Below are positions 1 through 32,110 of a DNA stretch of 32,110 nt, one piece after another. The stretch lies in IMG/VR virus record IMGVR_UViG_3300036791_001068, positions 1 through 32,110 of that record, one strand, 5' to 3'. How positions within the stretch are numbered: the stretch's first letter is position 1; each line of letters opens with the position of its first letter. The notes beneath the pieces are model-generated. The model did no database searches, was not told the DNA's origin, and worked only from the letters and a program-made list of their open reading frames with translations. This DNA comes from a virus. The position numbers were made by a program, and so were the translations under genes.

Positions 1-7
1 ATGCAAA

Positions 8-33
8 GGGGGTGCGTTATATACGAGACCCCC
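8..33. repeat. GC-rich inverted repeat at the left edge
   Basis: GGGGGT at 8-13 pairs with ACCCCC at 28-33 around a short AT-rich loop that can itself form a three-base stem. The C run continues to about base 36. To its right, 44-75 is nearly pure A/T with a TAAAAAATTTTTTA palindrome. On the minus strand this follows the last gene, so the A/T palindrome plus T run may act as a weak terminator. The G/C stem could be a packaging or end-related site, but nothing proves it. Confidence 0.45.
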
Positions 34-80
34 CCCTCCCCTTCAAAAAAATTTTATAAAAAATTTTTTATTTTCAAAAA

Positions 81-338
81 TTAAATTTGTAAATTTGATT
101 CATTTGAAAAAACTTTTTTGTAATTTCCTAAAACATTTTCTTTTAGTATTTCATCAATTGCTAATTCTATTGCAACTTCTTGATCAACTTCTGAAAGACT
201 TGTTGACAGCACTGTGATACGTGCCAGCATAGATGGTGTGTTATACCCATGCAATGAGTCGAACACAAACCATTCATTGAACTCAGTGAAAGGATCGTAA
301 GGATTGTCCATAGTTGTAAGCATCACACTATCTACCAT
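81..338 (-). CDS. Small conserved phage protein, function unknown
   Basis: This is an 85-residue acidic soluble protein. The start at 338 is chosen because AAAGGAG lies seven bases upstream; a TTG two codons earlier is open but poorly placed. The N-terminal half carries a TTMDNPYDPF motif followed by FNEWFVFD, and the C-terminal half is a likely helix rich in E and I. I recall short proteins with the pattern 'LTTxDNPYxPF..W..FD' in many gut and Gram-positive phages, without a known role. The start lies two bases past the stop of the RNA-polymerase-like gene, so the two are probably co-transcribed and translationally coupled. No membrane segment or cysteine motif is visible. Confidence 0.8.
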   Translation of the reverse strand: MVDSVMLTTMDNPYDPFTEFNEWFVFDSLHGYNTPSMLARITVLSTSLSEVDQEVAIELAIDEILKENVLGNYKKVFSNESNLQI

Positions 339-340
339 CT

Positions 341-2998
341 TCAATCTCCTTTCAATGCAGTGTCTAGTGTGGTCAGTGATACACCCAACTGTGCTGCTAT
401 CTCTGCTCTAGTGTACCCAGACGCACGCATGGAAGCAGCCCTACGTGTCTTAGCAGGTGTCATCTTGTACACGAACTTGGGCTCAGCATACTTACGTATG
501 ACCTCTATGTCTGTGTTAGTCAGTATCTGTTTAAGCATGTGATCACTGATAGCACCTGATTGAATAGCATCCCACTCTCTAGGTGTGATCTGTACCTGTG
601 CTTCCTTCTTGCTTGCACCCATACGAACACGAGCTTTCTCTAACGATTGAAACTTAATCTTTGTAATCGTTGATTCAGCAAGATTAGGATTAGCATCCCT
701 CTTGGCCTGGACCTCGGCATTCGCAATGACCTGGGCCTGTCTTTCACGAGGCCGGTTTTCTTGGGCTGCCCTTAATTTTGAGGCCAGGCTTTTGTATTCG
801 GGGGCGTATGTTTCTCTAGCAGAGGAGGAGTATTTAAGAGAGGGGGTCTTAACCATAGCTACACGTGAAGCATTAGCCAACGCCTTCAAATCATTGGAGT
901 GCTGCGCATAGATGGCCTCCATACGGGTACCTGATGACAGCTTGTGTGCATCATCAACAACAGCTAGCTGTTCAGTAGGTACTGTCTTTGGCGTACCCTT
1001 TGAAGTCTTTCTACCTGTCTCCACATAGACCAACTTACCAGTCTTTGGATCGATAGGCCCACCATCTTTAGCAGCACGGAGCTTCCTTTGATTAACCCAT
1101 ATTTCAGCTGTTGCTCTGGATAAAAGTGTGCTTGCTCCCTTCCCACTTTTACTAGCCTTCTGATACTCTGCCTGCAACTTTGGTATACCGTTGTCTATCG
1201 CAGACTTGCGGTAATCAAGGTTGTGATTCTCAGCATCAATGACTACCATGGAATGTCGAATGGCTTGAGCTATCTTACTTGGTGGTGCTCCATGAACAGT
1301 CATGTCTGTAATCAAGTTTGTTATACTACCCATCTCAATTTGTTTACGAGCGGGGGTAATTGGCACCATACCTGGATACGCTTTGTACAACTCCTGCGGA
1401 TCAAATCCCTTCAATCCTTCAAGGGCGGGGGTAGATTTAATTTTACCCCTATTGTTTGGAATGACAACAACCGTGTCTCCATCAAAGTCTGCACCAGACA
1501 AACGCTCCGCTACTGAGTGATGAATACCAACGGCATCCTGAGCTTGCCCGAGTAAACCTCGAGCTTCTTTATTTCTATTGTTAACAGTCAACTCGGGAAT
1601 CTCGAATGTTCCACCATGAGGATATCGAATCAAAACTACGCGTTCACCATTATTGTAATTTGGTGCATAGATTTCATCTGGCTTCATCGACGGTACCGGA
1701 AGAATTGTGTGCCATTGTTGACGAGCAGACAAAGCTGCAGCATCCATATGAACGGCAGAGGAATCTGTAGCTTCAGCGAACGCTTGAAGAAGATGTTTCT
1801 TTATCGTCGGATTTGTGAGAGACATGATTCTATTGAAGTCTTCGAGACGACGTTCATAGGTCATATGTAATTGCTCTAATGCAAGACTTGGGTTTTGCTT
1901 AGATAAGAACTGCGACGATAATTTCTTACTCCAATCGGCCCAATTTCCTTCTTCATTAACAATATTCATGGCAGAAATGTTACGCTCTTTCGGAGTTCCT
2001 TTATTTTCGAGTACCTGTCTAGTAACAGCACCAAACGGAAGATCTGGGTCTTCGCTCATTACCTTCATAGCATCGAGTTTGTTACCCGTACTACTTTTCT
2101 TTGTATTGAATTGAAGATCTACACCGGCTGGCATACCTTCTTTGTACATTGCCATACCTTTTAGGTAATGATTATCTCCGACTTGAACACGAACCTGCGC
2201 ATACATCTTACCACCGAGAGTAAGATCTTTCACACCAGGACGAATGAAGATCACTCCGTCAGCTTCACCACCACCTTGATCTTTGTAAATAATTCCAATA
2301 CGCTTAGGATTCACAGGAATCACATCATGAACATTTGCATAACTTCTACCACCACTATCAGAAAACTCTTGAATCTGCCTGATCTTATCCCTATTCTTAT
2401 AAACATCCCCCCTTGTTGTTCCAGGGGGGGTCAAAATTTTCATGTTAGTATCGTGCCTTGTCCCAAGCTGTGGCACCTTGACATTGGTATGTACTCGATA
2501 ACCCTCATCCTCGAGAATAGATACACTAGCCCGAAGCTTTTCTTTACTGATCTTAAGTTTAGCTTCTACTCCATCTCCAACATCAATGTAGGTTTTATTT
2601 GCAACCTCACGACGAAGCATATCAGATGTAGTGATAAGCACGTTCGATTTGTCTGCAGCTCCTGGCTTGAGAAGGGTTCTTACAACCGATTCGTTGATCC
2701 CCATCTCTTTTCCAATTGCAACATTCGACATCCCAGTATTCTTGAGTCTTTGCGCTTGTGAAATCTGCGACTGCTTTTTCGAAGCAGTAGCAAGAGTCCT
2801 GGTTGCACGAAGTTGAGATAAGGTGAGTCCCACTCCTTGTGCAATCTGGGCTTCATTGAGTCCTTGATTCTTCATGTCCTCAACATAATCAAAGAACCCT
2901 TTACTTCTTTGATCAACGTTTCCTCCACTGCCCCACGGGTATCGGCCTGAGCGTCGAAGAATTCCATAATGTAATAAATCATCTTCTTCGATAATCAC
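341..2998 (-). CDS. Putative single-chain two-barrel RNA polymerase (DFDGD type)
   Basis: The protein has 885 residues and a GTG start with AAAGGAGG seven bases upstream. Residues 501-513 read SGADFDGDTVVVI, matching the metal-binding NADFDGD loop of the beta' double-psi barrel of multisubunit RNA polymerases. About 225 residues earlier, LKGMAMYKEGMPAGVDLQFN (279-298) resembles the beta-subunit barrel, which has conserved lysines followed by 'MP..G.P.DI..NP'. Residues 457-470 (IRYPHGGTFEIPEL) sit where beta' has its 'NRaPTLHr' strand. Two helix-turn-helix-like segments lie near the N-terminus (about 46-70 and 84-112) and one ends the protein (857-885). The N-terminus has an HYGILRRSGRYPWGSG motif that I recall from other phage proteins. 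The layout is comparable to the YonO and crAss-phage gp66 single-chain polymerases, so a role in phage transcription is inferred. It overlaps the upstream nuclease stop by four bases. Confidence 0.72.
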   Translation of the reverse strand: MIIEEDDLLHYGILRRSGRYPWGSGGNVDQRSKGFFDYVEDMKNQGLNEAQIAQGVGLTLSQLRATRTLATASKKQSQISQAQRLKNTGMSNVAIGKEMGINESVVRTLLKPGAADKSNVLITTSDMLRREVANKTYIDVGDGVEAKLKISKEKLRASVSILEDEGYRVHTNVKVPQLGTRHDTNMKILTPPGTTRGDVYKNRDKIRQIQEFSDSGGRSYANVHDVIPVNPKRIGIIYKDQGGGEADGVIFIRPGVKDLTLGGKMYAQVRVQVGDNHYLKGMAMYKEGMPAGVDLQFNTKKSSTGNKLDAMKVMSEDPDLPFGAVTRQVLENKGTPKERNISAMNIVNEEGNWADWSKKLSSQFLSKQNPSLALEQLHMTYERRLEDFNRIMSLTNPTIKKHLLQAFAEATDSSAVHMDAAALSARQQWHTILPVPSMKPDEIYAPNYNNGERVVLIRYPHGGTFEIPELTVNNRNKEARGLLGQAQDAVGIHHSVAERLSGADFDGDTVVVIPNNRGKIKSTPALEGLKGFDPQELYKAYPGMVPITPARKQIEMGSITNLITDMTVHGAPPSKIAQAIRHSMVVIDAENHNLDYRKSAIDNGIPKLQAEYQKASKSGKGASTLLSRATAEIWVNQRKLRAAKDGGPIDPKTGKLVYVETGRKTSKGTPKTVPTEQLAVVDDAHKLSSGTRMEAIYAQHSNDLKALANASRVAMVKTPSLKYSSSARETYAPEYKSLASKLRAAQENRPRERQAQVIANAEVQAKRDANPNLAESTITKIKFQSLEKARVRMGASKKEAQVQITPREWDAIQSGAISDHMLKQILTNTDIEVIRKYAEPKFVYKMTPAKTRRAASMRASGYTRAEIAAQLGVSLTTLDTALKGD

Positions 2999-3552
2999 TG
3001 ATTGGCCTCCTTTATGGTCTCGATTTGTCTGTCAAAATCAATTATCACTTCCATAATTTGAGCGATTCTATCTGGGTGGGGTTCAAAAACTCGAATCTCA
3101 TCTCTCTGATAAATCCGAAGTTCAATTTCAATTGTGTAAGGATCTACACCATACTCAAGACAAAACAATGCTGCATAAACCTCAAGTTGCTTCTCTGATG
3201 TATGGGCTATTCCAGTTTTAAGATCGTGTATTCGAAGTTTGTTTCTCCTGAATGAAATACAATCGGCAGTTCCAAAACAATTCTCTGAATAGTAAAGTAC
3301 CTGTTCAGAGGTCATTTTATACGCTATAGCATCATTCACATAAGTTGATAATGCTAAATTCGATTTGGCAAGCTTTACTCCAAGACGGACTGCTTCTGTA
3401 GCAAGAGCGTGAATGTCTGAACCTCTTCTTGCTGCCATTGCAGTATGATAACGAGACTCCAATTTATCATCTGTATAATTCAACCAATGATAGTTGCTGG
3501 GGCTCAAAAAGGCGTGCTTATCTCTTAAGTCCGAATGCGAATTGAAGATCAT
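2995..3552 (-). CDS. PD-(D/E)XK nuclease, RecB/Cas4-like
   Basis: This 185-residue protein carries the core GTADCISFRRNKLRIHDLKT at about residues 94-113. It fits the RecB/Cas4-type nuclease pattern: G-x-x-D, a short hairpin, then D-x-K. A conserved-looking FLSPSNYHWLNYTDDKLE motif near the N-terminus and the QLEVYAALF helix (motif 'Q...YA') after the active site also match this group. Such phage nucleases act in recombination, end processing or host DNA degradation. The ATG at 3552 lies inside the preceding gene (35-base overlap) with only a weak ribosome binding site, so an in-frame start further in is possible. The gene's end overlaps the GTG of the RNA-polymerase-like gene. Confidence 0.75.
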   Translation of the reverse strand: MIFNSHSDLRDKHAFLSPSNYHWLNYTDDKLESRYHTAMAARRGSDIHALATEAVRLGVKLAKSNLALSTYVNDAIAYKMTSEQVLYYSENCFGTADCISFRRNKLRIHDLKTGIAHTSEKQLEVYAALFCLEYGVDPYTIEIELRIYQRDEIRVFEPHPDRIAQIMEVIIDFDRQIETIKEANQ

Positions 3553-3820
3553 CAAGCACCATCTCTTCTATGGCTGGATATATAATTGCACAAAACGACA
3601 TGGCGTTGAACAAATTTACATAATAATCTTGATTTGGTTGTATTTTAGCATTAGAAGAAAGTTTACATTCCAGCATTGCCCACCGGTCACCATAAAGAAT
3701 CAAGATATCAGGAATACCCTGGAAATCTGTTGGATCGGGCCTAAGTATGAATGAAGCTGGAAACATTTTTTTCAACTTCTCAACAAGTTTTCCCTGGTAA
3801 ACCACCTCATTTGGTGACAC
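3518..3820 (-). CDS. Small VRR-NUC-like / Holliday-junction-resolvase-like nuclease
   Basis: This 100-residue protein contains DFQGIPDILILYGDRWAMLE followed by CK, giving the G-x-PD, strand, E-x-K arrangement of minimal PD-(D/E)XK nucleases such as VRR-NUC domains. A GTG start at 3820 is preferred because GGAGG lies five bases upstream; the open frame extends four codons further to a TTG. It is the first gene downstream of a conserved promoter element at 3866-3891 and is followed by a second PD-(D/E)XK nuclease, with which it overlaps. It probably cuts branched or flapped DNA during replication or packaging; the substrate is inferred from family only. Confidence 0.72.
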   Translation of the reverse strand: MSPNEVVYQGKLVEKLKKMFPASFILRPDPTDFQGIPDILILYGDRWAMLECKLSSNAKIQPNQDYYVNLFNAMSFCAIIYPAIEEMVLDDLQFAFGLKR

Positions 3821-3865
3821 GGCCGCCTCCAAAATTTTAAAAAATCAAATATCGAGTTCTCCTTT

Positions 3866-3891
3866 CGTTACAATCCATGTATTTTTTACGA
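3866..3891 (-). promoter_or_regulatory. Conserved promoter-like element upstream of the nuclease operon
   Basis: On the minus strand this reads TCGTAAAAAATACATGGATT followed by GTAACG, a slightly diverged copy of the element found nine times in this window. The -10-like box is TGTAAC. It precedes the two nucleases and the RNA-polymerase-like gene, which run as one overlapping cluster. Confidence 0.6.
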
Positions 3892-3902
3892 CAATATACC
3901 CC

Positions 3903-4289
3903 TTAAGCCTTCAGACCCTCGCACTGCCTTCGAAACGTCTTTAACTCGGGATCATACCGATACCAGCAAACCAAGTCCTCTGTGAGGCTTATAGAGGTGT
4001 CTGGTGGCGATTCGTCGACCGCAGTCATCTTCCCACAATGCGTACACTCCCCACCATCCATAAGAGTCTCGAGTAAACGAAACACAGCTCGCCACGGAGT
4101 TATAGCTCCAGTAGCCTCCCAAACATCATGATCTTTATCTTTGAACTTAGCCCTGGCAATCCAGATAGGGGGGTCTAAAATTTCACCATCATGCCCATCA
4201 CAATATCGAATCTCAAATTGTTTACCACCCATACGTCCTATCATTTCAACAGCCGCAGCAAACTTTTTATCACTTGGATTATGTTTCAT
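3903..4289 (-). CDS. Conserved actinophage-type protein with CxxC motif
   Basis: This 128-residue soluble protein has FEIRYCDGHDGE near residue 25, a central WIARAKF strand region, GGECTHCGKMTAVDE at about 80-94, and VCWYRYDPELKTFRR near the C-terminus. I recall the 'DGG.CTHC....VD...VCWY.YDPEL.TFRR.C' pattern in hypothetical proteins of mycobacteriophages and relatives. The two visible cysteines of CTHC would give only half a zinc site, unless the C-terminal cysteines contribute. The ATG at 4289 is chosen because the protein then begins MKHNP, as in the remembered relatives; a TTG at 4301 is also open. It overlaps the upstream gene by 11 bases, implying coupled translation. Confidence 0.75.
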   Translation of the reverse strand: MKHNPSDKKFAAAVEMIGRMGGKQFEIRYCDGHDGEILDPPIWIARAKFKDKDHDVWEATGAITPWRAVFRLLETLMDGGECTHCGKMTAVDESPPDTSISLTEDLVCWYRYDPELKTFRRQCEGLKA

Positions 4290-4635
4290 CAGACTTCTCA
4301 ATCAGATCATGAGGAAGACTTTCAATATCAGCAAGACTGATTCCACGCCTCGGCTCAAATATACAAATTTTTCCTCCCGGAATATCTTCACGCCATAACA
4401 CGACTGGTTCCCCAATCCATTTCTGTCTACGCATCTCTTCTGAAATGGCGGCTTGAATAAACCCGGCGGCTTCTTCAGGACTTCGGAAACCATACGGAAT
4501 TCTAACCGTCACATCGAATGTTCCCGCATCTCCATATATCCGTTTTCTATCTTGCTCAATTGTCGGTCTCCTTTTTAAAACTCTCTTTTTCTCAACAGGT
4601 TCCTTATCCTGATCTTGATCGTAAACCTCACTCAC
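4279..4635 (-). CDS. Small phage protein of unknown function
   Basis: This 118-residue protein begins with a charged tail rich in D, E, K and R (about residues 1-35). A compact domain follows, with FDVTVRIPYGF, a predicted helix (SPEEAAGFIQAAISEEMRR) and a basic/aromatic strand region (WIGEPVVLWREDIPGGKICI). The GTG at 4635 is chosen because GGAGG sits six bases upstream and the gene then overlaps the end of the HNH-like gene by only eight bases. The open frame runs much further upstream, but that part lies in another frame of the HNH-like gene. I do not recognise the family. It is embedded in a run of overlapping minus-strand genes. Confidence 0.65.
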   Translation of the reverse strand: MSEVYDQDQDKEPVEKKRVLKRRPTIEQDRKRIYGDAGTFDVTVRIPYGFRSPEEAAGFIQAAISEEMRRQKWIGEPVVLWREDIPGGKICIFEPRRGISLADIESLPHDLIEKSDET

Positions 4636-5161
4636 CAATCTCCTCCCATACAATTTCTGTAATTTCAAATACCGACCAATCTGGAAATATCGCTTCTCCG
4701 GTATATGTTGATCTCCAAATTTCTGCAAAAAGCAATCCTTCAGCCATTCCAGCATCAATAATCGAAGGATATGTAATACCTTTTTTAACATTTCGAACCG
4801 GAAGATTCTTAAAATGAGTTGGTTGTTCAGTTCTGAGTTGACGAGAATACAACCAAACATACGATGGAGGACGCGCTACAATGTTTTCTAAGCAAATATT
4901 TGCCTTATTACCATCTAGGACCACCGGATGGGTACAGAGGGCGTTAGACGGCGATATAAAGGCGTCTGAGAGCATTTTAGCAACGCCCATCGTCCGACGG
5001 ACACCGGAATTATCTAAAATTCCCACTTTTAGGTCTCCGAACGGTGTTTTTGAGACTTTCATGTAACAATTTCGACGTTTGTTATAAACTCTTCCGTATG
5101 TGCTAATTTGATAATTTTCAAATCCATAGATGTCTGCCCAATATTCTCTTGATTGATTCAT
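4628..5161 (-). CDS. NUMOD4 / HNH-endonuclease-like protein
   Basis: This 177-residue protein opens with a NUMOD4-type module: EYWADIYGFENYQISTYGRV at about residues 6-25. A stretch resembling the HNH region of homing endonucleases follows (VAKMLSDAFI..., then THPVVLDGNKANICLENI at about 78-95), corresponding to the usual 'HrLVA.aFi...vnHiDgnk.NN..NLEw' pattern. The usual 'NH.D' appears as HPVVLD and the second N as I, so catalytic competence is uncertain. The last 80 residues are not recognisable. TTGGAG precedes the ATG. Genes of this type are often mobile; this one is freestanding and bordered by the large palindrome at 5191-5343. Confidence 0.68.
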   Translation of the reverse strand: MNQSREYWADIYGFENYQISTYGRVYNKRRNCYMKVSKTPFGDLKVGILDNSGVRRTMGVAKMLSDAFISPSNALCTHPVVLDGNKANICLENIVARPPSYVWLYSRQLRTEQPTHFKNLPVRNVKKGITYPSIIDAGMAEGLLFAEIWRSTYTGEAIFPDWSVFEITEIVWEEIGE

Positions 5162-5190
5162 TTTTCTCCAATCTTCGGGCTTTGAGGAGG

Positions 5191-5343
5191 GGCGTCAGAT
5201 TTCGTCAATTGTGGGGTCAAAGACTTTCTATATATTTTTTACCCTTTATACTCTTTCTTTCCTTTACTCATGTACAAAATAGGGTATAGAGGTATAAAAA
5301 TATATAAGAAGTAATAAGACCGAAATGTGTAAAATCTGACGCC
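5191..5343. repeat. 153-bp imperfect palindrome with perfect 12-bp ends, AT-rich centre
   Basis: GGCGTCAGATTT at 5191-5202 is an exact inverted copy of AAATCTGACGCC at 5332-5343. The arms remain similar for about 65 bases each: TATATATTTTT..ACC...TATAC.CT can be read in both arms with one gap. The centre is strongly A/T-rich. A partial third copy of the end sequence (GCGGCAGATTTTTTCG) lies at about 5399-5414, at the end of the helicase gene. The whole 5162-5414 interval has no supportable gene. Candidate roles are a replication origin next to the replication genes, a large hairpin in the transcript, or the remains of a small inverted-repeat element. Confidence 0.75.
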
Positions 5344-5414
5344 ACCCTGTTTTTACTATAATCCCAGGTCAGAGCGTTTTTACCCCTAAAAAGGGCCGCG
5401 GCAGATTTTTTCGA

Positions 5415-6593
5415 TTATTCCTCGTCTTCAAAATATTCCACTTTTTCACCCCATCGCTTCTCATTGAAATTCCTCTTTTCTTGCAAAGCTCTCTTAATTT
5501 CTCGGTCGATTTTTAGACCCGAAACAAAAACGTAGTAATACAACTTAAGATATGCCGCGTTCAATCTGTCGATTCTACCCTGTGCTTGAATGAAATTTTT
5601 GTACGAATAAGTGAGCGAATATAGCACCATTGCATCCGTAGAAGTACATTCCCAAGCCTCAGAACCAGCCAAATATTGCACCAAATACACCCAATTATCA
5701 CCCTCAGGAAGCGGATCTTTACGCTTTCCATTCCATTCTGCCACCAAAATCTCATCATTTAGCCCCCGCAAGATGTCCAATTCATAGTTAAAGTTGTAAA
5801 AAATGATCAATTTAGGATGAATTTTCAGCAATTCCCGCACCATTTCAAGGCGAGAAGGATGCGAATTAGACACACGACGCATCAATCTGAACAACTCGGA
5901 AGCATCTTTTATAGGCCTATCTTCCCACGGATTCCACCTGTTTTTGAAAACAGTTCTGTACAAATTCTTGTCATATCCCATCAACAAATAGTTCAAATAC
6001 CGCTTCGACGAACTCAAATACGGCATCTCCACAAGGATCTCGTCACGCATCAAATGTAACTTCGTCTGATTCAAATAAGCCTTCACTTTTGGGTATTTCA
6101 CAAAGGGCTCATACAAAACATGGCGGCGTTTGAAGTCGGTTATGTTCCTGTAGAACCCGTTTGCGATGAAAACGGGAGCATAATCCAACCACGTATCCCC
6201 GGGCGTAGCAGACAGTAATACCCAATGATTCTCCCGGGCTATTTTGATGAAACTCTTCACCCAAGAACCATTCGAGACCAACCGCTGCTCGTCGAAGATG
6301 AAGAAAGCGTCTTCTATATCCAGATACTTATAGATGTTATTCCACGAGTCTACCTTCAACAATCCAGCCAAGCTCTTCTCGGTACCAATCCCAAACTTTT
6401 GAGCCTCAACCTCCCAATCCAAACTGTCACGCTTCTTTGCGGTGGTGATGACAAAAATCGGACGGGGGGCTTCTTTTTTCATGTAGTACCCCAAGACCGT
6501 AGCGCTCTTACCTACACCGACACCTCCCCAAAGAATTTTCCCACTGCCCAATAACTCAATAGCCTGTAACTGGTGAGGCATCAGCTCGATCAT
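5415..6593 (-). CDS. SF2 (SNF2-like) DNA helicase
   Basis: This 392-residue protein has the motifs of superfamily 2 in order: the Q-motif-like MPHQLQAIELL (5-15), Walker A GGVGVGKSA (23-31), motif II DEQR (101-104), motif III SATP (128-131) and motif VI QAQGRIDR (337-344). It is compact, with no accessory domain visible, and resembles the small SNF2-type helicases that phages use in replication or recombination. The start at 6593 follows a near-perfect AAGGAGGTGATA; the frame is open further upstream but lacks a better site. Its leader is the long structured region at 6620-7056, so its translation or transcription may be controlled by that RNA. Confidence 0.9.
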   Translation of the reverse strand: MIELMPHQLQAIELLGSGKILWGGVGVGKSATVLGYYMKKEAPRPIFVITTAKKRDSLDWEVEAQKFGIGTEKSLAGLLKVDSWNNIYKYLDIEDAFFIFDEQRLVSNGSWVKSFIKIARENHWVLLSATPGDTWLDYAPVFIANGFYRNITDFKRRHVLYEPFVKYPKVKAYLNQTKLHLMRDEILVEMPYLSSSKRYLNYLLMGYDKNLYRTVFKNRWNPWEDRPIKDASELFRLMRRVSNSHPSRLEMVRELLKIHPKLIIFYNFNYELDILRGLNDEILVAEWNGKRKDPLPEGDNWVYLVQYLAGSEAWECTSTDAMVLYSLTYSYKNFIQAQGRIDRLNAAYLKLYYYVFVSGLKIDREIKRALQEKRNFNEKRWGEKVEYFEDEE

Positions 6594-6619
6594 TATCACC
6601 TCCTTCAAAAATTTTATGC

Positions 6620-7056
6620 GTTGTATGGGGATGGGCGGAAAATAGTAGAATCGCAACACTAGCGACCATTACTATTCCCTACCCATCCCCGTCGCGTGAC
6701 TTGCCGAGCCTACAAGCGAACTCGAATCGACTATGGGGCTTGCATATGTCCCATGTCATCACGCCGGTTTTTTGTTTACCTATACCATCAGGTGTGTTAG
6801 CCTGAAGGCGCTCTGTGTGACCTTCACAGTCATGCTGCGGGCTCCCTGACGCTTGGCTACATCAGCCGGAGAGGCGTCCAGGATGAAACCTCTCCTTATC
6901 TCCCGCAACCGCATTGGGCTTAAGCTGATTTATCGTCGCCCAATCGACGCTCCACTCGCTTCAAGATCGGGTGTGGGCTCCCTCATCGTCGTACACAAAA
7001 GACGTGAGCCGGGTGGCGTGAGCACCCTTCATCTCCCACAAAATAAAAATGAGAAG
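6620..7056 (-). ncRNA. Candidate large structured RNA or structured 5' leader
   Basis: About 440 bases lack a convincing gene but fold, on the minus strand, into many complementary stems. ATTGGGC (6938-6944 as read on minus) pairs with 6913-6919. TGCGGG/CCCGCA (6902-6907 with 6836-6841) encloses GGAGAGG/CCTCTCC (6889-6895 with 6868-6874) and a GGCT/AGCC hairpin. CTGTG/CACAG forms a small hairpin. TCAGG/CCTGA joins 6801-6805 with 6788-6792. GCGTGA/TCACGC (6759-6764 with 6694-6699) encloses GACATGGG/CCCATaGTC (6750-6757 with 6729-6737) and CGAG/CTCG. A 21-bp hairpin at 6627-6690 ends it. The conserved promoter at 7071-7100 points into it, and it ends just before the helicase ribosome binding site. 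I could not match it to a named RNA class. Confidence 0.62.
6627..6690 (-). repeat. Long near-perfect hairpin upstream of the helicase gene
   Basis: GGGGATGGG...AATAGTA at 6627-6647 pairs with TACTATT...CCCATCCCC at 6670-6690, giving arms of 21 bases with about four mismatches. An inner TCGC/GCGA stem extends it. It forms the 3' end of the candidate structured RNA. It is not followed by a clean T run, so it is more likely an RNA structural element or a processing/stability stem than a simple terminator. Confidence 0.7.
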
Positions 7057-7077
7057 TGCATGCTATTTCTTCTCATT
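7041..7077 (-). terminator. Promoter-proximal hairpin with T-rich tail (attenuator-like)
   Basis: On the minus strand AATGAGAAG (7077-7069) and CTTCTCATT (7056-7048) form a perfect nine-base stem with a 12-base loop, followed by TTTATTTT. The 5' arm overlaps the end of the promoter element, so the hairpin would form at the very start of the RNA. It could stop early transcripts or protect the 5' end. A second copy of this arrangement is at 16602-16658. Confidence 0.6.
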
Positions 7078-7100
7078 ATAATCCATGTATTTTATGCGAG
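7071..7100 (-). promoter_or_regulatory. Conserved promoter-like element, exact consensus copy
   Basis: On the minus strand: CTCGCA, five bases, then TACATGGATTATAATGAGA. It contains a perfect TATAAT. There is no TTGACA-like -35 box at the usual distance; the CTCGCA block ends 14 bases before TATAAT. It begins directly after the stop codon of the 7101 gene and points into the structured region ahead of the helicase. Confidence 0.72.
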
Positions 7101-7286
7101 CTACTCCGGATCATCCATGCAGTAACAAGAACAATAAACCTGGCTAAGTTCTGCCCACTGTAACGCCCCCTCCGAGAACATCACAACCTTACAAAGCCTG
7201 TGCATATCGTCCATGCAATGAGGACATACCCAATTCGACTCACGCGGGGTCGTCGAAGACGTTGTGTCTCTCCAACTTCGCTTCAT
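7101..7286 (-). CDS. Small cysteine-rich zinc-ribbon-like protein
   Basis: This 61-residue protein has CPHC at about residues 21-24, a following H..LC, and a C-terminal CSCYC near residue 53-57, enough cysteines and histidines for one zinc site. The ATG at 7286 is chosen because GGAGG lies seven bases upstream; a TTG eight codons earlier is also open. The gene overlaps the preceding zinc-ribbon gene by 47 bases, which supports coupled expression. I do not recognise the family. The stop abuts the conserved promoter at 7071-7100. Confidence 0.6.
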   Translation of the reverse strand: MKRSWRDTTSSTTPRESNWVCPHCMDDMHRLCKVVMFSEGALQWAELSQVYCSCYCMDDPE

Positions 7287-7473
7287 TGGCCGCCCTCCTA
7301 ATCGATCCAATACAAGCTATAGCAGTACCAACACTCTCTATAGTATCTGCATGACAGACAAAACCGGATTCACACACTACACAAAAAACAACTTCCTCAT
7401 TCCAATCCGCCCCGCACGTCCCACAATGTGGAGCAAGTGCTCTGTGGTCTACGGAGCTATGCTCGGTTGCCAA
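7240..7473 (-). CDS. Small zinc-ribbon protein
   Basis: This 77-residue protein contains two CxxC knuckles, CGTC at about residues 17-20 and CVVC at about 31-34, with CH shortly after, the spacing of a four-cysteine zinc ribbon. It appears to start with TTG, nine bases after GAGGAGG inside the end of the upstream gene, with a 17-base overlap. The C-terminal half is a likely helix (TAIACIGSIRRAANEAKLER). Its function is unknown; such ribbons in phages often bind nucleic acid or host proteins. It forms an overlapping three-gene set with the genes at 7101 and 7457. Confidence 0.62.
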   Translation of the reverse strand: MATEHSSVDHRALAPHCGTCGADWNEEVVFCVVCESGFVCHADTIESVGTAIACIGSIRRAANEAKLERHNVFDDPA

Positions 7474-7828
7474 TGTTATCGTCCTCCTCTATCTCATCGA
7501 CTCTGTTCCCGATATTGTCTTCGTCATCCTCATCATTGATGCACGCTGCGTGAAAATCAATTTCATCCGTCAAGGGAACAAAGTGATGGTAGAAGATAAA
7601 TCTCGACAAACAACGAATATTGTTGTCTTCGCCCATGATTGTGACCCAGTAGCCAATATGCGCCCGGAAAATGTTCGGCACAAGGCGCCGGTTGACTGAG
7701 ATGTATGGTGTTCCCTTATCGTCCGTTCGAAGCTCACCGATCATTTCGGCTATCTCTGCGATGTTGTCGTGTGTGATCTCGATCGCTTGAACTTTGAACG
7801 GCTTTCTAATAAACGTAGTAAACTCCAT
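7457..7828 (-). CDS. Conserved phage protein with acidic repeated tail
   Basis: This 123-residue protein opens with a domain (about residues 1-90) of the pattern 'fiRKPFkVqAIeIThdNi.eiAemig', which I recall in many phage hypothetical proteins, ending in a strand-rich segment (GYWVTIMGEDNNIRCLSRFIF). The last 35 residues are very acidic and contain a short duplication: EDNIGNR and, 14 residues later, DDNIGNR. The start at 7828 is chosen over a GTG two codons upstream because AGGAG sits five bases before it. The function is unknown. Confidence 0.72.
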   Translation of the reverse strand: MEFTTFIRKPFKVQAIEITHDNIAEIAEMIGELRTDDKGTPYISVNRRLVPNIFRAHIGYWVTIMGEDNNIRCLSRFIFYHHFVPLTDEIDFHAACINDEDDEDNIGNRVDEIEEDDNIGNRA

Positions 7829-7856
7829 CAACACTCCTATTATTAGAGGGATTTGT

Positions 7857-7955
7857 TTAAGCCGGTTGTGTTGACAGATATGCCAAACAACCTACAACTA
7901 CAATCCACGCCAGGATTCTGTCCCAGCGCCATTCTTTTACCGGACGAATTTCCAC
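7857..7955 (-). CDS. 32-residue single-pass membrane peptide (candidate)
   Basis: A GTG immediately after the stop of the ssDNA-binding-like gene, with AAGAGG five bases before it, opens a 32-residue frame. It has a basic/aromatic N-terminus (VEIRPVKEWRWDR), a hydrophobic helix ILAWIVVVGCLAYL (about 14-27) and a short polar tail. The charge distribution (positive before the helix) fits a type of small phage membrane protein also found in the 15-18 kb island. The short length makes this less certain than its neighbours. Confidence 0.5.
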   Translation of the reverse strand: MEIRPVKEWRWDRILAWIVVVGCLAYLSTQPA

Positions 7956-8420
7956 TCAAGCCTCTTGATCGTATAAGGCATATTTACGCTCGAGTTCGTC
8001 TTCTTCAACCGTTATAAACATCGTCTTCAAATATGCTGAAACACCAGTCTTTGAACCGTAAGTCCAATTATAGGATTGAGCAATCAAATCGACGTGTTGA
8101 ATGTTTGCCCAATCCAGAACACCAACAGTGTCTTCTGTAAGATCAGTTCGTGCCGTTGTGGTGATCATCACAATTTTTGGTGGACGAATCTTGTATCCAA
8201 CCTTGATTTTGATGAATGGCCTCTTACCCGGTTCTTCGTCTGACGTCTCTGGGAATTTGACAGCCCATCCATCTTGAGCCATCTTTACCGCTGCGTCTTC
8301 ATCAAGGACGCATAAGAAATTACGATCACCTTCACTATTGTATTGCTTTTCTATCCCAGAAAAATTCAAATAGAAAATTTCTGCATTTTCAACCATGAAT
8401 GTCTTGATTCCATCGGGCAT
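7956..8420 (-). CDS. Putative single-stranded DNA-binding / replication accessory protein
   Basis: This 154-residue acidic protein has the pattern 'ENAeIfyLNFSGiEkqYNSEGDRNFlcvLDE' at about residues 11-42. A strand-rich middle follows (PFIKIKVGYKIRPPKIVMIT, about 68-87), then YNWTYGSKTGVSAYLKTMFI near 117-136. I recall this family directly beside replication genes in Gram-positive phages, where it has been suspected to be an OB-fold ssDNA-binding protein. The assignment rests on location and strand pattern, not on a diagnostic motif. Its ATG overlaps the stop of the polymerase fusion (TAATG), so the two are translationally coupled. Confidence 0.65.
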   Translation of the reverse strand: MPDGIKTFMVENAEIFYLNFSGIEKQYNSEGDRNFLCVLDEDAAVKMAQDGWAVKFPETSDEEPGKRPFIKIKVGYKIRPPKIVMITTTARTDLTEDTVGVLDWANIQHVDLIAQSYNWTYGSKTGVSAYLKTMFITVEEDELERKYALYDQEA

Positions 8421-11400
8421 TATCTTCCTCCATCATTAATGATTCCCACAAGACCACCACTGGCCTCAATAGCATCAAGAGCTTTCTTCGACAGGGTTTC
8501 GAAATATGACATGTCGATTTCCAGCTCGTTTTTCTTGTTCAAAAATTCAGCCGACTCACGAGTAACCCAAGAATGTCCTTTGGTTCCCGTGACGGCGTAT
8601 TTCTGCCCATCCTTAACTCTCCAAAGGGTACCTCCTCCTTTGAGGACGGGGACAAAACTTTCTGTGCGTCCCACGTGCATCATGTCGTCGACAACTTCTG
8701 TACCCGTGAAGTCAAGGTACATCGTGCCCTGAAGAACGTTCTTGGCCTCACAGAAATCTTTGAACTCGAGTTCGTCTCTCGTGAAGAGCGTCTTGAAAAC
8801 ATATGGGTGTTGAAATTGTGCCCCCACCGCCGTCCACCTGTCCCCGCTTCTTGCAATATAAACCGCGTCATTTACCAAGCAAAACCAATCGTATGTCGGT
8901 TCCACCTCAAAGGTGTATCCGTAATCGAACCCGAAATTAATTACGAAATCGATTATTTCATCACTTGCCCCGGGGATTTTTATGGAATCCGTTTTGATAT
9001 GTACAACGTCGAATCCGCGTTCTTGAACCGCGTGCTTCAAATCGATCATGAACAATGCGCCACGTTTGGCTACAATATTGTCCTTATTACGGTTATCCCG
9101 AAACGGGTTGTCAAATCGTGCGCTAGTAAGTCCATAGACGATGTTGATGACAATCTTAAGAGCGTAGGATAGGATCTCAGAGTCTTTATCGTCATCCAAA
9201 AACTTCTCGAGCTTACCTTCAAATAACTTCCTGGCACGCGAGTAGTCCTTATGCTTGATTGCCAGACGAGCTTCTTTGAGTTCGCTGAACCGTCGTGTAT
9301 AGGGTCCAAAGAGATTGAGGCACTCGATACTCGTCGGATGCATACTCGCAATGTCCAAAACCGACACATCCTCGTAGGTGCCAGCTTCGGCATAGACATA
9401 ACCGCCTTCACCGGTAACTTCTCCACGGTAAGTGCTCTCCCTTCCATCAAAAACATACCCCGGGAATTTTTCCCCGAGATCAGTGTAGACAAAGGAGGAT
9501 TGAGGCTTTTTGTCATTTCCAAATATGATTTTCGCCGCATGGGCTTGTGTTGTATTGTTTACCGACAATCCAGACAGTTCCGCCAATATCTGTCTTGCGA
9601 CGAAATCTTGTTTCCTGTCCTCGAAGACCTCTTGTGTGGCCAACACGTCGTTGGCACAATAGTCTACAACTGATTCCCAGTAATTTTCAGGGACGGGCTT
9701 ATCCCAAGGGATGTTAAGTTCTATATGACGAATATCCAAGTCGATCATGAATTGCTTCAAGCCCTGCTTCTTTGAACTGAAGTCATAGATGTCAGCATAA
9801 GAAAGATTGTATGCCTCACCAAAGAAAGCAGATCTGTTATTCCCGCCGAGAATTATCTTCTGGCTTAGAAGATATAGCTCTTCGACCGAGTATCCGAGAT
9901 ACCGTGCGTATAGAATATGATTGTCGTATCGACGATTGTTGAAACCAATCAGCCTGAATTGTAGAAGGTTTTCGATTTCTTTTGGATCGGGATTGATCAT
10001 TTTAGAAACAGTTTCATGTGTCTCGGCTTTCCAACACACGACAAACAAATTCGGAAAGACCTCTACATCGAAGAATACAATCGGTTCATTACTTTCAACT
10101 TCAGGCATGGTATCTTTACCGACGAATTCCATCTTCTGTACGACTTTGATACAATCTGACGAATGATTAGTGCTCTTGGCAGCAAACGTCAAAATCGTTG
10201 ATCGCATGTCTCGAACGTCATACGCCATTCCAGAATCATACGCCTCCTGGAGAATGGTGTAAATAAAATCCACAGATGGCTTTGTCCCTGGATGAATCTC
10301 TTTCCTCAAATTCCGATCGATAAGATCTCGAAGCCCCTTTTCTGTCTGGATACTTTTCTTTGGTATCATAGACTTCTCCTTTTTAGGCAGCCCTTTATCT
10401 ATTGTTGTAATATTAACGTCGTTGCACAGCGTAAGCTGTCTTCTAAGTGAGCTGTCTCCAAGGAGAACCTTAACTTCGATTCCTACATCGTATATCGGAG
10501 CAAGCTCGGTTACATCACCAGCATAAATATAATGTAGATGAATTCCGTTACCGCTTCTGCTTACCTCGCTGTAGGTTGGAGGGAAACGCGAAGCTGCACG
10601 AATATTTTCTCCGACATCTTTTTTCCCGTCTTCGTCCACCAAGTCGAAATCAATGACGATATGATCTTCAGGAACTTTAACGAAATGTAACCTACTGCTG
10701 TCCAAATCACCAAGCGTCGTAAGAACGTTCGCCCACCTTTTTTCTGGGATAGCGTTATCACTAGCATACTGGGCCGGTCTTGATGCATACTGTCTATCAA
10801 ATATAGATGGTTGTTCTTTGAGGTCAATGGAATAGATGCCATCGGGTTTGATTGGGAGCTCGGTGAAGGGAATGATCCTTTCAAGATACTTGAAACCGGA
10901 ATATACTTTTCTGTAGTCTTTCCCGTCAACTTTTTTCCTCTCTTCAAATTTTTCAAAATAATTTTTCAGTTCTTCACGAAACTTGTATTGAGGAAGATGC
11001 TTCTCAATACTTGTTTCATTACAATATATCTTGTACAATTCCCATGCCCTGACCAAAGTGATGAACTCTTCTGTTCGAAAGATCTCAAAATATGCATCTA
11101 CGAAATTGTAAAAGACATCTGTCTGTTCCATCATGTTTTCTGGGCGATATGTGTTATAGAAATTCCTACCAAGAGATTCATATACCGTCATACAATAATG
11201 GGCAATTGCTCCGAGTTCGAAGTCGATCCTTTCCATTAAAATATTGTATGTATCGGAGTCGATTGTCCGTTGCGTTGGGACTACGTCGATGAGCCTTCTG
11301 ATAATTCCAGACTTAGCATCCGAAATCTTGACAGGAACATTCGTCCCCATGAATAAAAATGCATTAGATCTCACAGTTATTGGAATACGATACTTCTCGT

Positions 11401-12166
11401 TGATGATCATCGGCTCATGGGCGACAATCGAATTCAACTTTGTGTTGTCATAAATCCTGGATAGATCACCGTCATGTTGAATAGCTACCAAAGGATTGTT
11501 CTTGAATGAAGCTGTGGCAAAGGAATTGTTGTTACTTGCAAGCTCTCGAGCGTCGAACACGGTAGAATATCCGACAAACAGTTTCTGAATGATGTTTAGA
11601 ATAGTGGACTTTCCACTGGCAGGGGGGCCATAAAAGACAAGAAATTTCTGGATCGTTTTCGAGTCTCCACAAACCACTGCTCCTATGGCCCACTCGATCT
11701 TTTGCCTTTCTTCATCACTGTACAATACGCCAACCAAGGCATCCCAAGCATCGCACGGACCTTTAGCCAAAGAATATGGAAGCCTGATACTGGCATAGTC
11801 TTTCTTCGAGACGGTGGTGTTTTCAAATATAAGTGTCTCGTCTAACTGTCGAAAGCTATCGCCACTGTTTCTGAGATATCTTTGAAATCCATCCCAAACT
11901 TTTGAGCTATCTGCTCCAAGCCTGGCGATCGAAATCTTTACGTCACTTTTTTCTTTCAACTCCTTTGCATAACGATCTAAATCTGCATCAACAAGACGTG
12001 CTACATCGTAAATATCTTTCGACCATAGACCTCGTTCCTCATCCCAAACGGCATAGAAGTTCCCACCTCGAGTCATCAAATCGGTAGATCGATCGACAAT
12101 CCAGTCAGGACGAACTTGAAGGGTGTCTTTCTTTTCTGTTGTGATTATGTTGTAAAAATCCAACAT
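8420..12166 (-). CDS. SF3 helicase - AEP primase - family-B DNA polymerase fusion
   Basis: The protein has 1248 residues in one frame. Residues 170-300 form an SF3 (P4/D5-type) helicase: Walker A GPPASGKST (180-188), the acidic HDGD segment near 231-234, sensor-like LFMGTN (271-276) and GIIRR arginine finger (287-291). Residues 500-590 resemble an archaeo-eukaryotic primase: IDFDL (505-509), SRSGNGIHLHYI (536-547) and GIEVKV (562-567). Residues 695-850 hold a 3'-5' exonuclease: FDVEVF (699-704), IGFNNRRYD (740-748) and YCAND (836-840). The polymerase follows: motif A LDIASMHPTSI (937-947), motif B KIVINIVYG (1004-1012) and motif C IKTDS (1057-1061). This would supply unwinding, priming, synthesis and proofreading in one chain. 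AAAGGGG precedes the ATG closely. Confidence 0.88.
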   Translation of the reverse strand: MLDFYNIITTEKKDTLQVRPDWIVDRSTDLMTRGGNFYAVWDEERGLWSKDIYDVARLVDADLDRYAKELKEKSDVKISIARLGADSSKVWDGFQRYLRNSGDSFRQLDETLIFENTTVSKKDYASIRLPYSLAKGPCDAWDALVGVLYSDEERQKIEWAIGAVVCGDSKTIQKFLVFYGPPASGKSTILNIIQKLFVGYSTVFDARELASNNNSFATASFKNNPLVAIQHDGDLSRIYDNTKLNSIVAHEPMIINEKYRIPITVRSNAFLFMGTNVPVKISDAKSGIIRRLIDVVPTQRTIDSDTYNILMERIDFELGAIAHYCMTVYESLGRNFYNTYRPENMMEQTDVFYNFVDAYFEIFRTEEFITLVRAWELYKIYCNETSIEKHLPQYKFREELKNYFEKFEERKKVDGKDYRKVYSGFKYLERIIPFTELPIKPDGIYSIDLKEQPSIFDRQYASRPAQYASDNAIPEKRWANVLTTLGDLDSSRLHFVKVPEDHIVIDFDLVDEDGKKDVGENIRAASRFPPTYSEVSRSGNGIHLHYIYAGDVTELAPIYDVGIEVKVLLGDSSLRRQLTLCNDVNITTIDKGLPKKEKSMIPKKSIQTEKGLRDLIDRNLRKEIHPGTKPSVDFIYTILQEAYDSGMAYDVRDMRSTILTFAAKSTNHSSDCIKVVQKMEFVGKDTMPEVESNEPIVFFDVEVFPNLFVVCWKAETHETVSKMINPDPKEIENLLQFRLIGFNNRRYDNHILYARYLGYSVEELYLLSQKIILGGNNRSAFFGEAYNLSYADIYDFSSKKQGLKQFMIDLDIRHIELNIPWDKPVPENYWESVVDYCANDVLATQEVFEDRKQDFVARQILAELSGLSVNNTTQAHAAKIIFGNDKKPQSSFVYTDLGEKFPGYVFDGRESTYRGEVTGEGGYVYAEAGTYEDVSVLDIASMHPTSIECLNLFGPYTRRFSELKEARLAIKHKDYSRARKLFEGKLEKFLDDDKDSEILSYALKIVINIVYGLTSARFDNPFRDNRNKDNIVAKRGALFMIDLKHAVQERGFDVVHIKTDSIKIPGASDEIIDFVINFGFDYGYTFEVEPTYDWFCLVNDAVYIARSGDRWTAVGAQFQHPYVFKTLFTRDELEFKDFCEAKNVLQGTMYLDFTGTEVVDDMMHVGRTESFVPVLKGGGTLWRVKDGQKYAVTGTKGHSWVTRESAEFLNKKNELEIDMSYFETLSKKALDAIEASGGLVGIINDGGR

Positions 12167-12174
12167 TCCCCTTT

Positions 12175-12693
12175 CTATGCGATTTGCTGTTCGTCAATAT
12201 ATTCGAAAAATTGATACCAAATTTCTGTCTCTCGTTGATTTCTTTTTGGACTGATCAAAGGAAATAGACCACCGTTACCTTTCTCATCGCCTTGTCTCCA
12301 AATAAATGTATACAGAATATCCTCGATTATGTTTAGATCTTCTGGAGATATTCTTTGAAATTCATTGAGCCCGAGATTCTCGATAAATATCCAGAACCAA
12401 GTTCTGACACTTAGTGCTGTTTGAAACTCTGCACGTATGGCAAACGACACAAGTAACTCAAGCATAGAACAAGGTTCGTTAGCCCAAAATTCGTCTCTTT
12501 CGTAATCTGTTTCCCGGACGAAACTAATTCTTAACTCAAGTCCGTCTTCTGCTCTATGCTCATCTGCTGGTACAACCCAAACAAATTCGGTTTTGTGTAG
12601 TATAATAAGAAGATCTAAATATACCGAAGAACGTGGTTCTAAAACCTTTGCACAGAGCCAGTTGAAATATGCGTGTTCAATCGGCTCTCTCAT
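12175..12693 (-). CDS. Conserved phage protein next to the polymerase, function unknown
   Basis: This 172-residue protein runs from MREPIEHAYFNWL to the stop. Marked motifs are CSMLELLVSFAIRAEF, WFWIFIENLGL, GNGGLFPL and EIWYQFFEYI. I recall proteins with the 'PCSMLEml...E' and 'GNGGLFPL...E.WYQ' signature in gut and Gram-positive phages, without a proven role. The start at 12693 is one base after the stop of the upstream gene; in-frame ATG (12723) and TTG (12762) codons further up lack a good ribosome binding site. Eight bases separate it from the replication fusion, so they probably share an mRNA. Confidence 0.75.
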   Translation of the reverse strand: MREPIEHAYFNWLCAKVLEPRSSVYLDLLIILHKTEFVWVVPADEHRAEDGLELRISFVRETDYERDEFWANEPCSMLELLVSFAIRAEFQTALSVRTWFWIFIENLGLNEFQRISPEDLNIIEDILYTFIWRQGDEKGNGGLFPLISPKRNQRETEIWYQFFEYIDEQQIA

Positions 12694-12694
12694 T

Positions 12695-13444
12695 TCATTC
12701 CATCCTAAACTTTCTAACACCATGTTGAGAATGTCTGATCTCTCTTTCTGCCGCTTCTTCAAGATCTACATCAAGGATCTCTTTCGAGAAGCTACCAGGA
12801 TCGAAGAGGATCTCGTATTCGGCCTTTCGTTCATCATTCCGAACATAGAAGACGTTTGGATCTTGTGAACCATGACCGAATCGAAGAGGACCGGTTATAG
12901 ACAAATAATTATAGACTGGAGTCTCTTCCTCGTCTGCCATTATGTCGTCACCAGAAAAATATGTCAAAGTTGACTGAGCATAATCCATACTATCCTCAAA
13001 GAACTCGTCTTTGTGAATTATAAACGGACGATCTGCTGTCCTTGATTCAATTTCAGTTTCGTAATTCCAATCACCATCATCACCAGCAAACAACGTTTGT
13101 GGAACGGAGTCTGGTTCTGGATCTGTATTTACCTCAACTACAATCTCTTCCACTCGAGTTACCATCACTGGTTTTCCATTTCGTACGTCTTTCTTTGGAA
13201 TACCAATTCCACGTTGAGCCTCCTGTTCAGATATAAATCTTTCCATTGCATCGTGATCGAATGGTAGTCTCTCTGGAATATCAAATCGGTTTCTTATCCG
13301 TCGAAGAGTGTTGTTTGTTTCCATTCGTTCTACTCTACGACCAGCAACAAAACCAACAAGAAATCCAACTCCAACCGATCCAATTCCCACAGCAATCGGA
13401 AGTGTAGCTTTATGCCTAAGAATCGCTTGTATATTTACTTGCAT
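12695..13444 (-). CDS. Membrane-anchored phage protein of unknown function
   Basis: This 249-residue protein has a glycine-rich hydrophobic segment at about 13-34 (ATLPIAVGIGSVGVGFLVGF) followed by GRRVER. It is probably a single anchor with an acidic cytoplasmic domain. The rest is rich in D and E with no recognised motif; YNYLSITGPLRFG and PNVFYVRNDERKAEYEILFD are the most structured-looking parts. GGAG precedes the ATG, and the gene overlaps the end of the upstream DUF6353-like gene by 10 bases. It belongs to a run of membrane proteins leading into the replication genes. Confidence 0.65.
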   Translation of the reverse strand: MQVNIQAILRHKATLPIAVGIGSVGVGFLVGFVAGRRVERMETNNTLRRIRNRFDIPERLPFDHDAMERFISEQEAQRGIGIPKKDVRNGKPVMVTRVEEIVVEVNTDPEPDSVPQTLFAGDDGDWNYETEIESRTADRPFIIHKDEFFEDSMDYAQSTLTYFSGDDIMADEEETPVYNYLSITGPLRFGHGSQDPNVFYVRNDERKAEYEILFDPGSFSKEILDVDLEEAAEREIRHSQHGVRKFRME

Positions 13445-14346
13445 TCCTTTTCTCCAATCAGGTGATATACAACACCATCAACGTTGAAGTCGATCAACAT
13501 ACAATGATCTTTTGATGGATATTTGTCTTTCGGATTCAACTCGAAGACAGAAAACTCAACATAACCATCTCCGTTGCCATTCTTTGCCCATCCGACGATA
13601 GAACCTTCTCTGGTTCGTGGAAGCCCGAGAGAATCATATGCATCATTCAAGAAATAATGACCTCTTGCTTTCAACATGTGATCAGCATGATTCTGAGCAA
13701 CTTCGACAAATCCACGATTCAGATTAGGATCTTCATACCAGTTTGGATTTGTCCATTCAAACATCCTGGCATATGTAGACAATGACTCAACCTCAGCTGG
13801 TCGAATTTCAGCTGGCTCTCCTTCTCCCAACGCTATACGACTGGCATACATACCCTTCGTATAGATCTCTTTCTCCTTTTCCTCTCCGACTTCTTGACGA
13901 ACTCTCTCACGATATTCGTTAAAGGCCTGCAACGCACTGACCAAAGTCAATGTAAGCGCAGTGTTACGCTTTGTCAATTGCACATGTGATCCAGTGAGTG
14001 CAAATATAGAAAGACCACCTACAACAAGGGCAGGGCCGTATAATTTCCCAAGTTTTACAGCACTCTTTCCATATACAAATGCAAGATCCCCCAAATGATC
14101 CTGCTCTGTATAAGACTTGCCGATTTGTTCGGCCGTCCTTTTTCTGTTTGTCTCAAGCTCGTTCACAGCCTCGAGATCCGTCTTGATACTGTCGAGGGTA
14201 TCTTCTATATTAAGAGTTGCTCGACAAGCTAGAACTGTGGCACCAACAGCTCCGACGATACCTACGGCAAAGAAAATGTGGGGGGAATTCTTTTTCGTCT
14301 GTAAAATTCTTCTTCCTACAAATCTGGTAATTTTATCGAAATTCAT
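13435..14346 (-). CDS. DUF6353-like phage membrane protein
   Basis: This 303-residue protein has two hydrophobic segments, about 22-40 (PHIFFAVGIVGAVGATVLA) and about 103-119 (GPALVVGGLSIFALTG). A charged stretch with EYRERVRQEVGEE lies near 145-157, and a long soluble C-terminal domain follows. The 'SPhIf.avGivGavgatvlAcrAT' opening matches what I recall of DUF6353, a phage membrane family of unknown function. The same layout and the EYRE-V-E motif recur in the protein at 15711-16442, so the two are paralogues. AAAGG lies six bases before the ATG. Confidence 0.72.
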   Translation of the reverse strand: MNFDKITRFVGRRILQTKKNSPHIFFAVGIVGAVGATVLACRATLNIEDTLDSIKTDLEAVNELETNRKRTAEQIGKSYTEQDHLGDLAFVYGKSAVKLGKLYGPALVVGGLSIFALTGSHVQLTKRNTALTLTLVSALQAFNEYRERVRQEVGEEKEKEIYTKGMYASRIALGEGEPAEIRPAEVESLSTYARMFEWTNPNWYEDPNLNRGFVEVAQNHADHMLKARGHYFLNDAYDSLGLPRTREGSIVGWAKNGNGDGYVEFSVFELNPKDKYPSKDHCMLIDFNVDGVVYHLIGEKECK

Positions 14347-14357
14347 TATGTACCTTT

Positions 14358-15011
14358 CTATGGAATTATCTGTATCGGCTCTGCTTGAGGCAAATTGAGC
14401 AAATATCCATCTCTAACTTGTTGGATTCTGGCATCTCCCAAATATACCCATCCCCATTTACTGTTTACATAATCTCCAGGATGCCCTTGAAGAAGTTCAT
14501 TCAAATCAGCTACAGAAACAACATCAAAGGTATCAATTATTTCATTCATCTTCATAATAACCAGTTCAGCTTCTTCACGAGTTGATACGATGAACTCTTC
14601 TCGACTATAACGTCGATCTGAACTTCCTGGAGTATGCCCCATAGGTCTTTCGTATGGACGAGAAATAACTGAAGAACCCGGCGTTCTAGTCACAGGAGTA
14701 TTATACGTAACTCTGGGTCCTGCCATCGAACCGTAGTTTTGACGTCGAACAGCCGATTCCCCGTATATAGCTCGTCTAAGACCCTGCTCTCCCATATCGA
14801 CTATCAAGTTTTTGACTGTGGGCACAAAAACATCGAGCCAAAGAAAACGACCAACGCTACCGAAATTTGCTTCCACAATCAATTCTTTGAATTTGATTCC
14901 AATTGGTTTCTTCTTGATTATAACTTCTCCAGTGACAACGCGTTGAACTTCTTTCTTAGGACGAGGTTCAACCTCTCTATTTTTTCTCGAGTTCCCGGCG
15001 TAATCTTCCAT
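14358..15011 (-). CDS. Conserved gut-phage protein, function unknown
   Basis: This 217-residue basic protein begins MEDYAGNSRKNRE, followed by a lysine-rich stretch with VVTGEVIIKKKP. A conserved-looking segment follows (VGRFLWLDVFVPTVKNLIVD, about 53-72), then a disordered R/P/S-rich middle (about 85-135). The C-terminal globular part has TREEAELVIMKMNEIIDTF, VSVADLNELL and WGWVYLGDARI. I recall this architecture from many Firmicutes gut phages as a protein of unknown function. Its ATG overlaps the upstream stop (TAATG), so translation is coupled to the 15011-15427 gene. Confidence 0.72.
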   Translation of the reverse strand: MEDYAGNSRKNREVEPRPKKEVQRVVTGEVIIKKKPIGIKFKELIVEANFGSVGRFLWLDVFVPTVKNLIVDMGEQGLRRAIYGESAVRRQNYGSMAGPRVTYNTPVTRTPGSSVISRPYERPMGHTPGSSDRRYSREEFIVSTREEAELVIMKMNEIIDTFDVVSVADLNELLQGHPGDYVNSKWGWVYLGDARIQQVRDGYLLNLPQAEPIQIIP

Positions 15012-15427
15012 TAAGTCTCCGTTGCTAGAGCAGCTGTCTTTGTGTAACTCTCTTGGACGCCTTCCCGCATGTCGGAAGGAAGTAATCCAGTAAGAAACTT
15101 GACTGCAACCTCATCGTCTGTGGCAAGCTCCATGAACAATGCAGAATATGCAGCTGTCTGTGAGAACTCCTCACGAAGTTGATCGTTCTTGATGAATCGC
15201 TTTCCATCATCAGACTTCTTGCCATAAGCCATTAAAATGATCTTCTTGAACAACCTTATAATCTCTTTATTGTCCTTTGTCTCGATGACTCTCTCCAAGA
15301 CTCTTCCAAATCCTTCTCCATATTCGACATCGAGTTCAATCAACTCCGGCTTGGATAGGTTGAAATAAGCGATCTCAGAGGTCTCCTCACCGTCATAATC
15401 CTCATACTTGATCTCTCTCTTAAGCAC
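15011..15427 (-). CDS. Conserved phage protein, possibly chaperone-like
   Basis: This 138-residue acidic helical protein starts with REIKYEDYDGEE followed by IAYFNLSKPELIELD. Later motifs are IIRLFKKIILMAYGKKS, GKRFIKNDQLREEFSQT and AYSALFMELATDDE. The 'YFNLsk.EL.ele' and 'FSqTeAYs.LFmELatd' signature is one I recall from Gram-positive phages, sometimes near tail genes, so a tail-assembly-chaperone role has been considered. Here it sits at the head of the early operon instead. A GTG start is used, after GAAAGGAA. A terminator for the upstream cassette lies at 15445-15484. Confidence 0.68.
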   Translation of the reverse strand: MLKREIKYEDYDGEETSEIAYFNLSKPELIELDVEYGEGFGRVLERVIETKDNKEIIRLFKKIILMAYGKKSDDGKRFIKNDQLREEFSQTAAYSALFMELATDDEVAVKFLTGLLPSDMREGVQESYTKTAALATET

Positions 15428-15444
15428 CGCATTCCTTTCTAAAT

Positions 15445-15484
15445 ATAAAAACAGAACCTATGCCTTAGCATAGATCCTGTTCTT
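15445..15484 (-). terminator. Intrinsic terminator of the upstream small-gene transcript
   Basis: On the minus strand AGAACAGGATCTATGC pairs with GCATAGGTTCT around a TAAG loop, with a small internal asymmetry, and is followed by GTTTTTATAT. It lies between the small gene at 15540-15665 and the operon that begins at 15427. Confidence 0.7.
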
Positions 15485-15539
15485 GAGAAATCCCAAAATT
15501 CCTTTATGCGTTTCCGCCATTTCTCCAGATCATCTTGTC

Positions 15540-15665
15540 GTACAAGCGTCCACTAACGATTGTGGCTACCGCACCCACAAGGGATACGATAGCTACCTTC
15601 GCTAATTGATGCTCAATTGGACGAGGGTCCTCTGGAGGAAATAGGGAAATATTTATTGTTTTCAT
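15540..15665 (-). CDS. Very small membrane protein
   Basis: An ATG with GAAAGGAA upstream opens a 41-residue frame ending at a TAG at 15542-15540. The N-terminus is polar and proline-rich (SLFPPEDPRPIEHQ), followed by a hydrophobic helix VAIVSLVGAVATIV (about 24-37). A one-base difference near 15540 would extend it by about a dozen residues, so the exact C-terminus should be treated with caution. It has its own conserved promoter (15678-15706) and a terminator downstream. Confidence 0.58.
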
Positions 15666-15677
15666 TTTGTTCCTTTC

Positions 15678-15706
15678 TCTCATTATAATCCATGTATAAG
15701 TTGCGA
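15678..15706 (-). promoter_or_regulatory. Conserved promoter-like element
   Basis: On the minus strand: TCGCA, five bases, then TACATGGATTATAATGAGAG. It has a perfect TATAAT and sits in the gap between the stop of the DUF6353-like gene (15711) and the small membrane gene at 15665. Confidence 0.72.
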
Positions 15707-15710
15707 ATCC

Positions 15711-16442
15711 TCACAGAGGTTTGACGTAGTTATAGGAAAATGCTATGCACGGCTCGTCGTTTTCGGCCATCACCGTAGAGAACTCCAGTTTCAGCATCTT
15801 GTCAGAATCCCAACCAAATCTGGATGAATCCGATGTTGGTCGTACATCGATCAACTCATAGAATTCATCGAGAGTCACGTATCTTTCGATGAATATCTTT
15901 GCATTGATCTCATTCTCGGCTCTTCTGAGCTTGTCCATGTCACTTCTGAAATATCGCCCTGTGTACATCTCACAGCACATGACATGCCCATTACCAACGA
16001 CGATTACGTCTCCTAAACAAGGTGGATGCTCAGCAATCCTGTCTTTTGCAATCTCGTCCAGAACCTTTTGATCTTTTCCTTTCCCCAATTCGTCACTGAC
16101 CTTCTCACGATATTCAGTGAATGCTCTCTCTGTCAGAGAATATGCAGCCATAGCCGCCACTGCACGATTGTTACTGGCCTTGGAAGCGCATACAATACAT
16201 CCGATAGTTGCCGCTCCTGAGATAACGGCTGGGACATAGCATTTCCATATCAGCTTGATCTTTTCGTTGTTCGGTAGTTCCTCTCTATCCTCATCAATCA
16301 GAATATCCGCTGCCTGGAATGATCCTTTCGCTACGAAATATGACGTTGCTATCACTCCACCCACGCCAAGCGCAGTGAATATAACAGGCGAATTGGACTT
16401 AAGAAGTTTTACTGTGTTTCCAAATATGGTCTGAAGATCCAT
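15711..16442 (-). CDS. DUF6353-like phage membrane protein (second copy)
   Basis: This 243-residue protein has two hydrophobic segments, about 18-37 (SPVIFTALGVGGVIATSYFV) and about 68-86 (CYVPAVISGAATIGCIVCA). A TEYREKVSDELG motif lies near 110, and the C-terminal domain contains RRAENEINAKIFIERYVTLD and SRFGWDSDKMLKLEF. The layout parallels the protein at 13435-14346, including EYRE-V-E after the second segment. The ATG at 16442 is chosen because AGAAGG lies five bases upstream and the start overlaps the stop of the preceding 47-residue gene (TAATG). Its role in the membrane is unknown. Confidence 0.75.
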   Translation of the reverse strand: MDLQTIFGNTVKLLKSNSPVIFTALGVGGVIATSYFVAKGSFQAADILIDEDREELPNNEKIKLIWKCYVPAVISGAATIGCIVCASKASNNRAVAAMAAYSLTERAFTEYREKVSDELGKGKDQKVLDEIAKDRIAEHPPCLGDVIVVGNGHVMCCEMYTGRYFRSDMDKLRRAENEINAKIFIERYVTLDEFYELIDVRPTSDSSRFGWDSDKMLKLEFSTVMAENDEPCIAFSYNYVKPL

Positions 16443-16585
16443 TAGCGCCTTCTCATCTCCCTCACAAATATGTACACCAACCAAAGTCCACATGTCAGGA
16501 AGATCATGATCACATCTCCCAGAAAATTAAAGAATCCGTATCTTTTACGAATATGGACTCTGAAGGTATCAACATCAATTCTCAT
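16442..16585 (-). CDS. 47-residue single-pass membrane protein
   Basis: The ATG at 16585 follows GAGAGGAGAAAA. The protein has a basic, aromatic N-terminus (FRVHIRKRYGFFNF), a hydrophobic helix GDVIMIFLTCGLWLVYIFV (about 24-42) and ends REMRRR. Its TAA overlaps the ATG of the DUF6353-like gene, which strongly supports it as a real, co-translated gene. The leader carries the attenuator-like hairpin at 16602-16658. Function unknown; the small size and basic flanks resemble phage membrane effectors or holin-like helpers. Confidence 0.68.
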   Translation of the reverse strand: MRIDVDTFRVHIRKRYGFFNFLGDVIMIFLTCGLWLVYIFVREMRRR

Positions 16586-16601
16586 TTTTCTCCTCTCTAT
16601 T

Positions 16602-16658
16602 AAAAATAAAATGAGAAGATCGCAGCCTCATTGGGCCACGTTACTACCTCTTCTCATT
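16602..16658 (-). terminator. Promoter-proximal hairpin with T-rich tail (attenuator-like)
   Basis: On the minus strand AATGAGAAGA (16658-16649) pairs perfectly with TCTTCTCATT (16619-16610) across a 29-base loop, followed by TTATTTTTAA. It sits between the promoter element and the ribosome binding site of the 47-residue gene. It repeats the arrangement at 7041-7077 with a different loop. Confidence 0.6.
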
Positions 16659-16681
16659 ACAATCCATGTATTTCTTGCGAG
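16652..16681 (-). promoter_or_regulatory. Conserved promoter-like element
   Basis: On the minus strand: CTCGCA, five bases, TACATGGATTGTAATGAGA. The -10-like box is TGTAAT. It drives the two-gene unit made of the 47-residue membrane protein and the DUF6353-like protein, and directly follows the terminator at 16684-16714. Confidence 0.7.
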
Positions 16682-16683
16682 GG

Positions 16684-16714
16684 AAAAACCTAAACCCTTG
16701 TTAGAGGTCTAGGT
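16684..16714 (-). terminator. Intrinsic terminator, repeated cassette type
   Basis: On the minus strand ACCTAGACCT and AGGGTTTAGGT pair across CTAACA, followed by TTTTT. It is almost identical to the terminator at 17219-17253 and similar to the one at 16914-16944, which points to duplication of whole cassettes. Confidence 0.8.
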
Positions 16715-16720
16715 CTTCAA

Positions 16721-16864
16721 CTATTCTGCAAATTTGTATAGAATCGCCTCTTCACTTTCTGATACGATCATTTGAACATTCTTTGGTCGGTCACAGCTGT
16801 CATCGTGACCAAACCTTACTATCTCTGATCCGCACCAAGGACAATACTTCGGTTCTTTCAACAC
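16721..16864 (-). CDS. 47-residue zinc-ribbon-like protein
   Basis: A GTG start at 16864 lies six bases after AAGGG. The protein begins MLKEPKYCPWCGSEIVRFG and has a third cysteine in DDSCDRP, then a hydrophilic C-terminus. CPWC with a further cysteine suggests a small metal-binding ribbon, although a fourth ligand is not obvious (a nearby histidine could serve). It is a single-gene cassette with its own promoter (16885-16912) and terminator (16684-16714). The function is unknown. Confidence 0.6.
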   Translation of the reverse strand: MLKEPKYCPWCGSEIVRFGHDDSCDRPKNVQMIVSESEEAILYKFAE

Positions 16865-16884
16865 ATTATTCCCTTCATTAGTTG

Positions 16885-16912
16885 TCGTTATAACCAGTGT
16901 ATTTTTTGCGAG
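16885..16912 (-). promoter_or_regulatory. Conserved promoter-like element, diverged copy
   Basis: On the minus strand: CTCGCA, five bases, TACACTGGTTATAACGAC. The -10-like box is TATAAC. It is one of the less conserved of the nine copies. Confidence 0.62.
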
Positions 16913-16913
16913 G

Positions 16914-16944
16914 GAAAAACCCAAACCCTTGTTAGGGGCTCAGG
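16914..16944 (-). terminator. Intrinsic terminator, repeated cassette type
   Basis: On the minus strand CCTGAGCCC and AGGGTTTGGG pair across CTAACA, followed by TTTTT. It closes the 73-residue membrane protein cassette. Confidence 0.75.
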
Positions 16945-16946
16945 CT

Positions 16947-17168
16947 TCAAGCAATTTCGCTCAAAGATCCTTCTGCTTCTTTGATTGCCTTCTTCATTGA
17001 CCGACGAAGTCTGATTTTGTCAGCGGCGTTCATGATTCCACCAATTACTACTGGGACGCCCCATATTGCTGCTGTTGCAATAACACAGGCGGCCGCAGTG
17101 ACTTTAATAGAATCACCTACCGTGAGGTCAGTTGACTTCTTCTGCCATAGACTAAGGTTCTCTTCCAT
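16947..17168 (-). CDS. Small membrane protein (73 residues)
   Basis: The protein has a polar N-terminus (about 1-20), a long hydrophobic segment (KVTAAACVIATAAIWGVPVV, about 22-41, continuing IGGIM), then a strongly basic stretch RLRRSMKKAIKEAE. One or two membrane passes with a cytoplasmic basic tail are likely. GAAAGGAA lies eight bases before the ATG. It forms its own promoter-gene-terminator cassette. I do not recognise the family. Confidence 0.72.
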   Translation of the reverse strand: MEENLSLWQKKSTDLTVGDSIKVTAAACVIATAAIWGVPVVIGGIMNAADKIRLRRSMKKAIKEAEGSLSEIA

Positions 17169-17187
17169 TAGAATTCCTTTCGCTAGT

Positions 17188-17217
17188 TCTCATTATAATA
17201 CATGTAATTTATGCGAG
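17188..17217 (-). promoter_or_regulatory. Conserved promoter-like element
   Basis: On the minus strand: CTCGCA, five bases, TACATGTATTATAATGAGA, with a perfect TATAAT. It serves the 73-residue membrane protein gene. Confidence 0.72.
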
Positions 17218-17218
17218 A

Positions 17219-17253
17219 TAAAAAACCTAAACCCTTGTTAGAGGTCTAGGTTG
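17219..17253 (-). terminator. Intrinsic terminator, repeated cassette type
   Basis: On the minus strand AACCTAGACCT and AGGGTTTAGGTT pair across CTAACA, followed by TTTTTA. It closes the 56-residue gene and lies directly upstream of the next promoter. Confidence 0.8.
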
Positions 17254-17258
17254 TCGAA

Positions 17259-17429
17259 CTACTTTCTTCCACGAATTCTGTAGTCGACTTGCTTTGCGTA
17301 GGCGCGACGACCTTGCGCTGCACTCATTGAATCGATGATCTTTGCTACTGCTGTAGCAGCAAGAGCACCAATTGCAACAACTGCAAGCGGGTTCTCGTCC
17401 CATGCCTGCTTCAGCTTGTCTTTCCACAT
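17259..17429 (-). CDS. 56-residue membrane protein
   Basis: The ATG at 17429 follows GAAAGGAAACAGTT. The protein starts MWKDKLKQAWDENP, has a hydrophobic helix LAVVAIGALAATAVAKII (about 15-32) and ends with a basic, tyrosine-containing tail (GRRAYAKQVDYRIRGRK). A slightly longer open frame on the same strand covers the same bases in another frame, but it lacks this ribosome binding site. The gene sits neatly between its own promoter and terminator, which supports the chosen frame. Confidence 0.72.
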   Translation of the reverse strand: MWKDKLKQAWDENPLAVVAIGALAATAVAKIIDSMSAAQGRRAYAKQVDYRIRGRK

Positions 17430-17448
17430 AACTGTTTCCTTTCTTTAG

Positions 17449-17479
17449 TTCTCATTATAATACATGTAAAATATGCGAG
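17449..17479 (-). promoter_or_regulatory. Conserved promoter-like element
   Basis: On the minus strand: CTCGCA, five bases, TACATGTATTATAATGAGA, with a perfect TATAAT. It serves the 56-residue membrane protein gene. Confidence 0.72.
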
Positions 17480-17483
17480 ATAA

Positions 17484-17518
17484 GAAAAAACCTAAGTCCT
17501 TGTAGGGACCTAGGTCTT
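17484..17518 (-). terminator. Intrinsic terminator, repeated cassette type
   Basis: On the minus strand ACCTAGGTCC pairs with GGACTTAGGT across a short loop, followed by TTTTTTC. It ends the 68-residue gene. The stem differs from the other three in sequence but keeps the same outline. Confidence 0.78.
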
Positions 17519-17521
17519 GTT

Positions 17522-17728
17522 TCAAACGATCTCGGTAACTTCACCAAGAAGTCCATTGCTGACGATCAGATCGGTGTTCTCTGGTGTCGTAGAAGCATTT
17601 GCTTTGACCACGATTGCTGCAACGCCGATGACGGCTGCAACAGCAACTGTGATGCCAACTTTGTGCTTCCTGACGAATCCTTTGAACTTTCCGTTCCGAG
17701 TTTCATCCACAATTATAACTTCGTTCAT
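17522..17728 (-). CDS. 68-residue membrane protein
   Basis: The ATG follows GAAAGGAAACA. The N-terminus is charged (DETRNGKFKGFVRKHK), then a hydrophobic helix VGITVAVAAVIGVAAIVVKA (about 24-43) and an acidic tail rich in T, E and L. The positive charge before the helix predicts a cytoplasmic N-terminus. It is the first of the run of small cassettes downstream of the 326-base gap. Function unknown. Confidence 0.72.
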   Translation of the reverse strand: MNEVIIVDETRNGKFKGFVRKHKVGITVAVAAVIGVAAIVVKANASTTPENTDLIVSNGLLGEVTEIV

Positions 17729-17748
17729 GATTGTTTCCTTTCAATGTT

Positions 17749-17780
17749 CTCTCATTACAATCCGTGTAATTTATGCGAGA
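17749..17780 (-). promoter_or_regulatory. Conserved promoter-like element
   Basis: On the minus strand: CTCGCA, five bases, TACACGGATTGTAATGAGA. The -10-like box is TGTAAT. It serves the 68-residue membrane protein gene. Confidence 0.68.
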
Positions 17781-17787
17781 ATATAAC

Positions 17788-17825
17788 CTAAAAATAGGCC
17801 AAATCGACGGAGAGGCCTCTATTTT
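17788..17825 (-). terminator. Hairpin terminator at the end of the 18 kb transcript
   Basis: On the minus strand AAAATAGAGGCC pairs with GGCCTATTTT around a 13-base loop, with one bulged base, and the 3' arm continues into TTTTTAGG. Because the outer stem is A/T on both sides, it could work in both directions. The rest of 17826-18054 holds no supportable gene. Confidence 0.65.
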
Positions 17826-17901
17826 GCGTTCTAAGCGGTTTTAACATAATTCTGGTACCTTGATACTATAAATATGATTTGAAAGCCTCAGGACGAATTC
17901 T

Positions 17902-17955
17902 AGGGGGATGTTTTTTCGAAATGTTTGTGGAAAAATTCCCCCTGGGTTTTTTTAG
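17902..17955 (+). terminator. Strong hairpin with T run, oriented for the plus strand
   Basis: AGGGGGA at 17902-17908 and TCCCCCT at 17937-17943 form a perfect seven-base stem, extended inward by TTTTTTC pairing with GGAAAAA. On the plus strand it is followed by GGGTTTTTTT. There is no plus-strand gene for it to terminate, so it may block antisense transcription or be a DNA structural site in the gap between the structural and small-gene regions. Confidence 0.5.
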
Positions 17956-18054
17956 GGTTCAAAAAAATAAAAACAAGTGAAAAAACATGAAAACCATGTA
18001 AGATATGACCTTACACAGTTCTCATGCTTCTTCAACAGATGTCGATCGTCTCGA

Positions 18055-18342
18055 TTATCTTGGCTGTATCAATCGATTAAAACCCTTTGACGTCAGAACA
18101 TGGTTCTGTTCGAATATGAGGATCAGAATGACTCCTGCCAGATTACCCAAGATGAGGGCTATTGTCTCCTTACTCAATGGCGGTCTTTTTACATCTTTTT
18201 TGACCGTATTGAGTCGTTCCAAATATCCCATCATCTTGCCGTATTCCGGCGAATATACTCCAATCTTGCTCATTTCTTCCATGACTCCCTTGATCTCCTC
18301 ATCAAGAGCCTCTTTCAATCCTTCTCCAAGGAAATATCTCAA
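18055..18342 (-). CDS. Small C-terminally anchored membrane protein
   Basis: A TTG start at 18342 is inferred because AAAGGAA lies just upstream and the conserved promoter ends shortly before it; the open frame runs further up through the promoter. The 95-residue protein is charged and helical at first (GEGLKEALDEEIKGVMEEMS, then YSPEYGKMMGYLERLNTVKK), followed by one hydrophobic helix ETIALILGNLAGVILILIF near residues 66-84 and a short basic end. Its position just after the tail genes, and a soluble helical part before a single anchor, would suit a lysis-associated membrane protein, but nothing diagnostic is seen. Confidence 0.65.
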   Translation of the reverse strand: MRYFLGEGLKEALDEEIKGVMEEMSKIGVYSPEYGKMMGYLERLNTVKKDVKRPPLSKETIALILGNLAGVILILIFEQNHVLTSKGFNRLIQPR

Positions 18343-18361
18343 CGCATTTTCCTTTCTGTCG

Positions 18362-18391
18362 CTCTCATTATAACCCTTGTATGCTTTGCGA
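18362..18391 (-). promoter_or_regulatory. Conserved promoter-like element, diverged copy
   Basis: On the minus strand: ATCGCA, five bases, TACAAGGGTTATAATGAGA, with a perfect TATAAT. It starts right after the stop of the 18392 gene, the last gene of the structural run. Confidence 0.68.
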
Positions 18392-18676
18392 TTACTCCTC
18401 GGGTCCGAGCACAACCTTGAAAGACACCTCTTTCATCATCTCTTCTGGATCTTGATTCAGTTCAAGAGTGATCAATTTTTTATCACCAGCAGAAGTAACT
18501 ATCATTTGTCCGTCATAATGCGTTAAAGGGAACCAAAACCACAATGCAAAGAAAACAGCGAGAACTGAAAGAATCACTAAAAATTCGGCCTCAGGAGATA
18601 CACCAGCCGTGTATGTAATGATAATATAGAAAAAAGACAAAATTATGACAAATAAGTGAAATATACGTCTATTCAT
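18392..18676 (-). CDS. Small two-helix membrane protein
   Basis: This 94-residue protein opens with a basic start and two hydrophobic segments, about 5-24 (IFHLFVIILSFFYIIITYTA) and about 31-50 (EFLVILSVLAVFFALWFWF). A soluble part follows: GQMIVTSAGDKKLITLELNQ, then DPEEMMKEVSFKVVL. The soluble part resembles small phage proteins I recall with 'G.Livd.sdpekd.yrLEln.dlee', which occur after tail genes. Two helices right after the tail genes would fit a holin-type role, but the long soluble C-terminus argues for something else. AGGAA precedes the ATG. Confidence 0.68.
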   Translation of the reverse strand: MNRRIFHLFVIILSFFYIIITYTAGVSPEAEFLVILSVLAVFFALWFWFPLTHYDGQMIVTSAGDKKLITLELNQDPEEMMKEVSFKVVLGPEE

Positions 18677-18683
18677 AATATTC

Positions 18684-19790
18684 CTATTCTACTACAAGTG
18701 TCGGATATCCATTTTCGCCATTTTCATCTTCAAATTCGACATATTCCGTCACACGCATACGAGTAGTTTCATTATATTGCCCATATACACTTATTATATC
18801 TCCAACATCGTAATCAACCCGATATTCAGCTGTAAGTCCTTCTCTTGAAGGCTCAGCTTTAGTCAGAATAACAGGATTTTGCAAACTAAGAATTTCCCTG
18901 CCTCTTTGTTCCAATGCGGCAACTAAAGTCAATATAGTTGCTTCGTCTGTAGGTTGATCTTGATATTCACCATCAATATCTGTAGCTTCTATCCACATTG
19001 TTCTTCTTTGAGCGCCTGTCTCTTCTGGATTAACCACAACTTCAAACCATTTCCCGGAAACAAGCGCCGCGTTTTTATCGAGCTTATTGCTCCATAAATA
19101 GTCACCACCGACGATGTCTCCAGCAGAATATGAAAGCATTACGGTTTTACTTCTATCAACCCCAGAATATATGATGATATATACCGTATTTTTAGATCCA
19201 TTCCTAGTTCCAGGATATGGACGAATCGTTTGTATCCCAAGATTATCTATTTTAGCCATTTCTTCCATAGCCGCGTACAAAGGACCTCGTTTAACGGTTC
19301 TTTCGACCGGATCGTTTGGACCTGTCCCATCCCAATAACTAAAAACGTTCGGGATATTGTTATTTACATCGTAAACATCGTGTGTTGCATGTTGATCAAA
19401 CAAATATTTTATCTGTTGTCCAACTTTCATAGCAATAATAGTATATTCATCATATGATACTCTCGGAAAACCAGGCTGAGATGTCCCAACAGTTCTACAA
19501 TCGAAAAACGTTTCAAATCCTCTACCAGTAATAGTTAAAATTGGTTCTTCACCAGCATTTTCAACAATCTCATGGTTTTCGACATGCATTAAAATCGGAC
19601 TATTGACTTGTGATACTAATGAACCAATCGGTAGTCTTTTCTGAATATCGCCTATCGCAGGAGCTGTAAAAGTGAATTCACTAGATGAATCATATCTTTC
19701 AATCCACATTTTAGTGGAAAGTCCATTGACAATATCCCCAGAGTCTATAGAAGTAAGATATGGGAGATTATTGAATACAATAATATCCAT
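18684..19790 (-). CDS. ReqiPepy6 Gp37-like tail protein
   Basis: This 368-residue protein has a strand-rich N-terminus (IWIERYD-like KMWIERYDSSSEFTFTAP, about 28-45; LILMHVENHEIVENAGEEP-like hub segment, about 65-84) and GRGFETFFDCR at about 89-99. The C-terminal half has 'GDYLWSNKLDKNAALVSGKW', an insertion with RREMW-like basic patch and VDYDVGDIISVYG near residue 330. This is the pattern of the 'siphovirus ReqiPepy6 Gp37-like' family, which follows Dit in Gram-positive siphoviruses and probably belongs to the tail-tip baseplate hub. The ATG is two bases after the upstream stop, so translation is coupled. Confidence 0.82.
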   Translation of the reverse strand: MDIIVFNNLPYLTSIDSGDIVNGLSTKMWIERYDSSSEFTFTAPAIGDIQKRLPIGSLVSQVNSPILMHVENHEIVENAGEEPILTITGRGFETFFDCRTVGTSQPGFPRVSYDEYTIIAMKVGQQIKYLFDQHATHDVYDVNNNIPNVFSYWDGTGPNDPVERTVKRGPLYAAMEEMAKIDNLGIQTIRPYPGTRNGSKNTVYIIIYSGVDRSKTVMLSYSAGDIVGGDYLWSNKLDKNAALVSGKWFEVVVNPEETGAQRRTMWIEATDIDGEYQDQPTDEATILTLVAALEQRGREILSLQNPVILTKAEPSREGLTAEYRVDYDVGDIISVYGQYNETTRMRVTEYVEFEDENGENGYPTLVVE

Positions 19791-19792
19791 AT

Positions 19793-20626
19793 CTAAACCC
19801 CCCAGTATGTTTGAAAATATGAAATCTCATCCCAACTTACAGTAAACGTATCGAATTTGAAAATGTTATACCCAGGAAATATAATCGGCCAAGAAGAACC
19901 AGGAACAATACCATCAGCAACATAGGACTTAACACCGTTTCGCATGACATAAACGTATTTAGATTTTTCACTCGAAACATACAATATGTCATTTACACTA
20001 AATCCGTTTATTGCTTTTGGATTTATACCGAAATACCATTCATTATTAGGATCAGAAAGAGTTAATTCAGGTAAAGCACTATTAAATTTAACAGAATATG
20101 TCATTCCATGCGGAGCGGTTGATTTTGTATCTGAAATGATCGTGTATTCTGGATTCAAATCTTTAACATCGATACTTATAGGTTTAGGTGCCTTTAACAA
20201 AGCATCCCTACAGAATATAGTAAGCGTAACCTCTTGTGTTCTAGCAAAGTGAGGTGCCTCAATTTTAGATACAAATCCAGAAAGCGTAGCTACCACCTCA
20301 GAACCATTTTTGAAATATAAATCAACTGCTCCAGCTCTTGACGAAGAAACGGCTTTGTATATGGCATCTCTGAGATCTGAGTGAGATTCTCCTTCGCCTT
20401 GACGAGGATTTAGACTGATCAGAAAGACGACATTTCGATTTTGCGTGAAAAGCGTGTATTCTTTCGACGTCCCAGTTCCAACATGAGGCTGGGCCAATAT
20501 TTCATCTGCATCAAGCCCGGTTATCTCTTTGATATTGAATGCGTTTCGTCTTGTCGGATCACGAAAGCTTAGAATCATGATATCAGTGGAGTTTTTTACA
20601 TGAATTTCAATTGAAGTTAGTTTCAT
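19793..20626 (-). CDS. Distal tail (Dit)-like protein
   Basis: This 277-residue protein has the usual Dit/sipho-tail traits: length near 280, a position directly after the tape measure, and a strand-rich composition. Landmarks are ILSFRDPTRRNAFNIKEITG (about 18-37), a central VATLSGFVSKIEAPHF, and LTIFCRDALLKAP near 135-147. This corresponds to the 'R.i.g.v..ie...f....q...isf.C.DP.fk' pattern of phage tail proteins of this group. It would form the ring at the tail tip joining tape measure and hub. Its ATG overlaps the tape-measure stop (ATGA). Confidence 0.8.
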   Translation of the reverse strand: MKLTSIEIHVKNSTDIMILSFRDPTRRNAFNIKEITGLDADEILAQPHVGTGTSKEYTLFTQNRNVVFLISLNPRQGEGESHSDLRDAIYKAVSSSRAGAVDLYFKNGSEVVATLSGFVSKIEAPHFARTQEVTLTIFCRDALLKAPKPISIDVKDLNPEYTIISDTKSTAPHGMTYSVKFNSALPELTLSDPNNEWYFGINPKAINGFSVNDILYVSSEKSKYVYVMRNGVKSYVADGIVPGSSWPIIFPGYNIFKFDTFTVSWDEISYFQTYWGV

Positions 20627-23600
20627 GAAATCTTCAACTCCTCCTTAGCCAATACGATCTGACTCTTCGTGTTACGGTAAATATCGTTTGTCGTCAATTC
20701 TGTTGGAGCGTTGATCGTCTGCTCGAAATTGATCTGAGTTGGTGGAGGAGGTGTAGACGCAGTAGTTGCCTGAGAAGCTGCAAGAGTTGAAGCCGAAATA
20801 ACGCTTGCTTGCATGAGAGAAGCATTCGGAACGACCGCACCAGGCCCAATATATCCGGAAATATCCTTAGCAGCCTTCTGAACATTGGTCAAATCTACCA
20901 CCGGGGTAATAACTGGATTAATGCTTTCAAGATCTCTGAGCATGTTTGGAATTGTGCTCAAACTATCCTGTATAGCTGTAACTGCACTATTAGCCATGTT
21001 CTCTGAAGCATTGGCAACAGATGTATCGGTATTCAAAGCAATGGCCATTCCATCAGCCATCCATCCACCAAGCTCCATAAACGCCTTCGACGGACTGGAA
21101 GCTCCAACAGCACTCTTAGCGTGATCAAATGCGCTCTTGGCCAAGTTAGCTGCGCCTTCAGCTACCTTTTCAACCTTTGAAGCCATCCCAAGAGTCATAC
21201 CGTCTGCAACAGCTATACCAAGCGCCTTACAGTCTTCTCTTATCTGTGGGGCTGATTTATTAATTTCATCAGTTAGACCTCTCAAGAATTTATGAAGTGT
21301 TTCTGCGCCTGCAGCAGCCAGCTCAAGTGCATTCTTACCAAGTCCTTCAATAAATTTGATGATAACTTGAGTGCCTGCGGTAATAATGTCGTTTGCACTA
21401 TTACCAATTCCTTGAATAAGCGTTATGATCAAATGCGTACCAGCAGCAATGATCTCTGATGCATGAGTCGCAAGAGAATTCAAGAATGTCACGATAAGAT
21501 TCGCAACCGCCGTCACAATCTGGTCCATACTTGTTGCAATACCATTGACAAGGCTGACGATAAGATTCACACCAGCCTGAATGATATAAAGAAGATTGTT
21601 CTGAATAGCAGTAACAAACGCTACAATGATCTGTGCAACCGCATTTACAACCTCTATAATATTGCTTGTTATACCAAACAAGAATTGAATAAGAAGTTGG
21701 AAACCAGCATCAATAATTTGACTATAAGAACCAATAACGGCATCCATAAATGCAGTAATAAGATTAACAGCAGCTTCAGCAATCAGTGGAATATTATCAG
21801 CTATCCCATTGATAAAATTGGTAATAATCTCGACACCGACTGTGACAAATTCACCAACATGATCAGATATGCCCTGCAAGAAGGCAAGAATCATCTCATT
21901 AGCTGTTTCAATTATCTTTGGAAAATCTTCTCGAATAATCTTGAAAACTTCATCAAGGAGCGTTCGAATAAGCTTCCCAAGTTTCGGTATGAATTTGATA
22001 AGCTCATCAGCAAGAGTGTCAAGAACCTTCCCAACCATTTTGATAAGATCTGGAAGACCCGCTAAGAAATTCTTGACGAAATTGACGGCAAACAGAGCAA
22101 GATCAGCAGCAAGTTTCGGTAGTGCTTGCCCGATAATATCGAGCGCCTTAACGATAGCCAAAGCTCCCGTTACTCCAGCAGCCGCCATAACCTGAAAAGC
22201 TGTTGCAGCAAGAAATGCTCCTGCTCCAAATAGCATAAATCCGGCACCAATTACAATAAGAGCAGCACCAAGAGCCAACATTGCAGGAGTAACTTCTGCT
22301 AGAGCGATGGATGCAATGGCAAGAACCGCCAATACACCAACTAAAGCCAGCAAAGCAGTTACAATCTGAGCGATACTCAGTTTTCCAAGTGTGACAAGCA
22401 CTTTTGCAAGAATATCCATTGCATGAGCTATGACAATCATAGCCGCTGCACCAAGAATTGCTCCTTGCATGGCATTGACAGCCACAACAAGAATAAGAAG
22501 CATCGCAGCAAATCCTATAAGTCCCTTAGCCAACGTCCCAAGACTGAGGCTGCCCATCATCTTGACTGCACCAGCCATTACACCGAGTGCAACGCTAAGA
22601 ACTAGAATTCCAGCCGCTGTAATAGGCAAACTAAGTGGCATCGCTTGCATAGCTATAGCAATTATACCCAATCCTACAGCTATACCGACCATTCCCTTAG
22701 CCATTTCACCCCACGACATACCAGAAAATGCAGTTACCGCTTTAGCTAAAATTGTCAAACCGACAGCAATCTCGATAAATCCCAATCCAGATATAACACT
22801 GGAAGCAGGCATAAGCATCAATGCTGCTGCTACCAATCCAACTCCAACGGCAACTCCTACAAGTCCTTTAGCCATATCTCCCCAAGACATACCAGCAAAA
22901 GTCTTTACCGCATGACTTAGAACAAGAAGACCAGTGGACATCGCAAGTAAACCAACACCTGCTGCAACAAGCTTAAGAGGATTTGCAGATATAATTTCTG
23001 TCGCTGCCACGAGAATTCCAAGAGCAACGGCGATCCCGATCAAGCCCGTTGCAAGCTCTTTTGGACTTAGTTTTCCAAGGACAGCTATAGCAACTGACAG
23101 AATATCGATTGCGATAGCAATTTGTATCAATGCAGCCCCAACAAGAACCAGTTTGGCTCCGCCTGTAGTCCTGGTGATTCTGTTCAAGATTTCCAACGTC
23201 CCAGCAAGCTCACCAAACCCGACGGCCATGGCAGCCAGTGCCTTTGTCAAAGCGACCGAGTCAATCAAAGACAGAACGACGACAGCAGCAGTAAGAAGAG
23301 CAATTGCTTCTGCGATCTTCATGAGCGCTTCTGACTTGATCTTCATCTGGAATGTTTGAAGCGTCTTTGTGAGTTGATCGAAAATACCATTCACCTTAGC
23401 CATAAGCCCGCCGGTAAGGTCAAGTTTTATTCCATGCTCAAAGAATTTCTTGAGCATGATGACAATCCCGCCAAGGAGACCAACGTTAAGAACGTCAATA
23501 GCCGAATTGAAATCGGTGGAATTCATTGCCTTTGCAATGTTCTCACCCAAATGCGAGAAAAATGTGGAAATGTAATTCCCGACCTTGTCCAAGGCATTCA

Positions 23601-25206
23601 TAACCCAATCGAATGCTGAACCCATTCCCTTGAAGACGCCCTGAACCCTTTTGGCTCCGCTTTCCATGGATTTGAATCTCTCAGACACGTTGTCTTTTCC
23701 GAACGACATGCTGAAGAAGTTTCCTATGGCTTTCGAAATCTTCTTGATCCAGTTTATTGCACTGGCGATAGCGTCTCCGATACCGGCAAAGAAAGCATGA
23801 AGACGACCACCATCAACAAGAAATTCTTTCAGATGAGTTAGTGCATCTCCAACACCGGCTCCAAATGAAAGGAACCCTTTAGATGCTGGAAACAGAGCTG
23901 TAAGCAGATCTCCGACAACCAAAGCAAGACCTTTAATGATTTCCCATCCGATTGACAGGACAGAGAAGAATCCAGAGAAAATACTCTTAAGCTTGTATGC
24001 CGTATCTGCTCCCATTTTGAGGTGCTCAGAAAAGGTCTTGAACGCTTCGGAAATTGAGACAAGTGTTGAGGCGGCTTTAGGAGGAAAGATGTTTGTAAAA
24101 GCATCTTTGGCAATACCAGCAATTTGTTGAATACTTTTGAAGATGTTCATAAATCCAGCAGCGAAATTAGGCATCGACTTTGTAAGATTAGTGAAGTCAA
24201 TCCCCTTGATCATATTGATCAAGTTGCCTGTAGCAATACTCTTCATCTTGAGGAAGGCATCGATGAGAGGTTGTAATGCGGCGGTCACACTGTCTATAGC
24301 AGGTGTAAGGGCGTTGAAGAGGTCTCGTTGTTGTTCCCTTGCTGGGCCATACCAGGCAGCACCGAGTCGTGACAATGCAGCGTGCATGTTAGCTAGTGAT
24401 CCGGTGTATGTTTCGTTAGCTTGAGTAGCATGGGCACCGAAGGCTTGGTCCATTGCCTTGGCGAAGGTCTTGTAGTCAAGCGTCCCAGCCGTGGCCATCT
24501 GGTGGATCTCTTGCTCACTCTTGCCCATTTGCTTACCAAGTGCTGCTGCAGCATTGAGCCCTCGAGTAGCAAACTGTTGAAGGTCAATGTTCGTGATTCT
24601 TCCAGAAGCCGCTGACGTAGTGAACAGATACGCCATATCACTAAATGACGATCCAGTCATTGCTGCAGTACCGGCAATACCACGAAGAGACTGCGTCATG
24701 TCATCTCCGGCACCAATACCAGAAGCAGCAAACTGCGCAGCGGCTTTAGCAGCTTCATCTAGGCCGTAAGCTGTTCCTTTAACAGCTCCCAATGCACTCG
24801 CCATAGCCTTGTCTACATCGACGCCTAAACCTCTGAACTGGAACTTGGCCTGCTCAATGTTATTAGCCCTAGTTCTACCACCAGTAATGATTGGTTCGAA
24901 GATATCTTTCTTGGCCCAGTTCTCTACAAACTTAATTGCCGAAGTGGTTAAATTCTGAATAACTGTAAATCCAATAGCTCCGAGCGCAGTGAATTTACTG
25001 GCGATCTTCTCAACACCAGACGCCATTCCAGAAAGATCTACTTTTGAAGAAGCAGCACTAAGATCCTCAAGACCCTTAGAAGCTCCTTTAAAATCAAGCT
25101 TCGCATTCAGTTTGTCAATACTGGCAATGGTGGCAGCAACATTCTTTTCGAAATTCGCATTGTCAAACCTAATCGATACTACACGATTGTCAACGCTACT
25201 AGCCAC
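20623..25206 (-). CDS. Tape measure protein
   Basis: This 1527-residue protein has a GTG start overlapping the stop of the upstream gene. The N-terminal 300 residues hold the PhageMin-type tape-measure domain: AKFQFRGLGVDVDKAMASAL, AAAQFAASGIGAGDDM, LQQFATRGLNAAAALGKQMG, and LSRLGAAWYGPAREQQRDLF. The middle (about 560-1000) is a long series of hydrophobic alanine/glycine-rich segments with a repeat centred on 'MSWG-M-KG-VG-AVG'. From about 1040 to 1330 there are tandem helical repeats with 'IIxAGxxLIxxFIxGI'. No lytic domain is visible. Assuming about 1.5 angstrom per residue, its length predicts a long tail of the order of 200 nm. Confidence 0.93.
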   Translation of the reverse strand: MASSVDNRVVSIRFDNANFEKNVAATIASIDKLNAKLDFKGASKGLEDLSAASSKVDLSGMASGVEKIASKFTALGAIGFTVIQNLTTSAIKFVENWAKKDIFEPIITGGRTRANNIEQAKFQFRGLGVDVDKAMASALGAVKGTAYGLDEAAKAAAQFAASGIGAGDDMTQSLRGIAGTAAMTGSSFSDMAYLFTTSAASGRITNIDLQQFATRGLNAAAALGKQMGKSEQEIHQMATAGTLDYKTFAKAMDQAFGAHATQANETYTGSLANMHAALSRLGAAWYGPAREQQRDLFNALTPAIDSVTAALQPLIDAFLKMKSIATGNLINMIKGIDFTNLTKSMPNFAAGFMNIFKSIQQIAGIAKDAFTNIFPPKAASTLVSISEAFKTFSEHLKMGADTAYKLKSIFSGFFSVLSIGWEIIKGLALVVGDLLTALFPASKGFLSFGAGVGDALTHLKEFLVDGGRLHAFFAGIGDAIASAINWIKKISKAIGNFFSMSFGKDNVSERFKSMESGAKRVQGVFKGMGSAFDWVMNALDKVGNYISTFFSHLGENIAKAMNSTDFNSAIDVLNVGLLGGIVIMLKKFFEHGIKLDLTGGLMAKVNGIFDQLTKTLQTFQMKIKSEALMKIAEAIALLTAAVVVLSLIDSVALTKALAAMAVGFGELAGTLEILNRITRTTGGAKLVLVGAALIQIAIAIDILSVAIAVLGKLSPKELATGLIGIAVALGILVAATEIISANPLKLVAAGVGLLAMSTGLLVLSHAVKTFAGMSWGDMAKGLVGVAVGVGLVAAALMLMPASSVISGLGFIEIAVGLTILAKAVTAFSGMSWGEMAKGMVGIAVGLGIIAIAMQAMPLSLPITAAGILVLSVALGVMAGAVKMMGSLSLGTLAKGLIGFAAMLLILVVAVNAMQGAILGAAAMIVIAHAMDILAKVLVTLGKLSIAQIVTALLALVGVLAVLAIASIALAEVTPAMLALGAALIVIGAGFMLFGAGAFLAATAFQVMAAAGVTGALAIVKALDIIGQALPKLAADLALFAVNFVKNFLAGLPDLIKMVGKVLDTLADELIKFIPKLGKLIRTLLDEVFKIIREDFPKIIETANEMILAFLQGISDHVGEFVTVGVEIITNFINGIADNIPLIAEAAVNLITAFMDAVIGSYSQIIDAGFQLLIQFLFGITSNIIEVVNAVAQIIVAFVTAIQNNLLYIIQAGVNLIVSLVNGIATSMDQIVTAVANLIVTFLNSLATHASEIIAAGTHLIITLIQGIGNSANDIITAGTQVIIKFIEGLGKNALELAAAGAETLHKFLRGLTDEINKSAPQIREDCKALGIAVADGMTLGMASKVEKVAEGAANLAKSAFDHAKSAVGASSPSKAFMELGGWMADGMAIALNTDTSVANASENMANSAVTAIQDSLSTIPNMLRDLESINPVITPVVDLTNVQKAAKDISGYIGPGAVVPNASLMQASVISASTLAASQATTASTPPPPTQINFEQTINAPTELTTNDIYRNTKSQIVLAKEELKIS

Positions 25207-25579
25207 CTGTCACCTTCTTTCCTATCTCGGTCGAAATATAATCGAACACTCGACTCATAGCTGGATTAATGAAATCTCTTCCTTGGACATAACCTCCTGT
25301 TCCTGTCCCATGTCCGTATTGAATAAGAATTATAACTGACAATCCACCTTCAATATCCGTGTTATACCATTCAATGGCGGGGCCTAATTTATCGCTTACA
25401 ATTTTGAAACCCCATGAATGCGCAGCAAGACCAGTATCGACTGGAGTAGCCGACTGTAACGCAGCAAGACCAAGATGACCATAATGCTCAAGATCTGAAA
25501 ATACCTTTTTAGTATCCAAAGATTTTAGCCACTCCTGAGTAGGTTTGTAATCGCCTTTGCTTGTTATTTGAATTGGCAT
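25199..25579 (-). CDS. HK97 gp10-like tail/head-tail protein
   Basis: This 126-residue protein resembles HK97 gp10-type proteins: an N-terminal helix, ALQSATPVDTGLAAHSWGFK (about 40-59, matching the common 'ap.dTG.la.s' signature), then IQYGHGTGTGGYVQGRDFIN (about 87-106) and a C-terminal helix. Such proteins usually sit among head-tail connector genes; here the gene lies immediately before the tape measure with an eight-base overlap. GAAGG precedes the ATG. It may be a tail completion or connector protein. Confidence 0.75.
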   Translation of the reverse strand: MPIQITSKGDYKPTQEWLKSLDTKKVFSDLEHYGHLGLAALQSATPVDTGLAAHSWGFKIVSDKLGPAIEWYNTDIEGGLSVIILIQYGHGTGTGGYVQGRDFINPAMSRVFDYISTEIGKKVTGG

Positions 25580-25589
25580 GGCGCCTTCT

Positions 25590-26306
25590 CTAGTATCGAA
25601 TAATACACCTCATGACCAGAAACTTTGGAAGATTTGCCCCGACCCCACTTGATCCTGCCGGAGTAGCATCTTGACCAATTGCGTGATTATGATTTCCTGC
25701 TTGACCTATTGAAGTATAAGTAAGTCCACTCCCAGGATCAGTTGTAGTATGAAGCGTACTGGTTGGTGCACTGATTCCAACCCGAAGCCCGTAATCACCA
25801 TCCATTGGGTGAGAATGTTGTCCAGCATTTGCAATCGAGTGAGTATGATCATGAGTGTGACTTACTACAATAGCATCATCACTTCCACCCTGACTTCCAA
25901 GAGGAATACCAGAAGCATTCAATCCACGAACAAATCTATCTGCCAAGTTAGGAACATTAAAGTGCGTTCCATCAGCGGCCCCATAAGCAATATTAATGGT
26001 ATCAAATAATGCTTGATAATTAGTTCTAAGATAACTTGCTCCATCGCAAAGAAGCCACCCTTGCGGAACAGTTTGACCAGCAAAAGTTGAAACTGTTCCA
26101 ACAGGACAAAGAAGTTCCATCAAACCAGTAACATCTGTTCCTCCAGGTCCTGGAGGGCCTGGTGGTCCACGAACATCACCAGCATCAATTTCTACACCAT
26201 CTCGACGAACAAGAATAAGATTATCATTTCGAACTTCTCCATCAATAACTGTTTCGTTCTCAATGGTCTTCATTTTTTCAGCTGTAAAACCAGTTACTGT
26301 GGCCAT
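25590..26306 (-). CDS. Tail fibre protein with collagen-like stretch and collar domain
   Basis: This 238-residue protein has an N-terminal segment of about 45 residues and a short collagen-like run GPPGPPGPGG. A phage tail-collar domain follows (about 65-160): CPVGTVSTFAGQTVPQGWLL, then CDGASYLRTNYQALFDTI, FNVPNLADRFVRG, and a histidine-rich loop VSHTHDHTHSI. A second GNHNHAIG and a final PKFLVMRCIIRY strand complete the fold. Collar domains attach receptor-binding fibres in trimers. Its position between a tail-tube protein and the tape-measure region is unusual, because such fibres normally follow the tip genes. TTAAGGAG precedes the ATG. Confidence 0.85.
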   Translation of the reverse strand: MATVTGFTAEKMKTIENETVIDGEVRNDNLILVRRDGVEIDAGDVRGPPGPPGPGGTDVTGLMELLCPVGTVSTFAGQTVPQGWLLCDGASYLRTNYQALFDTINIAYGAADGTHFNVPNLADRFVRGLNASGIPLGSQGGSDDAIVVSHTHDHTHSIANAGQHSHPMDGDYGLRVGISAPTSTLHTTTDPGSGLTYTSIGQAGNHNHAIGQDATPAGSSGVGANLPKFLVMRCIIRY

Positions 26307-26315
26307 TGGTTCTCC

Positions 26316-27287
26316 TTAACTCTCGAGGGTGTCTGAAATTCTATAAATATCCTGGTTGACATAAACAGCATTCGCGTTTTGAATCTCAAACATACCATCG
26401 TTATCGATTCCAATAAGAACGGAATGGTCAGTTGATGCAGTCCAAGTTCCATCCCCATTATCAATGATTTGAATAGATGGAGCATCCAAAATATCATCAG
26501 TGTTATCAATCAAAAACGTTACATCATCAAGATATATAGCATTAACATTAACAATATCGAATAAACCGTCTTCGTAAAAGTTAATAAAACCATCTCTTAA
26601 CGTAGTTGCCGTCCAAGTTCCATCCCCATTGTCAATAATCTTAACTCGATACCATTCATCCAATTTATCAACCAAATCTCCCATTGTTAGGAGAAAGGCA
26701 TCAGAAACAGAAGATCCATAAAGAATTTCTTCAATATCCTCGAGAAGAAATGGATCAATATTGCTAGAATTGACAATTATATGCGCAGTTGGGTGATAAC
26801 CAGAAATGTCCTCTGGAATAGCCGTAAGATGCCATTCAAATGTAGTAAGACTCAAATCTGCTGATACAGTATTTGATCCTCTATCTGATGGAATAGCCGT
26901 TAAATTGTAAATTAGATGAATTTTGTAGTTTGAAGAAGGGCCTTCAACGTCATTTCCGATTTGTGTTCTGTAACAAAGACTAAACAATTTTGGTGCTTGA
27001 TCTCCCATATAAACACCACGTCTCAAAGGAGTCAATCCCTCAATTTCCATGAATTCATCAGGATAAGTCATTGCTGACATAGTCGCTGAAAAACTCCCAA
27101 GAGAAACAAAATCGTTAATCTTTTTCCCATCGTAATAGATGGATTCTATTTCCTTGTCAAAACTTTCGGTAACAGAAATGAGCCCATTCCAAGGAACCGC
27201 CGAGCCATCAGGAAGATACAAAACACCTCTGTCTAAGCCAGTTTCATAGGTTCTTTCTCCTACTTTATCCCATTCCAAAACAGGCAT
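26316..27287 (-). CDS. Second tail-tube-like protein with duplicated C-terminal module
   Basis: The first 190 or so residues of this 323-residue protein align by eye with the major tail protein at 27856-28725. Shared features are 'LxWDxxGxRxYETGxDxGVLYxPD', 'TYPDEF', 'LCYRTQIGND' (versus 'LSYRTRYGND') and 'EEILYG'. The C-terminus differs: two consecutive modules of about 49 residues (about 214-262 and 272-320), each beginning with IIDNGDGTWTA and containing a 'D/NGLF/MFDIxNxNA' segment. AAAGGAG precedes the ATG. It is likely a variant tube or tube-associated surface protein. Confidence 0.82.
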   Translation of the reverse strand: MPVLEWDKVGERTYETGLDRGVLYLPDGSAVPWNGLISVTESFDKEIESIYYDGKKINDFVSLGSFSATMSAMTYPDEFMEIEGLTPLRRGVYMGDQAPKLFSLCYRTQIGNDVEGPSSNYKIHLIYNLTAIPSDRGSNTVSADLSLTTFEWHLTAIPEDISGYHPTAHIIVNSSNIDPFLLEDIEEILYGSSVSDAFLLTMGDLVDKLDEWYRVKIIDNGDGTWTATTLRDGFINFYEDGLFDIVNVNAIYLDDVTFLIDNTDDILDAPSIQIIDNGDGTWTASTDHSVLIGIDNDGMFEIQNANAVYVNQDIYRISDTLES

Positions 27288-27299
27288 GACTCTCCTTTA

Positions 27300-27842
27300 T
27301 CACCCTTTAGTACCCAATTCCGCTCTTCTCTTAGCATTCAAAGCCGCATTTCTTGTTGCCAGTTCTTGACGAGACATTTTCTCTGGTTTGGAATTCTTTA
27401 TGTTACAAATTCGAATCAAAGAGAATAACCGATTTAAATGCCAATACTGACACTCAAAGGGAATATTAAAAGCCACCATCCAATAATAGATTAGCTCTGA
27501 TGTAATCACCTCCCCCGGACCCCGACGCTCCGGCATGATTCCAAAAGTTGTTGCTGATTGACTAGAATCAATATACTCTTGAATCTTGTCAATAGCTTCT
27601 TTTGGTAACCTATACAGAACGTCAGGGTCCGTGTCAGAGGACACTATCATCGCTTTCAAGTATCCGAAAATTTCTTCTGGGGTTTTTTGTGAAGAAGACA
27701 AAAACGGCGTTTGGTATTCTGACTCCCATTTTGACAGTGAAATCAAAGAATGCTCAAACTCAATAACTACATCATTGACCGATTCGAAGGTATTTGTTTC
27801 TTCATTGAATAATTCATCTCCTTCGACTATGAGTCTAAGCAT
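27300..27842 (-). CDS. Tail assembly chaperone
   Basis: This 180-residue protein has 'FEHSLISLSKWESEYQTPFL' (about 29-48), YYWMVAFNIPFECQYWHLNR (about 119-138), and the end KMSRQELATRNAALNAKRRA. I recall this set (acidic start, 'WE..y..pFl', 'yyWM...iPfe...WHlNRL', 'N.kRR..LGTkG') for tail chaperones of Gram-positive phages. It lies between tail tube and tape measure as expected. I see no second overlapping frame that would indicate the usual programmed frameshift. AGGAA lies a few bases before the ATG. Confidence 0.78.
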   Translation of the reverse strand: MLRLIVEGDELFNEETNTFESVNDVVIEFEHSLISLSKWESEYQTPFLSSSQKTPEEIFGYLKAMIVSSDTDPDVLYRLPKEAIDKIQEYIDSSQSATTFGIMPERRGPGEVITSELIYYWMVAFNIPFECQYWHLNRLFSLIRICNIKNSKPEKMSRQELATRNAALNAKRRAELGTKG

Positions 27843-27855
27843 TTTTGATTCCTAA

Positions 27856-28725
27856 CTAAGTAATGGTAAAGTACCAGTCAGTATCGGTTCCAGACTGAAT
27901 GACATAACCAGGATCTGGCCTGGAAGTAACCAGAGTGTTTGCACTAAGAACCATGTCCCCTGCAGGGGCTTCATCAGAACCAATGAAGTATTTAAGTCCA
28001 GCAACTGTCGGAATTGTCAAAGTATTTGTGCCAGCATCAAACGCAGGAGCTTGCGGTGTAACCGTTTGGGAACCGCTTTGGAAAAGTGTGATGACTTCGT
28101 CGGGATGTGGCAAGACAGGATTGACACCTTCACCACCATAGAGAATCTGCTCTAGTGCAGTAAGATCATCTGAAGAAACATCTGACGAATTTACAGTAAG
28201 GAGAGACGTTGGTCTCATCCCAGTCACCGCAACCGGATTCGTAGCAACACTCCAACTGAATGCAATTGCTGCTGGTGAATCGTTGATTGTCTGATAGGCC
28301 TTCTCAGATGGACTAGCAGTACAACCATAAAGGAGATGCAACTTGTAGCCATATGCCTCTCCTTCAATGTCATTTCCATACCTTGTTCGATAAGAAAGTC
28401 CGAACATCTTTCGAGGTTGCTGACCAACAGCGACACCAGGAATAGGTACGGCAAGACCATCATACTCTGCAAACTCATCCGGATAAGTAAATGCTTCAAC
28501 AGTTGCAGCAAATTCTTCAGCTGAGAATAGATTCAGATATTTGATGTTATCAGCATACTGTGCATTTGGTGAAGCGCCAGAAGGCGATTCTGTAACTGCA
28601 GTAAGTCCATTCCAAGCAACCCCGTCAACGTACACACCCTTTGAATCTGGCATGTACAACACACCATGATCGACACCGGTCTCATAGAATCGGTGTCCAA
28701 GTTCATCCCACACAAGCTTTGCCAT
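27856..28725 (-). CDS. Major tail tube protein
   Basis: This 289-residue protein has a tail-tube domain over about 1-205: KLVWDELGHRFYETGVDHGV, then WNGLTAVTES, EAFTYPDEFAEYDG, KMFGLSYRTRYGND and LLTVNSSDVSSDDL..LEQILYG. A C-terminal strand-rich domain of about 80 residues follows (TVTPQAPAFDAGTNTLTIP, TPGYVI-like DPGYVIQSGTD), probably displayed on the tube surface. This is the standard layout of Gram-positive siphovirus major tail proteins. GAAGGAG precedes the ATG. A paralogue with a different C-terminus lies two genes downstream. Confidence 0.88.
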   Translation of the reverse strand: MAKLVWDELGHRFYETGVDHGVLYMPDSKGVYVDGVAWNGLTAVTESPSGASPNAQYADNIKYLNLFSAEEFAATVEAFTYPDEFAEYDGLAVPIPGVAVGQQPRKMFGLSYRTRYGNDIEGEAYGYKLHLLYGCTASPSEKAYQTINDSPAAIAFSWSVATNPVAVTGMRPTSLLTVNSSDVSSDDLTALEQILYGGEGVNPVLPHPDEVITLFQSGSQTVTPQAPAFDAGTNTLTIPTVAGLKYFIGSDEAPAGDMVLSANTLVTSRPDPGYVIQSGTDTDWYFTIT

Positions 28726-28737
28726 CTTTTTCTCCTT

Positions 28738-29043
28738 CTAAAAGAAAAGGTTATATATGTCGTGGTTTAAGCTGTCGGCCGTGAAAAAACGATCGAAAGA
28801 GCAAAGAGGAAGTGCAGCCACTCTGTCAGGAATACCACTATCTGGATTTGCATCAATTATAGTAACCTGATAACGTTTTCTATTTTTATACGGCCCATTG
28901 TCTGCAAACTGTGTTCTCGCACTATCACGATGATAAACAATACATGGATATTCGATTTGCATACTTGGTGGCGGTTGAAAATATACATTTGTTGACCCAA
29001 GCAAATCGACCAAAAGAGTTTGTAAATCAAGCCGTTTGCCCAT
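28738..29043 (-). CDS. Tail terminator / minor head-tail protein
   Basis: This 101-residue protein begins MGKRLDLQTLLVDLLGS and continues with VYFQPPPSMQIEYPCIVYHR, then YQVTIIDANPDSGIPD. The 'v.fqpP.....YPcIvY.r' and 'y.vtvid.dpds.ip' patterns are those I recall for tail terminator proteins of Gram-positive phages. The start at 29043 is chosen because AGGGAG lies eight bases upstream; three codons earlier the frame is also open. It overlaps the upstream gene by 17 bases. Confidence 0.75.
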   Translation of the reverse strand: MGKRLDLQTLLVDLLGSTNVYFQPPPSMQIEYPCIVYHRDSARTQFADNGPYKNRKRYQVTIIDANPDSGIPDRVAALPLCSFDRFFTADSLNHDIYNLFF

Positions 29044-29356
29044 TATAAACACTCCCTAGTTGCATGATGAGACGAGGACTCTGAACCTCAATTGTGGTGA
29101 CGGTCCAGAGACCCCCGCTCCATCGTACATACTTGATTTTCAAGAAGTTTTCGACAGCATATTCATCCGCTACAATACTAACAGCGTTTGATATTACGAC
29201 ATCTTCGTTAATCTTTTCTTTACCATCGACTCTTCTAAAATTACGAACAATGTCGCCTTGATAGGTGAATTCAGTAACTTTATCCACCCAAACACCAGAT
29301 CCCGGTGGAGTTTCTATAGATTCACCATATCCTATCTCTCCATAAAATCTGGCCAT
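29027..29356 (-). CDS. Head-tail joining protein
   Basis: This 109-residue strand-rich protein has the segments GEIGYGESIETPPGSGVW, VTEFTYQGDIVRNFRR, NEDVVISNAVSIVADEYAVE and IKYVRWSGGLWTVTTIEVQS, ending LIMQLGSVYNGQ. The order and composition are typical of a small head-closure/head-tail joining protein of Gram-positive siphoviruses. AAGGAG lies six bases upstream of the ATG. It sits between the capsid gene and the tail terminator. Confidence 0.78.
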   Translation of the reverse strand: MARFYGEIGYGESIETPPGSGVWVDKVTEFTYQGDIVRNFRRVDGKEKINEDVVISNAVSIVADEYAVENFLKIKYVRWSGGLWTVTTIEVQSPRLIMQLGSVYNGQTA

Positions 29357-29369
29357 CGAAACTCCTTAG

Positions 29370-31316
29370 TTATTCAGTCTTTTCCCTAGAAGTTTCCTTC
29401 TTTGAGGAAGCACCCTCAGTAGTCCCGCCACTTGCGTCTGGGAGAGAGCCGTGAACTGGAGGAACACTCTGTCGAGCATTAGGCGGCTCAGGAACAATAA
29501 TATGCACAGTTCCAGCTGGCGGAGCGACGAACGTTCCTTGCTTGACGACCATGGCGGACTTCATCTTCACCAACGCTCCAGAACACCGACCCTCGATCAG
29601 GTACTTGTACTGGTTGTAGTCGATGTCAAAGTCATCGAACAAATTGACCTCTCCGCCCTTGTCGGAACCGAGGACGTAGTCAGTCATATTGACAATAACA
29701 GCCAATGGAGGGTTGGCTCCTGGATCGAAGACGTCGACAGGAATGATCGAGGAAACCCGAATCTCTGATGCGAACTGATCCAGAGAAGTGTAGATGCGTC
29801 GACCCAATGTGTCCTTCAGCAACATGACCTGAGCAATGAATTGCTCACTCGTGTACATGGCTGGAGTTCCAGTTCCACGATATAGAGCCCGATACTGAAC
29901 GATGGCATCAACAACATCCTGAACACCATTGGCAGCAAAGTCAGCCAGAACCTCAATCGTGAACAGAGGGTCATCAGTAGCGATCGGGCGGATACGATCC
30001 TCCAGAATCTTTTCTGAACTCGCGACATCGCGTCCATCACCAATGAGAATGGCACGAGCGATCTCCTCATCGAGCATGAGCCTCATCTCACTCTTCATCC
30101 ACGCCACGACATCGAAGTCGGTGATGTCGATAATGTCATCACGATCCAACTTTTGCATTTTGTAGATAGTTTGTGGCATGGTTTCCCGCCTGGAAGTCGA
30201 GAAGAACTGCTCCTTCTTCACATCCCCAGTGATGTAACCCTTTGCTCGAGCATCGTCGTACGTGAGGTCTGCAAAGTGAGTCTTCACACGAGCAAACGGA
30301 GACTTTCGAGCACCACCCAACACGGTGTTTACCCACTCGGTCCGACGAGTGTAGAACTCCGGAGCCGATGTGAGGGCCTGAGCCTCAGGGAACAGAGTGT
30401 CGATCTGATTGATCCCGTGCGCAAGCGCATAGGCCTCTGTGGCCTGCTTCAACGATCCACACTTGGTAGCGTCGGCGACGATACCTTTCATGTCCTCATG
30501 AGAAAGAGTTTCCCCTCCCTTCTTGTCCTTGTCGTCGCCTTCAAAGATGTTGTGCTTCATTTTATCGCCTTTCTCAGTGTCGGGAAGTTCTCCATCGTGT
30601 TGAAGAGCTTCGCCAATCATGTGGTGAAGCACCTTCTTCTGCTTTTCGTCCAATGATTCGTAAGCTTCCTGCAGCTCCTCAGGAATAGCGGATTGAGCGA
30701 CATTGTCTCCACCACCCTGTTCAAGCGCCATGCCAACCATGTAATGCAAAACCTGCTGTTGCTCTGGATTCATCGAATCGTATACATCTTGCACCGTCTT
30801 ACCGGTATCACCAGAAGGAGCTGGCGGAGGAGTTCCACCACCATTTGCGTGCTCGAACGAAAGACCGGTGTAAATGATAGCCTCGTCCTCGAGAACGCTC
30901 ATATCATCGTCAGAGTGACGAATTGTGACGTTTTCGATGAGAGCACCTGGATTTGCACCAGAAAGAACAAGGCTGACTTCACGAATAGCTCCATGAAGAA
31001 CCTTCTTCGACCTCTCAATGAGATCATTCGCCCAAATAGACATCATCGTAATGTCTTTGTGCTGAATCAACCCATGAGTATGAACTGCCTTTGGTGAATC
31101 GTTGAAAAATCCGTAGGCATAAACGCCTTCGTCACGGTTTTCAAGAATTGCATGTCCAAGCACGTTCTCTGGATCACTGTGTCCATGCTGCCAAACAAGC
31201 GGAACCTTCATAGTATCCTGATGCTTAAAGGCATCTGGCATGATGGTCCGTCCATCGGAGCATTTAAGCCCGGCCTTAGTGGCCCAGCCATCGAAATCTG
31301 CTTCCATTTTGACCAT
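29370..31316 (-). CDS. Capsid maturation protease (S78) fused to scaffold and major capsid protein
   Basis: The 648-residue protein has an S78-type prohead protease at about 1-140: catalytic histidine in KVPLVWQHGH (about 37-46) and serine in IREVSLVLSGANPGA (about 111-125). A scaffold-like linker (about 150-255) contains a duplicated helix, YDSMNPEQQQVLHYMVGMAL and YESLDEKQKKVLHHMIGEAL. The HK97-fold capsid domain follows (about 270-610), with WVNTVLGGARKSPFARVKTH, KLDRDDIIDITDFDVVAWMK and FDIDYNQYKYLIEGRCSGAL. A P/S/T/E-rich tail ends it. The protease would cleave itself and the scaffold off after assembly. An ATG at 31307 is better spaced from AAAGGA than the one at 31316. Confidence 0.9.
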   Translation of the reverse strand: MVKMEADFDGWATKAGLKCSDGRTIMPDAFKHQDTMKVPLVWQHGHSDPENVLGHAILENRDEGVYAYGFFNDSPKAVHTHGLIQHKDITMMSIWANDLIERSKKVLHGAIREVSLVLSGANPGALIENVTIRHSDDDMSVLEDEAIIYTGLSFEHANGGGTPPPAPSGDTGKTVQDVYDSMNPEQQQVLHYMVGMALEQGGGDNVAQSAIPEELQEAYESLDEKQKKVLHHMIGEALQHDGELPDTEKGDKMKHNIFEGDDKDKKGGETLSHEDMKGIVADATKCGSLKQATEAYALAHGINQIDTLFPEAQALTSAPEFYTRRTEWVNTVLGGARKSPFARVKTHFADLTYDDARAKGYITGDVKKEQFFSTSRRETMPQTIYKMQKLDRDDIIDITDFDVVAWMKSEMRLMLDEEIARAILIGDGRDVASSEKILEDRIRPIATDDPLFTIEVLADFAANGVQDVVDAIVQYRALYRGTGTPAMYTSEQFIAQVMLLKDTLGRRIYTSLDQFASEIRVSSIIPVDVFDPGANPPLAVIVNMTDYVLGSDKGGEVNLFDDFDIDYNQYKYLIEGRCSGALVKMKSAMVVKQGTFVAPPAGTVHIIVPEPPNARQSVPPVHGSLPDASGGTTEGASSKKETSREKTE

Positions 31317-31327
31317 TCCTTTCTAAG

Positions 31328-32110
31328 CTAAGCCACCGGAACATTTCCATTCGGCGTTTGAGTATCTGGAACTGGAACTGGAACTGCAGCTGGAGTTGGA
31401 ATTGCTAACGGCATGTTACTGTTTCTAAGTTGATCAGCCTTAGGATCTGGATAAGGCTGAAATCCAATAATACCTCTTATCTCATTACCAGTTAGAATTT
31501 CATTACGAGTAAACTTATCAGCAAGCTCAGCAATACTTGCAACTGTAACAAATCTAAACGGATCGGTAAAGGATTGAATTCTTTCAGACTTTGCTTTACC
31601 TTTTTCTCCTACGAACGATGACTGCATTGCTTCCATTACTGCATCCACGATAGGCTCAATGGTCCGTGCGTTGTAATTGAGCATAGCCTTTTCGTCTGCA
31701 ATACCGTTCATGACATCTTCAGTGAGACCAAGTTGGCTGTAAAGCATGTTTGTGAGGTATTCAATTTGGGCCAAGAGATTGTTCTCTGCCGGACGGTTGA
31801 GCTGTGTTATCTTTTCAGTACCATCTGTGTAGGCAATCCCATACTTACTGCCTCTCAATTGAAATTCAATGTCTTCACGTCGCTTTTCTGCTTGTTCTTT
31901 TCTTGCATCGGATTTAATCACATATGGTAATTGGATAATGAGGTCAAGCTTTCCTGAACCAGATTGCTCATCAACTGCATCAAGAAGATACAACTTCTGA
32001 ATAAGTCTTTGAAGTGTCGAATTAGGTTCATTCATCACAGAAAACAAAGGATTTTCGACAATAGCTACAAATCTTTTTTCAATTGTAATTTCTTCACGTT
32101 TTCCTGTTAG
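31328..32110 (-). CDS. Portal protein, C-terminal part (cut by window edge)
   Basis: The reading frame is open to the right edge, so the N-terminus is missing. The visible 260 residues contain 'LYLLDAVDEQSGSGKLDLII', 'RPAENNLLAQIEYLTNMLYS', 'QLGLTEDVMNGIADEKAMLN' and 'EILTGNEIRGIIGFQPYPDP'. These match the C-terminal half of phage portal proteins ('lp.Ein.gae..f...ia.lyGvp...l', 'ltpNEiR...g..p.p'). A proline/valine-rich tail closes it. The portal forms the dodecameric DNA gate of the capsid. The stop is 11 bases before the capsid gene, consistent with one late operon, and terminase genes would be expected further right. Confidence 0.85.
   Translation of the reverse strand, partial: LTGKREEITIEKRFVAIVENPLFSVMNEPNSTLQRLIQKLYLLDAVDEQSGSGKLDLIIQLPYVIKSDARKEQAEKRREDIEFQLRGSKYGIAYTDGTEKITQLNRPAENNLLAQIEYLTNMLYSQLGLTEDVMNGIADEKAMLNYNARTIEPIVDAVMEAMQSSFVGEKGKAKSERIQSFTDPFRFVTVASIAELADKFTRNEILTGNEIRGIIGFQPYPDPKADQLRNSNMPLAIPTPAAVPVPVPDTQTPNGNVPVA

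Follow-up and report, generated by a model that had tools for sequence, protein, structure and literature searches.

A putative single-chain two-barrel RNA polymerase, its N-terminal tag and a promoter-like motif in a siphophage lineage

The window analyzed here, the whole 32,110-nucleotide stretch of IMG/VR virus record IMGVR_UViG_3300036791_001068, carries an open reading frame that, judging from sequence and predicted fold together, almost certainly encodes a single-chain RNA polymerase with two double-psi barrels (Table 1). The 885-residue frame named in a preliminary description of this DNA does exist, and lies on the minus strand. By its sequence, the protein is a member of a family already catalogued as PHROG 4291, and the novelty therefore lies in its N-terminal tag and in a promoter-like motif that accompanies it, not in the protein family. 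Together these features lead us to a tentative proposal, to which we give slightly less than even credence, for a siphophage lineage with hosts from Streptomyces to gut Clostridia: a polymerase packaged by way of its tag would read a three-box promoter independently of host sigma factors, and the same tag would be common to a set of effector-like proteins.

The polymerase family and its predicted core

The PHROG 4291 profile, labelled “RNA-dependent RNA polymerase,” matches the window protein over essentially its full length (1206.7 bits, residues 3–884 of 885), and homologues in GenBank are named either “RNA-dependent RNA polymerase” or “helix-turn-helix DNA-binding domain protein.” Family members in actinophages, Lactococcus phage 1706 and Faecalibacterium phage oengus share with the window protein full-length homology, a near-universal N-terminal tag and a position at the end of the genome; we see no essential difference between them and the window protein, and found no experiment behind the RNA-dependent label. 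By tblastn, 250 of 50,697 phage records contain the polymerase, at 37–55% identity, and in 249 the alignment covers 80% or more of its length; the hosts are Arthrobacter, Gordonia, Streptomyces, Lactococcus, Curtobacterium, Rhodococcus, Microbacterium and Faecalibacterium. A genome scan with the single window protein as query returned no relative; the polymerase profile recovered 80 loci, mostly in Clostridia, and the enzyme is also found in prophages and on genome contigs of many gut Clostridia. The closest relative of the window is a 43-kb genome, G001, with 67–79% DNA identity in the main aligned blocks.

The polymerase gene overlaps at its start the stop of the upstream exonuclease gene, and a Shine-Dalgarno sequence, GGAGG, lies at 3010–3006, eight bases 5' of the GTG. 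Elsewhere in the window, one 648-aa open reading frame (29370–31316) matches both head maturation protease and major-head-protein profiles, so that these two proteins appear, from sequence, to be fused. Two major tail protein genes, both PHROG 2645, are found at 26316–27287 and 27856–28725, and two frames of PHROG 2152, of unknown function, at 13435–14346 and 15711–16493.

Table 1. Features of the window discussed in the text
Feature	Positions	Strand	Remarks
Single-chain two-barrel RNA polymerase candidate	341..2998	minus	885 aa, GTG start
Exonuclease (phrog_3953), upstream in polymerase operon	2995..3555	minus	PHROG profile match
Endonuclease (phrog_93; VRR-Nuc in HotFries), first gene of polymerase operon	3518..3832	minus	
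phrog_4303 gene, last of contig, directly after polymerase	81..344	minus	87 aa
N-terminal tag, residues 1–28 (DLLHYGILRRSGRYPWGSGG)	2915..2998	minus	predicted disordered, near-invariant
N-terminal helix-turn-helix region, residues 35–110	2669..2896	minus	phrog_3855 E 1.6e-11, AlphaFold model
Predicted first (beta-like) barrel strand region, residues 247–301	2096..2260	minus	invariant K280-G
Predicted second (beta'-like) barrel, residues 425–515	1454..1726	minus	R458-x-P-H-G-x-F-E-I
DFDGD putative catalytic metal loop, residues 504–508	1475..1489	minus	
Two long helices after second barrel, residues 549–592	1223..1354	minus	bridge-helix position; presumptive role
C-terminal helix-turn-helix, residues 848–883	350..457	minus	sigma region 4-like
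Weak promoter-like motif copy before polymerase operon	3861..3892	minus	28.1 bits; shuffles at most 9.1
Promoter-like motif	7071..7099	minus	exact
Promoter-like motif	15678..15706	minus	exact
Promoter-like motif	16652..16680	minus	1 mismatch; after terminator-like hairpin
Promoter-like motif	16883..16911	minus	2 mismatches
Promoter-like motif	17188..17216	minus	exact; after terminator-like site 17252–17224
Promoter-like motif	17450..17478	minus	exact; after terminator-like site 17518–17487
Promoter-like motif	17750..17778	minus	1 mismatch
Promoter-like motif	18363..18391	minus	exact

The sequence elements on which the polymerase call was originally based are located as claimed, in the order beta-like and then beta'-like barrel: K280-G-M...GMPAGVD spans residues 279–295, R458-Y-P-H residues 458–461 and the DFDGD loop residues 504–508. 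Because D504, D506, D508, K280, K312, R458, P460 and H461 are invariant in 49 of 49 relatives (~38–72% identity to the window protein), and again in 71 of 71 core sequences, chance cannot account for these putative catalytic residues.

Structure prediction upholds the two-barrel assignment. An AlphaFold model of the full-length protein (pLDDT 80.6, pTM 0.62) finds as its fold matches QDE-1 (E 3e-8), Thermus phage gp64/gp62 (1e-6) and plant RDR2. A second model, of the core alone (residues 225–625) and based on 71 sequences, improves greatly on this (pLDDT 91.1, pTM 0.83), and all 50 of its PDB matches at E<0.001 are two-barrel polymerases, with QDE-1 at 1e-11, Thermus phage gp64/gp62 at 2e-9 and plant RDR2 at 2e-8, followed by beta'/RPB1-type subunits; against QDE-1 the TM-score reaches up to 0.55. 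QDE-1 and RDR2 are eukaryotic RNA-silencing enzymes that differ from the window protein in having no tag, and share ~12% sequence identity with it. The gp66 protein of crAss-like phage phi14:2, a far larger protein with which structural kinship had been anticipated, is absent from the reported matches of the predicted fold. It was fold comparison alone that linked the polymerase to those of the PDB, where a sequence search with either the single protein or a profile found nothing beyond helix-turn-helix matches and a weak phage beta' match.

The proposed likeness to YonO of phage SPbeta holds for the catalytic segment and fails for full-length family membership. Both proteins are single chains of similar size with a DxDGD loop, R-x-P-H and G-x-x-S-N-x-I-T, and alignment pairs K280-G of the window polymerase with YonO PWVKG (HHalign), R458-x-P-H with RSPH, MGxxSNLITDM with IGxxSNNIT (profile alignment) and DFDGD with DNDGD. 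The catalytic-segment profile scores 27.8 against YonO (P 0.0016), as compared with 10–16 for ten control pairings. The phrog_8308 profile, the YonO family, matches the window protein, but only at residues 436–515 (E 0.0011), and whole-profile HHalign gives a probability of 1.9%. YonO is set apart by its lack of the tag and of any significant full-length alignment. For the Thermus gp64 family a single locus was recovered, too few for a profile. YonO itself is a proven DNA-dependent RNA polymerase that requires its catalytic aspartates (PMC5467207), and the window enzyme very probably likewise makes RNA from DNA.

In several SPbeta-like phages (L195, L197–L199, L206–L212, L242), the YonO match stops at residue 625 or spreads over 300–1400 extra bases, as if the yonO gene were interrupted by an intron or insertion. 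Within the window family, the polymerase matches in G051, G059, G080, G082 and G085 break in two between about residues 545 and 665, with no stop codons there, which suggests that in some phages this loop holds inserted segments.

The helix-turn-helix segments suspected at both ends appear, from profile matches and predicted structure, to be real. Residues 849–882 match Sigma70_r4_2 (E 1.8e-5, just under the Pfam cut-off) and also HTH_23, residues 79–110 match HTH_38 (E 0.0014) and phrog_3855, and the AlphaFold model places helix triplets at both segments.

A promoter-like motif of the polymerase lineage

Between the tail and replication genes of the window, a 32-bp repeat precedes small genes, often after a terminator-like hairpin. 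The pattern TCGCA-N4-WTACA-N5-TATART-GAGA has eight matches in the window with at most two mismatches, all on the gene strand, where 0.00 are expected. The weak copy before the polymerase operon recurs, also at 3861, in the relative G001. In the lineage at large the motif takes the form TCGCA-N4-WTACA-N5-TATAAT-GAGA, on one strand before presumed early genes, and the same architecture is seen in Gordonia, Streptomyces, Rhodococcus and Lactococcus phages. We found no description of it in the literature, and a TATAATGAGA-type string is in no phage paper among the matches listed. A T7-like promoter was considered and rejected: the motif resembles the T7 consensus only superficially, and none of the window proteins searched was recognized as a T7-type polymerase.

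The motif is specific to the lineage. At least 119 stretches of IMG/VR match it with exact spacing; lengthening both spacers by one leaves no match there. Among 50 motif-bearing contigs, 49 belong to the phage lineage of the polymerase (33 hold the polymerase gene itself, and a further 16 the DNA polymerase or TerL of the lineage), one is unassigned, and the copies counted per contig all lie on one strand. Conversely, 30 of 45 records selected for their polymerase carry the core motif, with 166 copies as against three for the reversed pattern, and with one copy on the minority strand. The copies precede a ribosome-binding site and start in 45 of 52 cases (six genomes), usually by ~24 nt. In four annotated genomes none of 33 copies falls within the head/tail/lysis block; 32 occupy the interval from the block to the gene for DNA polymerase or, in ReqiPoco6, the part examined after the block. 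The place and content of the motif-bearing genes suggest that they are early.

Five genomes without the core motif carry variants that retain CGC and middle boxes at similar spacing, as aligned by eye. The TATAAT-like -10 element present in most genomes is replaced by CTTTAT in oengus, TTAGAT in G026 and TTTTAT in G037, and G012 and G030, the latter the loosest fit, keep TATAGT/TATAAT with a changed middle box. In the polymerase tree, oengus, G037 and G029 form one group with support of 100/99. Where sigma-70 recognition would call for it, 16–18 bp before TATAAT, no TTGACA-like hexamer is conserved in the motif copies, a check for which columns were counted as far as 4 nt before the core and longer flanks were read.

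The N-terminal tag and DUF7211

Few parts of the polymerase are as strongly conserved as its first 28 residues (HYG..r.SGRYPWGSG). The strict tag is present in 67 of 79 polymerases on genome contigs, with a variant in most of the remainder. In a pattern scan of viral contigs, the open reading frames with GRYPWG[ST]G are, among the matches listed, nearly all polymerases, but some are not: one such frame lies between TerL and portal (L112), and several tag-bearing frames follow TerL in L079. Thirteen short frames have in common with the polymerases essentially only their first 22–56 residues, mostly at 55–82% identity (E down to 6e-12); to read these as “RNAP” is wrong, the alignments being driven by the tag alone. 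The bodies of tag-bearing non-polymerase frames instead include a GNAT, a toxin-like papain-fold glutamine deamidase and a P-loop protein (L280:3066–3809; L079:157–702; L276:2269–3297; L287:10007–10798), which are candidates for head-carried proteins delivered to the host. An HMM of the polymerase tag recovers 19 non-polymerase frames at E<3e-5 among 10,170, and its next matches are mostly frames with DUF7211 (HYGVKGMKWG).

DUF7211 (Pfam PF23847) resembles the tag in being a short peptide, of 25 positions, near the N-terminus or after the first domain, in genes beside TerL. The polymerase form, HYG..R.SGRYPWGSG, differs from it, and the window polymerase has no match to PF23847 over the Pfam cut-off. 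Over 45 polymerase-bearing records, the DUF7211 profile finds 99 copies above cut-off in 35 records, its sub-threshold matches including 11 polymerase N-termini; where TerL was found, 94 of 98 copies lie within 5 kb of it. G001 has two DUF7211 frames directly before TerL, and DUF7211-like frames also lie in the flanks of polymerases on genome contigs. A 31-aa DUF7211 query finds 244 phage records, with a host tally almost that of the polymerase. In the open literature searched, no paper names HYGVKGMKWG or DUF7211. As for tag subtypes of polymerase and cargo within one genome, just one contig (G047) has both.

In Lactococcus phage 1706, orf7, with two DUF7211 copies, is recorded as a structural protein. 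The polymerase of this phage, orf75, is not so labelled, though the record labels several proteins in this way. The same record lists as structural two small proteins outside the head/tail block and without the tag, orf62 and orf71 (L175:45052–45330 and 49658–50011), a designation that fits packaged non-structural cargo.

As read from these sequences, the tag is a modular peptide, the same on unrelated proteins of the head gene cluster. In phage T4, a short N-terminal capsid-targeting sequence sends diverse proteins, the internal proteins and Alt, into the head. By analogy only with these short head-sending peptides, the tag may be a targeting peptide for the phage head.

Possible promoter use and packaging, and known systems

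In the model that we favor, the polymerase would bind DNA with its helix-turn-helix domains at both ends and would initiate, without a host sigma factor, at TCGCA-N4-WTACA-N5-TATAAT-GAGA before early genes. Its disordered N-terminal tag would mark it for packaging into the phage head, and the packaged enzyme would enter the cell with the DNA and start early transcription; late genes, being without the motif, would fall to a different polymerase, probably that of the host. The reasoning is that an enzyme on which the earliest genes depend has to arrive with the virion, as does gp96 of Thermus phage P23-45 (PMC10770324). That the enzyme uses the lineage motif as its promoter is suggested by their association, and we lean modestly toward this; virion packaging we hold to be evenly balanced, and to the model as a whole, a two-barrel RNA polymerase packaged via its tag and transcribing early genes from the lineage motif, we would give an even chance. 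The association supports, though only indirectly, the earlier proposal that the enzyme transcribes phage genes. Because one lineage carries both motif and polymerase, their association does not amount to recognition, and their co-occurrence could be merely a consequence of that shared descent.

This last point is one ground for supposing that host RNA polymerase, or some other DNA-binding protein of the phage, reads the motif, and that the two-barrel enzyme transcribes other genes. TATAAT or TATAGT, found in most copies and in most genomes compatible with host sigma-A, and the hairpins with T tracts that precede many copies, typical for host RNA polymerase, point the same way. Yet no conserved -35 hexamer lies 17 bp upstream, the spacing stays the same in hosts ranging from Streptomyces to Lactococcus, the -10 element is lost in some clades in which the CGC box and spacing persist, and the two (C/T)TTTAT genomes have polymerases in that single well-supported group, all of which makes host reading, to our minds, unlikely. 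It is also conceivable, if somewhat doubtful, that the polymerase does use the motif but is a product of the infected cell and never packaged, its tag serving recruitment to a phage complex or proteolytic control. Such synthesis during infection would fit the placement of the gene in an operon with exonuclease and endonuclease genes behind a weak motif copy, as well as the status of orf75 in the phage 1706 record. Against it, the other proteins that bear the tag are encoded near TerL and portal, and one of these has a structural label in its record; moreover, the motif-driven genes look early, so that the polymerase would be needed at once.

A true RNA-dependent RNA polymerase, as PHROG 4291 and GenBank name it and as its best structural matches, QDE-1 and plant RDR2, might suggest, seems to us very improbable. 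QDE-1 also takes DNA templates (PDB entries 7y7r and 7y7s), the same superfamily includes, in YonO and the Thermus phage enzymes, DNA-dependent RNA polymerases (PMC5467207, PMC10770324), and a helix-turn-helix domain at each end speaks for double-stranded DNA.

The favored model, with early transcription by a packaged two-barrel enzyme, can be set beside the systems already studied. YonO, the nearest tested enzyme, transcribes late and not early genes, which counts against what is proposed here, and its study did not establish a promoter sequence (PMC5467207); the lineage motif does not rise above chance in the SPbeta yon region. In P23-45, the non-virion gp64, whose fold matches the window core, and gp96 are each directed by phage-specific motifs, and gp96 is a virion RNA polymerase that acts on pre-early genes (PMC10770324). 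Packaging of gp96 is by fusion to the tape measure, whereas the window polymerase would rely on a short N-terminal tag, and we found no promoter motif common to P23-45 and the window lineage. Although gp64 is an experimentally characterized RNA polymerase, its gene (L180:35290–37140) is still labelled “head protein” in both GenBank and PHROG 25317. As for phi14:2, gp66 is given as a single-chain two-barrel virion RNA polymerase in the passage of PMC10770324 that cites Drobysheva 2021, and its sequence record notes MS/MS proteomics; the part of the phi14:2 genome examined contains no lineage motif. If the model holds, the window polymerase acts in the manner of the virion polymerases of Thermus and crAss-like phages.

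It has been proposed that single-chain two-barrel polymerases are related to the ancestor from which all cellular RNA polymerases descend. Here, a candidate promoter conserved over many hosts accompanies one family of such enzymes, and because it is found in cultivated phages, from soil, initiation by a single-chain two-barrel enzyme becomes directly testable. The common tag, in turn, gives a way to study how enzymes may be loaded into phage heads, and from sequence alone it predicts further proteins that may be packaged, among them the GNAT, deamidase and P-loop proteins.
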